NCBI GenBank assembly: GCA_009773515.1
Contig: WSXX01000025.1
Location: forward strand, 1-64,000
DNA length: 64,000 bases
Source: Bacteroidota bacterium
GTDB lineage: Bacteria; Bacteroidota; Bacteroidia; Bacteroidales; Lentimicrobiaceae
Reading direction: 5' to 3'
The notes under the pieces were generated by a model. It had not been told where the DNA came from. It saw nothing but the letters and a program-made list of their open reading frames with translations, and did not search any database. How positions within the stretch are numbered: the stretch's first letter is position 1; every line of letters begins with the position of its first letter. Positions 1 to 64,000 of this stretch are shown here, piece by piece. The position numbers were made by a program, and so were the translations under genes.

Positions 1-426
1 GAATACATGGGTCCAGCGGAAATGCTCAGGGCAAAAGGAGCCAACCTGATAACAAATTCAACACAGTGCCGCAACATTGCAACTGAACTGGGAATACCTG
101 CTGACAGCATTACGCTGCTTCCGGGAGGAGCCCGCAGCACAGCAATGGAAGCGCAGGTAATCAGTAAGTATCTCAAAAGAACCGGAAATATCGATACCTT
201 ATTAGTGGTAACATCGCCGGCACACACCCGAAGAGCAGTTATGATTTTCCGAAACACCTTCCGCAAAGCAGGTCTTGATGTGACGGTTATTGCCTGTCCG
301 ACACGATACAATTCATTTCAGGGCAAAGGATGGTACAAAAGGAAAGAAGATGTGCAGGCAGTGTTGTTTGAATATCTGAAACTTACGTCATTCATGTTTA
401 TCGAGCGATACAGACGACTTGATTAA
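1..426 (+). CDS. YdcF/SanA-like (DUF218) protein, 5' partial
   Basis: The reading frame is open from the window's left edge (Glu-Tyr precede the first visible Met at position 7), so the N-terminus lies outside. The visible 141 residues show the second half of a DUF218 domain: an NSTQCRN segment like the family's S.nT.eNa region, then LLVVTSPAHTRRA, which matches the family's VTS..H..RA motif. Members such as SanA, ElyC and YdcF are usually membrane-anchored proteins linked to envelope integrity; no enzymatic reaction is firmly established. The C-terminus ends in a basic, aromatic tail typical of the family. The gene is followed by an 8-bp repeat array rather than another operon gene. Family is fairly sure; role is unknown. 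Confidence 0.75.
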   Translation, partial: EYMGPAEMLRAKGANLITNSTQCRNIATELGIPADSITLLPGGARSTAMEAQVISKYLKRTGNIDTLLVVTSPAHTRRAVMIFRNTFRKAGLDVTVIACPTRYNSFQGKGWYKRKEDVQAVLFEYLKLTSFMFIERYRRLD

Positions 427-479
427 GCATTAATCAGAGCCTGCTGCAAAACTCCGGCATGAAAGGCGATAAATACATT

Positions 480-640
480 TAATCCTTGAATCTTTGAATC
501 TTGAATCTTGAATCTTTGAATCCTTGAATCCTTGAATCCGGCTCAAATTTGTCACCCTGAGCGGAGTCGAAGGGTTGAATCCTTGAATCCTTGAATCCTT
601 GAATCTTTGAATCTTTGAATCCTTAAATCTTTGAATCTTT
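480..640. repeat. 8-bp tandem repeat array (TTGAATCY) with a CCTTCGACTCCGCTCAG fragment
   Basis: This junction consists of head-to-tail copies of TTGAATCC and TTGAATCT, with occasional one-base slips. It is interrupted around 549-575 by a CCCTGAGCGGAGTCGAAGGG block that recurs in the small transposon-like elements elsewhere in the window. The minus-strand open frame over it is simply the repeat translated and is not a gene. Confidence 0.9.
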
Positions 641-672
641 TTGAATATTGCGTTTGTTTCGTTTATTTCGTT

Positions 673-680
673 TATCTTTG
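673..680 (+). promoter_or_regulatory. -7 box TATCTTTG for the HTH antitoxin gene
   Basis: TATCTTTG fits the Bacteroidota TAnnTTTG consensus and sits 22 bp before the start codon at 702. A TTTG at 653-656 lies 16 bp upstream and could serve as the -33 element. Confidence 0.55.
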
Positions 681-701
681 TGATCTGAAACATAATTCAA
701 C

Positions 702-1148
702 ATGGAAACACTGAACGAAATAAAGAGGCCAAGTAAAGCAGAACAGAAGCAGGCCCTGGAATCCTATACATCTTTAATTGCGGCACTTGACCAATTGAAG
801 ACCGATTTAGCAGAAATAGAAATTGAAGAAACCGGAGAAAAGATAAAAGTCCCGAAAAGGGCATTAACGCTATTGGGTAAGATTCTGAAAGCAATGAGTC
901 AGGGGAAACCCATTTCAATAGTACCATTAGCAACAGAAGTTACTACCCAGAGTGCGGCAGAGATACTGAGTTGCTCCCGGCCACATCTGGTAAAACTACT
1001 GGAGGAAGGAAAGATACCTTATACCAAAATAGGGAAGCACCGGCGCTTGATGATTGAAGATGTGCTGAAATACAAACAGCAAATGAAAGAAGAGCAAAAA
1101 CAACACCTGATTGAGCTTATGAATATGGACGAAGATTCTGCTGAGTGA
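702..1148 (+). CDS. Excisionase-type HTH DNA-binding antitoxin
   Basis: This 148-residue protein has a charged, probably helical N-terminal half (about residues 10-75). An excisionase/MerR-like helix-turn-helix follows (about 80-130): TTQSAAEILSCSRPHLVKLL, then the wing region IPYTKIGKHRRLMIEDVL. Proteins of this size and layout in Bacteroidota are usually the antitoxin of a PIN-domain toxin encoded immediately downstream. Here the partner is missing from that position, and only a PIN-like C-terminal remnant is found at 1625-1771, beyond a four-helix-bundle gene. It probably autoregulates from the promoter at 673-680. The HTH assignment is strong; the antitoxin role rests on family knowledge plus the remnant. 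Confidence 0.75.
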   Translation: METLNEIKRPSKAEQKQALESYTSLIAALDQLKTDLAEIEIEETGEKIKVPKRALTLLGKILKAMSQGKPISIVPLATEVTTQSAAEILSCSRPHLVKLLEEGKIPYTKIGKHRRLMIEDVLKYKQQMKEEQKQHLIELMNMDEDSAE

Positions 1149-1149
1149 A

Positions 1150-1174
1150 AAATGAAAAATGAAAAATGAAAAGT
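1150..1174. repeat. AAAAATG 7-bp repeats, left side of the four-helix-bundle cassette
   Basis: About three and a half copies of AAAAATG begin right after the antitoxin stop codon. The same motif appears inverted (TTTCATTTTTCATTTT) at 1606-1621 on the far side of the four-helix-bundle gene, so that gene is bracketed by an imperfect inverted repeat. Confidence 0.7.
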
Positions 1175-1195
1175 GGTAAATTCAAATGAAGAAGG

Positions 1196-1549
1196 ATGAA
1201 GGAAAATATTCTTAAGGAAAAAACTTATGTTTTTGCACTGAAAGTTATTGCTGTATATAAGCAGATAATAATTGAGTACAAGGAGTTTGTTTTAAGCAAA
1301 CAATTTTTGAAATCGGGCACAGCGCCTGGTGCATTGGTTAGAGAGGCTGAGTTTGCTCAATCCAAAGCTGACTTTATATCAAAAATGAGCATTGCTCTAA
1401 AAGAAGCCAATGAATGTGACTATTGGATGAATTTGCTTAAAGATTCGGGTTATATTTCCTTGTTGTCATTTAATGAGTTGGAAGCCAGTGTTAAAGAAAT
1501 TATATACATGTTGATTAGCTCTATTAAAACAGCTAAAACCAATATTTAA
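1196..1549 (+). CDS. Four-helix-bundle protein (23S rRNA intervening-sequence protein family)
   Basis: This 117-residue, all-helical protein resembles the four-helix-bundle family first described from open frames inside 23S rRNA intervening sequences and related to the Avd accessory protein of diversity-generating retroelements. Visible markers are the N-terminal YVFALKVIAVYK helix, the LVREAEFAQSKADFISKMSIALKEANECDYWMN core split over two helices, and a final hydrophobic helix. In the family, the motif region S.aDF..K...A..E...eT.yWl is the most recognisable part and is present here. Biochemical function is unknown; members form oligomeric barrels and bind nucleic acid. It lies between an antitoxin and the remnant of its toxin and is flanked by inverted 7-bp repeats, so it may be a mobile cassette. 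No reverse transcriptase or template/variable repeat pair is nearby. Confidence 0.7.
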   Translation: MKENILKEKTYVFALKVIAVYKQIIIEYKEFVLSKQFLKSGTAPGALVREAEFAQSKADFISKMSIALKEANECDYWMNLLKDSGYISLLSFNELEASVKEIIYMLISSIKTAKTNI

Positions 1550-1603
1550 GTATAATTTCAAAATCTCTGTTTCACTTCAACTAATCTGATTTTTCATTAT
1601 TCA

Positions 1604-1624
1604 TCTTTCATTTTTCATTTTATT
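1604..1624. repeat. Inverted 7-bp repeats, right side of the four-helix-bundle cassette
   Basis: Contains TTTCATTTTTCATTTT, the reverse complement of the AAAAATG array at 1150-1174. Together the two blocks bracket the four-helix-bundle gene. Confidence 0.65.
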
Positions 1625-1771
1625 GACCTGGATGGTGAAACAGCAATAGAAGCTTTTAAAGAGATGGTGTTAAACAAGCGTAATCCTTCAATGGATGAAT
1701 ATGCAGTGTTGAGCCAATTAAAAAACATCGGGCTGACAGATACTACAAATTATCTGCATGCTCTGCTATGA
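1625..1771 (+). pseudogene. PIN-domain toxin, C-terminal remnant
   Basis: An open frame without a start codon encodes about 48 residues (DLDGETAIEAFKEMVLNKRN onward), including PSMDEYAVLSQLKNIGL near the end, and stops with TGA at 1769-1771. This matches the usual tail of PIN-domain toxins encoded next to excisionase-type antitoxins (basic stretch, then a 'P..deY.vl..L...GL..Ta..L' ending). The catalytic acidic residues of the PIN fold would lie in the missing N-terminal part. Its position 480 bp downstream of the antitoxin gene, beyond the four-helix-bundle cassette, suggests the toxin gene was broken by insertion or replacement. The family call relies on a short segment, so it is moderately sure. 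Confidence 0.5.
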
Positions 1772-2115
1772 CATCAGTCAAATCAATGCCACAATTGCGT
1801 GAAATCTGCGAGAATCTTTGAATCCTTTGAATCCTTGAACCGACCGAAGGGAGCTCAGCGAAGCTAATCTTTGAATCTTTACTTCTCACTTTTCTTCGTT
1901 ATCGCTTCGCGATCCCGAGGCAAGCTATTTTTCACTTTTCACTTAAAGAAGTCAATAGTCTATAGTCTATAGTTAATTTTAGTCAATAGTCGATAGTCCA
2001 TTTCCTTTAGCCTTTAGAAATTAGAAATTAGTCTTTAGAAATTGGAATCCTTGAATCCTTGAATCCTTGAATCTTTGAATCCTTGAATCCTTGAATCTTT
2101 GAATCCTTGAATCCT
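1772..2115. repeat. Mixed low-complexity repeats (8-bp TTGAATCY, 7-bp AGTCGAT, 7-bp TTAGAAA)
   Basis: Several unrelated short tandem families are stitched together: TTGAATCC/T octamers at 1812-1880 and 2045-2115, TTTTCACT-like words around 1885-1945, ATAGTC heptamers near 1950-2000, and TTAGAAA heptamers near 2010-2040. A GGGAGCTCAGCGAAGCTAAT block at about 1849 recurs at the 3' end of the exosortase gene (5579) and, altered, near 7050. No gene is visible. Confidence 0.85.
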
Positions 2116-2116
2116 C

Positions 2117-2169
2117 AATAATGCACAATAATATTCCTGAATAATGCACAATAATATTCCTTATATTTG
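2117..2169 (+). promoter_or_regulatory. Direct repeats plus -7 box TATATTTG for ATPase 1
   Basis: The word AATAATGCACAATAATATTCC occurs twice with a 23-bp period (about 2117 and 2140) and runs directly into TATATTTG at 2162-2169, a good TAnnTTTG box about 50 bp before the start at 2219. The duplicated word covers the -33 region and could be an operator; that is inference. Confidence 0.5.
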
Positions 2170-2218
2170 CACAATCAGCGTTTATTTTCACCTTTGAATC
2201 AAATTTATATCACTAATT

Positions 2219-3472
2219 ATGAGTTACATAAAAAGGATAATAGAAGAAGACTTGTTGGAGAAACTGTCTGCTTCGGGTGCAGTGTTGATAAAAGGGCCAA
2301 AATCGTGTGGAAAAACAGCAACAGCTGGTCAATATGCAAAAAGCATGTTAGAAATGGATAGGGACAAACAGGTTCCTGTTATAATGGCAACAAATCCCCG
2401 GCTTTTATTGGCAGGTGATACGCCCAGATTAATAGATGAGTGGCAGGTACAACCCGAAATCTGGAATTATGTCAGGCACGAAGTGGACGACCGTAAAGCC
2501 AAAGGGCAATTTATTCTTACAGGTTCTGCTAATCCAACTGATGACGCCAGATTGCATAGTGGCGCCGGGCGTTTTACTATAGTACAAATGGACACAATGA
2601 CCTGGCAGGAATTAGGTTATTCGACCGGAATTGTTAAAGTTTCGGATTTACTGAAAGGGTCTTTCCCAGACTTTTACGATTCAGGGATTTCGCTGGATTT
2701 CATAATTGATAAAATGCTGATAGGCGGGTGGCCCTCTTTATTGAATGCAAGCACAAAAAACGCCCTCAAAATGAATCGCGGTTATATTGATTTACTTTGC
2801 GAAGTTGATATGAGCAGGGCTTCGGGAGTTAAACGCGACCCCATAAAAGTGCGCAGTTTATTACGGTCAATTGCAAGGAACACAGCCACACTGGTTGATA
2901 ATAAAACATTAGAGCAAGATGTGAAAACTTCCGATAGAAATGAATTATCGAGAAATACAATATCAGAATATCTTGATGCACTGTCGCGCCTGATGATTAT
3001 GTACGAACAACCTGCTTTCAATCCGCATATTCGCTCCTCGGCATCGTTGCGTAAATCACCAAAAAAATATTTGTGCGACGCATCTTTGGCGGTTGCAGCA
3101 TTGGGCCTGGATAAAGAATCGTTGATTAAAGACATAAAATATACAGGGTTTTTGTTTGAGTCATTAGCAACGCACGAGTTAAATGTGTATGCCAAAGCAA
3201 ATGACGCAAACGTATTTCATTATAATGATTCGTATGGCTTGGAGGTTGACACTATTGTACAGAAACGTAATGGCGATTATGCTGCTTTTGAAATAAAACT
3301 CGGTGTAGGATATATTGACGAAGCCGCCGGAAATCTTAAAAAATTTGCTGGAAACATAAATACAGCCAAAATGGATTTACCAAAATCATTAAACATTATT
3401 ACCGGAACAGGAATGACCTATCGCCGCCCCGACGGAATAAATGTAATTTCGCTGGCTTCGTTGGGCAAATAA
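2219..3472 (+). CDS. AAA_14/DUF4143 ATPase (1)
   Basis: This 417-residue protein has the AAA_14 plus DUF4143 architecture. Walker A is GPKSCGKT (about residues 26-33), a Walker B-like LIDEWQ follows (about 72-77), and FILTGSAN is the sensor-like strand. The C-terminal domain ends with EVDTIVQ...FEIKLG, the D...ExK pattern of the PD-(D/E)XK-like fold in DUF4143. Such proteins are common and often multi-copy in Bacteroidota and Archaea; their cellular role is not established. A second, only distantly similar member lies at 5737-7014. It is monocistronic, bounded by short-repeat arrays on both sides. Family is sure; function is unknown. Confidence 0.85.
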   Translation: MSYIKRIIEEDLLEKLSASGAVLIKGPKSCGKTATAGQYAKSMLEMDRDKQVPVIMATNPRLLLAGDTPRLIDEWQVQPEIWNYVRHEVDDRKAKGQFILTGSANPTDDARLHSGAGRFTIVQMDTMTWQELGYSTGIVKVSDLLKGSFPDFYDSGISLDFIIDKMLIGGWPSLLNASTKNALKMNRGYIDLLCEVDMSRASGVKRDPIKVRSLLRSIARNTATLVDNKTLEQDVKTSDRNELSRNTISEYLDALSRLMIMYEQPAFNPHIRSSASLRKSPKKYLCDASLAVAALGLDKESLIKDIKYTGFLFESLATHELNVYAKANDANVFHYNDSYGLEVDTIVQKRNGDYAAFEIKLGVGYIDEAAGNLKKFAGNINTAKMDLPKSLNIITGTGMTYRRPDGINVISLASLGK

Positions 3473-3640
3473 TAAAGTCGATAGTCGATAGTCGGGTGAA
3501 GAAGTCAATAGTCAATTGTCAATAGTCGATAGTCTTTCTGAATTAAGAAGCAATTCCGACCTCTTAATCTTTGAATTGTTTGAATCCTTGAATCTTTGAA
3601 TCCTTGAATCTTTGAATTTTGAATCTTTGAATCTTTAAAT
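3473..3640. repeat. AGTCGAT heptamers and TTGAATCY octamers reaching the aminotransferase start
   Basis: Heptamers of the AGTCGAT/AGTCAAT type fill 3476-3535, and octamers TTGAATCC/T fill about 3575-3640. The octamer run ends only a few bases before the ATG at 3644, so the leader of the aminotransferase gene is made of repeat. Confidence 0.85.
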
Positions 3641-3643
3641 CTC

Positions 3644-4819
3644 ATGTCCAAACCCAAAATCTGGCTCTCCTCCCCTCACATGGGCGGTACCGAACAAAAA
3701 TACGTAACTGAAGCTTTTGAAACCAACTGGGTTGCCCCTTTAGGTCCCAATGTAAATGGATTTGAAGCAGATCTGCAACGCTACACCGGAATAAGCCATG
3801 CCGCAGCATTAAGTTCCGGCACAGCAGCTATACACCTGTCGCTGATTCTACTCGATGTAAAACCCGGCGATATGGTCATCTGCCAGAGCTTTACTTTTTC
3901 GGCATCGGCCAACCCCATTGCATATCAGGGCGCAATTCCGGTGTTTATCGACAGCGAACCCGACACCTGGAACATGAGTCCGGAGCAATTGGAGCGTGCC
4001 ATACTGGCCTGCATAAACGGCGAAGTCATGAACAAAGGAATGAAGATGCCGCCTGCGCTTCCCAAAGCCATAATTCCGGTACATCTTTACGGCGTGCCGG
4101 CAAAAATGGATGAAATCATGCAGATAGCCGGCAAATACAACATCCCGGTTATAGAAGATGCTGCTGAAGCATTGGGCTCATCTATAGGCGGGCGCATGTG
4201 CGGATCGTTCGGAACGTTTGGCATACTCAGCTTCAACGGCAATAAAATCATAACCACCAGCGGCGGTGGCGCACTGATTTCAAACAACAGTGAGGCTATA
4301 GCCAAGGCTCGTTTTCTGGCAACCCAGGCGCGCGACAATGCACCCCATTACCAGCACAGCCACATAGGGTACAACTACCGCATGAGCAACATAGTAGCTG
4401 GGATAGGTCGTGGGCAGATGGAAGTACTGGAAGACAGAATAGCAGCGCGGCGTGCCAACTTTGCCAGATATGAAAAATACTTTGCTGAGGTAGCAGAACG
4501 TGGCTACCGGGTAAAACTTCAGCCCTGTCAGGCAGATGCATTCTCCAACCGCTGGTTAACAGCGATAACCATTAACCCTGCAGAGAATAAAGGCATCACC
4601 CGGGAAACCTTGCGACTGGCCCTGGAAACAGAAAACATAGAATCGCGGCCATTGTGGAAACCCATGCATCTGCAGCCGATATTTGAAGACACCCCATTCT
4701 TTGGCGACGGCACATCAGAAAAGCTCTTTGAAGAAGGACTCTGCCTCCCCTCCGGCTCCAACCTCTCCAACGAAGACTTCAAAAGAATCACCGACATTAT
4801 CGACAGCGTTTTTAAATAA
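3644..4819 (+). CDS. DegT/DnrJ/EryC1-family PLP aminotransferase (EpsN-like)
   Basis: This 391-residue, full-length fold-type I aminotransferase belongs to the family that aminates nucleotide-linked 4-keto sugars. The N-terminus IWLSSPHMGG...TNWVAPLGPNV is typical of the EpsN/PglE-like branch, with SSGTAAIHLSL near residue 57, VIEDAAEALGS near residue 170 and the Schiff-base lysine in SFNGNKIITTSGGG near residue 200. The likely product is a UDP-linked amino sugar for a surface glycan. It is followed by an exosortase gene; glycan genes and exosortases commonly travel together. No classical promoter is visible because an octamer repeat array abuts the start codon. The exact sugar substrate cannot be read from sequence. 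Confidence 0.88.
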   Translation: MSKPKIWLSSPHMGGTEQKYVTEAFETNWVAPLGPNVNGFEADLQRYTGISHAAALSSGTAAIHLSLILLDVKPGDMVICQSFTFSASANPIAYQGAIPVFIDSEPDTWNMSPEQLERAILACINGEVMNKGMKMPPALPKAIIPVHLYGVPAKMDEIMQIAGKYNIPVIEDAAEALGSSIGGRMCGSFGTFGILSFNGNKIITTSGGGALISNNSEAIAKARFLATQARDNAPHYQHSHIGYNYRMSNIVAGIGRGQMEVLEDRIAARRANFARYEKYFAEVAERGYRVKLQPCQADAFSNRWLTAITINPAENKGITRETLRLALETENIESRPLWKPMHLQPIFEDTPFFGDGTSEKLFEEGLCLPSGSNLSNEDFKRITDIIDSVFK

Positions 4820-4825
4820 GGTCTA

Positions 4826-4906
4826 CTGAAAAACTACGTTAGGAGTTTCCCTTTAATAACTCCCGTTGCAGCTTGCCCAACCGGGGGTTAATGGATCGTC
4901 ACCTTC
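4826..4906. repeat. Dispersed hairpin-type repeat, copy 1
   Basis: A segment running from CTGAAAAACTACGTTAGGAG to GGGGGTTAATGGATC matches, in reverse complement and at roughly 90% by eye, part of the hairpin-rich spacer at 60765-60833. It carries inverted repeats around ACGTTAGGAGTT and AACTCCCGTTGCAGC. Confidence 0.75.
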
Positions 4907-4992
4907 CATTAATGTAAGCCCACTGATTCAGGTAAAAAGAAACCCGCAAACCGTAAAGTAAAACTTAAACAAGTCACCAAACAAACATACCC

Positions 4993-5595
4993 ATGAAGGC
5001 ACTGGAAAAAATCAAAGCATATATCAAACGCCCTGCTATTCGCCCGCTGGTTGATGTAGCCATATTTGCCATTATCACCATAACATTTCATTACCTGTGG
5101 TGGCATGTGCTGGGTTTTTTCAGAGCTACTGACTTCTTCAATTCAGTTGCTGGCTGGCTGGCACAGCAGGTCTATTTTGGCTCATTGTGGTTTAATGTGA
5201 ACATACTCGGCATGAACATTACCCCTGAGCATCTCACAAATACCCTTTGGTTTCCGGATGTAAACGGATTTATAACCGTAAACGAAAGCTGTTCAGGATT
5301 TAAGCAGATGTATCAGATACTATTTCTGTTTATACTGTTTCGCGGCCCCTGGAAACATAAATTGTGGTACATCCCGGCTTCAATGGGAATAATGTTTCTG
5401 GTGAACATCTTAAGAATTATACTGCTTTCACTGGTACTGATACACTGGCCTGCACACTGGGATTTCTTCCATATGTGGGTAATGCGTCCGTTCTACTATG
5501 TGGTGATTTTTATAGAGTGGGTAGTGTGGGTTGAATACTTCGCAGATTCCAGGGGTAAATCTTTAAACCTATCAAAGGGAGCCCAGCGAATCTAA
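4993..5595 (+). CDS. Exosortase/archaeosortase family transpeptidase
   Basis: This 200-residue multi-pass membrane protein has the three invariant residues of the family in order: Cys in NESCSGFKQ (about residue 100), Arg in NILRIILLS (about 140) and His in DFFHMWVMRPF (about 160). Exosortases cleave a C-terminal PEP-CTERM-like signal and are thought to attach the protein to an envelope glycan. The neighbours, an EpsN-like aminotransferase upstream and a VanZ-like protein downstream (beyond an ATPase), fit a glycan/sorting island. No PEP-CTERM-type substrate was recognised in the window; the secreted proteins here carry T9SS domains instead. The last residues (SKGAQRI) are encoded by repeat sequence also found at about 1849, so the C-terminus seems to have been rewritten by repeat invasion. 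Confidence 0.85.
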   Translation: MKALEKIKAYIKRPAIRPLVDVAIFAIITITFHYLWWHVLGFFRATDFFNSVAGWLAQQVYFGSLWFNVNILGMNITPEHLTNTLWFPDVNGFITVNESCSGFKQMYQILFLFILFRGPWKHKLWYIPASMGIMFLVNILRIILLSLVLIHWPAHWDFFHMWVMRPFYYVVIFIEWVVWVEYFADSRGKSLNLSKGAQRI

Positions 5596-5662
5596 TCTTT
5601 AAATCTTTGAATCCTTGAATCCTTGAATCCTTGAATCTTTGAATCTTTGAATCCTTGAATTA
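5590..5662. repeat. TTGAATCY octamer array after the exosortase gene
   Basis: Octamers begin at the exosortase stop codon (AATCTAATCTTTAAATC) and continue to about 5660. The sequence CCAGCGAATCTAATCTTT is part of a longer word shared with 1849-1870. Confidence 0.85.
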
Positions 5663-5692
5663 TTTCACTAAGTTTATTCATTAAATATTCTG

Positions 5693-5724
5693 TACTGAAC
5701 AAAAAAGGCTATATTTGTTCAGTA
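5693..5724 (+). promoter_or_regulatory. 11-bp palindrome overlapping the -7 box of ATPase 2
   Basis: TACTGAACAAA (5693-5703) and TTTGTTCAGTA (5714-5724) are perfect inverted copies separated by 10 bp. The TAnnTTTG box TATATTTG occupies 5710-5717, so the right arm overlaps it. This is the arrangement expected for a repressor operator; the cognate regulator is unknown. Confidence 0.6.
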
Positions 5725-5736
5725 TAACACGCGCAT

Positions 5737-7014
5737 ATGATTAGAAATATACTAAATCAGCAAAAAGAAGAGCGGAATGTTTTGCTGAACCATGCTTACA
5801 TTCATCGTATTGACGATGCAACCAAAGCTGATTACTTAAAAACTACGCTCATTAAACTAATAACAGGACCCCGTAGAGCAGGGAAATCTGTATTGGCTTT
5901 ACAGTTGCTCGAAAATCAGAGTTTTGCCTATCTGAATTTCGATGATGATTTGCTTTTAAAACACTTTGATGAAGATGCAGTTATACAGGGTTTAAATGAT
6001 GTTTACACTAGATTTGATTATCTTTTGCTGGACGAAATACAAAATCTGCCCGACTGGGAATTGTGGGTGAATAAATTGTATCGCCGGGGTCTGAATCTTG
6101 TAATAACGGGATCAAATGCAAACCTGCTCTCGCACGAAATGGCTTCAACCCTTACCGGGCGATATATTCTGATTACAGTTTTGCCTTTTAGCTTCTCCGA
6201 AACCATTCGTTACAATAATCAGCTGTTGCCTGATGCGAACAACGCTTCGCCCACCGAAACCGGCCAAATGCTTGGTACTCTTCAAACCTATTTATTCAAT
6301 GGCGGATTTCCCGAAACGGTTTTGAATCCGGGAATACTTAAAAATTATCTGTCATCACTGTTCGATTCTATCCTGCTTAAAGACATCTTAAAACGATTTC
6401 GGGTGAGGCAAACCCAACAACTTTATGATTTGTCAAACTTCTTGTTATCAAATTATACAAATCTTTTTTCCTTTAATCAGATTAAAGAAGCGTTGGATTA
6501 TAACAGTGTTGCTACGGTTCAAAAATTTATCGGATACCTGGAAGAACCCTATTTGTTTCAGCATATTACCCGCTACCATAACAAAATTAAAAAACAGCAA
6601 AAGACAGCGCAGAAAATTTACATAATCGATAATGGATTTATCAAAGCACGTTCGTTTGAATTGTCTCCCAATTATGGCCGCTTACTCGAAAACCTTGTTT
6701 TTGTAGAATTACTTCGCAGGGGTTACAAGACGGAATTAGATTTGTTTTATTATCGCACACGAAACGATCGTGAAATTGATTTCGTGCTTCGCAAAGGGCA
6801 TCAAATAGAGCAATTGGTTCAGGTATGTTATGATATAAATCAACCTAAAACCCTGAAGCGGGAGTTGGATGCGCTTGCAGAAGCCTCAATGGAATTGAAT
6901 TGCCAAAATCTTTTATTACTAACATGGGATAAAGAAGAGCAAATTCCGGTGAACGATCTGACAATTCATCTGATTCCAACTTACAAATGGCTGATTCATT
7001 CTTTGAATCTTTGA
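5737..7014 (+). CDS. AAA_14/DUF4143 ATPase (2)
   Basis: This 425-residue protein has Walker A GPRRAGKS (about residues 46-53), Walker B LLLDEIQ (about 96-102), the sensor strand LVITGSNANLL and a C-terminal DUF4143 domain ending in REIDFVLRKG...VQVCYD. Architecture matches the ATPase at 2219-3472, but the two are clearly diverged and not a recent duplication. A palindromic operator-like element overlaps its promoter. The C-terminal SLNL and the stop codon are encoded by TTTGAATCTTTGA, a piece of the octamer repeat, so the 3' end has merged with the array. Cellular role is unknown. Confidence 0.85.
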   Translation: MIRNILNQQKEERNVLLNHAYIHRIDDATKADYLKTTLIKLITGPRRAGKSVLALQLLENQSFAYLNFDDDLLLKHFDEDAVIQGLNDVYTRFDYLLLDEIQNLPDWELWVNKLYRRGLNLVITGSNANLLSHEMASTLTGRYILITVLPFSFSETIRYNNQLLPDANNASPTETGQMLGTLQTYLFNGGFPETVLNPGILKNYLSSLFDSILLKDILKRFRVRQTQQLYDLSNFLLSNYTNLFSFNQIKEALDYNSVATVQKFIGYLEEPYLFQHITRYHNKIKKQQKTAQKIYIIDNGFIKARSFELSPNYGRLLENLVFVELLRRGYKTELDLFYYRTRNDREIDFVLRKGHQIEQLVQVCYDINQPKTLKRELDALAEASMELNCQNLLLLTWDKEEQIPVNDLTIHLIPTYKWLIHSLNL

Positions 7015-7100
7015 ACCGACTGTAGAGCCTGTCCCACCTCTTTTGCGGGAAAGCTCAGCGAGGCTAATCTTTGAATCTTGAATCCTTGAATCTTTAAATC
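7015..7100. repeat. Repeat junction reaching the VanZ-like gene start
   Basis: Carries a shortened AGCTCAGCGAGGCTAATC block related to 1849 and then TTGAATCY octamers that end 3-4 bases before the ATG at 7104. Confidence 0.8.
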
Positions 7101-7103
7101 TTC

Positions 7104-7502
7104 ATGCTAAAACGCTTCTTCAATCACCGCCCCTGGATACGAATAATAATTATGCTGGTCTATCTGGTCATAGTAACCCTGTTATCGTTGCTACCCACCT
7201 CCGACCTGCCAAATATTCCGTTTATTAACGGTCAGGACAAAGCCGTACACATCACCATGTACCTTGGACTTTCATTTCTGGCAAGCTGGAGTCTTGACAC
7301 CCATGGAAAGCGTAAACCATCCATCCCGTTGATGCTATTGGGCGTGGCAGGCTGGGGCGTACTTATGGAAGTGCTGCAACACCTGATGACCAGCGGCCGC
7401 GGGTTGGAATTTATGGATATGATCGCAAATCTTGTCGGTGCAACAGCAGGAATGTTTCTATACATCTACCTCGAAAAGCTGAGAAATGCGGCAAGCCGTT
7501 AA
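7104..7502 (+). CDS. VanZ-like family membrane protein
   Basis: This 132-residue protein has four predicted membrane segments (about 12-30, 50-68, 76-92 and 104-124). Family features are DKAVHITMYLGLSFL, in which the DK..H..aY..L element is characteristic, and GVLMEVLQH...GRGLEFMDMIANLVGA, the E.lQ......R..d..D...N..G motif. VanZ-like proteins are small envelope proteins; VanZ itself raises teicoplanin resistance, and related domains are often encoded beside exosortases. The exosortase gene lies 1.5 kb upstream with an ATPase gene between them. No promoter other than the octamer array is visible. Confidence 0.8.
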   Translation: MLKRFFNHRPWIRIIIMLVYLVIVTLLSLLPTSDLPNIPFINGQDKAVHITMYLGLSFLASWSLDTHGKRKPSIPLMLLGVAGWGVLMEVLQHLMTSGRGLEFMDMIANLVGATAGMFLYIYLEKLRNAASR

Positions 7503-7839
7503 ATTTGAAGAGAATTGTTTACAATTCTGGAATGCAATTCCAAAATTGCAATTATATCACATGATACAACGAGCACCACAAGGAGGAGGACTTTCCAATT
7601 TAGCTGCGGCCCATTACTCCCCTTGTCTCCCACTCTCCTTGTCTCCTTGTCCAAATCCTCGGGAGCGCGTAGCGATAACGAAGCGGTAACGAACATCTGC
7701 AAGCTACCCGAACATCATCCCCTTGTCTCCCACTCTCCTTGTCTCCTTGTCCAATCCCGATAGTCTCGGGAGAGAATTTAGAATTTAGAAATTAGAAATT
7801 AGAAATTAGAAATTAGAACTTTCTTTAAGTTCGTCTCCC
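7503..7839. repeat. Low-complexity spacer: duplicated CCCCTTGTCTCC word and TTAGAAA heptamers
   Basis: A word of about 35 bp starting CCCCTTGTCTCCCACTCTCC occurs twice (about 7619 and 7720). TTAGAAA heptamers follow at 7780-7820, and a degenerate palindrome TCCCGATAGTCTCGGGA lies at 7755-7771. The short open frames over the region come from the repeats; no gene is supported. Confidence 0.8.
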
Positions 7840-9102
7840 CTACTCCATCTCCACCACCATCTGCACCGTAAGCCTGCTTCTTTGCTCAAGCAGCACCGCG
7901 CGCTTATTCACAATCTTATCAATCACCTTTTTGTTATAATAACGGATAGTAACCAACTCAAGATTGCGGTTATACTTCACATTAAAATCACCACTCAGGG
8001 CAGTAAAAAGGCGTTTGATCTTATCGGGATGATCATCCACGCAGATGGAGAAACTGATCGCTGAATTCTGCATCATATTGATGCTGATACCCATATGGCT
8101 CAGCAATCCGAAAATGGTATGCAGGCCATCCTCAGCAACAAATGAAAAATCTTTTGGAGAAATGGACACCAGCACCTGACCCGGTTTTGAGATAAACGCA
8201 GGAATCTGCGACTTGGCATCGGTACTCTGATGAATCAGTGTACCTTCGGCACCGGGATCGGTAAATGACTTCACATACAGCGGAATATTCTTATTCTGCA
8301 GGGGTTGCACAGTCTTGGGATGGATTACTGAAGCGCCGAAGTATGCCAGCTCAATGGCATCGCGATACGAAATACGATCGAGTTTCACCACATCTTTGAA
8401 GTAACGGGGGTCGGCATTAAAAACACCGGGAACATCTTTCCAGATGATCATTTGTTCGGCATCAAGTGCAAAAGCAAAAACTGCTGCACTGTAATCGGAG
8501 CCTTCGCGGCCGAGGGTAACAGGCTGACCTGAAACACTGCTTCCGATAAAACCCTGGGTAATGGTAATAAGTGCTTCCTGATCGGGATTTGAATCGTCGA
8601 AAGCGGCAACAATACGCGAAGTTGTTTCTTTCCAGCTCACGCGTGCATTTCTGTTGGCCTCGTTGGTAACGATCACTTTGCGGGCATCCAGCAACTGATT
8701 GCGAACACCGGATTGATTAAGATACTCGCTGACAATAGCTGTTGACAGCAATTCGCCACGGGAAACAATCAAATCATAAGCAGCATCATAATATGATGGA
8801 GGGGCTGATTGCAGCAGCTGCCGTATTTCGTTCATTATCTGTTTGATCAGCAATTTACCTGAGCCATTGAGCTCCTCGGCAATACTGCGGTGAAACTGCT
8901 CAATACCGCTGAGCAACTCAAGCACAGCAACATCCTGATTCACCCAGGCTTCAGTTACTTTTTCGAGCAGATTGGTTGTTTTGCCCATTGCTGAAACAAC
9001 AACACAGATCTTTTCATCCGGAAACATCGACAAAATAACGCCCACATTCTTAACCGAAGCAGCATCTTTTACGGAAGCTCCGCCAAATTTAAAAACTTTC
9101 AT
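7840..9102 (-). CDS. Aspartate kinase, monofunctional
   Basis: This 420-residue protein catalyses ATP-dependent phosphorylation of aspartate, the first step towards lysine, threonine and methionine. It starts with the KFGGASV nucleotide-binding motif, has the SRGELLST segment near residue 110 and GREGSDYSAAVFA near residue 205, and ends with about 130 residues of ACT-type regulatory sequence (VSISPKDFSF onward). There is no homoserine dehydrogenase domain, so it is the stand-alone form. It lies immediately downstream of a five-copy GC hairpin array. A -7 box TAATTTTG (9122-9129, minus strand) is about 20 bp before the start, so it probably has its own promoter. Confidence 0.93.
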   Translation of the reverse strand: MKVFKFGGASVKDAASVKNVGVILSMFPDEKICVVVSAMGKTTNLLEKVTEAWVNQDVAVLELLSGIEQFHRSIAEELNGSGKLLIKQIMNEIRQLLQSAPPSYYDAAYDLIVSRGELLSTAIVSEYLNQSGVRNQLLDARKVIVTNEANRNARVSWKETTSRIVAAFDDSNPDQEALITITQGFIGSSVSGQPVTLGREGSDYSAAVFAFALDAEQMIIWKDVPGVFNADPRYFKDVVKLDRISYRDAIELAYFGASVIHPKTVQPLQNKNIPLYVKSFTDPGAEGTLIHQSTDAKSQIPAFISKPGQVLVSISPKDFSFVAEDGLHTIFGLLSHMGISINMMQNSAISFSICVDDHPDKIKRLFTALSGDFNVKYNRNLELVTIRYYNKKVIDKIVNKRAVLLEQRSRLTVQMVVEME

Positions 9103-9121
9103 CCCATCAATTTTTAAAATG

Positions 9122-9129
9122 CAAAATTA
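9122..9129 (-). promoter_or_regulatory. -7 box TAATTTTG for aspartate kinase
   Basis: On the minus strand the sequence reads TAATTTTG, fitting TAnnTTTG, 19 bp upstream of the ATG ending at 9102. Confidence 0.45.
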
Positions 9130-9221
9130 GTAAATTGTTGAGAACCTGACACAAAAAGGAGCAAGAGTCAGTAAAAGCATTATTCAGCATCATTTTTAAT
9201 CCGATCGGGTTTCTTTTAACC

Positions 9222-9482
9222 ATCGCTCCCGCGCGTCCCCTGACGCGTGGCTTAGCGCCGCCCAACATAACCTTCCATCGCTCCCGCGCGTCCCCTGACG
9301 CGTGGCTTAGCGCCACCCCACATAACCTTCCATCGCTCCCGCGCGTCCCCTGACGCGTGGCTTAGCGCCGCCCTATATAACCTTCCATCGCTCCCGCGCG
9401 TCCCCTGACGCGTGGCTTAGCGCCACCCCATATAACCTTCCATCGCTCCCGCGCGTCCCTGACGCGTGGTTTAGCCCCGCCC
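9222..9482. repeat. GC hairpin array 1 (5 copies, about 54-bp period)
   Basis: Five units begin at about 9224, 9277, 9332, 9386 and 9441. Each has the hairpin CGCGTC-CCCT-GACGCG followed by GTGGCTTAGCGCCRCCC and a short AT-rich linker ending ATAACCTTCCAT. The last unit has a one-base loop deletion and runs up to the response-regulator stop codon. Confidence 0.95.
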
Positions 9483-9483
9483 C

Positions 9484-10176
9484 TCACTCTTTCACTATCA
9501 GCTTAAACCCGATACCATGCACATTAATCAGCTCAACGGTTTCATCATCCTTCAGGTATTTCCTGAGTTTGGCGATATAAACATCCATGCTGCGTGCATT
9601 AAAATAGCTATCGTCCTGCCATATTTTGTTCAGGGCATAGCTACGATCAAGCACATCGTTCAGGTTTTCGCACAGCAGTCGAAGCAGTTCATTTTCCTTT
9701 GAAGTCAGCCGTATCTCCACACCTTTGCGGGTAAGTGTTTGCCGGTTATAATCGAGGGTAAAGCTACCAATGGTAAAAATCCTGGAACCTTTGGTATCGT
9801 GCCCTGATCTGCGCAAAATGGCGCTTATCCGAAGCAGCAGTTCCTCCATGCTGAAAGGTTTGGTAAGATAATCATCGGCGCCGGCCTGAAATCCTTTCAG
9901 TTTATCCTCTTCGAGTGACTTGGCAGTTAGAAACAGAATGGGAATACTGCGGTCAACCTGCCTGATTTCGCGGGCGAGGGTAAAGCCATCTTTCACGGGC
10001 ATCATCACATCCACAATACAGAAATCGAACTGATCCTTCACAAAAAGATCATAAGCTTCCTGGCCGTTCACGCACAGGCGTGGGGCGTAACCTTTGGCTT
10101 CGAGGTAAGATTTAAGAATGTTACCCAGATTGCGGTCATCTTCTGCCAGCAATATCCGTACTTTTTCAGTTTCCAT
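9484..10176 (-). CDS. OmpR/PhoB-family response regulator
   Basis: This 230-residue protein has an N-terminal receiver domain (about 5-120) with the acidic pocket AEDD near residue 14, the phosphoacceptor Asp in CIVDVMMP (about 54), FLTAKS (Thr near 84) and GADDYLTKPF (Lys near 106). A winged-helix DNA-binding domain follows (about 135-228), with LTSKENELLRLL and RSMDVYIAKLRKYL. It is the probable partner of the sensor kinase whose gene lies 122 bp upstream on the same strand. Its regulon cannot be read here. Confidence 0.93.
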   Translation of the reverse strand: METEKVRILLAEDDRNLGNILKSYLEAKGYAPRLCVNGQEAYDLFVKDQFDFCIVDVMMPVKDGFTLAREIRQVDRSIPILFLTAKSLEEDKLKGFQAGADDYLTKPFSMEELLLRISAILRRSGHDTKGSRIFTIGSFTLDYNRQTLTRKGVEIRLTSKENELLRLLCENLNDVLDRSYALNKIWQDDSYFNARSMDVYIAKLRKYLKDDETVELINVHGIGFKLIVKE

Positions 10177-10298
10177 GGTATAAAAATTAAAATTTCAAAT
10201 TCGTGAAAGAACAGGGCAGGGCTAAATTCTGAAGCAGAGATTGTGCCTGCACACCCAGTAAACGTATTGATTTATAATTTGTTATTTCAAAATGATTT

Positions 10299-11867
10299 TC
10301 AATCCTGTGAAGTATTAAACGGCAGCCAGATTCTGAAAACAGAGCCTTTGCCGGGTTCACTTTCCACGCTCACTTCGCCGTGGTGTTTTTCCACGATAAA
10401 TTTAACATAACTAAGTCCGAGTCCAAAACCTTTAACATTATGCACATCGCCGGTAGGCACGCGGTAAAGTTTATCAAAAATCTTTTTCTGGTTGGCTTTA
10501 CTGATACCTGTGCCGTTATCGGAAATACTCACCTGAATGCCATCCCGTAAATTATCAGTTTCCACGGAAATAAGCGGCCTTTTCGGGGTGTATTTATTTG
10601 CATTATCGAGCAGGTTATTGATCACATTGGTGATGTGCATACGATCAGCAACCACCAGAGGATCGGAAGCATGAGGTTTAAAGGAGATACTGCCATCTCG
10701 GATTTCAACCTGTATAGAAATTTTGCGGATAACATCAGCAATCACTTCATGTAAATCAAGCGGTTCATTTCTGAGACTGAGTTGTCCTTTTTCAAGGATG
10801 GCTGTCTGAAGAATTTTTTCGGCAAGGACGCCAAGCCGTTTATTTTCCTGACTGATAATATCGATGTAAGAGTGAAGCAGTCCTTCTGTTTTGGGAACAT
10901 CGGGATCATTAAGCACTTCACAGGCCAGCGACACGGTAGAAATGGGAGTTTTAAACTCGTGGGTCATATTATTGATGAAGTCATTTTTCATCTCCGACAG
11001 CTTTTTCTGCCTCAGCATTGCGATAATAACCACAGCAAATGAAATGACGATAAGCAGCATAAGGGCAGCTGAAATAATCAGCATACCACTCATCTGAATC
11101 AGCAGGTAGCGGGTTTGCTGAGGGAAGTTAATCACCAGGAAGTCATGCGGAGGGTTGCTGTTTCCGGGAAACACAGGAAAAAACAAACCTTTACTCAGCA
11201 GTTGTTCGCGAAGTGCAGGGTCTTTTTCGATAACCATAATATTTCGCGATTGACTCATCACCCCAAAATCATAATCTGCTCTTATGCCTTTGGCTTTAAG
11301 GGCCTGAGAAATCAGGGTATCGAGGTAGCCGTAGGTAACCCGGGTCTCGATGTTTGGAATAAACGGAGAATTGAAAATCTCATCAAAAACCTGATTCAGC
11401 AGAAAAGCTTTTTTGCGGTTCAATTGACGGGCTCTTTCGCTCAGTTCGTTATTGCCGTTAATCTCTTCATGAGAACCCGGGAAGTCCATTACAGCAGAAT
11501 CAGATTTTTTCACCATTTTCCACTGATTATCTTCAAACACCTCGTCCCATTGTTGCTGCCGCTGATAATTAAACCCGGAAGTTCCGTCGTTGCGGGGCAT
11601 CTTACCGGTTTCGCGATAAATCAGATAATCGAGTGAATCAATGGCTTTCAGCAGGTTGGCATACTCGAGGTTTCTTTTTACCTGCTTCGACATTTCCGCT
11701 TTTTCAAGACCTTGCATCACATCGTGCATAGCATCGGCAACGCTCCGCTGAAAACTGGTTTCGCGCACCTCAACAGCGCTCCTTACCCAGTATGCCTGAA
11801 TACCGGTAAGCACAATCAGCGCCAGGCTAACCAGGATGGTAATAAGGAGTATCAGTTTGCGGTTCAT
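10299..11867 (-). CDS. Membrane sensor histidine kinase
   Basis: This 522-residue protein has a membrane segment at about 6-24, an extracytoplasmic sensor region of roughly 230 residues with no recognised fold, a second membrane segment at about 255-283, then HisKA with the phosphoaccepting His in NNMTHEFKTPIS (about 301). The HATPase domain has N (NNLLDNANKYT), G1 (ISDNGTGIS) and G2 (GFGLGLSYV) boxes. It is transcribed ahead of the OmpR-type regulator gene. The start at 11867 is supported by a -7 box TACCTTTG only 5 bp upstream, which implies a very short or absent leader. Confidence 0.92.
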   Translation of the reverse strand: MNRKLILLITILVSLALIVLTGIQAYWVRSAVEVRETSFQRSVADAMHDVMQGLEKAEMSKQVKRNLEYANLLKAIDSLDYLIYRETGKMPRNDGTSGFNYQRQQQWDEVFEDNQWKMVKKSDSAVMDFPGSHEEINGNNELSERARQLNRKKAFLLNQVFDEIFNSPFIPNIETRVTYGYLDTLISQALKAKGIRADYDFGVMSQSRNIMVIEKDPALREQLLSKGLFFPVFPGNSNPPHDFLVINFPQQTRYLLIQMSGMLIISAALMLLIVISFAVVIIAMLRQKKLSEMKNDFINNMTHEFKTPISTVSLACEVLNDPDVPKTEGLLHSYIDIISQENKRLGVLAEKILQTAILEKGQLSLRNEPLDLHEVIADVIRKISIQVEIRDGSISFKPHASDPLVVADRMHITNVINNLLDNANKYTPKRPLISVETDNLRDGIQVSISDNGTGISKANQKKIFDKLYRVPTGDVHNVKGFGLGLSYVKFIVEKHHGEVSVESEPGKGSVFRIWLPFNTSQD

Positions 11868-11872
11868 AGTTG

Positions 11873-11880
11873 CAAAGGTA
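11873..11880 (-). promoter_or_regulatory. -7 box TACCTTTG for the sensor kinase
   Basis: A perfect TAnnTTTG match on the minus strand ends 6 bp before the start codon, so the message would be nearly leaderless. Confidence 0.5.
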
Positions 11881-11966
11881 AGTGGGCAAATCGCACAAAG
11901 ACATGATGGTTAACATCTTTTAACGTTTATTTGGTTTCGTTAACAAGTCACACCTGCCTTGTGATG

Positions 11967-12113
11967 TAATTTTGTATCAGCATAAAAAACAGTACATATC
12001 TGTTTACTCATTGTGTTTTGTTTTATGTGTTGTGTGTGTGTGTGTTTAAATAAATGTTTTCTTAATGTGTTGTGCCCACAAAGTGCAGTTCCTCCCATAG
12101 GACTGCACTTTTT
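11967..12113 (+). ncRNA. Candidate small RNA: -7 box to intrinsic terminator
   Basis: TAATTTTG at 11967-11974 could start a transcript that ends at the hairpin AAAGTGCAGT/ACTGCACTTT (12080-12111) followed by a short T run. The roughly 130-nt interval contains a GT-rich microsatellite (about 12024-12045) and no convincing open frame. No clear -33 element is seen, and the hairpin may instead be a stray element, so this is only a candidate. Confidence 0.3.
12080..12113 (+). terminator. Intrinsic terminator-like hairpin
   Basis: There are 10-bp perfect arms (AAAGTGCAGT at 12080-12089 and ACTGCACTTT at 12102-12111) with a 12-nt loop, and the plus strand continues into TT. No gene precedes it on that strand, which is why a small RNA is considered. 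Confidence 0.5.
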
Positions 12114-12149
12114 GATTAAATAAACTTCCGGATTTTCCCGTCCGAGACG

Positions 12150-12500
12150 AATCCGTTCCCGCGCGTCCCCTGACGCGTGGCTTAACGCCGCCCTTACCAA
12201 TCCGTTCCCGCGCGTCCCCTGACGCGTGGTTTAACGCCACCCTGAATAATCTTACTGTATTCCCATACGCTCCCGCGCGTCCCCTGACGCGTGGTTTAAC
12301 GCCACCCTGAATAATCTTATTGTATTCCCATACACTCCCGCGCGTCCCCTGACGCGTGGTTTAACGCCACCCTGTATAATCTTACTGTATTCCCATACGC
12401 TCCCGCGCGTCCCCTGACGCGTGGTTTAACGCCACCCTGAATAATCTTTTTGTATTCCCGCACGCTCCCGCGCGTCCCCTGACGCGTGGTTTAGTGCTTA
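12150..12500. repeat. GC hairpin array 2 (6 copies, about 64-bp period)
   Basis: Units start at about 12154, 12204, 12268, 12332, 12398 and 12463. The core hairpin is as in array 1; the linker here reads CTGAATAATCTTACTGTATT and is itself highly conserved. A linker of this type reappears once inside array 5, at about 18789. Confidence 0.95.
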
Positions 12501-12689
12501 TAACACAATAGCCACTTCAGAAATTAGAAATTTTCTTGTTTTTACGCTTATAACCCTAAAAACTTAAAAAAAATCACTTTTTTTGTGGTTAAACTCCTAA
12601 AAAAAATCACGTCCAGTTTAAACAGAGCATATTAGGAAATTTATCAACAAGCCACAATTAAAGACAATAGCCTCTAAGGAGGTTAGAAA

Positions 12690-12854
12690 ATGGAACTTAG
12701 AAACCCGCCTGACCGACTAAATCTTTTGTTTGAAACTTTCATGTCTGGGTCAATCGGGCAGGTTAGATATTGGAAATTTCCCTATATCTTTAAGCCCTTA
12801 TTGAGCGCAACAAAAACCAGGAAAAAGCACAAAAACCAGTGGTTAATTTCATAA
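12690..12854 (+). CDS. Candidate 54-residue ORF with a strong Shine-Dalgarno, upstream of fbp
   Basis: ATG at 12690 is preceded by TAAGGAGG with good spacing, which is unusual in this phylum. The frame encodes 54 residues ([20 protein letters not shown] onward, a basic C-terminus ending NQWLIS) and stops at 12854, 62 bp before the fbp start. I recognise no family. It could be a leader peptide, an unrelated small protein or chance; an imperfect inverted repeat (AACCCGCCTGA / TCGGGCAGGTT) inside it argues that the segment may act as RNA structure instead. Confidence 0.2.
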
Positions 12855-12916
12855 CCTTAGCTAACCATCAACATAAAAACCGAAACAGTCACCACATAAA
12901 CCAACCACCATTTTAC

Positions 12917-13915
12917 ATGAAAACCCTTATACAGTTTATCAACGAAAAACAAGCAGATTTCCCTTACGCGACCGGCGAATTTACGCGGGTGCTCAACGAC
13001 ATCGGCATCGCAGCCAAGCTGGTCAACAGGGAGATAAACAAAGCCGGGCTTGCCGACATCAACGGATACTTTGGTTCAACCAACATACAGGGCGAAGACC
13101 AGAAAAAACTTGATGTATTTGCAAATGATTGCTTTTTGTCGGCCATGAGATATGGCGGCATGGTATGCGCGGTAGCATCAGAAGAAAACGATGAGTTATA
13201 CACCTACGACAATGCTTTTTCGGAGAAGGGCAAATATGTGGTAGCCATGGACCCGTTGGATGGCTCATCAAACATAGAAGTAAACGTCCCGATAGGCACA
13301 ATTTTCTCAATATACCGCCGTATAGGTGAATCGGGACCAGGAACGGTTGAAGACCTTTTGCAGCCGGGCAACAAGCAGATTGCGGCCGGGTACATTATTT
13401 ACGGATCATCAACCATGCTCGTATATTCAACGGGATACGGGGTCAATGGCTTCACACTTGATCCTTCCGTAGGTTTGTTTCTGCTCTCACATCCTGAAAT
13501 GACAATACCTGAAGGCGGGAACATCTATTCGATCAATGAGGCCAACTACATCTACTTTCATGAGGGCGTAAAAAAATACCTGAAATATTGCCAGGAAGAC
13601 GACAAAGAGACCAACCGGCCATACACAACGCGATACATTGGCTCGCTGGTAGCTGATTTTCACAGAAATCTGATCAGGGGAGGCATATACATCTATCCCG
13701 GCACGAGAAAAAATCCAAATGGCAAGCTCAGGTTATTGTACGAATGCAATCCCATCGCATTTCTGGCTGAACAGGCCGGTGGAAAAGCTTCTACAGGCTT
13801 TGAACGCATACTCGACATTCAACCCACTGAACTTCACCAGCGGGTACCTTTCTTTGTCGGCACACGCCACATGGTTGAAAAAGCCGAAGAGCTGATGCGG
13901 ATGTACTCCGAATAA
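12917..13915 (+). CDS. fbp: Fructose-1,6-bisphosphatase, class I
   Basis: This 332-residue enzyme hydrolyses fructose-1,6-bisphosphate to fructose-6-phosphate in gluconeogenesis. Visible signatures are the metal site [27 protein letters not shown] (split; D-P-L-D-G-S-S is diagnostic) near residue 113 and [21 protein letters not shown] near residue 270, the class I active-site region with its conserved Glu. I start at ATG 12917 ([10 protein letters not shown]) because the in-frame extension to 12839 has no family similarity. Length matches the class I family (about 330-340). GC hairpin arrays lie on both sides. Confidence 0.93.
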
Positions 13916-13935
13916 GCTTCCCATTTCAAACAATG

Positions 13936-14395
13936 CCGCTCCCGCGCGTCCCCTGAGGCGTGGTTTAACGCCAACCCTAAAAAAACCGCTCCCGCGCGTC
14001 CCCTGACGCGTGGTTTAGCGCCGCCCTCCAACAACCTTCCAGGTTTTCTTTCAACCTGGAAGGTTTTAAAATAGCAGCGTCCAACCTGAAAGGTTTAACC
14101 CAATCCCGAAAGCCCGAACCCTTTCCCATCCGCTCCCGCGCGTCCCCTGACGCGTGGTTTAGCGCCGCCCCCCAATAACCTTCCAGATTTTCTTTCAACC
14201 TGGAAGGTTTAAAAATGAAAACTCTCAAACCGTAATGTCTAAACCAACCCTTTCCCATCCGCTCCCGCGCGTCCCCTGACGCGTGGTTTAGCGCCAACCC
14301 TAAAAAACCCGCTCCCGCGCGTCCCCTGACGCGTGGCTTTGCGCCGCCCCCCAGTAACCTTCCAGATTTTCTTTCAACCCGTAAGGTTTAATCCC
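13936..14395. repeat. GC hairpin array 3 (5 copies) with AACCTTCCAGGTT hairpins
   Basis: GC units start at about 13937, 13988, 14131, 14261 and 14310. The first has GAGGCG instead of GACGCG, which breaks the stem. Between them lie copies of the second hairpin, AACCTTCCAGGTT / AACCTGGAAGGTT (for example 14033-14065), and a linker with CTCTCAAACCGTAA. It lies between convergent genes. Confidence 0.95.
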
Positions 14396-14420
14396 AATCC
14401 ATCAACGTTTCAGACAACAG

Positions 14421-14457
14421 AAAAGGCAGCCCGCTGATATTTAGCCGGGCTGCCTTA
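14421..14457 (-). terminator. Intrinsic terminator for the T9SS cargo gene
   Basis: There are 11-bp perfect arms AAGGCAGCCCG (14423-14433) and CGGGCTGCCTT (14446-14456). On the minus strand the stem runs into TTTTC, suitable for the gene at 14508-15728. Confidence 0.75.
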
Positions 14458-14507
14458 CTTATATCGGGAATCTTTCCCCGAAACAATCACTTTAAAATGT
14501 TCACCAT

Positions 14508-15728
14508 CTAACGCACAATCAGTCGGTGGGTTTCGGAATCACCTTTCGCACTGCGCAGAATCAGGTGATATATCCCCGGCTCAAGGTAAGAAACATCAAG
14601 TTTAAACTCATTATCAGCCAGTGGTCTGTTCAAGACTGATCTGCCGGCAAGGTCAGTGAGCGACAAATCTCCGCCTTCAAAACCGGGCTCATGAATCACA
14701 ACATTAACCCATGATGATGCAGGATTTGGATAAACAGCTGAAGTCCGGGTTTCAGGCTTTTCGACCGAAGTCTGCTGATAAGCAAGAAGAGAAAAGAGTG
14801 TATTATCACTTGCAATTTCTGCAATCCCATCGGGAAGCCAACCTTCGGTTATTGCTGAATCCAGGGTATTTACCATAACAAGTTTCGACTGGAAAAGGGT
14901 GTCAATACCGATAAACATATAATTGCCGGTTAACTGATCAAAACATGAAGATCCCCCCTGAATAAAAGGATACTGATCAAGTGATGCAATTTCTGTGAAT
15001 GAGCCCGAAGAGGTATTGACTTCAATGATCTTCCGGGTACTGAAAACGCCATTGGTATCCAGCTCGGTTTTCATTGAAAAAAGTTTATTCAGTGAATTAT
15101 CGTAATTAAGTCCGGTAAGGTAAAAATACAGATTATCGTCGGTAATGGGTGTTTTAGTCCACGTAAAAGGATTAGCCCTTACCTGCATTGCAAAGAGATT
15201 ATTAACACCATCACCATCGGGACCGGCATAATACAAAACTCCATCGTTTGAGTTAAAACCGATGGCTTCCACCACAAGTCCGATAATCCCGGGTTCGCTG
15301 ATTACACCGATAAGGCTGTCGGTTCCATCTTTGATTTCGTATTGTTTAACCAGAATTTGTTCATCAACCACATTCAGTGTATAGATTCTGCCAGTACTCA
15401 TATCAATTTCGGTGATATTTGACATAAGGGGATAGGGCGAAACTGTCCAGACATTGTCAGAGGTCTGGTAAGAGAGCAGTGAGTTCTGGCCTGAGGCGAT
15501 GGTATTCAGGTAATAACTTCCGCTGAATGAATTAAAGAGAGAAGAACCAAATAAATATGCTTCGGCGGGGACAGTCACAGAAGAAAGGATTGTTGTGTCA
15601 CCCGGCTGCCATTCAATGACGTCCAATGAATCGATCGGGTAGTTACTGCGGACACCGACCAGGCTAACCTGAGCAACGGCTGTGATAACAACAAAAAAGG
15701 AGAATATCAGTGTGTAAAAAGTTTTCAT
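14508..15728 (-). CDS. Secreted protein with T9SS type A sorting domain
   Basis: This 406-residue protein has a signal peptide (MKTFYTLIFSFFVVITAVAQ) and a C-terminal type IX secretion sorting domain of about 75 residues: YPNPASSWVNVVI, LTDLAGRSVL and ending YLEPGIYHLILRS...HRLIVR. The central 300 residues are beta-rich, with repeated strands of the form '..GxxYxlNvvDeqI.vkqYe', reminiscent of a beta-propeller, but I cannot assign a family. It is expected to cross the outer membrane by T9SS and be anchored or released. Flanked by hairpin arrays on both sides; a terminator lies downstream. Confidence 0.8.
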   Translation of the reverse strand: MKTFYTLIFSFFVVITAVAQVSLVGVRSNYPIDSLDVIEWQPGDTTILSSVTVPAEAYLFGSSLFNSFSGSYYLNTIASGQNSLLSYQTSDNVWTVSPYPLMSNITEIDMSTGRIYTLNVVDEQILVKQYEIKDGTDSLIGVISEPGIIGLVVEAIGFNSNDGVLYYAGPDGDGVNNLFAMQVRANPFTWTKTPITDDNLYFYLTGLNYDNSLNKLFSMKTELDTNGVFSTRKIIEVNTSSGSFTEIASLDQYPFIQGGSSCFDQLTGNYMFIGIDTLFQSKLVMVNTLDSAITEGWLPDGIAEIASDNTLFSLLAYQQTSVEKPETRTSAVYPNPASSWVNVVIHEPGFEGGDLSLTDLAGRSVLNRPLADNEFKLDVSYLEPGIYHLILRSAKGDSETHRLIVR

Positions 15729-15868
15729 GGCTTTAGGTTTAATTCATAATAACACACATAAAATCAATTTGTTTCTCAGAATAATTAAAAGCATTGCAAA
15801 GGATTAAAACATGACAAAATTCCTCATACAACCTTCAGGTATTTCTGCCATAAGCGGATTAGCTTTCC

Positions 15869-17000
15869 AGCGCCGCCCCTCAATAACCTTCCAGGTTTTC
15901 TTTCAACCTGTAAGGTTTAAAACCACCCATCCGCTCCCGCGCGTCCCCTGACGCGTGGTTCAGCGCCGCCGCCCAGATAACCTTCCAGGTTTTCTTCCAA
16001 TCTGGAAGGTTTAAAAATGAAAACTCTCAAACCGTAAGGTCTAAACCAACCCTTTTCCATCCGCTCCCGCGCGTCCCCTGACGCGTGGTTTAGCGCCGCC
16101 CCCAAATAACCTTCCAGGTTTTCTTCCAACCTGGAAGGTTTAAAACCACCCATCCGCTCCCGCGCGTCCCCTGACGCGTGGTTTAGCGCTGCTTCCCAAC
16201 AACCTTCCAGGTTTTCTTCCAATCTGTAAGGTTTAAAAATGAAAACTCTCAAACCGTAAGGTCTAAACCAACCCTTTCCCATCCGCTCCCGCGCGTCTCC
16301 TGACGCGTGGTTTAACGCCGCCCCCCAAATAACCTTCCAGGTTTTCTTTCAACCTGGAAGGTTTAAAAATGAAAACTCTCAAACCGTAAGGTCTAAACCA
16401 ACCCTTTCCCATCCGCTCCCGCGCGTCCCCTGACGCGTGGTTTAGCGCCGCCGCCCAAATAACCTTCCGGGTTTTCTTTCAACCTGAAAGGCTTAAAACC
16501 ACCCATCCGCTCCCGCGCGTCCCCTGACGCGTGGTTTAGCGCTGCTTCCCAACAACCTTCCAGGTTTTCTTTCAACCTGTAAGGTTTAAAACCACCCATC
16601 CGCTCCCGCGCGTCCCCTGACGCGTGGTTTAACGCCGCCACCCAAATAACCTTCCAGGTTTTCTTTCAACCTGTAAGGTTTAAAAATGAAAACTCTCAAA
16701 CCGTAAGGTCTAAACCAACCCTTTCCCATCCGCTCCCGCGCGTCCCCTGACGCGTGGTTCAGCGCCGCCACCCAAATAACCTTCCAGGTTTTCTTCCAAT
16801 CTGGAAGGTTTAAAAATGAAAACTCTCAAACCGTAAGGTCTAAACCAACCCTTTCCCATCCGCTCCCGCGCGTCCCCTGACGCGTGGTTCAGCGCCGCCG
16901 CCCAAATAACCTTCCGGGTTTTCTTTCAACCTGTAAGGCTTAAAACCACCCATCCGCTCCCGCGCGTCCCCTGACGCGTGGTTTAGCGCTGCTTCCCAAC
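15869..17000. repeat. GC hairpin array 4 (10 copies) in alternating long and short composite units
   Basis: Units start at about 15931, 16061, 16154, 16283, 16413, 16507, 16600, 16731, 16861 and 16955. Each GC hairpin is followed by an AACCTTCCAGGTT-type hairpin and then by one of two tails: a long one containing GAAAACTCTCAAACCGTAAG (unit about 130 bp) or a short one reading AAAACCACCCATC (unit about 93 bp). The order is L S L L S S L L S. It fills the space between two divergent genes and stops about 90 bp before pgi. Confidence 0.95.
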
Positions 17001-17048
17001 AAAAGCCACTTTCACACGTTTGACTACAGAAATTTAAAAATGCTGACG

Positions 17049-17056
17049 TATCTTTG
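17049..17056 (+). promoter_or_regulatory. -7 box TATCTTTG for pgi
   Basis: A perfect TAnnTTTG match 31 bp before the ATG at 17088, in the only repeat-free stretch between array 4 and the gene. Confidence 0.55.
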
Positions 17057-17087
17057 CACCCATCCAAAACCACAATACCCTTAAAAC

Positions 17088-18440
17088 ATGACAAACTTAA
17101 AAATCAACATCGACAAGCTGGAAGGATTTGTTACCAGGGAATCTGTATATGCATTTGAGCAGCAGCTGGCACTTCATCAGGGTGCATTGCTGAACAAGAC
17201 CGGCAAGGGCAACGATTTTCTGGGCTGGATAGGCCTTCCCGATGAAATAGATGATAAAATGCTTGCTTCCATTGAGCAGGATGCCCGTGAAATACGCGAA
17301 AAAGCCGACATATATGTTGTAATAGGAATTGGCGGTTCATATCTTGGTGCCCGTGCGGTGATAGAAGCCCTGCAGCACAATTTTTCCGCATTACTCAGCA
17401 GTAAAGACCGCAAATCGCCGCTGGTAGTTTATGCCGGAAACAACATTTCGGAGGACTATCTTGCAGATCTTATCGATATACTTGACAAACACGACTATGC
17501 CCTTACGGTGATATCCAAATCGGGCACAACCACTGAACCTGCTATTGCTTTCCGGATATTGCGTCGTCATCTCGAAAAAAAATACGGACAGGCTGAAGCC
17601 CGCAAACGCATAATAGCCATAACCGACAAAGCAAAAGGTGCGCTCAAAGGGCTGGCTGATGCCGAAGGATACAAAACTTATGTAGTGCCCGACGATGTAG
17701 GAGGCCGTTATTCAGTACTTACACCTGTGGGGCTGCTTCCAGTAGCGGTGGCAGGTTTCGACATCCGCAAATTTGTTGAAGGTGCCAGAGCTATGAAACA
17801 GTTGGTTACAACAGCAAAAACCATCGACGAAAACCCTGCCTTCAAATATGCTGCAGCGCGCAATGCACTTTACGGATCGGGCAAGCCGGTTGAAATCATG
17901 GTCAATTACCAGCCATCGCTCATCTACATCACCGAATGGTGGAAACAGCTCTACGGCGAAAGTGAAGGTAAGCAGAACCGTGGCATATTCCCGGCCGGAG
18001 TAAGCTTCACCACAGATCTGCACTCCATGGGGCAATATGTTCAGGAAGGTTTGCGCATTATTTTCGAGACTGTCCTCAGCATTGAAAAACCAAAGCGCGA
18101 ACTATCAGTTCCTGCCGAAGACGATGATGCAGACGGGCTTAACTTTGTATCAGGAAGAAGAATACACGAAGTAAACCGTCAGGCAGAGTTGGGCACATTG
18201 CTCGCTCATGTTGACGGACAGGTTCCCAACATAGTCATCAGCCTGCCCGAAGTAAATGAATACAACCTGGGGCAGCTGCTTTATTTCTATGAATTTGCCT
18301 GTGCTCTTTCGGGATATGTGCTCGATGTAAATCCATTTGATCAGCCGGGAGTAGAAGCCTACAAGAAAAACATGTTTGCATTGCTAGGCAAACCGGGCTT
18401 CGAAAAGCAAACCGAAGAACTGAGAAAACGCCTGGAATAA
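17088..18440 (+). CDS. pgi: Glucose-6-phosphate isomerase
   Basis: This 450-residue enzyme interconverts glucose-6-phosphate and fructose-6-phosphate in glycolysis and gluconeogenesis. Motifs: VVIGIGGSYLGARAVIEAL near residue 80, VISKSGTTTEPAIAFR near residue 145 (phosphate-binding SxSGxT), and YGESEGKQNRGIFPAG near residue 290 with the catalytic Glu. The final region runs VNPFDQPGVEAYKKNMFALL, the family's C-terminal signature. At 450 residues it is the shorter bacterial form. It forms a sugar-phosphate pair with fbp 3 kb upstream, although a T9SS cargo gene and arrays separate them. Confidence 0.95.
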   Translation: MTNLKINIDKLEGFVTRESVYAFEQQLALHQGALLNKTGKGNDFLGWIGLPDEIDDKMLASIEQDAREIREKADIYVVIGIGGSYLGARAVIEALQHNFSALLSSKDRKSPLVVYAGNNISEDYLADLIDILDKHDYALTVISKSGTTTEPAIAFRILRRHLEKKYGQAEARKRIIAITDKAKGALKGLADAEGYKTYVVPDDVGGRYSVLTPVGLLPVAVAGFDIRKFVEGARAMKQLVTTAKTIDENPAFKYAAARNALYGSGKPVEIMVNYQPSLIYITEWWKQLYGESEGKQNRGIFPAGVSFTTDLHSMGQYVQEGLRIIFETVLSIEKPKRELSVPAEDDDADGLNFVSGRRIHEVNRQAELGTLLAHVDGQVPNIVISLPEVNEYNLGQLLYFYEFACALSGYVLDVNPFDQPGVEAYKKNMFALLGKPGFEKQTEELRKRLE

Positions 18441-18454
18441 GCGTGACACCCACG

Positions 18455-18995
18455 GGTTTAAAACCATCCGCTCCCGCGCGTCCCCTTACGCGTGGCTTAG
18501 CACTGCCCAAAATAACCACCCATCCGCTCCCGCGCGTCCCCTGACGCGTGGCTTAGCGCTGCCCAAAATAACCTTCCATCCGCTCCCGTGCGTCCCCTGA
18601 CGCGTGGCTTAGCGCTGCCCAAAATAACCACCCATCCGCTTCCGCGCGTCCCCTGACGCGTGATTTAGCGCTGCCCAAAATAACCTTCCATCCGCTCCCG
18701 CGCGTCCCCTGACGCGTGGCTTAGCGCTGCCCAAAATAACCACCCATCCGCTCCCGCGCGTCCCCTGACGCGTGGTTTAACGCCGCCCTGAATAATCTTA
18801 CTGTATTCCCATCCGCTCCCGCGCGTCCCCTGACGCGTGGCTTAGCACTGCCCAAAATAACCACCCATCTGCTCCCGCGCGTTCCCTGACGCGTGGCTTA
18901 GCACTGCCCAAAATAACCACCCATCTGCCTCCCGCGCGTCCCCTGACGCGTGGCTTAAACGCTCCCGCGCGTCCCCTGACGCGTGGCTTTACTCT
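18455..18995. repeat. GC hairpin array 5 (10 copies, about 56-bp period)
   Basis: Units start at about 18469, 18525, 18581, 18637, 18693, 18749, 18814, 18870, 18927 and 18960. Linkers mostly read CCCAAAATAACCACCCATC or CCCAAAATAACCTTCCATC. Single-base variants occur in the stem (TTACGCG at 18485, GTGCGTC at 18588) and loop (GTTCCCTG at 18880). One unit has the linker of array 2. Confidence 0.95.
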
Positions 18996-19167
18996 CCCCA
19001 ACCTATTTACTCTAGTTCCCATACAAAAACCAGCTTTTTTAATACGGCAATTAAAATAATCTGCATCGTTAGAAAAGCAAAAAACACCAATTACGTCAAA
19101 ACAGCTACGTTTAATAAATAAACCCGTACGTTTAATAGTTAGCTCCATTCAGGCGATTTTGCGTTCG
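18996..19167. other. AT-rich spacer without a gene
   Basis: The stretch between array 5 and the next promoter is AT-rich. Two similar words, CAGCTACGTTTAATAAATA and CCCGTACGTTTAATAGTTA, sit at about 19100 and 19124 and may be a regulatory direct repeat. Nothing else was seen. Confidence 0.4.
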
Positions 19168-19175
19168 TATATTTG
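19168..19175 (+). promoter_or_regulatory. -7 box TATATTTG for the 67-residue protein
   Basis: A perfect TAnnTTTG match 35 bp upstream of the ATG at 19210. It shows that the TTG at 19159 cannot be the start codon. Confidence 0.6.
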
Positions 19176-19209
19176 CAGGAAAGTAATAAAAACACACATT
19201 GCCATCAGT

Positions 19210-19413
19210 ATGCATGAGTATCTCATAGATGTATTAACAAAGGTCAGTTTCGACAGGATACTTTTCCTGACAGAACTGCGGAAGTCCAGGCGTTGGCTGA
19301 CTGCTTCAGAGTGGGAAATCCTTTACCAATGGGCTGAAACCAACTATTCTCATTTGCTTGTAAAAGAAGTTACATACTCCTTTGAAACGCGAAAAGAACA
19401 ATTGGCCTGCTGA
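19210..19413 (+). CDS. Small protein of unknown function, 67 residues
   Basis: I place the start at ATG 19210 (MHEYLIDVLTKVSFDRILFL) because the longer frame from TTG 19159 would begin upstream of the promoter's -7 box. The protein has an amphipathic N-terminal helix, an LRKSRRWLTASEWEILYQW segment and a mixed C-terminus. There is no signal peptide or membrane segment, so it should be cytoplasmic. It is transcribed alone: promoter at 19168-19175, strong terminator at 19455-19486. No family recognised. Confidence 0.6.
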   Translation: MHEYLIDVLTKVSFDRILFLTELRKSRRWLTASEWEILYQWAETNYSHLLVKEVTYSFETRKEQLAC

Positions 19414-19454
19414 TATCATTCATATATTTTAGATGTATTCGTTAAGAAAACACA

Positions 19455-19486
19455 AAAATGGCCGCAGATTGCGGCCATTTTTGCTA
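19455..19486 (+). terminator. Strong intrinsic terminator
   Basis: There are 11-bp perfect arms AAAATGGCCGC and GCGGCCATTTT with a 5-nt loop, followed by further T-rich sequence. It ends the 67-residue gene's transcript. Confidence 0.85.
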
Positions 19487-19493
19487 TTTTTAT

Positions 19494-19501
19494 TATCTTT
19501 G
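19494..19501 (+). promoter_or_regulatory. -7 box TATCTTTG for the outer-membrane barrel gene
   Basis: A TAnnTTTG match right after the preceding terminator, 76 bp before the ATG at 19578. Confidence 0.5.
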
Positions 19502-19577
19502 TCGGCAAACATGCTTGTCTGACTGAGATTACTTAAACCACAGACTACAATACGCCAAACATTTAACACTATCTATT

Positions 19578-20264
19578 ATGAAAAAAATCCTCCTGATTGT
19601 TTCCTGTTTTTTGATACTAAGCACCTATGTTTCTGCTCAGGGTAATTCGGAAAATCTCTTTAAAGACAAAATCGCCATGGGCATTGATGTTTTTAATGAT
19701 TTAGTGATGGATGCTCCGGCCGACGTAAAATTCCGTGGATTTAATCCCGGGGTGAACATATATGCCATGCACAACTTCCCGATAGGTGAGAGCAACTTTG
19801 CATTTGCAGCAGGTCTTGGACTGGGGATGCACAATTTGTTCAGCAACAGCACCTTGCAGGACACTTCCGGCATATCATTCTTCACTAAAATACCTGATAA
19901 AGCAGCAAATGAAAACGACCTGGACTACAAAAAAAGCAAACTCAGCCTGACCTATGTGGATATACCTGCCGAACTCAGGTTCAAAACTGAATCTGGTTTC
20001 AGAATAGCCATCGGAATAAAAGTAGGATATCTGATCAATGCACACACCAAATACAAAGGCGACGACTTTGAGGATGGTTCAAAAACCAAAATCAAGATCA
20101 GCAGCCTGCCAAACATGCAGGTATGGCGATTTGGCCCGAACATGCAGATCGGCTACAAATGGGTAAACCTTACCGCATTCTATTCCTTGTCTAAAGTATT
20201 TGAAGAAAATCTGGGTCCCCAGATTTATCCCATATCACTGGGATTGTCGCTGCGCCCCTTCTGA
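19578..20264 (+). CDS. Outer-membrane beta-barrel protein
   Basis: This 228-residue protein has a signal peptide (MKKILLIVSCFLILSTYVSA, cleaved before Q) and alternating hydrophobic/polar strands ending in an aromatic residue (SLGLSLRPF), the usual barrel terminus. The layout FAFAAGLGLGMHNL, then DIPAELRFKTESGFRIAIGIKVGYLI, is typical of the PorT-like/OMP_b-brl barrels of Bacteroidota. Probably eight strands; substrate or partner unknown. The next gene is convergent with only 2 bp between the stop codons, so transcription from either side would run into the other. Confidence 0.75.
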   Translation: MKKILLIVSCFLILSTYVSAQGNSENLFKDKIAMGIDVFNDLVMDAPADVKFRGFNPGVNIYAMHNFPIGESNFAFAAGLGLGMHNLFSNSTLQDTSGISFFTKIPDKAANENDLDYKKSKLSLTYVDIPAELRFKTESGFRIAIGIKVGYLINAHTKYKGDDFEDGSKTKIKISSLPNMQVWRFGPNMQIGYKWVNLTAFYSLSKVFEENLGPQIYPISLGLSLRPF

Positions 20265-20266
20265 TT

Positions 20267-20929
20267 TTAAAGCAGGGTAATCATACCCAGCATAATCACA
20301 ACACCCGCAATGTAGCCTGTATAAACCTGGGCTTCGCTGTGGGTGTTTAATTTTAGTCGGGCAAAAGCCACCAATGCCGACAACACGACAAAAGCCACGA
20401 TCAGGCCCGGAGCATAAATATGCCGGGTGAGCATAAGGCCGATAAATCCACCGGTTACACCTCCGATACCAAGCATATGAATGCTTATCTTCCAGAAAAG
20501 GTTAACTAAGGATGCAAAAACAATCAGCATTGAACCTCCCAGTATGAAAAGCAGGAAAATGGAAGGCAGACCGAGGTTGCTGAGCATAAAATAGGTGGCA
20601 AAATAGCAGAGGGCGGCAATAATGAAAGGAAAAGTTCTTTCGGTACGCTCAGGAAGCTGCATACTGCTGATTAAACCTCTTTTGAGCATCATCCATATAA
20701 TTACGGTCGGCAAAATCACAGTGTTTCCAAAAATAAGCGCCAGCAATGCCAGCCTGAGCTTATCGGGCAATATCATTACAAAATAAGTCTGCTGACTGAA
20801 CAACACCAGCATGGCGAAGGTAGGCATAAGCAGAGGGTGAAGCAGATAGGAAATGAGTCTGGCTGATTTTTCTTCCATAAATGGCGCGTTATTCATTTGA
20901 AAGTGCAAAGGTAAGTTATCCTGATTCAC
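20267..20929 (-). CDS. Multi-pass membrane protein, PAP2-like
   Basis: This 220-residue protein has about six hydrophobic segments. The C-terminal half contains WKISIHMLGIGGVTGG and ARLKLNTHSEAQVYTGYIAG, which line up with the 'S.H...a.g......R...g.H....V..G...G' pattern of PAP2-type phosphatases, with several catalytic positions replaced. It may be a PAP2-fold lipid phosphatase relative or an inactive version. The stop lies 2 bp from the convergent barrel gene. Confidence 0.6.
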   Translation of the reverse strand: MNQDNLPLHFQMNNAPFMEEKSARLISYLLHPLLMPTFAMLVLFSQQTYFVMILPDKLRLALLALIFGNTVILPTVIIWMMLKRGLISSMQLPERTERTFPFIIAALCYFATYFMLSNLGLPSIFLLFILGGSMLIVFASLVNLFWKISIHMLGIGGVTGGFIGLMLTRHIYAPGLIVAFVVLSALVAFARLKLNTHSEAQVYTGYIAGVVIMLGMITLL

Positions 20930-20938
20930 TATTTCTGA

Positions 20939-21499
20939 TTACCAGGGCAGCAAAAGATAAGGATCATCTTCAGGATCGGGTTTTTGCTGAAAGATAGTAT
21001 CCTGATCGTACACTTCGAATCCTGCTTTTTTATAAAGGTGAAGTGCTGCATTATGATCGAGATCACAGGTGTGAAGCCACAGCCTTTGAATGGGCAGTTC
21101 CCATGCTTTGGCAATGCACCAGTTAAGAAAAGGCATCCCCAGTTTCCGGCCGGTAAATTCGCAGGTAAGTCCGAAATAAACAATCTCAGTTTCACCCGAT
21201 CCGCTCAGATTAAACTCAACAAATCCGGCCGGTACACCTTTGCAATACAATACCCAGATTGATGTTTCATCGCTCTCAAGCAAAGCCTGAAGCTCTGCAG
21301 CCGGCATCATCAGCCGGTTGTACCATTGATAAGGACGACCAACCGAAGTATATAAATAAAGGTAGAAAGACCTGATCGGCTCTCTGAACTCCATTACAAC
21401 ACAATCATCAGACAAAGGCTGAATATTGGCTTTTTCAGGAGGTTTGTTCATTTGTAACCACCAGGTGGTTGTTGATGTTCCGTTCATAGATCTGCTCAT
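20939..21499 (-). CDS. GNAT-family N-acetyltransferase
   Basis: This 186-residue protein has the acetyl-CoA-binding region of the GNAT fold near residues 120-135 (FGLTCEFTGRKLGMPFL, a variant of Q/RxxGxG/A) and the C-terminal LWLHTCDLDHNAALHLYKKAGFEVY, a strong GNAT signature (hNp.A..lY.k.GF). Substrate is unknown. Its ATG overlaps the TGA of the alkD-like gene (ATGA arrangement), so the two are translationally coupled. Confidence 0.85.
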   Translation of the reverse strand: MSRSMNGTSTTTWWLQMNKPPEKANIQPLSDDCVVMEFREPIRSFYLYLYTSVGRPYQWYNRLMMPAAELQALLESDETSIWVLYCKGVPAGFVEFNLSGSGETEIVYFGLTCEFTGRKLGMPFLNWCIAKAWELPIQRLWLHTCDLDHNAALHLYKKAGFEVYDQDTIFQQKPDPEDDPYLLLPW

Positions 21500-22164
21500 T
21501 TACGTATTATTTTCATGGCTTCACGCTGGCTGAGGGGTGAAAGTGAGTGTGATTCCACGAATTGAATTACTGCTTCAGGTTTTGTTTTTGAGTATTCGCG
21601 CAAAGCCCAGCCAATGGCTTTTCGGATAAAAAATTCCTTTTCAGAAGCCAGTTGTTCAATAAACCCTGACAATAATCTGAAATCGGTTTCATTTCTGTAC
21701 TTCAACTGAAAAAGAAGGCATGTGCGCTGAAGCCAGATGTTCCCGGAAGCCATCCACTTTCCGGTAACAGGTAAAATCTCCTGAGGATGCAGCTTAAACC
21801 ATTCCCCTGCTATGTTGGAAGCAATAAAATCAACGGTATCCCACCAGGATTCGTGGGTTATCATCCACTCAATCAGTACAATGCGCTCAGGCTCTTTCAA
21901 AAAGACTTTGCGTGAAGCAATTTCCATGGCTGCGTAATGCAATTCGCGTCCCGGAGTCTGCCACAGTTGCTTAACAAATGCTTCAAGACGGTCAGCATCC
22001 GGATATCCATGATTTTGTTTAAACAGCCTGAGTAATTGTTTCCTTTCGGGAGATTTTATGCCCAGAAAACGAAACTGTCCGAGCATATATTTCTCCATAG
22101 CCGGCGACAGCGCTGCATTGGCGTTTGAATTAAAAAAGGCAATCAGGTCGTCTGCGCTGGACAT
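21496..22164 (-). CDS. DNA alkylation repair protein, AlkD-type HEAT-like glycosylase
   Basis: This protein has 222 residues from the ATG at 22164 (MSSADDLIAFFNSNANAALS). Characteristic elements are the MEKYMLGQFRFLGIKSPERK opening, HESWWDTVDFIA (Trp/Asp region of the active cleft), WLQRTCLLFQLKY and FIRKAIGWALREYSKT near the end. AlkD removes N3- and N7-alkylated bases from DNA using a HEAT-repeat fold. A longer frame starts with GTG at 22200, but a -7 box TACCTTTG lies at 22183-22190, so 22164 is preferred. It is the first gene of a pair with the GNAT gene. Confidence 0.88.
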   Translation of the reverse strand: MSSADDLIAFFNSNANAALSPAMEKYMLGQFRFLGIKSPERKQLLRLFKQNHGYPDADRLEAFVKQLWQTPGRELHYAAMEIASRKVFLKEPERIVLIEWMITHESWWDTVDFIASNIAGEWFKLHPQEILPVTGKWMASGNIWLQRTCLLFQLKYRNETDFRLLSGFIEQLASEKEFFIRKAIGWALREYSKTKPEAVIQFVESHSLSPLSQREAMKIIRK

Positions 22165-22182
22165 TTTATCAATCACTTTATA

Positions 22183-22190
22183 CAAAGGTA
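22183..22190 (-). promoter_or_regulatory. -7 box TACCTTTG for the AlkD/GNAT pair
   Basis: A perfect TAnnTTTG match on the minus strand 18 bp before the ATG at 22164; it decides against the upstream GTG start. Confidence 0.55.
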
Positions 22191-22259
22191 AACGCTTCAC
22201 TGATTTTCCGGAAGTACAAAGGCACTTCAGGATTCCAAAAAATTAATCAATTTACAATC

Positions 22260-22382
22260 CAATATCGTTTAGTTAAGGAATATTGTCTTCGACTCCGCTC
22301 AGACTGACAGTCATCCTGAGCGGAGTCGAAGGATATTTGATTCACTTTTCTACAAATCCGAAGCCTTAACTAAACCACATTG
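22260..22382. mobile_element. Family-1 MITE, 123 bp, with perfect 10-bp target duplication
   Basis: The left end reads CAATATCGTTTAGTTAAGG and the right end, in reverse complement, CAATGTGGTTTAGTTAAGG. ATTTACAATC occurs directly outside both ends (22250-22259 and 22383-22392), a target-site duplication. The interior is a large hairpin, CTTCGACTCCGCTCAG ... CTGAGCGGAGTCGAAG. No coding capacity. Confidence 0.85.
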
Positions 22383-22417
22383 ATTTACAATCAGGCATTA
22401 ATACAATCTCTAATGCA

Positions 22418-24760
22418 TTATTGCGTGATAATCAATTTAATGACTTCACGCCTGCCTTTCCTGTCAATAAATTGCAGAAAGTAATTACCGGCTTTGTATT
22501 TTTCAAGGTTTAACGGAGCCATAGCCTGCCCAAGCTGAATCTGCATCTGATGCACTACCCTTCCTGTGGTGTCGATCAGGTAAACATCGCCGCCAGCATG
22601 CGCAGTAAAATAAACACTGGTATTTGCACGGGCCGGATTGGGCGAAATTCTGATCATTCTGCCACCTGTAAACACCTTATCGCCGGAGCTTACGACTTCT
22701 TCATCCCACACCGCAAGCGTATATTCACCGGGTTGCATCTGAGGCACAAAAATGGTTCCTACATGCCAGGGCCCGGAGCGTGTAAATGGCACAGACTGCC
22801 AGTTGTGAGAAGCATCGGGCCGGTAAAGAATAACCAGCGAATCAGCTGCACTGCTGATAAGGGTGTGGTCGAGCGAGCTGCTGCGACTGTAAGAAAATCT
22901 ACCGGTAGCCAGAAAACCTTCAGGAAAAATTCCGCTTACTGTCCAGTAACGGTAATCGCTGAGCGTGAGACCATACTGTGATGATGCAAGGCTATCGGGA
23001 GCAACCCAGTTATGTGCAACCTGAACAATTGCAGAGTCGGCAATGCCTGTGACTTCCATCTTAAAATAGGTATCCGGAAAATCGTAAACTCCAGTGGTAT
23101 TTATGGTTTTAAAATTACTGTTTACTGCACCGTTGTGCCTTTCAAAGAGATCTACCATCACCAGAACAGGTTTAGTAGCAAGGGTAAAAACTGCTGATCC
23201 GGTTTTTCCTGAAAAAGTAATTACGCGGGTTTCAACCTCACGCATTGCATTCATAAACGCCAGTTCTGTGCGGCAATCAGCGGCTAAAATATCGGCACCC
23301 TTAAGTTTTTGTTCAACAAACACTTCCACTTCAAAACCGCCAGCTACGGGAGTCACGCTGAATGAATCCACAGAAACATGGTTATAACCGGGGCCGAACA
23401 CATGAAAATCGAAAAATCCCGTAAGGTCAACACCGGTATGCTGCGAAAGAAAATCGCGCATCTGGTAAGATGAAGCAGGCTGCCAGGCAAATGCCTGAAG
23501 GTAAGCTTTCACGCCATCAAAAAAGAGGCTGTCGCCCAGATATCCACGCAGCCCGTGCGTTACCACTCCTCCTTTGTCGTAGATGTGGGTGCCATAAGTA
23601 AGATTTTGAGGCATTGGTGACAAAGGCAGATAATCGCCTTCGGTGATATGCGCCATTCGCAGCACTTCGCGGTACAAGCCACGCATATTGTCGCGGGCTG
23701 CATTAATCCCGTAGAGATGTTCCCGGTAAAGTGTCTCGCACCAGCGGGCCCAGCCTTCGTTCATCCACATATCGCCATCAGAGGCGCAGGTTACCTTGTT
23801 GCCGAACCACATATGCGAAAGTTCGTGTGCATAAAGCCATTCATCGGACAATGAGCCGTTGATGCTGCTATTGGCATATGAAATATTTTCGGCGTGTTCC
23901 ATCGCTCCGAGCGCGGTGCCGGTAAAACCTATTCTTTGAAAGGGATAGGGCCCGAAAGAAGATTCAAAAATCTGTGTAATGTTGTTCAGATTGGCGAAGC
24001 TTCCAGCAACCCGTGCAGTATCCTGCGGACGTACAAACCAGGTAACAGGTATCTGCTGATCCATCCCGGAAACGGTATCGGCAATCATTACATATGGTCC
24101 GGAAGCAACCGAAGCCAGGTAGGTAGGAATGCTGCGATCGGATTTCCAGTGAAATTCACGGGTTCCGTCGTTCAGATCAGTAACAGATTGCAGCAATCCG
24201 CCACATGCAGCCATATGTGCATTGTCAACCCTGATGTGATAATCATAGAAAGCGCGGTCGATAAAATCATCAACACAGGGGAACCAGGCTTTGCCAAGAT
24301 TATGAGGAATGGATTGAAAACCAACCCCAAGATTAAATGCATAAGGGTTGTAAAAATGAAATCCGCCCCAGGCTTCGTGAAATGGATTGCCCTGATAAAA
24401 AACTGTCAGTTGAAGGGTATCGCCAGCCGAAAACGAAGATTCTGCTGTAATCCTGAGTACATCAGCAGCATGTGAAAAAATCAGGTGTGAACCTGTTTCT
24501 GAAAGCACCGAATCTACCTCCAACTGCATAAGGTTCAATGGAATATGTGTAACATTATTCAATTGAGTTGTAAGCCGGATTTCAGCTGATGCTGAAATAA
24601 ACTCTGAAGCCACCGATGTAAGATCGATGTGCAGCCTGTAATGCACCACATCAACAGTATCGCTTATTAAAGTTTTATTATGTTTTTGAGCAAAAGCCTG
24701 TAACCCCAGACCCAGCGAAAGCGTCAAAACAACGAAAAAGCTGAAAAATCTTACTTTCAT
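22418..24760 (-). CDS. M1-family aminopeptidase with T9SS sorting domain
   Basis: This 780-residue secreted protein has a signal peptide (MKVRFFSFFVVLTLSLGLGLQAFAQ), an M1 N-terminal beta domain, the GAMEHAENISY substrate-binding motif (family GxMEN) near residue 285 and the zinc site HELSH...NEGWARW near residue 310, where the two His and the downstream Glu bind zinc. A beta-rich region and a C-terminal T9SS domain follow (ISPNPARANTSVYFTAHAGG and ending FLQFIDRKGRREVIKLIITQ). It should remove N-terminal amino acids from peptides outside the outer membrane. Confidence 0.9.
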   Translation of the reverse strand: MKVRFFSFFVVLTLSLGLGLQAFAQKHNKTLISDTVDVVHYRLHIDLTSVASEFISASAEIRLTTQLNNVTHIPLNLMQLEVDSVLSETGSHLIFSHAADVLRITAESSFSAGDTLQLTVFYQGNPFHEAWGGFHFYNPYAFNLGVGFQSIPHNLGKAWFPCVDDFIDRAFYDYHIRVDNAHMAACGGLLQSVTDLNDGTREFHWKSDRSIPTYLASVASGPYVMIADTVSGMDQQIPVTWFVRPQDTARVAGSFANLNNITQIFESSFGPYPFQRIGFTGTALGAMEHAENISYANSSINGSLSDEWLYAHELSHMWFGNKVTCASDGDMWMNEGWARWCETLYREHLYGINAARDNMRGLYREVLRMAHITEGDYLPLSPMPQNLTYGTHIYDKGGVVTHGLRGYLGDSLFFDGVKAYLQAFAWQPASSYQMRDFLSQHTGVDLTGFFDFHVFGPGYNHVSVDSFSVTPVAGGFEVEVFVEQKLKGADILAADCRTELAFMNAMREVETRVITFSGKTGSAVFTLATKPVLVMVDLFERHNGAVNSNFKTINTTGVYDFPDTYFKMEVTGIADSAIVQVAHNWVAPDSLASSQYGLTLSDYRYWTVSGIFPEGFLATGRFSYSRSSSLDHTLISSAADSLVILYRPDASHNWQSVPFTRSGPWHVGTIFVPQMQPGEYTLAVWDEEVVSSGDKVFTGGRMIRISPNPARANTSVYFTAHAGGDVYLIDTTGRVVHQMQIQLGQAMAPLNLEKYKAGNYFLQFIDRKGRREVIKLIITQ

Positions 24761-25077
24761 AAATTGTACGATTGCATTTGATACATAACCTGAAGTGCCG
24801 GCTTATCACAATTTTTCGTAAAATTAAACCAATTACTGCAATCAAATCCATAAATTTGAGCAAACTTTGCGTTTAAGCGTTATATACGGTGCATCTGAGT
24901 CAGGTGTTCAATAACGTACCTTGTGCTGAGCGAAACCGGACAACCGGGAGTAGCAATTAGTTCTTAGCATCTATTTATCAACAACTTACAATCATGGCAT
25001 GATCTTTTCTTTGCAGCCGTGATTCAACTGCCTTTAAACAACCAAATGCATTTAGTTTCCGGAAAACAAATCATACA
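24761..25077. other. Divergent intergenic region
   Basis: This 317-bp AT-rich spacer separates the M1 peptidase and TolC genes. A GAAACCGGACAACC word at about 24930 recurs at 53697 beside a fragment of the GC hairpin. I see no clear TAnnTTTG box, terminator or open frame. Confidence 0.5.
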
Positions 25078-26436
25078 ATGAAGAGAAAATCAATATTACT
25101 TTTACTTATGGCCGGATTGCTGGCTTCATTCAGTTATGCACAGCAGGCATGGACACTTGAACAGTGCATCAATCACGCCTTTACCAACAACATTCAGATA
25201 AAGCAGCAGATGCTTCTGGTAGAAAGTGCCAAAGCTGACCTGCTTCAGTCCAAGGTAGATCTGCTTCCGGGAATAACCGGCAATGCATCACATTCCTATA
25301 ATTACGGGCAAACCATCGACCGGTACACCAATCAGTTTGCCACCAGCAGGGTTCAGAGCAACAACTTCTACCTGCAAAGTGGGGTGACACTTTTTAACGG
25401 GTTTCAGAAAATGAACCTCATCAAACAAAACCAGATAAATCTGATGGCCAGTGAACAGGATGCTGATAAATTCCTGAACGACATCTCTATCAACATAGCC
25501 ACGTTTTATATGCAGGTTCTTTTTTACAAGGAATTGGTTCAGATAAGAGGAAATCAGTCAGACATAACCCGCCAGCAGATGCAACGTATGCAGAAAATGG
25601 TTGATGCCGGAAGTCTTGCTGAAGGAGATTTATTTACCATTGAAGCCCAGCTTGCAGGTGAAGAATCAGCGCTGATAAGTGCAGAAAACGACCTTGAAAT
25701 CTCTTTGCTTACCCTCAGTCAGCTGCTCGACCTTCCATCCACCGATGGGTTCGATATAGTAGTACCTGAATTAACCATCAGCGATGAGCCTTCAATAACC
25801 GGCACACCTGAGCAGGTTTACTCTTATGCCCGCGAACATATGCCTGAAATCAAAGCCGCTGAATTTCGTCTTCAGAGCAGCGAACGCCAGCTTGCAAGAG
25901 CAAAAGGTTATTATTATCCTTCGCTCAGTCTCAGCGGAAGCTGGGGAACCGGATACTCAGGAGCCAGTAAGATGCTCGACAGTACCAATTTCACATTAAA
26001 AACCATCCCCTGGGGTGATCAGATAAAAGACAACAACAACCAAACCATCGGACTTTACCTTACCATCCCCATCCTCAATGGCTGGCAAACCCGCACAATG
26101 GTTGCCAAGTCAAAAATATCGGTCGAAAATTCACGCCTTGAACTTGAGAACCAGCAGTTAATTTTGCGTAAGACCATTCAGCAAGCCTGGGCCGATGCCA
26201 GAGCATCTCTGAAAAATTACAAAGCGTCAGAAAAGAAACGGGATGCCACACGTGAAGCTTTCCGCTATGCTGAACAGAAATTTGATGTTGGTGTCATGAA
26301 TTCCGTTGATTACAACAACGCCAAAAAAGATATGACCAATGCAGAGTCAGAGGTATTACAAAGCAAGTTTGACTACATTTTTAAAACCACAGTTCTTGAC
26401 TTTTATATGGGCAAACCCCTTTCGCTCAGGAATTAA
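25078..26436 (+). CDS. TolC-family outer-membrane efflux protein
   Basis: This 452-residue protein has a signal peptide (MKRKSILLLLMAGLLASFSYA) and the duplicated helix-strand-helix organisation of the TolC family: WTLEQCINHAFTNNIQIK at the mature N-terminus, a long coiled coil, and the second repeat with NGWQTRTMVAKSKISVENSR and AFRYAEQKFDVGVMNSVDYN. It forms the outer-membrane channel of a tripartite exporter. The periplasmic adaptor gene follows after a terminator and 230 bp. No inner-membrane pump gene is adjacent; the nearest candidates are the MacB-like permeases at 44.1-46.9 kb. Confidence 0.9.
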   Translation: MKRKSILLLLMAGLLASFSYAQQAWTLEQCINHAFTNNIQIKQQMLLVESAKADLLQSKVDLLPGITGNASHSYNYGQTIDRYTNQFATSRVQSNNFYLQSGVTLFNGFQKMNLIKQNQINLMASEQDADKFLNDISINIATFYMQVLFYKELVQIRGNQSDITRQQMQRMQKMVDAGSLAEGDLFTIEAQLAGEESALISAENDLEISLLTLSQLLDLPSTDGFDIVVPELTISDEPSITGTPEQVYSYAREHMPEIKAAEFRLQSSERQLARAKGYYYPSLSLSGSWGTGYSGASKMLDSTNFTLKTIPWGDQIKDNNNQTIGLYLTIPILNGWQTRTMVAKSKISVENSRLELENQQLILRKTIQQAWADARASLKNYKASEKKRDATREAFRYAEQKFDVGVMNSVDYNNAKKDMTNAESEVLQSKFDYIFKTTVLDFYMGKPLSLRN

Positions 26437-26456
26437 AAGAATTCAAATCGATTAAA

Positions 26457-26490
26457 CTGCCCGTCCGGATAACAACCGGGCGGTTTTTTA
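26457..26490 (+). terminator. Intrinsic terminator after the TolC gene
   Basis: Arms CTGCCCG and CGGGCGG (with one G-T pair) enclose a 13-nt loop and are followed by six T and then another T run. It partly separates tolC from the adaptor gene. Confidence 0.8.
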
Positions 26491-26666
26491 GTTTTTTTTG
26501 TTACCCGAAGGCGTTTGCCGGAACTTATTTCTTCAGGATTGTTTATTCCGGTAAACGAGGATCTCCTGATATCCCGGTGAGCTCAGTGTAATAATATTTT
26601 AAACCGCAAATCTTACAACAGATCAGGATATTCTTCATAAATTTAACCGTTTTTAGAACTTCAGAA

Positions 26667-28016
26667 ATGAGCAAAAAAATTTTAATCAGAGTTGGTGTTG
26701 CTATAGTAATTGTAGCCATTGTTGTTCTGGCCGTTGCCCGCAAAAAAGGGCTGATTGGTGAGGAAGATGCATTAAAAGTTACCACCGAAAAAGCCATGCT
26801 GCGTTCCATTATTGAAACGGTTTCAGCCAATGGCAAAATCCAACCTGAAGTAGAGGTTAAAATATCACCGGATGTAAGCGGTGAGATAGTGGAATTGTAT
26901 GTAAAAGAAGGCGATGAAGTAAAAGCAGGAGATCTGATGGCCAAAATTGACCCTAAGATTTACGCTTCGAACTACGATCGTATGATGGCGGGAGTTAATT
27001 CACAGAAAGCTAATCTGGCCAATTCGCGCGCCAGGGTTGCTCAGGTGCAGGCTCAGTTTATCAATGCAAAAGCGAGCTTTGAACGCAGCGACCGTTTGTT
27101 TAAGGAAAAAGCCATTTCTGCCTCAGAATTTGATGCTGCACAATCGGCTTTCGAAGTTGCAAAGGCTGAAGTAACCGCAGCCCAGGAGAACGTTAAAGCT
27201 GCCGAATTTGCTGTAAAAAGTGCCGAAGCTTCAGTGAAGGAGGCCAGCGAGAATCTTTACAAAACATCCATCTTTGCTCCGGTTTCGGGAACCATAAGCA
27301 AACTGAATGTTGAAAAGGGAGAGCGTGTTGCCGGAGCTTCACAGTTTTCGTCGGGAACTGAGATTCTGCGCATCGCCAACCTTGAAGTAATGGAGGTAAA
27401 CGTCAGCGTAAACGAAAATGACATTGTGCGCATCGCCATCAACGACACCGCGCTGGTTGAAGTTGATTCATACCTGAACCGTAAGTTTAAAGGGATAATC
27501 ACACAAATTGCAACTTCGGCCAACGTTGTAGGGCTCAGCGCCGATCAGGTAACCAATTTTGATGTAAAAATCAGAATGATCCCGGATTCATACAGCGATC
27601 TGAAAGTTAAGGGACAGCCTACCGCATCACCTTTCAGGCCGGGAATGTCAGCCACAGTGGATATTCAGACTGAAACTGCACTGAATATACTCACCGTTCC
27701 TATTCAATCGGTTACCACACGTCAGGATACCACTGTTACTGAAGAAAAAGGTCCGGCAAACGCGGGTGATCCGAACGACAAAACCACCAAATCAACCGAA
27801 GCCGCCAAGGAGTATGTATTTACCGTAAAAGACGGGGTAGCGAAACTTCAGGAAGTTAAAACTGCCATTCAGGACAATATGTACATACAGATTACTGAAG
27901 GACTTTCAGAAGGCGATGAAGTAATCAGCGGCCCGTATCGTGCAATATCCAAGACCCTTAAAGATCAGGACAAAGTAAAAGTGGTTCAGAAGGAAGAGCT
28001 TTTCGAGAAGAAATAA
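26667..28016 (+). CDS. Periplasmic adaptor subunit (HlyD/MacA-like)
   Basis: This 449-residue protein has one N-terminal membrane anchor (ILIRVGVAIVIVAIVVLAVA), a lipoyl-type half near residues 60-95 (VKISPDVSGEIVELYVKEGDEVKAGDLMAKID, split by nature into KISPDVSGEI and VKEGDEVKAGD), a long alpha-hairpin rich in Ala, Gln and Glu (about 100-200), the second lipoyl half IFAPVSGTISKLNVEKGERV, and beta-barrel and membrane-proximal domains. It links an inner-membrane pump to TolC. A Thr/Lys-rich insert lies around residues 350-380. It pairs with the TolC gene upstream. Confidence 0.88.
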   Translation: MSKKILIRVGVAIVIVAIVVLAVARKKGLIGEEDALKVTTEKAMLRSIIETVSANGKIQPEVEVKISPDVSGEIVELYVKEGDEVKAGDLMAKIDPKIYASNYDRMMAGVNSQKANLANSRARVAQVQAQFINAKASFERSDRLFKEKAISASEFDAAQSAFEVAKAEVTAAQENVKAAEFAVKSAEASVKEASENLYKTSIFAPVSGTISKLNVEKGERVAGASQFSSGTEILRIANLEVMEVNVSVNENDIVRIAINDTALVEVDSYLNRKFKGIITQIATSANVVGLSADQVTNFDVKIRMIPDSYSDLKVKGQPTASPFRPGMSATVDIQTETALNILTVPIQSVTTRQDTTVTEEKGPANAGDPNDKTTKSTEAAKEYVFTVKDGVAKLQEVKTAIQDNMYIQITEGLSEGDEVISGPYRAISKTLKDQDKVKVVQKEELFEKK

Positions 28017-28087
28017 GCGCTGATTTCTGTCGTTCCTTATCGTTCAACACTGCCACTTAAGCGGTTTTGAGTTTGAACATAACTGCT

Positions 28088-28095
28088 TACCTTTG
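28088..28095 (+). promoter_or_regulatory. -7 box TACCTTTG for tsaB
   Basis: A perfect TAnnTTTG match only 8 bp before ATG 28103, with TTTTG about 18 bp upstream as a possible -33 element. The message would be nearly leaderless. Confidence 0.55.
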
Positions 28096-28102
28096 CCGGG
28101 CT

Positions 28103-28804
28103 ATGTCAATCATTCTGAATATCGAAACCGCAACACCTGTTTGCAGCATTGCCCTGTCTGACAACAATCAAATTCTGGCACTCAGAGAAACCAGCGAGAA
28201 AAACTCACATTCGCAGGTTGTTGCTGTATTTATTGATGAAATGCTGAAAGATTGCGGTTTGAAACCCACCGATCTGGATGCTGTTGCAGTAAGTAAAGGC
28301 CCCGGGTCATACACCGGACTGAGAATCGGCGTTTCTACCGCCAAAGGCATTTGTTATGCACTTGGCAAACCCCTGATTTCAGTGGGAACCCTAAAAGCAA
28401 TGGCTTTCGGCATGGCTCAGAAATTCAAAAATCCCGGAAATCTTCCCGTACTTTTTGCTCCTATGATAGATGCCCGGCGTATGGAAGTCTATACCGCGCT
28501 TTACGACCAGAATCTGATGGTTGTGAAGGAAGTATATGCTGCCATTGTTGACAATGACACTTTCAGCGATTTAATCGGGAGTCATATCATTTGTTTTGCC
28601 GGAGATGGCGCCGAAAAGTGCAGGGAAACACTCAATCACCCGAATTTCAGGCTACTTGATGATTTCACCGCATCAGCTGCTTATATGAAGGACTTTTCTG
28701 CAGAAAAATTCAATGCCGGACAGTTTGAGGATACGGCCTATTTTGAACCTTATTACCTTAAAGATTTTGTAGCGGGGCCACCCAGGGTAAAAGGACTGAA
28801 GTAG
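28103..28804 (+). CDS. tsaB: tRNA N6-threonylcarbamoyladenosine biosynthesis protein TsaB
   Basis: This 233-residue protein starts at ATG 28103 (MSIILNIETATPVCSIALSD); the longer frame from 28067 crosses the promoter. The ASKHA-type N-terminal strand ILNIETAT and the motif SKGPGSYTGLRIGVSTAKG near residue 68 identify TsaB, the non-catalytic partner of TsaD in forming t6A37 on ANN-decoding tRNAs. The zinc ligands of TsaD are absent, as expected for TsaB. It is transcribed alone. Confidence 0.92.
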   Translation: MSIILNIETATPVCSIALSDNNQILALRETSEKNSHSQVVAVFIDEMLKDCGLKPTDLDAVAVSKGPGSYTGLRIGVSTAKGICYALGKPLISVGTLKAMAFGMAQKFKNPGNLPVLFAPMIDARRMEVYTALYDQNLMVVKEVYAAIVDNDTFSDLIGSHIICFAGDGAEKCRETLNHPNFRLLDDFTASAAYMKDFSAEKFNAGQFEDTAYFEPYYLKDFVAGPPRVKGLK

Positions 28805-29035
28805 ATTGTTTTAAAGATTGATTGTTTAGTCCTTCGACTGAGCTATCAACGACAGATTGTTCATTATGTCCTTCGACTCCGCTCAGGAGGACATTTTATA
28901 TGACTGATAACGTGTGCTTTAAATGGAATAAATGCCAACCTAACACGAATGTCACACTGAGCGGAGTCGAAGTGCTTTAACGCTTGAACTAACTGTCATC
29001 TCCGCACTATGCTCATTTTTTTTGATCACCAAAAT
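28805..29035. repeat. Spacer with CTTCGACTCCGCTCAG repeats
   Basis: Three copies or part copies of the CCTTCGACTCCGCTCAG word (about 28831, 28870 and, inverted, 28959) are scattered here, together with CTGTCATCTCCGCACTATGC (28995), which is also found inside the 513-bp element at about 51128. It looks like debris of family-1 elements. No gene seen. Confidence 0.7.
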
Positions 29036-30115
29036 TCACAATTTCATTGTCATCTTCCGGTTAACCTTACCGCTGATGGTTTCAACAAACCTATCAAAAG
29101 TAAATACTTTGGCAGGAGCTTCACCCCTGTCGCAAAGCGCTTTTAGTTTATCCAGCAATTGAGCCTTTTCAGCATCACTCATATCCGGAGATTCCAATAC
29201 AAGCACCGGAATTTCCCCGAATTTTTCATCAGTTACAGCAGTCACAAAAAAGCGCCCTTTAATACATCCGGCTATTTTTCGTTCAACTTCTTCAGGAATT
29301 ATCTTTTGCCCGCCGCGGTTGATTACATTGTCGAAACGGCTCAGCCAGAGGAATGAAAACTGCCCGGTAAATTTTACAATATCGTTGGTTATAACTGGTT
29401 GTTTGCTGATTTTGGGTGCTTCAATCACCAGACAACCACGTTCGTCGCTGCTGAGGTTTATCCCCGGAAGGGCGGTAAAATCATCAGCGTGTAAATCGCC
29501 ACTGATTCTACGAAGTGCAATGTGGGTGATGGTTTCCGTCATTCCATAAGTAGCATAAACTGAATTCGGCATTACCATAATCCGCTCCTCCAGCGCTCTG
29601 CTTATTTCACCACCACCGATGATGAGATTCCCGATCCGCGAAAGCAGTGCAGCCTCTTTTTCATTATTCAGGCTGTTGAAGACCTGTGCAGGAACCATAG
29701 CTGCAAAATCTATCTGAGTATCTGCACTTAGCTGTTGAAGCGGGCTTCCTGTTGGTGGAACAAATATCAGATTCATGCGAAAATGCATAGCCCTGACCAC
29801 CATCATCATTCCTGCAATGGTTTTAGTAGAAAGGCATAACAAAGCTGTTTGACCGGGTTGAAGTCCAAGTATTTTACCGGTTGCTGCTGCCGATTCCAGC
29901 ATGGCCAGCTTGCTATGGCTTATCAGGCGCGGCTCTCCTGTAGATCCCGATGTATGTACTTCTATGTCAGCCTCTGATGATAACCAGTCAAGGATAAAAT
30001 TGCCGGGGTCATTCTGCCAGATTTCGTCGCTTTGAGTAAGTGCAACAGCAAACTGCCTGAGTTCTTCAGGCTGATAATATTTACCGCTGATGGTGAGAGA
30101 GTCTGGAATTTGCAT
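29036..30115 (-). CDS. menE: o-Succinylbenzoate--CoA ligase
   Basis: This 359-residue member of the acyl-adenylating superfamily activates o-succinylbenzoate with ATP and CoA in menaquinone synthesis. The phosphate loop is HTSGSTGEPRL (about residue 54), the adenylate motif YATYGMTETITH (about 188) and the hinge region LWLSRFDNVINRGGQKIIP (about 255), with the catalytic Lys near the end (SGKVNRKMTMKL). It is shorter than typical MenE (about 450-490) because the N-terminal domain is reduced, as in other Bacteroidota. Last gene of the men operon, separated from menC by a transposon-like element. Confidence 0.88.
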   Translation of the reverse strand: MQIPDSLTISGKYYQPEELRQFAVALTQSDEIWQNDPGNFILDWLSSEADIEVHTSGSTGEPRLISHSKLAMLESAAATGKILGLQPGQTALLCLSTKTIAGMMMVVRAMHFRMNLIFVPPTGSPLQQLSADTQIDFAAMVPAQVFNSLNNEKEAALLSRIGNLIIGGGEISRALEERIMVMPNSVYATYGMTETITHIALRRISGDLHADDFTALPGINLSSDERGCLVIEAPKISKQPVITNDIVKFTGQFSFLWLSRFDNVINRGGQKIIPEEVERKIAGCIKGRFFVTAVTDEKFGEIPVLVLESPDMSDAEKAQLLDKLKALCDRGEAPAKVFTFDRFVETISGKVNRKMTMKL

Positions 30116-30130
30116 ATCACAAATAGTATT

Positions 30131-30254
30131 CGATTTCGTTTAGGTAAGAAAATTTGTCTTCGACTCCGCTCAGACTGACAGTCATCCTGAGCGGAGTCGA
30201 AGGACTTTATTAATTTTAGTATTCCCACCCAGAGACCTTAACTAAACGAAATTA
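30131..30254. mobile_element. Family-1 MITE, 124 bp, inside the men operon
   Basis: The ends CGATTTCGTTTAGGTAAG and CCTTAACTAAACGAAATTA match the family-1 TIR, and the interior has the same CTTCGACTCCGCTCAG / CTGAGCGGAGTCGAAG hairpin as the copy at 22260. Flanking 10-mers (AAATAGTATT, AATTATTAAT) no longer match, so this is an older insertion. It nearly fills the menC-menE gap. Confidence 0.75.
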
Positions 30255-30259
30255 AATTA

Positions 30260-31324
30260 TTAATCCTGATTGAGACCTGCAAATTTCAGCTGCCAGGGCG
30301 TTTCAGGTTTGTAATGTAAAAATCCGTTTTCGACCTGCAATGGCGAAGGAATATTGTTGCTGTAAAGTGAACCCGTTCCCAAACCTTGCGGCAGCGGATT
30401 ATTCAGGGTTGCCGTCCATTGAGCAATGGCATTCAGTCCTATATTTGATTCCAGTGCCGAAGTCACCCACCAGCCTGCGCCCCGCTCTTCGGCAAGTTTG
30501 ATCCACTGCTGAGAATTTTCAAACCCACCGAGCAGAGAAGGTTTCAGAATAATGTATTGAGGAAGGATTTTGTCAAGCAGCCTTTTCTTTGCGTCATTAC
30601 TGAATACACCGATCAATTCCTCATCAAGTGCAACCGGAATGGGTGAATTCCGGCATATTTCCGCCATTAAATCCGGATTTCCGGCTTTGATGGGCTGTTC
30701 GATACTGTGGATTGAATAAGCGGCCAGTTTTTCCAGCTTTTTAAATACATCCACAAACTGAAATGCGCCATTGGCATCAATGCGAATCTCAATGCTATCA
30801 GAAGGAAAATTCATACGGATATGCCGTATCAGCGCCAGTTCCTCCTCAAAACCAATAGCTCCGACCTTCATTTTAATCACTGAAAATCCTTCACTGATCT
30901 TCTCCTCTATTTGCTGCAACATAAATCCGGGATCACCCATCCAAACCAAACCATTGATGGCTATAGGGCTTTCGCCGGATGTAAATTTGCTTTCAAAAAG
31001 CAGTCTCCGGCCACCGTTTTTTAAGTCAGTGATTGCAGTGGAAAGCGCAAAAGCCATGGAAGGCCAGTAATTTAACCACTCCTTTTCAGGGAAATTACCT
31101 TGATTCAGCATCCCGCACAATTCAAGCAAAGCTGCTTCAAAGCCGGGACGATCATCAAAACTCAGCCCCGGGATAATTCCACATTCGCCAATTCCGGTAA
31201 TTTCAGGACGCTCAGCATCAGAAATCAATAGAAAAAAACTGTCGCGTGAATGCAGCACTCCGCGTGAAGTACCGGCAGCCTGCCTGAAATGAAGGGTATG
31301 TTTATGGTACCTTGCCCTTAACAT
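30260..31324 (-). CDS. menC: o-Succinylbenzoate synthase
   Basis: This 354-residue enolase-superfamily enzyme dehydrates SHCHC to o-succinylbenzoate. The catalytic set is visible in order: KMKVG (about residue 150, the KxK pair), IRIDANGAF (Asp ligand, about 178), SIEQPI (Glu ligand, about 206), ALDEELIG (about 230) and IILKPSLLGGF (Lys, about 255). It lies between menA (2-bp gap) and menE. Confidence 0.9.
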   Translation of the reverse strand: MLRARYHKHTLHFRQAAGTSRGVLHSRDSFFLLISDAERPEITGIGECGIIPGLSFDDRPGFEAALLELCGMLNQGNFPEKEWLNYWPSMAFALSTAITDLKNGGRRLLFESKFTSGESPIAINGLVWMGDPGFMLQQIEEKISEGFSVIKMKVGAIGFEEELALIRHIRMNFPSDSIEIRIDANGAFQFVDVFKKLEKLAAYSIHSIEQPIKAGNPDLMAEICRNSPIPVALDEELIGVFSNDAKKRLLDKILPQYIILKPSLLGGFENSQQWIKLAEERGAGWWVTSALESNIGLNAIAQWTATLNNPLPQGLGTGSLYSNNIPSPLQVENGFLHYKPETPWQLKFAGLNQD

Positions 31325-31326
31325 TG

Positions 31327-32235
31327 TCAGAACATAAGTGTGGCACCAAAAATAACTACGGTTGCAAAAGTGGCCAGTGCAAGTTTTTTAAGCTGAGGAT
31401 CGAGTTCAGCAGGTACTTTATTCCGGAATACCACTGCAAGATGTTGCCCAAAAACCGGGACCATCAGCAAAAAGAGAAACTGAAGCGGTGTGTTGTAATG
31501 CATTATTGTCCATACTGTAAGTGCAATCAATGCCCCGCAAACGAGCACAGTGTGGTAAACTTTTGCCCATGCACTTCCAATGATGACCACGAGGGTGCGT
31601 TTTCCGGAAAGTGCATCGCCTTTGATGTCGCGCATGTTGTTGAGATTAAGCACCGCAGTGCTCAGCAGCCCCGAAGCGGTGGCAGGCAACAGCAGGTCGT
31701 ATCTGAGGGATGATGTGTGCAGAAAGTAGGTTCCGAGCACGCCGGCAAGTCCGAAAAAGAGAAAAACAAACAAATCACCCAACCCAATGTAGCCATAAGG
31801 TTTTGAGCCAGCGGTATATAAAATAGCTGCAGAAAGCGCCATAACGCCCAGCAACAGAAAAACAAGCCAACCCACTGACAAGGTGAAGCCAATGCCCAAA
31901 CCAATGAGCAGAATACCCGAAATAAGGGCAAGCGCGGAGGTTATGATTACGGCAGTCTTCATTTGACCAAGGCTGATTTCGCCACTTTGCACCGATCGTT
32001 TGGGTCCTACCCTATCAGAATTGTCAGCTCCGTTTACCGAATCGCCGTAATCGTTGGCCAGATTGCTGAGCACCTGCAAAAAAAGTGTGGTAAGCAGCGC
32101 CATACCGAAAACAGTCCATCTGAAGTTCAGATCATGCCATGCAACAAAACTGCCCATCAGCGAGCTTGAAAATGCCAATGGCAAGGTTCGGGGTCGCGCT
32201 GCGTGAAGCCAGGCTTTTATATTGATGTTTGTCAT
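31327..32235 (-). CDS. menA: 1,4-Dihydroxy-2-naphthoate polyprenyltransferase
   Basis: This 302-residue UbiA-superfamily membrane enzyme attaches a polyprenyl chain to DHNA with loss of CO2, giving demethylmenaquinone. It has about eight membrane segments. The Mg-diphosphate motifs are NLANDYGDSVNGADNSDRVG (about residue 60) and NLNNMRDIKGDALSGKRTL (about 195). The gap to menB (156 bp) holds a degenerate repeat with a TCCCGATCGCTATCGGGA palindrome. Confidence 0.92.
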   Translation of the reverse strand: MTNINIKAWLHAARPRTLPLAFSSSLMGSFVAWHDLNFRWTVFGMALLTTLFLQVLSNLANDYGDSVNGADNSDRVGPKRSVQSGEISLGQMKTAVIITSALALISGILLIGLGIGFTLSVGWLVFLLLGVMALSAAILYTAGSKPYGYIGLGDLFVFLFFGLAGVLGTYFLHTSSLRYDLLLPATASGLLSTAVLNLNNMRDIKGDALSGKRTLVVIIGSAWAKVYHTVLVCGALIALTVWTIMHYNTPLQFLFLLMVPVFGQHLAVVFRNKVPAELDPQLKKLALATFATVVIFGATLMF

Positions 32236-32257
32236 TTACTATTATTGTACGATTGAA

Positions 32258-32390
32258 AACAAAAAAATCTGCCACCAAGACTCCAGGACACTAAATCACA
32301 CCAAATATGTTTCAATGGATGGTGAATTTTAGAGTCCCGATCGCTATCGGGATTGCGTTTTACTGGCAAAGCATATAAAGCTGATCTGGC
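32258..32390. repeat. Degenerate family-2 element fragment with embedded palindrome
   Basis: The sequence CTGCCACCAAGACTCCAGGA, later GGTGAATTTTAGAG, the palindrome TCCCGATCGCTATCGGGA (32335-32352) and TGCGTTTTACTGGCAAA follow the same order as the element copies at 42593 and 48018. The ends are decayed and no duplication is visible. Confidence 0.55.
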
Positions 32391-32391
32391 A

Positions 32392-33216
32392 TCATGGGAA
32401 TTTCGGGAATTTCTGAAAATCGGGTTCCCGTTTTTCGAGAAATGCACGTTTCCCTTCCTGCGCTTCTTCGGTGAGGTAGTAAAGGAGCGTAGCATTTCCG
32501 GCCAGTTCCTGAATTCCGGCTTGTCCGTCGAGTTCGGCATTCATGGCAAGTTTGAGCATGCGCAGCGCCAACGGACTGCGTTTCATCATGGTATGGCACC
32601 AGTCAACCACTTCATCTTCAAGCTGATCAAAAGGAACAACTTTATTTACAAGTCCCATATCAAGTGCTTCCTGAGCAGAGTATTGCCTGCAGAGAAACCA
32701 TATTTCACGGGCTTTCTTTTGCCCAACAATACGGGCCAGATATGATGATCCGAAACCGCCATCAAAACTTCCGACTTTAGGTCCGGTTTGACCGAAAATT
32801 GCATTTTCTGATGCAATGGAAAGATCGCAGACTACATGAAGCACATGTCCGCCTCCAATGGCATATCCGTTTACCATTGCTACCACCGGCTTGGGTAATG
32901 ACCGGATAAGCTTTTGTAAATCAAGCACATTCAACCTTGGAATGCCATCTTTCCCTACATAACCGCCATGCCCTTTAATGTTCTGATCGCCGCCACTGCA
33001 AAAAGCTTTGTCGCCTTCGCCGGTTATAACCACCACACCAACATTGTCGGCTTCGCGGCTATATTGCATGGCATCAATCATCTCTTTTACAGTATCGGGT
33101 GTAAAAGCATTGCGATAGCGGGGCCGGTTGATGGTGATACGGGCAATGCCCTCAAAAAAATCAAATCTGATTTCTTCGTATTCTTTAATTGTTGTCCAGT
33201 TTCGTTTGCTTGTCAT
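32392..33216 (-). CDS. menB: 1,4-Dihydroxy-2-naphthoyl-CoA synthase
   Basis: This 274-residue crotonase-fold enzyme performs the intramolecular Claisen ring closure of o-succinylbenzoyl-CoA. It contains [17 protein letters not shown] near residue 25, [20 protein letters not shown] near residue 68 and the oxyanion-hole region [20 protein letters not shown] near residue 112, with [20 protein letters not shown] near residue 140, all diagnostic of MenB. Its start overlaps the menD stop by 4 bp (ATGA). Confidence 0.94.
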
Positions 33217-34904
33217 GATGCAATAAAATTAAAATAATCTTTCAACACGGCTGCGCTGAGTTTGTTCGGGGTGAATATTTCGAGCAGTGCCGGTTTGTTG
33301 TTTTCCTGTGTAGCAAAAAATGCCGGAAGTGCCTGTTCCAGCTCTTCCTGGTTGTGTGCCTGACGATAATTCAAATCAAAATTCCTTACAATGCCTTCCG
33401 CCTTCAGGTTATGCGCTGTTTCAATAAACGGTTCAAGTTCTTCAAAATTATCGGGGCCGGGAATTACCCTGAAAATGTTTCCACCTCCGTTGTTGATAAG
33501 AATGATGCGCAGCTGCGGCGACAGGTTACTGTTCCACAAAGCATTGCTGTCGTAGAAAAATCCCACATCACCGGTAATTACTGTCAGTAGCTGATGGCTG
33601 ATGGCCGAAGCTCCGGCAGCAGTTGAAACGCAGCCATCAATGCCGCTGGTTCCACGGTTCGACCATGAAATAAACTGAGATGCTTCGTCAAAAAGCTGGG
33701 CATATCTAACCGGTGTGCTGTTGCCCAGATGTAAATGGCCGTCAGCCGGCATTTCCCTGAAAAGGGTTTCATAAACACTTAAATCGCTGAACGGCGCAAA
33801 ACGCATAAATTCCTGATGCTTCGCAGCACACCTGTTACTTCTGTCCATCCAATTTTGTCTGAAGTGACTGTTGTAACTAATTCGCTTTTCGAGCAACTGA
33901 CCAAGAAAAGTGTGTGTTTGTGCCGGAATGGTAAGTGTAAGCGATTGATAAGTGTCCATGTGGAACTCATCGGTGTCGGCACTAACATGCCAGTGATGCA
34001 GTGGCCGCATTTTCCGCAGCAATGCTTTTATCTTCTTCGAAACAACAGCCCCGCCAATGGTAAGCAAAACTGATGGTTTAAGATCTTCCATCTCAACGGC
34101 ATCCATTGCCTCAATGGTTCTGTCGATACATGAAATTGCGGATTGAATGGTTATATTCGAAGTAGTTTCAGTAAGCAGGGTAACTGATGGATCATCGGCA
34201 AGTTGCTCAAGAAAATGATTGATTTCTGCATCCGGAAGCATCTGACCTGCCAGAATCATTTTTGAAGCGGAAGAGTTCCAGATATCTGCAAGGCGCGACA
34301 TTTCGGTTTCTTCAACCCTGATTGATGTGCCGGCAATTCCTGGCGACCGAGTCTGAACCGCATCAACAGGCCATTCAATGTCATATAAGGGTTCTGATAA
34401 TGGCAGATTGAGGTGCACGGGTCCTGACGCGGGAAAAAGGGTCCGGTCAATGGCTTCACTTACTGATCTTTCAAAAAACCGGTAATCATCCTGTTCGTTG
34501 ATGTTGTCAGGCAGGTTGTATGATTTCCTGACATAACCCGAAAATACATTCCGCTGTCTGATGGTCTGACTATCGCCCTGATCAATCCATGCTTCGGGGC
34601 GGTCGGCAGTAATAATAAGCAACGGAACCTTCTGGTAAAAAGCTTCAACAATTGCCGGCGCATAGTTTAGTGCTGCCGATCCTGAAGTGCAGAGCAGAGC
34701 CACGGGCCGTCTGAGTTGCTGAGCCATTCCCAGCGCATAAAAACCTGCACTTCGCTCATCAGAGATACTGAAAAGACTAAGTCCGGGCTGGCGATTAAAA
34801 ACTACAATTGCCGGCGCATTGCGCGATCCAGGCGACACCACCACATGTGTGATTCCTTTTCCGGCCATGACCGCTGCCAGCAAATGCAATTGATTATTTT
34901 TCAT
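33213..34904 (-). CDS. menD: SEPHCHC synthase (2-succinyl-5-enolpyruvyl-6-hydroxy-3-cyclohexene-1-carboxylate synthase)
   Basis: This 563-residue thiamine-diphosphate enzyme adds 2-oxoglutarate (decarboxylating) to isochorismate. Features are [10 protein letters not shown] near residue 23, the Glu-containing [14 protein letters not shown] near residue 48, and the C-terminal ThDP/Mg motif [15 protein letters not shown]...[15 protein letters not shown] (about 440-485). The domain order Pyr-central-PP is complete. It overlaps menF by 11 bp and menB by 4 bp, indicating tight coupling. Confidence 0.94.
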
Positions 34905-36030
34905 GAAGTGGTATTTCAGATTCCGATGCTAAATTCCGTAATTTTTCGATGGCAGACAAGATGTTCCTGCTTTTCAGTTCAGTTTCTTCCCATTCTGAGG
35001 AAGGATCAGAAGCTGCAGTGATTCCTCCGCCTGCATAAATCAGGGTTTTATCTTTAAGCACCTGCAAACAACGCAGGTTCACAAAAAGCGAAGTATTCCC
35101 ATGATTGTTTACCGGGCCGAGAAAACCGGTGTAATATGAGCGTTTGTAAGTTTCGGTTTCCCGGATAATCTGATAAGCATTCTGCCTTAACCATCCGCAG
35201 ACAGCCGGGGTAGGATGAAGTATTTCGACCAGCCTGGGAATGGTATCCCCATCAGCAAAAGCATGAAAATCAGTTGATAAGTGGTCAACATTTCCGGCAG
35301 TTATTGTGCGGGTTTCAGAAACCCGAATATTGCTGCAACCGGCTTCTGACATGCATTCACCGATAAACCTGCTGACCCATTGCTGTTCTTCTTTTTCTTT
35401 CTGCCCCCATTCTTTAGCTTCACCAGATTTTCGTGTGCCGGCAAGAGCAACGGTTGAGACTTTACCTTCGGAAGCATTGAGCAGCAATTCAGGGCTTGCT
35501 CCTGCCCAAAGTCCTTGCCCGGGAAAATGCGCGATATAAACGAAAACACGGGGATGACTTTCGCACAAAACCGTAAAAAGTGATGATAATTCTGATCCTG
35601 AAAGTTTCTCCGTTTCTATAATCCGCGAGATAACAACTTTTTCTGCTTCACCTGATTTTATCCGCTGAACAGTTTTTTCAATCATTTGGGTATAGGATGC
35701 TCTGCTTTCGGGTATAAAAGCTGAACCAGGCAAATCTGAGTCAGCCTTTGGCGCAACCGGAGAAAAAGACTGAAAAACTGTTCCTTTTAAGGTATAACTG
35801 TTCCTGAAAAACAAAATAGGTTCATTCCTGAAAAAGGGAGCCATCACAAAACCCTGCCCCTGCTCAAACACTTCTGCAATGGATGAATGCACCGAAAAAC
35901 TCCCGTCAGAAATCAGGGTAACCGGCTCACTATCACCGGGAAGGCGAAAAGAGGCAAATGGCACTCCGTTACCGATCAGAAAATTCTGAAGATCAGGCAG
36001 ATGATTGAAGGAGAGATCAGGCGTGCTCAT
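34894..36030 (-). CDS. menF: Isochorismate synthase
   Basis: This 378-residue chorismate-binding enzyme converts chorismate to isochorismate. It contains the family's core KVVISRIIE near residue 132, LLNASEGKVSTVALAGTRK (the 'stALAGTR' motif) near residue 192, LSTDFHAFAD near residue 253, HPTPAVCGWL near residue 272 and the final YAGGGITAASDPSSEWEETE. First committed step towards menaquinone; it overlaps the thioesterase gene by 14 bp and menD by 11 bp. Confidence 0.92.
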   Translation of the reverse strand: MSTPDLSFNHLPDLQNFLIGNGVPFASFRLPGDSEPVTLISDGSFSVHSSIAEVFEQGQGFVMAPFFRNEPILFFRNSYTLKGTVFQSFSPVAPKADSDLPGSAFIPESRASYTQMIEKTVQRIKSGEAEKVVISRIIETEKLSGSELSSLFTVLCESHPRVFVYIAHFPGQGLWAGASPELLLNASEGKVSTVALAGTRKSGEAKEWGQKEKEEQQWVSRFIGECMSEAGCSNIRVSETRTITAGNVDHLSTDFHAFADGDTIPRLVEILHPTPAVCGWLRQNAYQIIRETETYKRSYYTGFLGPVNNHGNTSLFVNLRCLQVLKDKTLIYAGGGITAASDPSSEWEETELKSRNILSAIEKLRNLASESEIPLHEK

Positions 36031-36448
36031 TTTGTGGTTTTTCCAGCACCATAATGGTTAGTCGCGACAGGCAGGTAAGTGCACCGGCATCGTTGTGAAT
36101 TTTTATTTCCCACACATGCAGCTTCCGCGAACGCATTACGATGGTGGCTTTTCCATGTACATGTCCATCGGTTGCCTTGCGGATATGGTTGGCATTCACC
36201 TCAACTCCGACAATTGCATGACTGCTCAAATCGACCAGCGACATTGAACCCATACTTCCCAGAGTTTCGGCCAGGGCAACAGAAGCACCACCATGCAAAA
36301 GACCCGCAGGTTGTTTGGTTCGGTGGTCAACAGGCATGCTCCCGCAGAGGTAGTCTTCACCTATTTCGGTAAAAACAATGCCAAGCTGCTCCATAAGAGT
36401 TCCTGCAGAGAAAGCATTCATTTCATCAAGCGTCATCCGGGTAAGCAT
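36017..36448 (-). CDS. PaaI/MenI-type hotdog thioesterase
   Basis: From ATG 36448 (MLTRMTLDEMNAFS) this is a 143-residue hotdog-fold protein with PAGLLHGGASVALAETLGSM near residue 50, the HGG active-site turn and acidic residue of the PaaI/DHNA-CoA thioesterase group. Position at the head of the men operon and 14-bp overlap with menF make it the likely 1,4-dihydroxy-2-naphthoyl-CoA thioesterase (menI function), which fills a step otherwise missing. A start 10 codons upstream (36478) is possible. The thioesterase fold is sure; substrate is by context. Confidence 0.82.
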   Translation of the reverse strand: MLTRMTLDEMNAFSAGTLMEQLGIVFTEIGEDYLCGSMPVDHRTKQPAGLLHGGASVALAETLGSMGSMSLVDLSSHAIVGVEVNANHIRKATDGHVHGKATIVMRSRKLHVWEIKIHNDAGALTCLSRLTIMVLEKPQNEHA

Positions 36449-36478
36449 AGTGTAGTTTTTTTGTGAACTAAATAACAA

Positions 36479-36670
36479 TCATCTTATACAATGGTTGTGA
36501 GAGTTTGTAAAGTTACAAAGAATCAGGGGATCAGGTGAGTTGCACTTTCTTTGAAAATGGCATCGTTATGCTGATTGCAGATATAGATAAAATGTAAAAC
36601 GACCAAAGGGAGTATCAGGAAGCCCATTTTCAAATTATCAAATTAGCAAATTAGCAGGTTTTTGCCCCAC
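36479..36670. other. Spacer upstream of the men operon
   Basis: 192 bp, AT-rich, with a short CAAATTATCAAATTAGCAAA tandem near 36630. It should contain the men promoter (minus strand), but no clear TAnnTTTG match is seen. Confidence 0.4.
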
Positions 36671-37063
36671 CTAAAGTTTTAATTTGCTCCCTTTTGAATT
36701 TTTCAAGGCCGCTTTCTCCAGATTTTCAACCACCCTGAATTTTACGATTTCTTTAATAAGATCGTAAGGTATGGGCTGATTGTATGGAAACTGTACAGCT
36801 CCTTTTGAGCTTTTGTATTTTGCAATTTCCATGGGAAATGCCTGAAGTCCTGATGGTGCCGGGTAGAATCCCAGATGGTGCTTGTTTGCTGCAAAGTGCA
36901 CAAGATTACCTTGAAGAAAAAAAGTGGGCATGCCGTAACTGATTTTCTCAGTTGCCTCAGGCGCCGAATCCTGAATGGCAGAACGAACTTTACGAAGTAT
37001 CAACCTGATCTCATCAGGCTGAGCCCCTATATATTCATCAATGGTTTTGAAATCTGTATTCAT
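36671..37063 (-). CDS. DUF1801 protein (YdhG/iron-chaperone-like)
   Basis: This 130-residue protein starts at ATG 37063 (MNTDFKTIDEYIGAQPDEIR). The pattern 'tideYia..P.e.r..l..vR..I....PeA.EkisYgmP.f...g.lv.faa.k.H.gfYP' is the complete DUF1801 signature, related to the frataxin-like YdhG fold. Function in bacteria is unproven. It sits in a minus-strand run with VOC and SRPBCC genes, a common set of small stress or unknown proteins. Confidence 0.85.
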   Translation of the reverse strand: MNTDFKTIDEYIGAQPDEIRLILRKVRSAIQDSAPEATEKISYGMPTFFLQGNLVHFAANKHHLGFYPAPSGLQAFPMEIAKYKSSKGAVQFPYNQPIPYDLIKEIVKFRVVENLEKAALKNSKGSKLKL

Positions 37064-37089
37064 TATTAAGGAATTTTTAAATACAACCA

Positions 37090-37530
37090 TTAACTGGTCT
37101 CTGCACAAATAAACATCCACTTTATACCGAATTTATCGGTAAGGCTGCCATAATAATCACCCCAGAACATATCCTGAAGTTCATGCTCAACAGAACCTCC
37201 TTCAGCCAGCGCCCTGAATAATTGTTCGGTTTCTAAACGAGTGTCAGGCTGCAGGTTGATGTACATATTGCTTCCTGAAACCACCTTATACCCCATAGAT
37301 TCAGGAGCATCGGAACCCATCAGCAAAAAACCACCGGTTATGGGTAAAGTTACATGCATTACGAGATCGAGGTCTGCTTCGGGCAACCCTGACATTTCAT
37401 CAGATGGGGGAATTTCCCGAAAACGCATAAAGCCCTGATCCAGAAATTCTGTTCCGAAAACGGTTTTATAAAAATTGAAAGCTTTTTCGGCTTCACCGGA
37501 AAAATTGAGGTAAACACTTACGCTTGCCAT
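37090..37530 (-). CDS. VOC-superfamily protein (PhnB-like)
   Basis: This 146-residue protein has the PhnB/3-demethylubiquinone-methyltransferase-like arrangement: VYLNFSGEAEKAFNFYKTVF at the start, LLMGSDAPESMG and a C-terminal MFWGDYYGSLTDKFGIKWMF, in which the W.d.yG...D.fG..W signature is clear. Such proteins bind metal or small ligands; reaction unknown. Start overlaps nothing; ends 27 bp before the DUF1801 start. Confidence 0.85.
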   Translation of the reverse strand: MASVSVYLNFSGEAEKAFNFYKTVFGTEFLDQGFMRFREIPPSDEMSGLPEADLDLVMHVTLPITGGFLLMGSDAPESMGYKVVSGSNMYINLQPDTRLETEQLFRALAEGGSVEHELQDMFWGDYYGSLTDKFGIKWMFICAETS

Positions 37531-37630
37531 AAATTTTTAGTTTAGGTTAATTTGATTAATGCTTTTTTGGGAAATACAAAAATGCTGAATTTTCTTTGAG
37601 GTTTTCATTGACTTTATTTGAAGCACAGGC

Positions 37631-38518
37631 TTATCCCGACTGACTTTCGCATATGGTTTTAAGCAACTGCAATGCTTTGGGCCAGTGTTCCTGAAAATAA
37701 GCTCTGTGCTGAATCATACTATCCATTTCAACGGTGAGCAGGGTTTTACCGTCGATATCAGAAAAGGAGTAATCTTCATTTGCACCTGCCCAACCTTCAA
37801 CATCTGATCCAGAAGATATTTCTTCACCGTTGCGGATAATCCCAAGGTGTTCAATACCAACAAATCTGCCGCGGATATTCTCACGGATTCGACTGAGCAT
37901 ACCACCTTCATTGCCATCTTTGTCAGTGCCGAGAAAAACAATTTTTGCTCCTTTCTCCCAGGAACCTACAAAGCGCGAAGTTTCATTGAATGCTGAAGTC
38001 CACTGCTGATAATGGGTTTCATCAAGCATTATGGTGTAGACCTTAAGTGCGGGTGCATTAATGCTGATTGTAAACTTCAGCCTTTCCATTGAAGCAGATT
38101 TTTCAGCATATTTTTTGAAATTGTCAAGAATGGACTGCCACCCTGATTTCTGTAATTCTGCGGAATTCATAGTCTCAGCTTCAAAAGATTCGGTGATTTT
38201 GGTTACATCTCCTTCTGAAGCAAATATTATCTGAACAGTTCTGCCGTCGTCGAGGGTATAGTCGATCTGCTTTAGTGGCTCAACCCTGGTGTATTCACCA
38301 GAAAATTCGAAACCAGTTGATCCATCCCTGGCTTCCATGCGCGAACGAAACCTCCCGCCTGCACGCAAATCATTTTCTGCTTCAGAGGTGTACCAATCTT
38401 CTGATGCATTGTTCCATTGTTCAATATGAAACGGATCTGTCCACAATTTCCAGACTTTCTCAAGCGGACATTTTATAGTGGCTTCTATGGTGATTATATG
38501 TTTTTTGTCGGGACTCAT
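37631..38518 (-). CDS. Tandem SRPBCC (AHSA1-like) domain protein
   Basis: This 295-residue protein consists of two SRPBCC domains in one chain. Domain 1 (about 5-140) has TIKCPLEKVWKLWTDPFHIE and GGRFRSRMEARDG...GEYTRVEP; domain 2 (about 145-290) has ISINAPALKVYTIMLDETHY, WEKGAKIVFL and EHWPKALQLLKTI. Each alone is the size of a normal AHSA1-like protein, so this is an in-frame fusion. They bind hydrophobic ligands or act as co-chaperone-like proteins; substrate unknown. No signal peptide. Confidence 0.85.
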   Translation of the reverse strand: MSPDKKHIITIEATIKCPLEKVWKLWTDPFHIEQWNNASEDWYTSEAENDLRAGGRFRSRMEARDGSTGFEFSGEYTRVEPLKQIDYTLDDGRTVQIIFASEGDVTKITESFEAETMNSAELQKSGWQSILDNFKKYAEKSASMERLKFTISINAPALKVYTIMLDETHYQQWTSAFNETSRFVGSWEKGAKIVFLGTDKDGNEGGMLSRIRENIRGRFVGIEHLGIIRNGEEISSGSDVEGWAGANEDYSFSDIDGKTLLTVEMDSMIQHRAYFQEHWPKALQLLKTICESQSG

Positions 38519-38739
38519 TGGTTTAGGTTTGGTTGGTTTTCAGTAAAAGAAGGAACAATTGATCATCGGCACATTTTCTGGCAAAATAGAAAAACGAAGA
38601 CATCAGAATAACTCTGTTTACAACCTGAAGGAGGATCATAATAATCAGGTAAAATATAACCATCCTTATTGCTGAAAGTTCAGAATATTTTAAGCAAAAT
38701 GCCCCGGATTTGCTTATTTAGAATTGGCGCCCCGCACAA
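38519..38739. other. Spacer between the SRPBCC and subtilisin genes
   Basis: 221 bp without a convincing frame or repeat; it should hold the promoter of the SRPBCC/VOC/DUF1801 run (minus strand). Confidence 0.4.
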
Positions 38740-38740
38740 A

Positions 38741-38769
38741 AAAAGGCCGCCCCTGATTGGAGACGGCCC
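38741..38769 (-). terminator. Intrinsic terminator of the subtilisin gene
   Basis: On the minus strand an imperfect stem GGGCCGTCTCC / GGGGCGGCC is followed by a run of T, 24 bp past the stop codon. Confidence 0.75.
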
Positions 38770-38792
38770 GATTAAGATTTAATTCCTGATTT

Positions 38793-41700
38793 TTACTGCT
38801 TCACAAAGCGTTTGATAAATGTTCTGTTTTCAGAAATCACTTCAATCAGATACATTCCACGCTGCAGATCAGCTACATTAACGGATGTTTCGAAAGCCTG
38901 ACGGCTGAGCAGCTTGCCCTGCAAGTTGTAGATTCGTATTTCCTTTGCAACGGCTCCGCTAAGCATCACATTCAACTGGTTGTCAGATACCGGATTGGGG
39001 TAAACAATCAACTCAGCTTCTGCGGTTTCGCCTGATGGATCGGCAAAGTTTTGCGTAGCAGTATTGGAAATTACAACGGTATAATCCTCTACTTCTCCAC
39101 GTGCAAATATTTCGCAGGAGGTCGGGCTTGCGTTGTATTTCATTGAAACACGCATTCTGGTCGGGCCATTCAGCGCAGTGGTCGGTACAGTAAAGCTTCG
39201 GCTGATAGAAGTTGATGTAGTTCTGGTGACATTAACCACCTGTTCACCCGAATCAAGGAAATCGCCATCCTGATTATAGTCAATCCATACACGATAAGCC
39301 TCCCTATATCTGGTACCAGCCCATCCCGGGGTAATAATTATTGTATTGGATGTACCTTTCACCAGCGTGGCCGATAAGGTGGTAAAATCAGCATAACCAC
39401 CATTGTTACCGGAGTTATTGTTGATACTTCCAAGTTGCACCCTTTGGATCCATTCAGCAGTGGAACTGCTACCTCTTGAAGTGCAATAGGTTATGGTATT
39501 AACAAGCGTAGTTACATTTACCACATTGCTCGATGGCGAAACATTTCCGGCGGCATCTCTGGCTCTAACCGAGAATGTATAAGCTGTATTTGCTGTTAAT
39601 CCGGTAACCGAAGCTGTTGTTCCTGTGACTGTCTGAATTACACTGCTTCCCTGATAAACATCGTAGCCGGTTACACCTACATTATCGGTGGAAGCCGTCC
39701 ATGAAAGGTTTACAGATGTTTGTGTGATGTTTGAAGCAGTAAGATTCAACGGAGCTGTCGGCGCCTGCGTATCAGGTGGTGCAAGTGTAGTTACATTCAC
39801 CACATTGCTTGATGGCGAAACATTTCCTGCAGCATCTTTTGCAATGACGGAGAATGTGTAAGGTGTACTTGCCGTTAATCCGGTAACCGAAGCAGTTGTT
39901 CCTGTGACTGTCTGAATTACACTGCTTCCCTGAAAAACATCATAGCCGGTTACGCCCACATTATCGGTGGAAGCCGTCCATGAAAGGTTTACCGATGTTT
40001 GGGTGATGTTTGAAGCCGTGAGGTTAGAAGGAGCGGTCGGAGCCTGTGTATCAGGTCCTGACGCACCAATAATAACCGTATAATCTTCAACTTCGCCATA
40101 AGTAAAGGTTTCGCATGCAGTGGGAATGGCATTGTACTTCATAGAAACGCGCATTCTTGTAGAACCTTCCACAGCTCCCGCAGGTATGGTAAATGATCCG
40201 CTGACAGGTGTGGTTGTGGTTGCTGCCCGTGTGAAAACCTGCTCTCCGGCATCTGCAAAATCACCGTCTTTGTTATAATCAATCCACACTGAATAGCCTT
40301 CTGAATATACTGTTCCTGGCCATGTGGGAGTCACTGTTATAGTATATGACGTCCCTTTTGTAAGATTGGTTGAAATGTTGGTGAAGTTTGAATAGAATTG
40401 TGCACCCGAAGGATTGTTGATGGTATTTAACTGCACGCGGCCGATATATTCATCATTTGTATTGGTACTTGCTGATGCGCAATAATTAAGCTGCACTTCA
40501 GTAGTTGTGAAGTTGACCGATGCCGTATATGCTGATGTTAAATTATCAGGACATTTGCTTCTTACCTGAACTTCGTATTGGGTTTGAGGTGTTAGACCAG
40601 AAAGGTTGGCTGTTGTGCCTGAAACGCTCTGGGTAATCCAGGTTGCAGCACCCACCTGACGATATCTCAGATCATAGGAAGATCCGGCTACAGCGTTCCA
40701 TGAAATACTTGCCGTTGATGACCCGACACCAACCACTGTTAGCCCGGTTGGGACTTCAGGGTTACAAACAATAGGGGTAGAAGAAACTCCGGTAATAATG
40801 AGGCTGTAATTCTGAGCACCACCCGAAAGTGTACCTTTATGGGTTACGGTAACGGTATAAGCTCCGGCAGCACCGGTAACATCAACCCGCTCATATGGAT
40901 CTTTAACGTTATCGCCACGGTCGTTTGTGTTCACTCCGGTAAGTCTCCAGGGCAAATGATTGGTTGCGCCCTGTGAAACACGCAGGTCGAGGTCGTTCAC
41001 CAACCTTGCTATGGTTGAATTGGTAGCTGTTGTTGCTGTCCCGGCAGGATCTGTCCACGAAATGGAGGCCATCAGATTATTAATCCCATCAGCATCCACC
41101 TGAATGGTATAGGTTTGCCCCTGCATAAGGGTAAGCTCGCTGATAATTGACTGATTTCCGTTTTGCGAAATGGCTTCAGCAGCCCTTTTGGTATTCATCA
41201 AACCCCAGCCCCAGATGGCATCGGGCCCTGCAATACCGGCATCATCTGCGGTGTGAAGTGCAAGTCCTTTCAGGGTTGCTGAACGCATATAGCTGCCGTT
41301 TACATTATTGGCATGTTGTTGCAACAAAAGCAATGAACCTGCCACATTGGGCGATGCCATGGATGTGCCTGTAATACTTGCATAGGCTGTGTTGCTGCTT
41401 TCGTAAGTTGAATAAACCGAGGTTCCGTTTCCGGTGATATCGGGCTTAATCCTGTAATCATCCGTAGGTCCCTGACTGCTTCCGCTGTTGATGGAAACAC
41501 TGATTAAATTGCCTGCATCATCAATGTTTGCATCCTGGGCATTGGCAACCACCATATTGTTTTTAGATGTTGCATGACCGGTAAGTTTATCGTATTGCGG
41601 GAAAGATGGATTTAACGGCGCTGCATTGTAATTTGTTGTTCCGTCGTTGCCGGCAGCTACTACCATCAGATAATAAGGTGCATTGTAATGAAGTGCATCC

Positions 41701-42416
41701 CAGTCTCTTGAATCGGTGATATAGGCTCCGAAATAATAATCAGATACAAGATCGGAACGATAACCATAGGAATGGTTTGAAATAAGCATTCCGTTGGATG
41801 CTGCAGTAGTAGCTTCAGCAAGGTCGTTGTTCCACTCATAACCAACTGCACGGGCCTGAGGGGCCATGCCTTTAGCTGTGGCTACCACTCCCGAAGCAAT
41901 AATGGTTCCGGTTACGTGAGCTGAATGATAGTTCAGCGTTGTTGTTCCGTCTCCGATGGAGAACCTGTCGGTGCCTCCGGGTCCGTCATACTCCTGATGA
42001 GTTGAACGGGCAAGCCCGCCATCCCACACATGGGCAATCATATTTTGCCCGTCGAGGTTATATCCGGTTGAACCGCCAATATTAACGTGATTGGTTCTGG
42101 TTGATCTCGCAGCAGCCACATTCATGGTTCTGTAATAGATCAGACTGCCATCAGGATCGATGCGCTGAAGTTCGGCATATCCACCATCTTCAAGTGTCAT
42201 CTTTACCGGAATGCCTTTTTGCTGTGCATAAAGCATAACTGCCTGCTTTTCCAGGGTGGCTTTTCCCTGAAAGCGGCTTTGCAGGTCACTTAAACTTTGC
42301 TGATCATACCTTGAGGTGATTACTTCCTGTTGTTGTCTGGTTTGTCCGAAAGAATTCGAAGCTGCCACAAGAACCAGAGAAAGTACAATTGCTGTCAAAC
42401 GTAATCTTTTGATCAT
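38793..42416 (-). CDS. Secreted S8 (subtilisin) peptidase with GEVED, fibronectin III and T9SS domains
   Basis: From ATG 42416 (MIKRLRLTAIVLSLVLVAAS, a clear signal peptide) this is a 1207-residue protein; an upstream in-frame ATG at 42533 would hide the signal peptide. Catalytic residues: Asp in MIAHVWDGGLA, His in NYHSAHVTGTI, Asn in VVAAGNDG and Ser in ITGTSMASPNVAG. After the protease come a fibronectin III domain (about 590-680), a first GEVED domain, two nearly identical fibronectin III repeats (about 790-970), a second GEVED domain and a T9SS sorting domain (VYPNPVSDNQLNVML to the end). Likely a cell-surface or released protease. Confidence 0.93.
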   Translation of the reverse strand: MIKRLRLTAIVLSLVLVAASNSFGQTRQQQEVITSRYDQQSLSDLQSRFQGKATLEKQAVMLYAQQKGIPVKMTLEDGGYAELQRIDPDGSLIYYRTMNVAAARSTRTNHVNIGGSTGYNLDGQNMIAHVWDGGLARSTHQEYDGPGGTDRFSIGDGTTTLNYHSAHVTGTIIASGVVATAKGMAPQARAVGYEWNNDLAEATTAASNGMLISNHSYGYRSDLVSDYYFGAYITDSRDWDALHYNAPYYLMVVAAGNDGTTNYNAAPLNPSFPQYDKLTGHATSKNNMVVANAQDANIDDAGNLISVSINSGSSQGPTDDYRIKPDITGNGTSVYSTYESSNTAYASITGTSMASPNVAGSLLLLQQHANNVNGSYMRSATLKGLALHTADDAGIAGPDAIWGWGLMNTKRAAEAISQNGNQSIISELTLMQGQTYTIQVDADGINNLMASISWTDPAGTATTATNSTIARLVNDLDLRVSQGATNHLPWRLTGVNTNDRGDNVKDPYERVDVTGAAGAYTVTVTHKGTLSGGAQNYSLIITGVSSTPIVCNPEVPTGLTVVGVGSSTASISWNAVAGSSYDLRYRQVGAATWITQSVSGTTANLSGLTPQTQYEVQVRSKCPDNLTSAYTASVNFTTTEVQLNYCASASTNTNDEYIGRVQLNTINNPSGAQFYSNFTNISTNLTKGTSYTITVTPTWPGTVYSEGYSVWIDYNKDGDFADAGEQVFTRAATTTTPVSGSFTIPAGAVEGSTRMRVSMKYNAIPTACETFTYGEVEDYTVIIGASGPDTQAPTAPSNLTASNITQTSVNLSWTASTDNVGVTGYDVFQGSSVIQTVTGTTASVTGLTASTPYTFSVIAKDAAGNVSPSSNVVNVTTLAPPDTQAPTAPLNLTASNITQTSVNLSWTASTDNVGVTGYDVYQGSSVIQTVTGTTASVTGLTANTAYTFSVRARDAAGNVSPSSNVVNVTTLVNTITYCTSRGSSSTAEWIQRVQLGSINNNSGNNGGYADFTTLSATLVKGTSNTIIITPGWAGTRYREAYRVWIDYNQDGDFLDSGEQVVNVTRTTSTSISRSFTVPTTALNGPTRMRVSMKYNASPTSCEIFARGEVEDYTVVISNTATQNFADPSGETAEAELIVYPNPVSDNQLNVMLSGAVAKEIRIYNLQGKLLSRQAFETSVNVADLQRGMYLIEVISENRTFIKRFVKQ

Positions 42417-42583
42417 AGAATTAAATTTAAGTTTAACAATAAGAAAGGGTGGAAAATGCAATGTAAATATATGAAACAAAGGAATTGTTTCGACGGGCGG
42501 GATGTAGTTTTGCGAGTTAATTATTAACAACAAAGAAACCGGTTTGTTTCGAAAATGCTGCTGTTGTTAATGATGAAACTATC
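42417..42583. other. Spacer upstream of the subtilisin gene
   Basis: AT-rich, no frame of interest and no clear TAnnTTTG box on the minus strand. It ends at the left target duplication of the family-2 element. Confidence 0.4.
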
Positions 42584-42592
42584 ATATTTATT

Positions 42593-42804
42593 CAATATTG
42601 TCCGGTGAAAATCGAAAATTTCCTTGCCACCAAATCTCCAAAACTCCAAATTACACAAAATGAATGAAATAAATTGGTGAATTTTGGTGATTTCGTGTTT
42701 TGGTGGCAAATTTTGTAAAGTAAGGTATTGTTCTTCAACTTTTGCCTATGAGATTCAATATCATTCATTTGTAAAATATTCGAAACTTTCCCCGGACAAC
42801 GATG
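42593..42804. mobile_element. Family-2 MITE, 212 bp, with 9-bp target duplication
   Basis: The TIR core TTGTCCGGTGAAA (42598-42610) is matched in reverse complement by TTGTCCGGGGAAA at the right end (42787-42799). ATATTTATT lies immediately outside both ends (42584-42592 and 42805-42813). The interior has CTTGCCACCAAATCTCC and, inverted, TTTTGGTGGCAAA. No coding capacity. A second copy lies at about 48018-48234. Confidence 0.8.
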
Positions 42805-42888
42805 ATATTTATTAAAGGCAGAGGATATATACTAATAATTAATTGTGAGAGACCATTAATATGTTTCACACCAACACAAGACCACTTT

Positions 42889-42940
42889 GTAGTGAAGCAA
42901 AAAAACAGCAAACCCGGGCTTTTCAGTTCCCGGGCTGCTG
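42889..42940 (-). terminator. Intrinsic terminator of the ABC export operon
   Basis: On the minus strand AGCAGCCCGGG and CCCGGGTTTGCT form a stem around a 10-nt loop, followed by TTTTTTT. It lies 31 bp past the adaptor stop codon. Confidence 0.8.
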
Positions 42941-42970
42941 CAATTATGCTGATTTGGGGTAATTATACGT

Positions 42971-44071
42971 TTATTTTGTTTCAGTAACTGTAGGATTCTG
43001 GATTTTGATTTTGTCGGCTTTGGTAACTCCTTCAAGCACTTCAACACTTACACCATCGCTTAATCCGGTTTTAATAATCCTTTTTTCGAATGTCTGCGGG
43101 CCTGTTTCCACCTCTACCCAGGCTGAGTCACCTTCATATTTTACAAGACTTTCCTGAACGGCCAGCACACTGTCGCGGCGTTCGAGTACGATGTCGGCAT
43201 TGGCACTGTAACCGGCACGGATAAACAGGTTATCTTTCAATGAAACCGCAGCTCTGATTTCAAACTGAATGGCGCCGTTTTCTTCAACACCTTTTGGTGA
43301 AATATGCTCAAGTGCTGCCACAAACTGCTCGGTATCAATGGCACCAACTGTCAGTATCAACTCCATACTTTCATGAAGCTTACCAACTTCTGATTCATCA
43401 ACCTTTCCTTTGAAGATCATTTCGCCCATATCGGCAATGGTGGCAATGGTGGTTCCATCGTTGAAGGTATTGCTTTCGATCACCGAATTTCCGATTTCAA
43501 CCGGAACAGTAAGCACCATTCCTGTGATGGTAGATCGAATAATGGTATTGCTCACCGAACCTGCTGTTTTGGTAATTCCTTCGCGGATAAGCTGCAGGTT
43601 ATTTTCAGCAGCATCAACATCCTGACGGGCTGTTTTCAACGCAACTTCATAATTCTGCAACTCAGCCTGAGCAATTACGCGGCTTTCGTAAAGGGTTTTC
43701 TGACGATCGAAGTTGGTGCGTGCATCTTCCAGCGATATTTTTGCACGGTTTAGCCGCGATTCTGCTTCGTTCAGGCTTATCATATTGGGGATGATCCTGA
43801 CTTTAGCTATCATATCACCAACTTTAACCTTTTGACCGGGCTCAACATAAAGTTCGGATATAATTCCGGAAATCTGGGGTTTTATCTCTATTTCCTTACG
43901 GGGAACTACTTTTCCTGTGGCAACAGTCTTTTTTATTATGTTGGTGATTGTAGCGGTAGTAGTTTCAAAAACTACCGGTTTTGCCTGTGATTTGCGGTAC
44001 AGATAAACAATTGTACCAACAAAAATCACTAAAATTAATACGCCAACGACGATTTTAAGAACCTTTTTCAT
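42971..44071 (-). CDS. Periplasmic adaptor (HlyD/MacA-like) of the ABC export operon
   Basis: This 366-residue protein has an N-terminal membrane anchor (VLKIVVGVLILVIFVGTIVY), lipoyl half near residue 65 (IKPQISGIISELYVEPGQKV), alpha-hairpin about 100-165, second lipoyl half IIRSTITGMVLTVPVEIGNS and a beta-barrel domain with GKVDESEVGKL. It would bridge the MacB-like permeases encoded upstream to a TolC channel; no tolC gene is in this operon, but one is at 25.1 kb. Transcribed last in the operon; 32 bp after the second permease. Confidence 0.88.
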   Translation of the reverse strand: MKKVLKIVVGVLILVIFVGTIVYLYRKSQAKPVVFETTTATITNIIKKTVATGKVVPRKEIEIKPQISGIISELYVEPGQKVKVGDMIAKVRIIPNMISLNEAESRLNRAKISLEDARTNFDRQKTLYESRVIAQAELQNYEVALKTARQDVDAAENNLQLIREGITKTAGSVSNTIIRSTITGMVLTVPVEIGNSVIESNTFNDGTTIATIADMGEMIFKGKVDESEVGKLHESMELILTVGAIDTEQFVAALEHISPKGVEENGAIQFEIRAAVSLKDNLFIRAGYSANADIVLERRDSVLAVQESLVKYEGDSAWVEVETGPQTFEKRIIKTGLSDGVSVEVLEGVTKADKIKIQNPTVTETK

Positions 44072-44103
44072 TGTATGCTATTGTTATGGTTTTTAATTTT
44101 GGG

Positions 44104-45369
44104 TTATTCATACCTGAGGGCATCAATGGGTTTGATGCTCACGGCTTTACGCGCAGGGATAAGGCCCGCTACTGCTCCTGAAATAATGAGTATTGCCAGA
44201 GCCATGATGGCCATATTGAAATCGATATTCGGATTCTTGAACATATTGGAATCGCCACCTCCCTGTGAGAGTAACTTATTAACTATTTCGAGAATGATTA
44301 CACCGATTACCAGTCCGACATATCCGGCAAATGTGGTTAGAAATACAGATTCTGTGATGATCTGCGAAATAATATTCATAGGACTTGCACCCAATGCTCG
44401 CTGAATACCGATTTCTTTGGTTCTTTCTTTAACAATAACCAGCATAATGTTGCTGATGCCGATAACACCAGCCAGCAGGGTTCCAATACCAACAATCCAG
44501 ATCAATCCATTGATTCCTGCAAAAAGGCCGATCATCTGATTGTATTGTTTTTGCATGTTAAAAGACCCTATTGCCTGAGGATCGTCGGGTGAAACAGAGT
44601 GTCTGCGTCTGAGCAATGCCGAAGCTTTTTCTTCAACCACCGAAACAGGAATACCAGGCTTTGAAGTAAAAGCAAACCATCCTACCACATCGCCCCAGTT
44701 ATAAACCCTTTGAAATGTGGTAAGCGGAATAAACACACTCTGTTCTTTTTCGCCTCCAAAATTCACACCTGAATTTTTTGGTTTAAACACGCCAACAACC
44801 TGAAAATAAATGCCTTGAATTTGTATATATTGACCAATGGCATCTTCGCCCGGCTTAAACAGAACTTCATAAACCTTGTTTCCGATCACAGCTACTTTTC
44901 GTTTTTCTTTCAGATCGGCATGATTGAGAAAACGTCCGTTATCAATCACAACCGGATCGATCAGGTTCCACTCCGGGTAATCTCCCATTACAGAAAATGC
45001 ACCTGATTTGGTACCACGAACCACATTATTCCCGCCACGAAAACCTCCGCCCTGCGTTCTTGGAGCCAAGTGTTCTATTTCCGGAATTTCGCGACGCAGC
45101 GCAGCTATGTCGTCATTTTTAAAATTGTAATTTCTTGCACGGGGAAGTCCTTTATAGGGAACTGTTGTAGGACGCGACCACATGAAAACGCTGTTGGTGG
45201 CAAAATCACCAAAATCGCTGGTAACTCCGTTTTTCAGGCCGGTACCTGAGCCAAGCATAATAACCAGCATAAAAATACCCCAGAATACACCAAAAGCCGT
45301 AAAGAACGTGCGAAGCTTGTTCTTCTTCAGTGCACTCATTATTTCCTGCCAGCGGTCTAGGTCAAACAT
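44104..45369 (-). CDS. MacB-like ABC transporter permease (2)
   Basis: This 421-residue protein has the MacB layout: cytoplasmic start, TM1 (about 20-42), a large periplasmic domain of about 240 residues, then three membrane segments in the FtsX-like C-terminal domain (IVGIGTLLAGVIGISNIMLVI, then VFLTTFAGYVGLVIGVIIL, then MAIMALAILIISGAVAGLIP). VIVKERTKEIGIQRALGAS is the family's coupling-helix motif. It is a paralogue of the neighbouring permease and the two may form a heterodimer. A 288-bp repeat-rich gap separates them. Confidence 0.9.
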   Translation of the reverse strand: MFDLDRWQEIMSALKKNKLRTFFTAFGVFWGIFMLVIMLGSGTGLKNGVTSDFGDFATNSVFMWSRPTTVPYKGLPRARNYNFKNDDIAALRREIPEIEHLAPRTQGGGFRGGNNVVRGTKSGAFSVMGDYPEWNLIDPVVIDNGRFLNHADLKEKRKVAVIGNKVYEVLFKPGEDAIGQYIQIQGIYFQVVGVFKPKNSGVNFGGEKEQSVFIPLTTFQRVYNWGDVVGWFAFTSKPGIPVSVVEEKASALLRRRHSVSPDDPQAIGSFNMQKQYNQMIGLFAGINGLIWIVGIGTLLAGVIGISNIMLVIVKERTKEIGIQRALGASPMNIISQIITESVFLTTFAGYVGLVIGVIILEIVNKLLSQGGGDSNMFKNPNIDFNMAIMALAILIISGAVAGLIPARKAVSIKPIDALRYE

Positions 45370-45657
45370 TATGTTGTAGTTCTTTGGTTTTTGTTTATTA
45401 TTTCTGATGTCAGAAGTCGGATGTCTGAGGTCAGATTTCAGAGGTCAGAGGTCGGATGTCAGATTTCGGATTTCGGAGATTTAGAAATTAGAAATTAGAA
45501 ATTAGAAATTAGAAATTAGTACTTTCCTCCTCCCCTTGTCTCCGTGTCCAATTACCGTCCCTCGTCCCTTTAACCGTCCCTCGTCCCTTTCTAACCTCCC
45601 CTTGTCTCCCCATCTCCTTGTCCCCTTGTCCAATTACCGTCCCTCATCCCTTAAAAG
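45370..45657. repeat. Repeat-filled gap inside the ABC export operon
   Basis: Heptamer-like GTCAGATTTC/GTCGGATGTC words (45410-45475), TTAGAAA heptamers (45480-45520), then CCTCCCCTTGTCTCC and TTACCGTCCCTCGTCCC words repeated two or three times (45525-45655). The same word types appear at 7.5-7.8 kb. No gene seen. Confidence 0.8.
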
Positions 45658-46890
45658 CTACTCATCCCTGAGTGCCTCAATCGGCTTAATCGCAGCAGCG
45701 CGCCTTGCAGGAATAAACCCTGCCAGTGCACCACTGAAAACCAGCAGTGTAAGTGCATAAAGTGCTACACTGAGATCAACTGACGGTTGAGAGAAAAACT
45801 CCGATTCAATCTTACTACCCACAGTTTCGAGCACAACCACACCGAGCACCAGACCAAAATATCCGGCAAACGATGTAATCATCACCGCTTCCTGAAGAAT
45901 CAGGCTGACAATACTCCAGGGCGTTGCTCCCATTGCTTTTCTGATGCCGATTTCTTTGGTTCTGTCCTTAACCACAATCATCATTATATTGCTGACTCCA
46001 ACAATTCCGGCAATGATGGTTCCAAATCCGATGATCCATATGAACAGCCTTATACCTGCAAAAAGACGGGTGAATTTCTGAAATTCCTCCAGACTGTTCC
46101 AGGTAAAAATTGCCCTTGGATCTTCCGGATCGAATTTGTGCATTGTTGCAAGCTTTGTACGTACTTCCTTTTCTATCTGCTTACTCTCTTCTACTGAAGC
46201 CTCTCCAACTGTGATTGCAATGGTATTTATGCGGTTATCGCCCGAAAATACACGTTGCGCCGTTGAAATAGGCAGATAAATTGTTCGCATATTGTCATCA
46301 CGGCTGTCGTCATCGGTGAATAATCCAACTACTTTGAAGGGCACTCCGTTTACATTTATGTATTTCCCGATGGGATCTTCTCCCTTAAAAAGTGCCTCCT
46401 CAACCTGTGTGCTGATTACTGTTACTTTCCGGAATTGGTCAACATCAGGATCGTTGACAAACCGCCCCCTGACGATGGTAATTTGCTCGATATAAGCGTA
46501 ATCAGGATATACATTTCTGATGTTAAACGTACCGAACTGCTTTTTATAGGACAGTGTATTTGTTCCCCACATATTGTAACGCGATGAGCTCTTATCTATT
46601 CCACTTACTGAGGATTTTACAGCATCGTAATCCTCGTTAACGAGCTGTACGTTGCGTCCTGGTTTCATTCCTTTGTATGGCATACTAGTCTGACCACTCC
46701 ATACCCAAATGGTATTGGTTGCTGATGACTCAAAATTTTTGTTCACACCATTCTGCAATCCGGTGCCAGAGCCCAGCAGAATCATGAGCATAAATATTCC
46801 CCATGCCACACTGAAGCCTGTCAGGAATGTCCTGAGTTTGTTCTTCTTGATGGTGCTGAAGATTTCCTGCCACTTATCGGTATCAAACAT
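45658..46890 (-). CDS. MacB-like ABC transporter permease (1)
   Basis: This 410-residue paralogue of the preceding permease has the same topology: TM1 about 20-42, periplasmic MacB_PCD domain, then GFGTIIAGIVGVSNIMMIVV, the coupling motif KDRTKEIGIRKAMGATPWSI, and two further segments ending GALAGFIPARRAAAIKPIEA. With the ATPase gene 97 bp upstream it forms the core of a MacB-type mechanotransmission exporter. Confidence 0.9.
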   Translation of the reverse strand: MFDTDKWQEIFSTIKKNKLRTFLTGFSVAWGIFMLMILLGSGTGLQNGVNKNFESSATNTIWVWSGQTSMPYKGMKPGRNVQLVNEDYDAVKSSVSGIDKSSSRYNMWGTNTLSYKKQFGTFNIRNVYPDYAYIEQITIVRGRFVNDPDVDQFRKVTVISTQVEEALFKGEDPIGKYINVNGVPFKVVGLFTDDDSRDDNMRTIYLPISTAQRVFSGDNRINTIAITVGEASVEESKQIEKEVRTKLATMHKFDPEDPRAIFTWNSLEEFQKFTRLFAGIRLFIWIIGFGTIIAGIVGVSNIMMIVVKDRTKEIGIRKAMGATPWSIVSLILQEAVMITSFAGYFGLVLGVVVLETVGSKIESEFFSQPSVDLSVALYALTLLVFSGALAGFIPARRAAAIKPIEALRDE

Positions 46891-46987
46891 GGTAAATCTG
46901 CAAAGTTTAACGTTTCAATTTCAAAATCCGGAAGTTAATGTATGATAAGCCTATTGTTTCCCGGCGTCATTTGTCATAAGGAATCAC

Positions 46988-47683
46988 CTATGAAAGCACA
47001 GGATTTTTTCCATTAAGCACCTCACTTTCTATCAAACCGTCTTTTAGTCGGATAATCCGTTTGGTCATATGGGCAATGTCATTTTCGTGGGTTACAATAA
47101 GTATGGTGATGCCTTCCTGATTGATTTCCTTCAGAATCTGCATTACTTCATATGAGGTTGTCGTATCCAGCGCTCCGGTAGGCTCATCGGCAAGAATCAC
47201 CTTTGGCTTCGAAATAAGGGCACGGGCAATGGCAATACGCTGTTTTTGCCCTCCTGAAAGTTCATTGGGCATATGTTCAGCCCATTCTCTTAAACCCATA
47301 CGCTCAAGATATTCCATGGCAATGCGGTTGCGCTTTTTGCGGGGAACATTTTGATAATAAAGCGGAAGTGCAACATTTTCAAGTGCATTCTTAAAAGAGA
47401 TAAGATTGAACGATTGAAAAACAAAGCCGATGTAACGGTTTCGCAAAGCAGCTGCCTTGGTTTCGCTCTGGCTGCGGATAAGGGTATTGTCGAGGTAATA
47501 ATCACCGACATCGTAATTGTCGAGAATTCCAAGTATGTTGAGCAGCGTAGATTTACCGGAGCCTGAAGATCCCATAATGGATACAAATTCACCGGCTTCA
47601 ATGTTCAGATCGATGCCTTTGAGCACATGCAGACTGTTTAAGCCGGTTATGTATGATTTGTTGATATTTTTGAGTTTGATCAT
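46988..47683 (-). CDS. MacB/LolD-type ABC transporter ATP-binding protein
   Basis: This 231-residue ATPase has Walker [10 protein letters not shown] (about residues 38-46), Q-loop VFQSFNL, signature LSGGQKQR (about 142), Walker [13 protein letters not shown] (about 165) and the switch His in VTHENDIA. It is a stand-alone ATPase of the type that works with separate MacB-like permeases. First gene of the operon ATPase-permease-permease-adaptor. Confidence 0.93.
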
Positions 47684-47876
47684 CAGAAAAAATCATTTTA
47701 ACAGATTCGGGAAATGTGTTGTAAACAAGTTTCAAACAGGCAAAGCATGAATTATGCCAAATTCATAACTGATTAATATTGTGCAGTTTAAAAACCAAAC
47801 TACTTTGAAGCACTTGAACAGGTGTTCGGTGTTGAAACATCTTTGTACGTTTCTGTTCGCCTGATTGCAGTTATTT

Positions 47877-47900
47877 TTTTGACACAAAATTGTGTCAAAA
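47877..47900. promoter_or_regulatory. Palindrome TTTTGACACA-N4-TGTGTCAAAA
   Basis: There are perfect 10-bp inverted arms with a 4-bp centre, 194 bp upstream of the ABC operon's first start codon. It could be an operator for that operon or for nothing in particular; no -7 box is attached. Confidence 0.4.
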
Positions 47901-48017
47901 GTTTCAGCCATCAAATAAAAATCAGGTGAACGGCAGTTATAGCACGATGAACCGACAAGCCTGCAGGGTGAAACAAATCAGCTCCCCTGAAATGATGCTT
48001 TAGGGGAATACCTGTAA
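47901..48017. other. Spacer with nothing recognised
   Basis: No frame, repeat or promoter-like sequence stands out between the palindrome and the family-2 element. Confidence 0.3.
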
Positions 48018-48234
48018 GTGAAAATCGAAAATTTCCTTGCCACTAAATCTCCAAAACTCCAAATTACACAAAATGAATGAATTAAATTGGTGAAATTTGG
48101 TGTCCCGATAGCTATCGGGATCGTGTTTTGGTGGCAAATTTTATAAAGTAAGATATTGTTCCTCAACTTTTGTCGAAGAGAGTCAATATCAATCATTTGT
48201 AATAATATTCGAAACTTTCCCCTGACAACAATGA
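48018..48234. mobile_element. Family-2 element, second copy, with 18-bp palindrome insert
   Basis: From GTGAAAATCGAAAATTTCC to CTGACAACAATGATA it follows the copy at 42593 closely (roughly 85-90% by eye), except that the perfect palindrome TCCCGATAGCTATCGGGA (48103-48120) sits where the other copy has only GAT-like sequence. The left TIR is decayed and no target duplication is visible. Confidence 0.7.
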
Positions 48235-48291
48235 TACAGAATAAACTTCTGGTAAGTGATAAGGTTTAATAAAAACGCTGATTGGAAAGAA

Positions 48292-49662
48292 TTATTTCCT
48301 GATGGAATAAGTTCCCGGATGCAACAAATGCTTTTCTCTTAACAGTTCAAGAATATCCTCGCGTTGGTTGATAAGTTGCTCCACAATAGCCGGATGTTTT
48401 TGCTTCAGCATCCAAAGCCTGAACTTACCCCTGAGGCGGAGCAGATGAAGGTAGTGATAGAATGAAATAAATCCGGTAAACACGGCGATAAGCATAGCCA
48501 GAATCACAGTCATGAAACTACTGCTGATTAAATAAACTGCTACTGCAGCAAGAATATACCACACCAGAAACATTACAAAACCATAACCATAATGTAAGGA
48601 AGCCAGAAACTGCTTATCGCGGACTTTTCGGGCCATAATAACCGGCATTTTGTATGGCAGATAGTTGAACAACATACCAGCCAAATGAAACGGAAAAAGT
48701 ATAAGAGACATAAGGATTGAGAAGAAAAGACTTCCGGCAACCGGCAGATTCTGCTGGAAAAGTTTTTCGCGTAAGCCATTTTTCTTCAGGGCATTAAAAT
48801 AAGTCTGCGTTTTCCTTTGCACCTCTGGCATCCATTCAGGATCTTCCAGAACCACGGCATCCACTTTCCCGACAAACTCCTGAGTTTCGTAAAACTGCGC
48901 AATTCTTGCCTCATGACCATTCAGATTGTTTTTCGATTCAACCATCTGATCCAGTTTCATGTAAGTCCTGAAATACTGATCCTGCCTCACATCAATCATA
49001 AGTTTATGAATGGCAACACTTAGCTTGGCGCGAAGTTGCACAATCGCTTTTTGTGGATTTTCCTGATAGAGCGGATAGAATTCTGAAACGGCAATGGGTT
49101 TGCCATAAATCAGCAGAAGGTCAGTACCCGCCCTGCTGTAATTCGTGTAATCAATACCTACAGGCACAATCATAATTTCATCACTGAACTTTTCTGATTC
49201 AGCTGTAAGAAAAGCCATTCTGCATATACCTTTTTTAAGTGGCTGCAGTTTTTTTATAGGGCTGTGTGTGCCTTCGGGCAGAATGGCAATTGGTAATCCG
49301 GCTTTAAGCACACGGGCTGTGTGATGAAAGGTTTCATAATTCTGGTTCATGGTTTCAGCGCCATCGCGTGGGCGAAAAACCGGCAACATCTTTAAAAAAT
49401 AAAGAATCCCTGCGATAACAGGTTTTTTAAAAATATCGGCTCTTGCCAGAAAAACCACAGGCTTTCCATAGGCAAATAACATAGCCAGAGCGTCCATCAA
49501 GGCATTCTGATGATTGGCGGCAAAAATTACTTGTTGCCCTTCGGGAATATTTTCTCTGCCAACAATGATAAATCTCCGGTAAAACAAGTTGAAGAAAAAC
49601 TTTGCCGATACAGATAATAATTTATAAAATATTGACGCCTTCTCAATGTTTTGTAATCCCAT
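48292..49662 (-). CDS. Lysophospholipid/glycerol-phosphate acyltransferase (PlsC domain)
   Basis: This 456-residue protein has an N-terminal PlsC acyltransferase domain: FAANHQNALMDALA (motif I, with one extra residue between His and Asp compared with NHx4D, as in the NHPNSxxD subgroup) near residue 50, FRPRDGAE near residue 95 and ILPEGTHSP (motif III) near residue 128. A C-terminal half with two pairs of membrane segments (about 320-405) follows. It probably acylates glycerol-3-phosphate or a lysolipid at the inner membrane; acceptor uncertain. Transcribed alone. Confidence 0.82.
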   Translation of the reverse strand: MGLQNIEKASIFYKLLSVSAKFFFNLFYRRFIIVGRENIPEGQQVIFAANHQNALMDALAMLFAYGKPVVFLARADIFKKPVIAGILYFLKMLPVFRPRDGAETMNQNYETFHHTARVLKAGLPIAILPEGTHSPIKKLQPLKKGICRMAFLTAESEKFSDEIMIVPVGIDYTNYSRAGTDLLLIYGKPIAVSEFYPLYQENPQKAIVQLRAKLSVAIHKLMIDVRQDQYFRTYMKLDQMVESKNNLNGHEARIAQFYETQEFVGKVDAVVLEDPEWMPEVQRKTQTYFNALKKNGLREKLFQQNLPVAGSLFFSILMSLILFPFHLAGMLFNYLPYKMPVIMARKVRDKQFLASLHYGYGFVMFLVWYILAAVAVYLISSSFMTVILAMLIAVFTGFISFYHYLHLLRLRGKFRLWMLKQKHPAIVEQLINQREDILELLREKHLLHPGTYSIRK

Positions 49663-49716
49663 ATTTTTTTGATGGATTTTTTATGATGACCAGAAAAAGC
49701 AAAGAAATGATTGCTA

Positions 49717-50673
49717 TCAGGAAGTAACCGGCTCAGCTTCTTTGGCGGGCCTTACCCATGACCAGAAAGTAGCAATTCCGAGACCAGAAAGAATATGCCA
49801 GATGCCCCACCAGGCTGCTATAAAAGCCATGCCGCCCATATTAAGTTCAGGCGGAAATATCTTGGGATTAAACAGAAGAACAAGTCCAAGCCCCGAGTTC
49901 TGAATACCGGTTTCAATTGAAATCGTACGCCGGTCGATGCGGTTGAGGCCAAAAACCGAAGCTGTCAGATAACCCGATATCAAAGCCATTGCGTTGTGTA
50001 TCAGCACAATAATAAGTATCCAGTTGATGTATTGGATAAAATATCCATAATTATTTCTGAATGCCATTACAACAAATGCCGCAAAAATGATGATTGAGAG
50101 GGTTTTGATCGGCTTTTTGATTTTATCCGTCAGGCGGGGAAGTTTCTGTGAAAACAGAATGCCTGCTATTACAGGAATGCCGAGCAGAATAACTACTGTT
50201 CTGAACATATCCAGCGGATCAATAACAATTGGCCTGAGAAGCGGAGAGGTGGTAGAGTACAACTTTCCCCAAAAGGCAAAATTAAGTGGTGTAAAGATTA
50301 AAGCCAAAACTGTGCCGGCAGCTGTCAAACTCACCGACAAGGCAACATTGGCTTTGGCAACACTCGAAATAAAGTTGGATACATTTCCGCCGGGGCATGA
50401 AGCTACAAGCAACATTCCGAATGCTACTGAGGGCGTAATAAAACCACCCAATAGCCACACTGCCAGAAAAGTAACAGCTGGCAATATCAGAAACTGAGCC
50501 ATCAGCCCTACAATTACTTTGCGGGGGTTTCTTAAAACATCTTTAAACTGCCCCCATTTTATATCAAGGGCAACGCCAAACATGATGAACCCGATTGTGA
50601 TGTTCATCAAATGAAGGCTGGCCTGACTGAAATTCAGTCTGATGCTATCGAGCAATAACAAATCTTCGTGCAT
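49717..50673 (-). CDS. Bile acid:sodium symporter (BASS) family transporter
   Basis: This 318-residue protein has nine to ten hydrophobic segments. Family hallmarks are VASCPGGNVSNFISSVAKANVALSVSLTA split across the first core repeat (ASCPGGNVSN near residue 93) and ISIETGIQNSGLGLVLL (the ETGxQN motif near residue 248) in the second. Homologues carry organic anions or keto acids with sodium; substrate here is unknown. Transcribed alone, downstream of the 513-bp element. Confidence 0.88.
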   Translation of the reverse strand: MHEDLLLLDSIRLNFSQASLHLMNITIGFIMFGVALDIKWGQFKDVLRNPRKVIVGLMAQFLILPAVTFLAVWLLGGFITPSVAFGMLLVASCPGGNVSNFISSVAKANVALSVSLTAAGTVLALIFTPLNFAFWGKLYSTTSPLLRPIVIDPLDMFRTVVILLGIPVIAGILFSQKLPRLTDKIKKPIKTLSIIIFAAFVVMAFRNNYGYFIQYINWILIIVLIHNAMALISGYLTASVFGLNRIDRRTISIETGIQNSGLGLVLLFNPKIFPPELNMGGMAFIAAWWGIWHILSGLGIATFWSWVRPAKEAEPVTS

Positions 50674-50730
50674 AGGATAGTTTTATTGTTAATTGATGGG
50701 TAAAACTAAGAAATTTTACAATATGTTATG

Positions 50731-51243
50731 CAATGTCGTTTAGTTAAGGTTTCGAATTTTCAGATAAGTGAATCAAATATCCTTCGACTCCCCTTCGACA
50801 GGCTCAGGGCAGGCCGCTACCAATGACAGATTTGAATATAATCAAATGCTGATCAAAGTAAAGATCAACCTTAATCACTCTTAATAACCTTAGTAACGAA
50901 ACTGACCCCAACGATTTTTGAACCTTATTTTCTTCTTAAAAACCTTATAAGGCAAAACATATTAATTCTAACGAAAATAAGGTTAGGAAGAAAAAATAAG
51001 GTTGAAGGTGTTTGGTGGGTTGCCTGCTACTAAGGTTTGAAAGGTAAAATAAGGTTGGTCTTGCTCGCATTAAAGTTAAGAAGTGCTTTAAGACTTTCCG
51101 CCCCTGAAAAAGGGTAACGATAACGCCTGTCATCTCCGCATTATGCTCAAAATTTTTTGAGTGCAAACTAAGGATGATTGTCAGTCTGAGCGGTTCCGAT
51201 AGCTATCGGAACGAAGACAATATTCCTTAACTAAACGACATTG
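50731..51243. mobile_element. Family-1 element, 513 bp, perfect 19-bp TIRs and 10-bp target duplication
   Basis: CAATGTCGTTTAGTTAAGG at the left end is perfectly inverted at the right end (51225-51243). ATATGTTATG lies directly outside both ends (50721-50730 and 51244-51253). Its two flanks (to about 50800 and from about 51172) match the 123-bp element in reverse orientation, so about 390 bp of other DNA has been acquired in the middle. The middle has AATAAGGTT words and a TGTCATCTCCGCATTATGCT segment shared with 28.99 kb, and no credible gene. A perfect palindrome TTCCGATAGCTATCGGAA lies at 51194-51211. Confidence 0.85.
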
Positions 51244-51276
51244 ATATGTTATGAATGAAATACTTTCTGGCTTTGA

Positions 51277-51314
51277 AGTAAAAAAAATCCCGGACCAGAA
51301 AAAAGGCCCGGGAT
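51277..51314 (-). terminator. Intrinsic terminator of the S46 peptidase gene
   Basis: On the minus strand ATCCCGGGCC and GGTCCGGGAT form a stem with an 8-nt T-rich loop, followed by TTTTTTT. Confidence 0.85.
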
Positions 51315-51335
51315 AAAAAAATATCATTAAAAAAA

Positions 51336-53516
51336 CTACTGACGCGGAGTTTTGGTAAATACAAGTTCTTCAATAAGATTGGTAGCTCCGGCATATTTGT
51401 CAATGATGAACATAACGTAGCGTATGTCAACATTAATGGTGCGCTGCAGCTCGGTTTCGAAAGCAATATCGCCGCTCATGGCTTCCCAGTTTCCATCGAA
51501 AGCTATTCCGATAAGGTCACCCTTGGCATTGATTACAGGGCTGCCGGAATTGCCGCCGGTAATATCATTGTGGCTAAGGAAATTCACCACCATACGGCCA
51601 TCTTTATCTGCCCATTTTCCGAAATCTTTTTTCTCATAAAGTTCCTTCAGTTTTGCAGGTACAATAAACTCATCGTTGGTAGGATCTTCCTTTTCAATGA
51701 TTCCTTCCATGTAGGTAACATAATCAAAATGAACAGCATCGGCAGGGAAATAATCGAGCACCTTGCCATAAGTTACCCTCATGGTTGAATTGGCATCAGG
51801 ATAATAAACTTTATCGGGATTGGCTTTGCGCAGACCATCAACAAAAAGACGCTGAGCTCTTTTCAGTTTCTCATTTACAGGACCAGTATCTTTATTCTGG
51901 GTCATAAATGAGTTGTAGAACGAATTGGTCAGCTTGTAAGACAAGTCCTTTTCAAATACTTTTAAGGATGGTTTGGCAAGAAATGCATTGTATTTCTCAG
52001 GGGTTGCAAGTACCGATGTTTCAAAAACCTTTTTTGCAAAGAGTTTGACATCGCCTTTGTATTTTTTGTCAATCAGGTTGTAAATATCAGGCAATGATTC
52101 TGCCGGGATATCCTGACGATACATTTCAAGAATTGCGGCGAGAATTTTTTCCTCGGTCTTCGCATTATAATTCTTGAACTGTCCTTCACCCATTGCATAA
52201 AACGGTGCCAGTGAAGCCTGAAGTTCTTCGCCCTTTTGTTCACTTTTCAGGATGTTGATAATTCCCTGGGTCTGAAGCGGAAATTGCATCATTTGTGAAC
52301 CAAAGAGTGCAAGCTGGAAATTCCACAATTTTGAATTGTAGTTTGTTTCAGTGAAAGTAGCATACGAATCTGAAAGATCCTGCAACACTGTTCCGTACTT
52401 TTCAACACGGCTTTCATCGGCTTTAACCCATGCATCAAAATGATTTTCGATGGCTTTCTTTTTGTCATAAACATCCAGGCGTTTAAGACCGCGGCTTTCG
52501 CCGATTTTATTTTTCCAGAAATTGGCCAGACCCGCATAATTTGACGCATATTTAATGCGAACTTCATCGCTTTTGTCCATATCAGCCTTCATAATTTCAA
52601 GAATTGTTCCGGCAACCTTGATAATGGCAGGGTTAATTTCATTGAGCGTTGCCTGAATGCCATGTGAGGTGCGGTAACGGTCGGTGGTACCCGGATAACC
52701 CCAGATCATAGCGAAGTCTTCGCGCTCAACACCATCGACTGAAATTTTCAGGAAATGTTTGGGTTTTAAAGGAATATTTTCTTTTGAATATTCAGCAGGT
52801 TTACCATCAGGACCTGAATAAATCCTGAGAATACTGAAATCACCGGTATGACGGGGCCACATCCAGTTGTCGGTATCACCACCGAATTTGCCGATTGCTG
52901 ACGGAGGAGCTCCCACCAGCCTTACATCTTTATAAACCTCATAAACAAAACGGTAGAATTCGTTTCCATTATAAAAACCTTTCACAGAAACCTCATATTT
53001 GCCATCGGCTGATTCTTCCTGTTTAAGAATTTCAACAACTTTTGCAATGCTTGCAGATCTTTCACTTTCGGTCATTTCGGGGGTAATCCTTTCCATTACC
53101 CGTGAGGTTACATCGTCCATTTTTACCAGAAATGAAGCAGTAAGTCCTTCGTTGGGAAGTTCTTCTTCGTGGCTGCGTGCCCAGAAACCATCGGTAAGGT
53201 AATCATGTTCAATTGAACTGTGTTTCTGAATTACATCGTAGGCGCAATGATGATTGGTAAAAAGCAGGCCTTTGGGCGATACCACCTCGGCTGTGCAGAA
53301 TCCGCCACCAAGGCTTACAATTGCATCTTTCAGACTGGCATTGTTGATGTCGTAAATCTCCTGTGGGGAGAGTTTAAGACCGGCACTCTGCATGTCGGTA
53401 TAGTTGAGCCTTTCAACAAACATTGGAAGCCACATACCTTCGTCAGGTGGATTTCCTGCACGTAACCCGGCACTCAGGGCTACAAGCATCATCAGGGTAA
53501 AAAAGAGTTTTCTCAT
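51336..53516 (-). CDS. S46-family dipeptidyl-peptidase, DPP7-type
   Basis: This 726-residue protein has a signal peptide (MRKLFFTLMMLVALSAGLRA). It is a chymotrypsin-fold exopeptidase with catalytic His in LLFTNHHCAYD (about residue 88), Asp in FGGDTDNWMWPRHTGDFS (about 228) and Ser in TGGNSGSPV (about 655). The residue 18 positions after the catalytic Ser, which sets specificity (Arg in DPP11, Gly in DPP7), is Gly in AFDGNWE, so preference for hydrophobic P1 residues is predicted. Periplasmic; supplies dipeptides to asaccharolytic or peptide-using cells. Confidence 0.93.
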   Translation of the reverse strand: MRKLFFTLMMLVALSAGLRAGNPPDEGMWLPMFVERLNYTDMQSAGLKLSPQEIYDINNASLKDAIVSLGGGFCTAEVVSPKGLLFTNHHCAYDVIQKHSSIEHDYLTDGFWARSHEEELPNEGLTASFLVKMDDVTSRVMERITPEMTESERSASIAKVVEILKQEESADGKYEVSVKGFYNGNEFYRFVYEVYKDVRLVGAPPSAIGKFGGDTDNWMWPRHTGDFSILRIYSGPDGKPAEYSKENIPLKPKHFLKISVDGVEREDFAMIWGYPGTTDRYRTSHGIQATLNEINPAIIKVAGTILEIMKADMDKSDEVRIKYASNYAGLANFWKNKIGESRGLKRLDVYDKKKAIENHFDAWVKADESRVEKYGTVLQDLSDSYATFTETNYNSKLWNFQLALFGSQMMQFPLQTQGIINILKSEQKGEELQASLAPFYAMGEGQFKNYNAKTEEKILAAILEMYRQDIPAESLPDIYNLIDKKYKGDVKLFAKKVFETSVLATPEKYNAFLAKPSLKVFEKDLSYKLTNSFYNSFMTQNKDTGPVNEKLKRAQRLFVDGLRKANPDKVYYPDANSTMRVTYGKVLDYFPADAVHFDYVTYMEGIIEKEDPTNDEFIVPAKLKELYEKKDFGKWADKDGRMVVNFLSHNDITGGNSGSPVINAKGDLIGIAFDGNWEAMSGDIAFETELQRTINVDIRYVMFIIDKYAGATNLIEELVFTKTPRQ

Positions 53517-53634
53517 TTGAATAAAATTGATTATTTGGTTAATGTAAAAAATTCCTGCAGGTGTTAGTAATATGAAAGGAATTGCGGATTATGCCCAAAA
53601 TCGTGCCATGTAAGCATGTATTTGTAAATCAAAT

Positions 53635-53674
53635 ACATGCCTGTTTTACCCAAAGGTTAATAAAACAGGCATGT
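53635..53674 (-). terminator. Long hairpin between the M49-like and S46 genes
   Basis: There are 14-bp perfect arms ACATGCCTGTTTTA (53635-53648) and TAAAACAGGCATGT (53661-53674) with a 12-nt loop. It lies just past the M49-like stop codon. The T tail is weak, so it may be a repeat hairpin. A GC hairpin fragment TTGACGCGTGGTT follows at about 53681. Confidence 0.5.
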
Positions 53675-53719
53675 ACGGTTTTGACGCGTGGTTGTACGAA
53701 ACCGGACAACCAATGAATA

Positions 53720-55417
53720 CTAAAGACCCATCACGCTTTTACCTTGTTCAAATACAATATCAACTGGTATTCCGGCGCCCTTCAGCTTATCGAGGTCGAG
53801 TTTGAGCTGAGCAGGGATAACTGATTTGGTAAGAATCAACTCCTTCGATTTATCATAATCTCCATCGCCCTGCAGGATGAGAATCATGCCACCCATACTT
53901 TCAACAGCAGCTTTCATGATGTCGAAGTTAACCATATAGGTTCCGTCTGCCTGATGGGTGAAAGCTCCTTTTTCGCTGAAATAACTGAATGTAAGCATGT
54001 TGGCTTTGCCATGCGCACTTGCTGCACCGAAACGTACCGAGCGGAAAATACCCGCCATAAAGGTTACATAGTTGTCCATTACTTCGCCTTCATTGAGTTC
54101 GCCCATTTCGTAGAGTTTGGTAACCATGTACAATCCGAGAATATCGGCTTTGGCTTCCTCAATGGCTGAGTATTGCTCCTTAAGTGCTTCGCGGACGGTG
54201 CCTTTTCCATCAAGGGTATTTTTTATTCCCAGACCGTGGGCTACTTCGTGAAACATGGTGTTGGCGAAAAATGCATCAAACTTTATGTATTTTCTCTGTG
54301 AAGGATCAATCAGCACATCAGAAATGGGAACAAGAATCTTGTCGAATTTGGCTTTCATCGCGTTTTTCAGCTGCAGCTTGCGCGATCCTTTTTTCAACTG
54401 CACTTCTTCATCGTTCGGAAGGTTTATGGCTATGGTTTTGCTTCCTCCATTGCAGTCGCCGGCGTAGTATATAACTTCGTAGGCATTCAGATCGGCATCT
54501 GATCCCGGAACTTCATTCTTATACTTCTGGTCAACGGGCAGTCCTTTCTGAAGATCGGGGAGCAAAGCAGCAAAATGAGTGAGGCGATCGCTCCACTCAA
54601 CATCTTTAATCAATATAAAAGCTTCCTGAGCTGCTTTATAACCAAACATCGCATCTTCATAATTTTCGATGGGGCCAACCACAAAGTCAATGTTTGAGGT
54701 TTTCATATCCATCCATGCAAAATCACTTTCCTGATATTTGTCGGTAAGCAATGCTTCGGCGCGAAGTTCAAGGTATTTTTTCAAACCGGCATCTTCGGCA
54801 AGGGCTGCAGCCTGTTTGAGCAAATCAGATGCTTTTTTAACCTGTGTTGCATAAGCCTGATGATACCACACCACCCGCAATGAACTATCTTCGTTGCGGC
54901 GGATAAGGGTGTAAAGGCTCGTTTTATCAGGATTATCAAAAGCCTCAAATTCTTCTTTGGTCATATCAGCCGGATAGAAATTTGCGCCAAGCGGTTTAGC
55001 TCCGATTCCGGCAATAAAAGGATTGTTGCCATTAAGTCTGTCCCAGGGGCCATAATTGATAAGTGCAAATTGCTTTGCATTTTCGTCTTTAATTCTTGCC
55101 AGAAAAGCATCTTTATTGCCAATGGTCTGTTGCCAGAAAATATCATCCATAATGGCTGCTGCATCAAAAAGCAGTGGCAGCATCTGTTTTTCTTTTTCTG
55201 AAAGGTGGCTGATATCGGCTGTTAAGGTAACAGGAGCGTAGATTGAGAGGCGCTGTGCCACGTCAGTGTCCTGATCAGATGTAAGGGCTTCTCCCGCAGG
55301 AATAACACCCTGATGAGCTTTTTCCATTTCTTCTTCGCTTTTAATACTTTTTCCGCAGCCGGCAAGCATAGCCAGCATTCCGATTACCGCAACAACGGTT
55401 GTTACTTTGCGCAACAT
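53720..55417 (-). CDS. M49-like (dipeptidyl-peptidase III-related) zinc peptidase, lipoprotein
   Basis: This 565-residue protein has a lipoprotein signal (IGMLAMLAGCGK; Cys 21). The zinc site reads FHEVAHGLGIKN near residue 390 and IEEAKADILGLYM near residue 425, equivalent to the HExxGH and EECRAE motifs of M49, but with the five-residue HExxH spacing instead of M49's usual six. The middle contains YYAGDCNGGSKTIAINLPND, a DPP III-like segment. It probably acts on short peptides in the periplasm. The neighbouring S46 gene gives a two-gene exopeptidase locus, each with its own terminator. Confidence 0.8.
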   Translation of the reverse strand: MLRKVTTVVAVIGMLAMLAGCGKSIKSEEEMEKAHQGVIPAGEALTSDQDTDVAQRLSIYAPVTLTADISHLSEKEKQMLPLLFDAAAIMDDIFWQQTIGNKDAFLARIKDENAKQFALINYGPWDRLNGNNPFIAGIGAKPLGANFYPADMTKEEFEAFDNPDKTSLYTLIRRNEDSSLRVVWYHQAYATQVKKASDLLKQAAALAEDAGLKKYLELRAEALLTDKYQESDFAWMDMKTSNIDFVVGPIENYEDAMFGYKAAQEAFILIKDVEWSDRLTHFAALLPDLQKGLPVDQKYKNEVPGSDADLNAYEVIYYAGDCNGGSKTIAINLPNDEEVQLKKGSRKLQLKNAMKAKFDKILVPISDVLIDPSQRKYIKFDAFFANTMFHEVAHGLGIKNTLDGKGTVREALKEQYSAIEEAKADILGLYMVTKLYEMGELNEGEVMDNYVTFMAGIFRSVRFGAASAHGKANMLTFSYFSEKGAFTHQADGTYMVNFDIMKAAVESMGGMILILQGDGDYDKSKELILTKSVIPAQLKLDLDKLKGAGIPVDIVFEQGKSVMGL

Positions 55418-55602
55418 AATGGTTTCTAATTAAGTGGGTTAATTTCTTTAACGTGGCTAAATTACAGATTTTGCAGTAAGGTATGTAAACAACAGGGAGA
55501 ATTATTGACAAAAGGGGAAACCAAAGAAAGGGTAATTCTTCAGCCTGCATTATTATAAACTAAAATGAAATTGAAATTGATTTAAAGATCGGGGGCTATT
55601 TT

Positions 55603-58080
55603 TCAGCTTTCCGGCACAAAAAGAGGAAGCAGAAACTTAAAACTACTGCCTTCTCCGGCTTTACTTTCCACTGAAACTGAACCGCCATTTCGCTCAGCAA
55701 ATTCTTTAACCAGAACCAGGCCCAGACCAGTGCCCCGCTCATTTGCAGTTCCTTTGGTAGATGATCCTTTATTACTGAGGCTGAAAATAGTTTTTAAAAT
55801 ATCATTGCCGATACCAACACCGTGGTCTCTGACCATAATTTCTGCAAAAACACCATTTATTCCTATAAATATTTCGACCAGGCTCCCGGCATAAGAATAT
55901 TTGATGGCATTGGATATCAGATTCCTAAGCACAACGCGGCACATGTTAATATCAGCAAAAACAACGGTAGAGCTATCTGCCGGAAACGACAATTCTATTT
56001 GTTTCGACAAAGCCTGTGCATTGGCCTGAATAATGGTTTCCCGGATCAGGGCTTCGATATAAAAATCCTCAGGATTAGGGCTGGAATTGCCCATTTGACT
56101 TTTCCCCCAGGCCAGCAGGTTATCAAGAAGCTGGTAAGTACTTTCGGTGGAGGTAAGAATTTGCTGCACCATCAGTTTACGCTCCTGATCACTAAAATCA
56201 TCGTATTCATCATTCAGCAATCGCGAAAAACCAAGTATTGAGGTGAATGGACTTCGGAGATCATGCGCAATGATTGAAAAGAACTTATCCTTGGTCAGGT
56301 TTGCTTCTTTCAATTCCGTTTCTACCCTCTTTTGCTGTTCTTCAACCAACTTGCGTTTATGGATGTTTCGGGTAACCGCTATAACCTTTCCTGTAGCTTC
56401 ACCTTTGCTGTCGTACTGAGGCTGGATCATACTTTCGAACCATATCAGATTTCCTTTGGTATCCTCAATGCGGAACGAGACAAGTGCCGGCTTGCTATAT
56501 CGGGTGAGTTGTCTGCCAATCTGGCGCATAACCAGTCTATCTTCAAAATAAACGAGATTATCTACATCACTTCCGGTAATATTTTCGGGTTTATAACCCA
56601 GAATCCCGAGCACGGATGGAGAGACATATTCTACAATCCCATTTAATGAATGTATGGAAATAATATCGTTTGAGTTTTCAGCTATCAGCCTGAACATCTC
56701 CTCGCTTCGCCTGAGCGCATCGCGGTGTAATTCAATTTCTGTGATGTCGCGCCCTACAAACTGATAGCCCGAAAGCTGAGAATCTTTATCGAAAAAGGCA
56801 CGCAATGTCCATTGCACGCGCAAAAAGCCTTTATCACCGGTTGAATACTTCTGATTAAATCCTGTAACAGTTTTATCACCACCCAAAGATTTTAATGCAC
56901 GCCTTAGCCTGATATAATCGCGTGGGTCAAAAAATGATTTCAGGTCCGAAATTCCGATCGCATTATCGGTCAGATTAAAAAATTTCAGAAATGCTTTGTT
57001 GCAGAAAGTAAGAATTTTTTCGGCATTAAATCTGCAGATCAGTTCGGTCTGATCATCAACAACTGTTTGAAAAAGGCTTCGGCTTTCGAGCAATTTTTCC
57101 TGAAACTCTTTGGCCTCGGTTATGTCAACAACCACCCCGCTCACACTGCCGGGTTCTTCATCTTCACTTTTAAGGTAATAACCCGACTTTCTAACCCAGC
57201 GGGTATTGTCATTTACCAATATTCTGAACTCAAGGTCAAACCATCCGTAATTGGTGGTGATGCGCGACCACATAATCTTAACCCTTTCCCTGTCAGAAGG
57301 ATGAATTATGGAGTAAAGTTGTTTCAGGCTTATGTCTCCGGGTTCTAATCCGGCAATTTCAAAACACTTTTCGTTCCAGTTGAGCTTGTTGGTTCCTGGA
57401 TTCCAATCCCAAACACCGGCTTTAAGTGCGCCTAATGCAATTTCATAGCGGGTTTCAACTCTTACGGCATCAATCTGATCGCGCAGGGTAGCAATCAGCT
57501 GATCGAGCAATTGCTGATTCTTTTTTTCAAGAGAAGTAATTCGTTCGTCATAAATCTGGTTGAACTGCCCTGAAATTAAATCCTTCTGCACCCGAAGTGC
57601 ATTAATGTGACTTACATCGCTGACAACACCGAGTATTCCGGCAGGAAGTCCTTTATCATCATGCAGCGGAGTTTTTGTAATTCCCGAAATATGCAGTTTA
57701 TTGCTCTCCTGAAAAAACCCAGACTCATAAGAAACCACAAGTCCTGTATCAAGAACTTCACGATCGGCTTTGCAGTGTTGTTCTGAAAATTCAGTACCGG
57801 TGATTTCGGTAAGGGTTTTTCCGATAACATCGCTGTGCGAAGCCAGCCTGAGCAATTTGATAAACCGTGAATTACAATAGATAAACTTCAGATCAATATC
57901 TTTAATAAAAACAGGAACCGGAAAACTTTCAAGCAGGTTTTGAATATTTGAATCTGAACTTTGAATTGCTGAAAATGCAGGAACATCTCTTACGTCAGAA
58001 ACTACCGGAGTCTCAATATTGTTCATGGATTGCCCGGATTCCACTTTGTTTTCATTCTTGTTTTCTGACCCGGGAATCAT
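55603..58080 (-). CDS. Soluble multi-PAS sensor histidine kinase
   Basis: This 825-residue protein without membrane segments has four PAS-type domains: about 45-165 (FPVPVFIKDIDLKFIYCNSR), 210-330 (GVWDWNPGTNKLNWNEKCFE, PAS_3 type), 335-455 and 460-580 (NGIVEYVSPSVLGILGYKPE). A coiled coil follows, then HisKA with FFSIIAHDLRSPFTSILGFS (His about 606) and a HATPase domain (NLISNAIKYSYAG, VRDHGVGIG, GTGLGLVLVKEF). Senses a cytoplasmic signal; no partner regulator is adjacent on the same strand. Confidence 0.92.
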   Translation of the reverse strand: MIPGSENKNENKVESGQSMNNIETPVVSDVRDVPAFSAIQSSDSNIQNLLESFPVPVFIKDIDLKFIYCNSRFIKLLRLASHSDVIGKTLTEITGTEFSEQHCKADREVLDTGLVVSYESGFFQESNKLHISGITKTPLHDDKGLPAGILGVVSDVSHINALRVQKDLISGQFNQIYDERITSLEKKNQQLLDQLIATLRDQIDAVRVETRYEIALGALKAGVWDWNPGTNKLNWNEKCFEIAGLEPGDISLKQLYSIIHPSDRERVKIMWSRITTNYGWFDLEFRILVNDNTRWVRKSGYYLKSEDEEPGSVSGVVVDITEAKEFQEKLLESRSLFQTVVDDQTELICRFNAEKILTFCNKAFLKFFNLTDNAIGISDLKSFFDPRDYIRLRRALKSLGGDKTVTGFNQKYSTGDKGFLRVQWTLRAFFDKDSQLSGYQFVGRDITEIELHRDALRRSEEMFRLIAENSNDIISIHSLNGIVEYVSPSVLGILGYKPENITGSDVDNLVYFEDRLVMRQIGRQLTRYSKPALVSFRIEDTKGNLIWFESMIQPQYDSKGEATGKVIAVTRNIHKRKLVEEQQKRVETELKEANLTKDKFFSIIAHDLRSPFTSILGFSRLLNDEYDDFSDQERKLMVQQILTSTESTYQLLDNLLAWGKSQMGNSSPNPEDFYIEALIRETIIQANAQALSKQIELSFPADSSTVVFADINMCRVVLRNLISNAIKYSYAGSLVEIFIGINGVFAEIMVRDHGVGIGNDILKTIFSLSNKGSSTKGTANERGTGLGLVLVKEFAERNGGSVSVESKAGEGSSFKFLLPLFVPES

Positions 58081-58283
58081 AAGACTCTTTTATTTTAAAT
58101 GTATTAATGTGTAAAATTAAAAATAAATTCCGACTCAACTAAAAAAACCCATCAATTGACTGAAAATATTTGAGCCTGAAAATTAATAAATAATTGCGCA
58201 CCAATAACTTTTTCAGCAAAAAAGACACCAATTCAACTTGTCAGTTAATTTTTCCGCCTGTCCATTTGGTATTTTTATTGCCT
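58081..58283. other. Divergent spacer between two kinase genes
   Basis: AT-rich, with no repeat or frame of note. It must contain the minus-strand promoter of the multi-PAS kinase; none is obvious. Confidence 0.4.
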
Positions 58284-58291
58284 TATATTTG
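58284..58291 (+). promoter_or_regulatory. -7 box TATATTTG for the hybrid kinase
   Basis: A perfect TAnnTTTG match 24 bp before ATG 58316, with TTTG at 58265-58268 upstream. Confidence 0.55.
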
Positions 58292-58315
58292 TAGATAATC
58301 TGAAATACCATTGAA

Positions 58316-60502
58316 ATGAACAAGCCAAGCAGCAACAGAATCATTCCCATGCTTGCCATAGCATTGCTGATAATGATTTCTGCCTCTGTTATAATTGCCT
58401 TTATGGTAAAGCAAAAGCAAAAAAACGAAATATCAACAGCACTTGAAATCCTTCGCGATAGCCGTCAGCCGGTTTTACAGGTAGAAAATACGCTTGAAGC
58501 ACTTTTTATGGCTGAAAATGAATTCAAGGAATACACACTCAGCTACAACAAAGTTCATTTTGAAAATTACAAACTTCAGATTGCCAGGCTGATGAGTCAC
58601 CTTGATACCCTTCAAACCATGATAAAACCATTCATGAAGGAGGAAAAAGGAGGTGAAGCAAGCCGTATTATTGAGGAACGTAGCCGCGAAGCAGGTGCTT
58701 ACATAAAATTAAAGCGTTTGACAGACTCGCTGATGATTATATCAGCAAATATAGAATCCGTTCCATTCGAAGAACCCGACGAGACTTTTACCATCAAGAA
58801 ATTTACGCCGTCAGCCGGCGGAATAAAGATTGATACCCTTGATTTTCAGCAAACAACCGGATCGAAATCAAAGGGACTATTCGGCAAGATAAAAACCTTT
58901 CTTGTTGGCGAAGAGGAACAAAAAACAACCAATGCCAAGGTGATAATCAAAACGGGAGAGCCTCAGCCTGACCCGGCAATTGCAGAGGCAGAAACAGATA
59001 CAGCGTTCTCATTGTCAAGGTTTGCCGGCGACATCATCAATAAATCAAACTCCTATTATCAGATGCAGCTGCGCAAACAATTGCAGCGCCGAAACGAATT
59101 AAGGCAAAGCGAATTGAGATTGGTTCGCCTGAATACAGCATTAATGAATGAAATCCGACAAATTCTTTTTTCGCTGAAAGAGTCTGCATCCCAATCAGAA
59201 GGCATTTACCGCTCGCAATCCACATCAGCCATTGTGCGTTCAACCAGCATTTTGCACAATTCAATGATTGTTGCTGTATTTGCGGCATTTCTTCTGGCCA
59301 TTGCTACAGCTGTGATGATCAGAAAAAATCAGCGACATCAGGCAGAAATCATGGCATCAAAACAAAAAGCCATAAAAGAAGCTGACGAAAAACGCAGATT
59401 TCTGGCTTATATGAGCCATGAGTTCCGAACACCGCTTTCATCGGTCATCGGATTTGCAGAGCAACTTGAACAGGCAGGACTCAGCAATGAGCAGATGGAA
59501 TACCTTTCTGCCATTATTTCATCGTCAGAAATACTGCTCACAACCGTTAACGACATACTTGACCTTTCAAAACTGGAAGCAGGAAAAATGACTTTCCTGA
59601 ATGAGCCATTCCGGCCTGATCAAACCATCAGACAGGTAATCAAGTCTTTTGAAAGCGCTGCAAAAGAAAAAGGATTGGCCATCAGATATAAACCCATCCC
59701 GGGAAACCTGGCACTTTCAGGAGACGAAGTAAGGCTGAAACAAATTCTGAATAATATGGTGAGCAACGCCATTAAATATACAATTAAGGGGCATATTGAA
59801 ATTCAGGCAGCACTCAAAGAAGAGCAAGCTGGCCGAATCTGGCTGGAAGTAAAAGTTTCTGATTCAGGAATCGGAATTCCGGCAGAAAGTATTGCCGATA
59901 TTTTTAATGAATATACCAGGGTGCATAGCGAAACTTCGTCGCGCTGGGTAATAGGAACGGGACTTGGCCTGCCGGTTACCAAAAGGCTGATTGACAACCT
60001 TGGCGGAAATATTGAAGTGAGCAGCAAAGTCGGCAAAGGTTCAGTATTTGCTTTCAAACTGCCCTACCTTTCGGCCAAAGAAATTGCAGAAACAGCAAAA
60101 ACACAAAAAACTGTCGCAGATCTATCTGAATCAGGTTTAAAAGTGCTTGTGGCCGACGATAATTTTTTCAATGTACTGCTCCTGAAAACTATTCTCAAAC
60201 GCACAGGGCTTGATATTGATGTAGCTGAAAACGGATCAGAAGCTTTGGCTAAACTTAAAGAAGGAAATTACAACATGTTGCTCAGCGATATGTATATGCC
60301 CGGAATGGATGGAATTGAACTGACGCGTGCATTGAGAGAACATCAGGATAATAACCTCAGCAAAATGCCGGTTATAATGATTACCGGAAATGTTTCGGAA
60401 GAAGCAAAAGTTATGATGAACGAAGCAGGCGTTAGCAATTACCTGTTCAAACCTTTTCAGCAAAGCGAACTTTTGAGCCTGATCGGCAAATATGTAGCTT
60501 AG
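58316..60502 (+). CDS. Hybrid sensor histidine kinase with C-terminal receiver
   Basis: This 728-residue protein has TM1 at about 10-31, an extracytoplasmic region of nearly 290 residues with coiled-coil stretches and a Lys/Glu-rich loop, TM2 at about 316-336, HisKA with FLAYMSHEFRTPLSSVIGFA (His about 366), HATPase (NNMVSNAIKYTIKG, VSDSGIGIPAE, GTGLGLPVTKRL), and a receiver domain from about 605 with Asp in MLLSDMYMPGMDG (about 657) and Lys in NYLFKPF. No Hpt or DNA-binding domain, so phosphate must pass to another protein. Confidence 0.93.
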   Translation: MNKPSSNRIIPMLAIALLIMISASVIIAFMVKQKQKNEISTALEILRDSRQPVLQVENTLEALFMAENEFKEYTLSYNKVHFENYKLQIARLMSHLDTLQTMIKPFMKEEKGGEASRIIEERSREAGAYIKLKRLTDSLMIISANIESVPFEEPDETFTIKKFTPSAGGIKIDTLDFQQTTGSKSKGLFGKIKTFLVGEEEQKTTNAKVIIKTGEPQPDPAIAEAETDTAFSLSRFAGDIINKSNSYYQMQLRKQLQRRNELRQSELRLVRLNTALMNEIRQILFSLKESASQSEGIYRSQSTSAIVRSTSILHNSMIVAVFAAFLLAIATAVMIRKNQRHQAEIMASKQKAIKEADEKRRFLAYMSHEFRTPLSSVIGFAEQLEQAGLSNEQMEYLSAIISSSEILLTTVNDILDLSKLEAGKMTFLNEPFRPDQTIRQVIKSFESAAKEKGLAIRYKPIPGNLALSGDEVRLKQILNNMVSNAIKYTIKGHIEIQAALKEEQAGRIWLEVKVSDSGIGIPAESIADIFNEYTRVHSETSSRWVIGTGLGLPVTKRLIDNLGGNIEVSSKVGKGSVFAFKLPYLSAKEIAETAKTQKTVADLSESGLKVLVADDNFFNVLLLKTILKRTGLDIDVAENGSEALAKLKEGNYNMLLSDMYMPGMDGIELTRALREHQDNNLSKMPVIMITGNVSEEAKVMMNEAGVSNYLFKPFQQSELLSLIGKYVA

Positions 60503-60519
60503 GGTCTGCTCAAAAATAA

Positions 60520-60836
60520 TTAAAAGTCATATTGTCAGTGACTTACAGAGTTTATTAAGAACAAAAGTGCATAGTATTAATGAGGTTGTCTCATTTTTCC
60601 ATGCACTATACAATGAACTGAAGATGCAAAATGCCGTAGGGATTGCCCATCAATAACCCCCAATGCAATTGGGGGTTGTGCAATACGAACCGAAAAACAG
60701 AACCCCGGAGTGGGTTCCCCCATGATAAAGGGCAACCCTTACAGGGTTGTTTTGTTTGATGATCCATTAACCCCCGGTTGGGCAAGCCACACCGGGGGTT
60801 ATTAAAGGGAAACTCCTAACGGAGTTTTTCAGCATA
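60520..60836. repeat. Chain of short hairpins; includes dispersed repeat copy 2
   Basis: A succession of small inverted repeats: AACCCCCAATGCAATTGGGGG (split by its loop at 60656-60676), ACCCCGGAGTGGGTT, CAACCCTTACAGGGTTG, ACCCCCGG...CCGGGGGT and AACTCCTAACGGAGTT. The segment 60765-60833 is an inverted copy of the repeat at 4826-4906. No gene. Confidence 0.8.
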
Positions 60837-60843
60837 TCCTGGC

Positions 60844-61569
60844 TTAAGCAGGATTCAAAGCAGAAACTACTGCCTGCCGGTATGAAATTCCGATAGGCAG
60901 TTTTTCTTTGCCTATTACAACCGAATTGCCCGAAAAAGCAAGGACAAACTTGCGGTTTACGATGTAAGATTTATGAATCCTCAGGAATGATTGTGCCGGC
61001 AATTGATTCATAAGGTGATGGGTGGTGGTGGTGGCGAGAATCATTCGTCCGGTATCCGTAAAAACCTTTACATAATTGCCATAGCTTTGTAAATAGGCAA
61101 TATTACCGGTATCAACAGTTTCGGTGCTTCCACCCAGATTCAGTTCAATTGAATGAGATTGGAATGAAGTTTCAGGCAGTTGCTTTACTTCCTGAAGTGC
61201 AACTTTTTCGAATGCACGACCCACCGCTCTGTCGAAGTGTTTTCGGGTAACCGGTTTTACCAGATAATCAACCACATTATAATCGAAACTATTAACAGCA
61301 TAGGATGCATAAGCAGTTGTAAAAATTACCATAGGCTCAAATTCGAGGGAATCAAGAAGATCAAGCCCGCTCAAACCCGGCAGATTAATATCGAGAAACA
61401 GCAGGTCGATGTTTTGAGTTTTCAAAATATGCATGGCTTCTACCGCATCAAATGCACAGGCAGCAACCTCCAGTCGTTCGGTTTCTTCAATGAAACTTTT
61501 CAAAACCCACTGTGCGGGCTGCTCATCATCAACAATAAGGCAAACCAGTTTATCAAGGTTGTTTATCAT
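60844..61569 (-). CDS. LytTR-family response regulator
   Basis: This 241-residue protein has an N-terminal receiver with DDEQ near residue 16, phosphoacceptor Asp in LLFLDINLPGLSG (about 58), FTTAYASYA and VDYLVKPV. The C-terminal LytTR DNA-binding domain (about 140-238) has IAYLQSYGNYVKVFT and FLRIHKSYIVNRKFV. It pairs with the LytS-type kinase gene 23 bp upstream. Confidence 0.93.
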   Translation of the reverse strand: MINNLDKLVCLIVDDEQPAQWVLKSFIEETERLEVAACAFDAVEAMHILKTQNIDLLFLDINLPGLSGLDLLDSLEFEPMVIFTTAYASYAVNSFDYNVVDYLVKPVTRKHFDRAVGRAFEKVALQEVKQLPETSFQSHSIELNLGGSTETVDTGNIAYLQSYGNYVKVFTDTGRMILATTTTHHLMNQLPAQSFLRIHKSYIVNRKFVLAFSGNSVVIGKEKLPIGISYRQAVVSALNPA

Positions 61570-61592
61570 GTTTCTTTCTGATTTTAAACTTA

Positions 61593-62582
61593 TTACAATT
61601 CGATTACAAGATCAATTACACTGCTCCCTTTATTTTTGCCGGTGTTTAAGCTATGCCTTCCGGGATATAGCAACTCCAGACGCTTGGAAACCATTTCGAA
61701 CCCCCTGCTGCTGAAATCTGCGTGAGCCGGACTTGCCGGATTTGAAAAGCTGATGTTTAGGTTCAGTCGTGCGGTATTGGCCGTCAGCTTAACAAGAATG
61801 GAAGATCTGCCGTTTAACCCCTGGCTTTGGCGCAGCGATTGTTCAATAAGCGGATGCAGAAGAAAAGGAGGCAGGGTAATTTTTGGCGACTGCATATCGG
61901 CTATAAACTCAATGGTGCACCTATCGCCAAGCCTGAGTTTTTCAACGTCCAGGTAATTTCTTATAAACGACTCTTCCTCAGTAATTTCAACAATCTCGCG
62001 ACCTGAAATTCCCAATTGATAACGCAGCATATCCGAAAGTTTGTAGGTGTAATCAAGCGCAAGATCGCGGTTCACCATAATGGTTGCTGCCACATTGTTA
62101 AGGCTGTTGAACAGAAAATGCGGGTTAAGCTGGGTTTTCATAAAATCAAGTTCCATATCTTTCATACTCAAACGGTTGTCGATATTGCTCACCTTGTTTT
62201 TATATCTGTTGAGTATCAGGGAAATGGTATAATCTCCGGCAAAATAAACAATCACAAATGCAAGACTTGTCCACTTATTGCTCCAGGCCATTGAAGAGCC
62301 CAGCAACCCGCTGCTTATTCTGAGTGTTATCACCCATGACAAAATCAGAATTAAAATTGCCGCCGGAATAAAAAGAAATATTCTCATTTTTGCCGTGGCC
62401 TGCTTTTTTAAAAGCTGTTGCGCGAAAAATGATGTTACTGCAAGTACCAAAAGCCAGACAGAAATCAGTGCAAGGTGTTTCAGAGAAAACGCGGGATTCA
62501 ACCACAATGTGAGAAAGGTGGCCATCAACAAAGCATACATCGGCAAAAACAGAAGCCCGGGGAGGTTATAATCTTTCTTCAT
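61593..62582 (-). CDS. LytS/YehU-type sensor histidine kinase (HisK_5-TM plus His_kinase domain)
   Basis: This 329-residue protein has four membrane segments (about 8-25, 35-53, 68-90, 100-125), then the His_kinase domain with MDFMKTQLNPHFLFNSLNNV (split: LNPHFLFNSLNN is the H-box, His about 155) and a short ATPase domain ending RGFEMVSKRLELLYPG. Signals through the LytTR regulator encoded next. Small extracellular loops suggest the membrane itself is sensed. Confidence 0.9.
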   Translation of the reverse strand: MKKDYNLPGLLFLPMYALLMATFLTLWLNPAFSLKHLALISVWLLVLAVTSFFAQQLLKKQATAKMRIFLFIPAAILILILSWVITLRISSGLLGSSMAWSNKWTSLAFVIVYFAGDYTISLILNRYKNKVSNIDNRLSMKDMELDFMKTQLNPHFLFNSLNNVAATIMVNRDLALDYTYKLSDMLRYQLGISGREIVEITEEESFIRNYLDVEKLRLGDRCTIEFIADMQSPKITLPPFLLHPLIEQSLRQSQGLNGRSSILVKLTANTARLNLNISFSNPASPAHADFSSRGFEMVSKRLELLYPGRHSLNTGKNKGSSVIDLVIEL

Positions 62583-62707
62583 GGATCAAAAAGCAGGCTA
62601 AATTATTAAATATAAACCATATAAAAGATGCGGGTGAAGCTTAAATGATAAATCAGACTCATCATTTATTATTGCTGATAAAATGTTTATAAAGAAGTCT
62701 AAAAGCA
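62583..62707. other. Short spacer upstream of the LytS-type kinase
   Basis: AT-rich; no clear promoter box. It ends at the terminator of the next gene. Confidence 0.3.
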
Positions 62708-62744
62708 AACTCCCTGCCTGATTACAATTATCCGGCAGGGAGTT
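62708..62744 (-). terminator. Intrinsic terminator of the lipoprotein gene
   Basis: There are 11-bp perfect arms AACTCCCTGCC (62708-62718) and GGCAGGGAGTT (62734-62744); on the minus strand the stem is followed by TTGCTTTT. Confidence 0.75.
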
Positions 62745-62795
62745 AACATTTAAACCGCTTGTGATCTCCTGAGAAGAAATCAAAAAATTCCTCTT

Positions 62796-63479
62796 TTAAA
62801 AACCTGGTATTTCAGACATATTGATATCGGCCGGAACTTCAAACTTATCGGCAGGGATGTTTGCGTTTTCTTCAAACTTAACGGCTTCCATAGTTACAGA
62901 AGAGTTCTGCATTTTAAGCATAATGCCTTTATAGTACCACATTTTGGTGAGCTGCGGCTCTTCGCTGTCGTCAGCCTGAGTTATTTCAACCACAATGCAA
63001 TCTCTACCCAGGAATATTTCATTCCCGGTAATCTTTCCACCATCGGCTTCAATCATCTGCCTGAAAGTTACATCATCTTCGGGCATCATAACATCGGTAG
63101 GATCATCTTCCAGTTCTCCGTCCTTGCTTTTAAAACCGGTTTTGTCCTTTAGGTTAATGATATAGCTGTATCCATCTTTCATTATCATAAGTGAGTTGTC
63201 GGTTTGTTTCTGCCCCATATAATTGCTTTCTGATTCAGAGAAATAGGCATAACGATCATTTTCGGTGTCAACGAACTGAACAGTTTTGGTGACACTTTTT
63301 ATTTCCGGAGCGTTAACAGTACTTTTATACTCAATCATATAGGTTTTCATACCAGCCATTTCGCCGGCCACTTCACTCATTTTTGAGTCGGGATTGATGT
63401 TTGAACCTCCTCCGCAGGATGTAAGCACATAGGCAGCGGCTGCCAAAAACACAACTCCGGTTTTTCTGAACGTTTTCAT
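62796..63479 (-). CDS. Putative lipoprotein of unknown function
   Basis: From ATG 63479 (MKTFRKTGVVFLAAAAYVLT) this is a 227-residue protein with a lipobox (YVLTSCGGG). The mature part is beta-rich: KTYMIEYKSTVNAPEI..., a strand series ending in FLGRDCIVVEITQ and TKMWYYKGIMLKMQ. This resembles the 'signal, beta-sheet, metal-independent binding' layout of DUF4412-like or LolA-like outer-membrane lipoproteins, but I cannot name the family. The in-frame extension to 63539 lacks signal-peptide character. The next gene upstream has a related segment order, so the pair may be paralogues. Confidence 0.6.
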   Translation of the reverse strand: MKTFRKTGVVFLAAAAYVLTSCGGGSNINPDSKMSEVAGEMAGMKTYMIEYKSTVNAPEIKSVTKTVQFVDTENDRYAYFSESESNYMGQKQTDNSLMIMKDGYSYIINLKDKTGFKSKDGELEDDPTDVMMPEDDVTFRQMIEADGGKITGNEIFLGRDCIVVEITQADDSEEPQLTKMWYYKGIMLKMQNSSVTMEAVKFEENANIPADKFEVPADINMSEIPGF

Positions 63480-63585
63480 TTTGTTTGGGTTTAAGGTTAA
63501 ATGCAAAATAATCTGAATACTATTTTGTATCAAAGGCAATGGTAAGGCTTGCTCCTGCCCGGTTGGTCAGTTTTTCTGCATGTCC

Positions 63586-64000
63586 TTATAACTTAATTTG
63601 TCTGAGAATTCCTTCAAGTTCTGATTTGGTCATTGGCAGTGAAGCAATAATGTACAAAACTGCCTGATATTCGGGCATATTTATAAGGATTGATCTGGAA
63701 TTGGTTGGAGTGCCGTCATCTTCATGGGTTATGTTTAAATAAACTGCATCATGTCCATCAAGGGTGTACGTATTCTCCACGACCATACCTTCTCCTCCCT
63801 GCGACATTTCATAGAACCTGCCTTCATTTTCCATAAAAACCACTATCTGCTCTGTTTCACTTTTTGCAAAGGAGGTTACATAAATACCGTCAGAATTTGC
63901 CGACATAAAGAAAGGGAATCCGGGAATGTTCAGCTTTTTGGTTGCAGCTTCAAACCTTTCGAAGCTTAAACCAGGCGGGGTTCCTGGTTCTTCATTGTCT
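63586..64000 (-). CDS. Unknown protein, 5' partial, cut by the window edge
   Basis: The frame is open to the window end: residues DNEEPGTPPGLSFERF precede the first visible Met (63906), so the real start lies outside. The visible 137 residues are beta-rich (SDGIYVTSFAKSETEQIVVF, TYTLDGHDAVYLNITHEDDG) with no membrane segment in the visible part. No family recognised. It probably precedes the lipoprotein gene in one transcript (107-bp gap). Confidence 0.6.
   Translation of the reverse strand, partial: DNEEPGTPPGLSFERFEAATKKLNIPGFPFFMSANSDGIYVTSFAKSETEQIVVFMENEGRFYEMSQGGEGMVVENTYTLDGHDAVYLNITHEDDGTPTNSRSILINMPEYQAVLYIIASLPMTKSELEGILRQIKL

What the first reader, a model, noticed from the sequence alone, without database searches (positions are those of the whole stretch)
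9222..18995. About 36 copies of a GC-rich hairpin repeat fill five of six intergenic gaps over 10 kb
The core hairpin CGCGTC-CCCT-GACGCG followed by GTGGYTTAGCGCCGCCC appears in five arrays of 5, 6, 5, 10 and 10 copies (my counts by eye), between 9.2 and 19.0 kb and, apart from a fragment at 53.68 kb, nowhere else in the window. Each array has its own period (about 54, 64, mixed, 93/130, 56 bp) set by a different but internally conserved linker, so arrays were amplified locally after seeding. Coding sequences are untouched. Copies are GC-rich in an AT-leaning genome. I know of no named family with this sequence; function (transcript stabilisation, nucleoid or protein binding, or selfish REP-like spread) is open.
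Basis: seen in the sequence. Interest (0 to 1): 0.78.

Follow-up and report, generated by a model that had tools for sequence, protein, structure and literature searches.

The report
Bacteroidota REP hairpins in tandem arrays
The repeats look like a newly described family of REP hairpins, short DNA hairpins that go with a tamed transposase (RAYT), copied head-to-tail into gaps between ordinary genes; comparing them with relatives suggests which features that transposase class recognises.

Summary
In detail: 36 copies, all + strand, in arrays of 5, 6, 5, 10 and 10, filling five of six gaps. They are not confined to this region: about 102 copies genome-wide, read in 37 clusters on 22 contigs.

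The element is most likely a REP of the kind served by RAYT group 5 (TnpA-Y1 subclass 2.6), whose hairpins are published as "atypical". In three congeners the same hairpin directly flanks such a gene. Anatomy: GYT foot (97 of 102), 10-nt arm, G·T wobble (99 of 102), 4-nt loop, and a basal pair that covaries through all four Watson-Crick types. The same plan with other stems recurs beside such genes across the phylum; hold-out 10 of 20 loci against 1 of 19 controls.

Unusual: 65 of 65 close pairs in this genome are head-to-tail, and no subclass-2.6 RAYT was found in the draft. I infer RAYT-dependent seeding, then tandem duplication and exchange of units between arrays. Direct arrays also stand beside RAYTs in two congeners, so loss of the RAYT need not be the cause. 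A host function is unproven.

The parts
9224..9488 (+). Array 1: 5 REP copies, period 54-55 bp, between the amino-acid-kinase gene and the 3' end of the response-regulator gene (both on -). The fifth copy (core at 9452) has a 3-nt loop.
12154..12508 (+). Array 2: 6 copies, spacing 49 then 65 bp, in the divergent gap between the histidine-kinase and fructose-1,6-bisphosphatase genes.
13937..14355 (+). Array 3: 5 copies, spacing 50/144/129/50 bp, in the convergent gap after the fructose-1,6-bisphosphatase gene.
15932..17000 (+). Array 4: 10 copies, spacings 93-94 and 129-130 bp, in the divergent gap before pgi; its linkers hold a second palindrome (CCTTCCAGGTTTTCTTTCAACCTGGAAGG).
18469..18995 (+). 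Array 5: 10 copies, spacing mostly 56 bp, after pgi; holds one unit (core at 18757) whose 31-bp linker is 97% identical to array-2 linkers.
13988..14019 (+). Anatomy of one copy: foot GCT 13988-13990; 10-nt 5' arm 13991-14000; loop CCCT 14001-14004; 3' core arm GACGCG 14005-14010; wobble G13994 with T14011; covarying basal pair 13992/14013; possible outer partner AGC 14017-14019.

Best explanation
Each copy is a REP: a non-autonomous mobile DNA hairpin of the kind recognised as single-stranded DNA by a RAYT (HUH/Y1 transposase) of group 5 / subclass 2.6. The RAYT probably reads a GYT foot, the basal half of the stem with its conserved G·T wobble, and a short pyrimidine-led loop; foot and wobble would set which strand is read. 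Such a RAYT seeded REPs around the genome. In this lineage the REPs then multiplied without inversion: units of REP plus linker were duplicated in tandem (slippage or unequal recombination between direct hairpin repeats) and passed between neighbouring arrays in the same orientation, in intergenic DNA where they do little harm. Shown by computation: anatomy and covariation, RAYT flanking in congeners, recurrence of the plan beside RAYTs, the all-direct layout, linker sharing. Inferred: recognition and cleavage by the RAYT, the duplication mechanism, and near-neutrality for the host. I hold the REP identity at about 0.9 and the RAYT-independent amplification step at about 0.5.
For: The same hairpin flanks subclass-2.6 RAYT genes in G406:C56 (inverted copies on both sides), G411:C36 (one on each side, one of them a variant with a compensated innermost pair) and G412:C41 (many copies); 3 of 3 of these proteins pass the NCBIfam cut-off for REP-associated tyrosine transposase. 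GYT 97 of 102, G·T 99 of 102, basal pair C-G 67, G-C 25, A-T 4, T-A 2; 36 of 40 cluster votes paired against a permutation mean of 14.5, maximum 26 in 100,000. RAYT relatives in 9 of 19 genus genomes and 67 of 296 phylum genomes, with hairpins of the same plan beside many; hold-out 10 of 20 against 1 of 19. REP arms follow RAYT distance (Mantel r 0.35, 0 of 20,000 permutations, 26 hand-picked loci). No copy seen in the pgi-flanking DNA held from 12 congeners, so the arrays are lineage-specific. 65 of 65 neighbour pairs direct; linkers shared between arrays.
Against: No subclass-2.6 RAYT was found in the own genome. No GTAG-type tag. No inverted pairs in the kept set, whereas REPs usually pair inverted. 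Direct arrays also stand beside RAYT genes in G400:C151 (4 copies, spacing 51-52) and G399:C21, so the direct layout does not by itself show RAYT-independent growth. Only about half of the hold-out loci are positive, and five of those ten look chance-like by eye. Folding as DNA gives nearly equal energies for the two strands of three copies. No cleavage was measured.
Confidence: 0.7

Rival explanations
1. A live subclass-2.6 RAYT is present in G000 but missing from the draft assembly, and it, not replication or recombination errors, makes the direct arrays, for example by copying REP-linker-REP segments.
For: 8 of 37 clusters lie within 1 kb of a contig end, as do copies of the second REP family at C27:3, C31:60 and C51:77758 (contig lengths). 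That second family also lacks a RAYT in G000. Whole units recur in distant arrays. Direct arrays lie beside intact RAYT genes in G400:C151 and G399:C21.
Against: The assembly is 97.2% complete and neither search found a fragment. In G412, near its RAYT, the window-type hairpin forms inverted pairs about 75 bp apart, a layout not seen in G000.
Confidence: 0.35
2. The copies act as RNA: hairpins in transcripts that stabilise mRNA ends or attenuate transcription, and are kept for that.
For: The + strand folds better as RNA than its shuffles (z -4.2 to -4.6) than does the - strand (z -1.4 to -1.8) in three copies. Arrays 3 and 5 start 22 and 29 bp after the stops of two + strand genes.
Against: 8 of 29 classifiable clusters lie in divergent gaps and elements occur in either orientation to the nearest genes. 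There is no T-run after the hairpin in the copies listed. Covariation and the G·T pair are equally expected for a DNA hairpin, and RAYT flanking points to DNA. No RNA data.
Confidence: 0.15
3. Protein-binding arrays (nucleoid, centromere or gyrase sites) maintained by selection in this region.
For: 36 of about 102 copies sit within 10 kb, all in one orientation, as a binding array might.
Against: The other copies are spread over 21 further contigs; the basal pair changes by compensation, which matters to a hairpin more than to a double-stranded site; no copy seen in pgi-flanking DNA of 12 congeners.
Confidence: 0.05

Closest known systems
Hairpins flanking TnpA-Y1 subclass 2.6 / RAYT group 5 genes in Bacteroidetes (PMC6006769)
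   Same: Bacteroidota; flank subclass-2.6-type genes; no GT[AG]G; copies elsewhere in the genome.
   Different: The main text calls them only atypical and gives no consensus; here the GYT foot, 10-nt arm, G·T wobble and loop are defined. Its supplementary Table S1 may list sequences; I could not read it.
GTAG-tagged REPs, BIMEs and REPINs (PMC3733652, PMC8266576)
   Same: Short intergenic imperfect palindrome with a tag 5' of the stem and a stem irregularity; many copies; sub-families with compensated stem pairs; some clusters of singletons reiterated in tandem with flanking DNA.
   Different: Tag is GYT, not GTAG; [quoted passage not shown] no cognate RAYT found in the genome.
CGTC-tagged REPs (PMC3733652)
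   Same: Reported from Bacteroidetes among other phyla; the letters CGTC occur.
   Different: Here CGTC is inside the paired stem, not an unpaired terminal tag; first stem pairs are not A/T; no CCA tail.

Membership tests
REP (RAYT-associated repetitive extragenic palindrome) | Short (20-40 bp) imperfect palindrome | tested here: met
   About 9 paired positions, 4-nt loop; basal pair covaries through four types
REP (RAYT-associated repetitive extragenic palindrome) | Extragenic, many copies | tested here: met
   102 places; 0 of 37 clusters overlap an ORF of 180 aa or more (crude caller)
REP (RAYT-associated repetitive extragenic palindrome) | Family flanks a RAYT gene | tested here: met
   In three congeners: G406:C56, G411:C36, G412:C41
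REP (RAYT-associated repetitive extragenic palindrome) | Cognate RAYT in the same genome | tested here: inconclusive
   None found in G000, but the draft breaks at repeats
GTAG-tagged REP super-family | GTAG or GTRG tag at the foot | tested here: not met
   Foot is GCT or GTT in 97 of 102
BIME / REPIN | Inverted pairs of REPs | tested here: not met
   0 of 65 close pairs inverted in G000 among kept copies; met near the RAYT in G412
Hairpins of RAYT group 5 / subclass 2.6 | Partner protein with NH[LIV]H, WQ, YIH[QN]NP | tested here: met
   G411 and G406 match all three; G412 has DHVH
Hairpins of RAYT group 5 / subclass 2.6 | Strand-specific cleavage by the RAYT | not testable with these tools
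   Needs biochemistry
CGTC-tagged REP super-family | Unpaired terminal CGTC, A/T first stem pairs, CCA tail | tested here: not met
   CGTC is in the paired stem; basal pairs are mostly C-G or G-C
CRISPR array | Unique spacers between repeats | tested here: not met
   Linkers within an array are near-identical
Intrinsic terminator | Hairpin followed by a T-run | tested here: not met
   Hairpin is followed by TG[GCTA] and mixed sequence
Any Rfam family | Match at the gathering score | tested here: not met
   0 matches in the 64-kb window

The most novel reading that the evidence does not exclude
GYT-foot, wobble-marked hairpins form a third tag-defined REP super-family, spread through Bacteroidota and co-evolving with group-5 RAYTs; and in this lineage such a REP has outlived its RAYT and grown to the largest population counted in its genus by strand-polar, RAYT-independent tandem copying and exchange between neighbouring gene gaps.
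Probability: 0.33. Interest if true: 0.68.

Novelty: new variant of a known kind. Interest (0 to 1): 0.52.

Why it matters
It gives the poorly described Bacteroidota RAYT class (group 5 / subclass 2.6) an explicit candidate substrate: a GYT foot, a 10-nt arm, a G·T wobble at a set place and a short pyrimidine-led loop. What this class recognises becomes testable with a few oligonucleotides. The genome may also be a natural experiment on REPs that persist and multiply without their transposase and without the usual inverted doublet.

Tried and rejected
Rejected readings. Exclusive 10-kb cluster: false, about 102 places. Wide conservation of this core: with up to one mismatch only G000 itself of 395 phylum genomes; the exact 21-mer in genome contigs gave two single hits, Streptomyces and Paraburkholderia, and that tool may leave out the own genome. 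The five strong Y1 genes of G000 as partners: I read only the one on C46, which has the YIKNQEEHH motif like subclass 1.2, is below both NCBIfam cut-offs and is bracketed by a different palindrome. G000's other RAYT-like proteins (C13, C4, C14, C61, C50) as partners: they have F where subclass 2.6 has W (FQ in 2 of 5); the hairpin scan of the C13, C4, C14 and C61 loci showed none; C50 gave one chance-like descriptor hit and an unrelated hairpin. An outer 'double foot' (GYT with ARC): predicted by folding of + strands and exact in 42 of 102 copies (34 GCT-AGC, 8 GTT-AAC), but not among the leading column pairs, so left open. CRISPR, terminator and CGTC-REP: see membership table. Integron attC was considered from recalled motifs only and dropped. 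A text search for the peptide HASGDARER (recalled) found nothing.

Against my reading. Genus table for hairpin and RAYT: 7 both, 2 hairpin only (G000, G409), 2 RAYT only (G400, G404), 8 neither; Fisher p 0.023; but in G395, G398, G399 and G407 the RAYT seen is flanked by other hairpins or none. In one search, which used GNT, 3 of 9 positive genus loci (L124, L125, L132) and some phylum hits look like chance; pgi controls gave 5 of 13 and the one order locus 0 of 1. GAT entered the foot only after I had seen the set; quoted hold-out figures use GYT alone (with GNT: 11 of 20 against 4 of 19). The hold-out loci are the next 20 of the list, but several come from genomes already seen; 17 of 19 controls are from hold-out genomes. 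positives convincing to the eye: 5 (L204, L209, L213, L214, L218). Folded DNA energies of the two strands are nearly equal. Tandem reiteration of REPs with flanking DNA is already reported for some families (PMC3733652).

Rows dropped. One search gave 113 places; I dropped 8 with three mismatches, 2 opposite-strand ones on C9 and 1 at a contig edge, leaving 102. Five of the dropped (C9 4581, 4595, 4762, 4776; C38 60527) lie on the opposite strand, overlapping or abutting kept copies through shared CGCG letters or truncated copies; counting them would break the 65 of 65. The fifth copy of array 1 (loop deletion) is not in the 102. Of 20 genus RAYT matches 18 were scanned for hairpins. The tree holds 51 of 68 loci; the Mantel test 26.
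Full report
WHAT IS THERE. The window holds 36 copies of a GC-rich hairpin, all on the + strand, from 9224 to about 18995, in arrays of 5, 6, 5, 10 and 10. They fill five of six gaps between genes for an amino-acid kinase, a response regulator, a histidine kinase, fructose-1,6-bisphosphatase, a protein with a secretion sorting tail, phosphoglucose isomerase and an outer-membrane-type protein. The fragment at 53.68 kb is only GACGCGTGG with no hairpin. Rfam has no match in the window.

GENOME CENSUS. The window is contig C30 of a 5.03-Mb, 67-contig draft, 97.2% complete, without a name; Bacteroidota by its genes (inference). With up to two mismatches the 18-mer core occurs 62 times forward and 40 reverse, reversed-pattern control 0. 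I kept 102 copies with flanks (of 113 places; see Tried and rejected), in 37 clusters on 22 contigs. By a crude ORF caller 0 of 37 clusters overlap an ORF of 180 aa or more; of 29 classifiable clusters 14 are in tandem, 8 in divergent and 7 in convergent gaps, against 26, 5 and 5 for gaps of the window itself. Each of 21 multi-copy clusters has one orientation, and 65 of 65 neighbour pairs within 300 bp are head-to-tail.

ANATOMY. The core CGCGTC/GACGCG is nearly invariant (each pair intact in 93 to 101 of 102). Outward, -1/+1 is a G·T wobble in 99 of 102, -2/+2 is C-G in 101, and -3/+3 varies but stays paired: C-G 67, G-C 25, A-T 4, T-A 2, other 4. With one vote per cluster and state, 36 of 40 votes are Watson-Crick against a permutation mean of 14.5 and a maximum of 26 in 100,000; it leads 192 column pairs in mutual information, 1.22 bits, the next 0.45. 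Just 5' of the 10-nt arm stands GCT (76) or GTT (21). The loop is CCCT in 88. Three copies were folded: as RNA the + strand beats its shuffles clearly (z -4.2 to -4.6) and the - strand weakly (-1.4 to -1.8); as DNA the z-scores differ less and the energies hardly. So the tag and wobble, more than the folding energy, give the element its polarity.

THE PARTNER. With up to one mismatch the core is in 1 of 395 phylum genomes drawn, G000 itself. A looser core is in 10 of 60 relatives: 9 of 19 genus genomes including G000, and one of another family. Genes with a weak Y1-transposase match (PF01797) lie beside it in three congeners: G406:C56 with inverted copies on either side, G411:C36 with one copy on each side (one has its innermost pair changed from C-G to T-A), and G412:C41 among many copies. 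A broken RAYT remnant also lies beside copies at G406:C33. The three intact proteins (186-189 aa) pass the NCBIfam cut-off for REP-associated tyrosine transposase, 3 of 3. Their motifs are those that PMC6006769 (passages and one section read) gives for subclass 2.6, Bertels group 5, except DHVH in G412. That paper finds the subclass mostly in Bacteroidetes and says its genes are flanked by atypical structures without GT[AG]G, found by manual inspection, with copies elsewhere in the genome.

SAME PLAN, OTHER STEMS. A profile of five such proteins finds relatives in 9 of 19 genus genomes at E 1e-10 and in 67 of 296 phylum genomes at E 1e-30. Beside many of them lie other hairpins of the same plan: foot G[CTA]T, 10-nt arm, basal half such as NGCGC/GTGCN or NCCGC/GTGGN with the G·T in the same place, loop such as TGC, TCC, TCT or TCCT. 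Among 37 distinct arm pairs chosen by a rule (foot GNT, inner five pairs Watson-Crick) the stem letters differ widely, and the fourth pair from the base is G·T in 23. Descriptor hits (GNT foot): genus RAYT loci 9 of 18 (shuffles 1.0), phylum RAYT loci 17 of 30 (2.0), other Y1 loci 3 of 27 (2.8), pgi loci 5 of 13 (1.8). Hold-out, GYT only: 10 of 20 RAYT loci against 1 of 19 other stretches (one-sided Fisher 0.002), though only five of the ten convince by eye; among wobble hairpins with any foot GCT is commonest, 12 of 73, the next foot having 4. REP arm distance follows RAYT distance (Mantel r 0.35, 0 of 20,000, 26 hand-picked loci). The three RAYTs flanked by CGCGTC hairpins form one clade, sister in the tree to L202 and L182, which carry GGCGCGCGTC and GGCGCGCGTT hairpins.

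WHAT IS ODD. G000 has the most copies (99, at most 20 in any other genus genome searched) but no subclass-2.6 RAYT: none at E 1e-10, and at E up to 1 only other RAYT-like or IS200-like genes. Because 8 of 37 clusters lie within 1 kb of a contig end, a gene lost in a gap cannot be excluded. G000 also holds 56 places of a second REP (AGCGGCATT-NNN-AATGCCGCT), the family that flanks a RAYT in G400:C86; at least six pairs of it are inverted doublets 116-117 bp apart, like REPINs. The window family is head-to-tail in G000, while near the RAYT of G412 it forms inverted pairs about 75 bp apart. [quoted passage not shown] And in G400:C151 and G399:C21 RAYT-flanking REPs of other sequence also stand in direct arrays, so a direct layout may belong to this REP class and need not follow from loss of the RAYT.

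HOW THE ARRAYS AROSE. In the pgi-flanking DNA held from 12 congeners no copy was seen (one flank is short or missing in some), so arrays 4 and 5 are lineage-specific; the other gaps were not compared. Linkers within an array are alike, but whole units recur between arrays in the same orientation: array 2 and array 5 (31 bp, 97%), array 3 and array 4 (95-96 bp, 97%). Tandem duplication plus recombination or template switching between direct hairpin repeats explains this without a transposase; RAYT-driven copying of REP-linker-REP segments is the rival.

FUNCTION. In E. coli the RAYT reads one strand of the REP, needing GTAG and a stem irregularity (PMC8266576, passages). By analogy the GYT foot and G·T wobble are the likely cues here; this is inference. 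A benefit to the host is not shown. RNA roles are possible for arrays 3 and 5, which follow + strand genes, but clusters in divergent gaps speak against a general one.

LITERATURE. Searches of the held open-access library showed no description of this tag or family. Bertels et al. 2017 was not among the listings and is known to me only as cited in PMC6006769. Supplementary Table S1 of PMC6006769, which may list subclass-2.6 hairpins, could not be read. RepRanger (PMC12306157, passages) does not use the word transposase; its table lists three Bacteroidota genomes. Novelty is claimed only against these.

VERDICT. A real feature, a known kind (REP), new in sequence, in its defined tag and, for this genome, in its layout.

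Noticed in passing
G000 contigs C2, C4-C6, C14, C15, C17, C27, C31, C43, C51, C56, C64 and others: A second REP population, AGCGGCATT-NNN-AATGCCGCT, 56 places, with at least six inverted doublets 116-117 bp apart; the same family flanks a subclass-2.6 RAYT in G400:C86.
   Followed up: partly
window 14035-14386 and 15887-16938; 40 places in G000: A palindrome CCTTCCAGGTTTTCTTTCAACCTGGAAGG inside the linkers of arrays 3 and 4 and elsewhere; 28 forward and 12 reverse, control 0.
   Followed up: partly
L033 1275-1306 and 1945-1976 (G000:C46): A Y1 transposase gene like subclass 1.2 is bracketed by two identical copies of a 32-nt palindrome (TCATCTGCTAGCGGCTTAATGCTAGCAGATGA), although that subclass is listed as having no REP.
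   Followed up: no
L117 3879-7214 (G000:C60): An ORF of 1111 aa that looks like a DNA methyltransferase/restriction protein contains a Y1-transposase-like stretch and a PLSAGEAPLSA-type repeat.
   Followed up: no
L097 5684-6746 (G412:C41): The window-type REP forms inverted pairs about 75 bp apart, reiterated at 153-162 bp, about 2.6 kb from its RAYT gene.
   Followed up: partly
L137 (G406:C33:14203-14349): A broken RAYT remnant lies next to copies of the window-type REP at 14122 and 14167.
   Followed up: no
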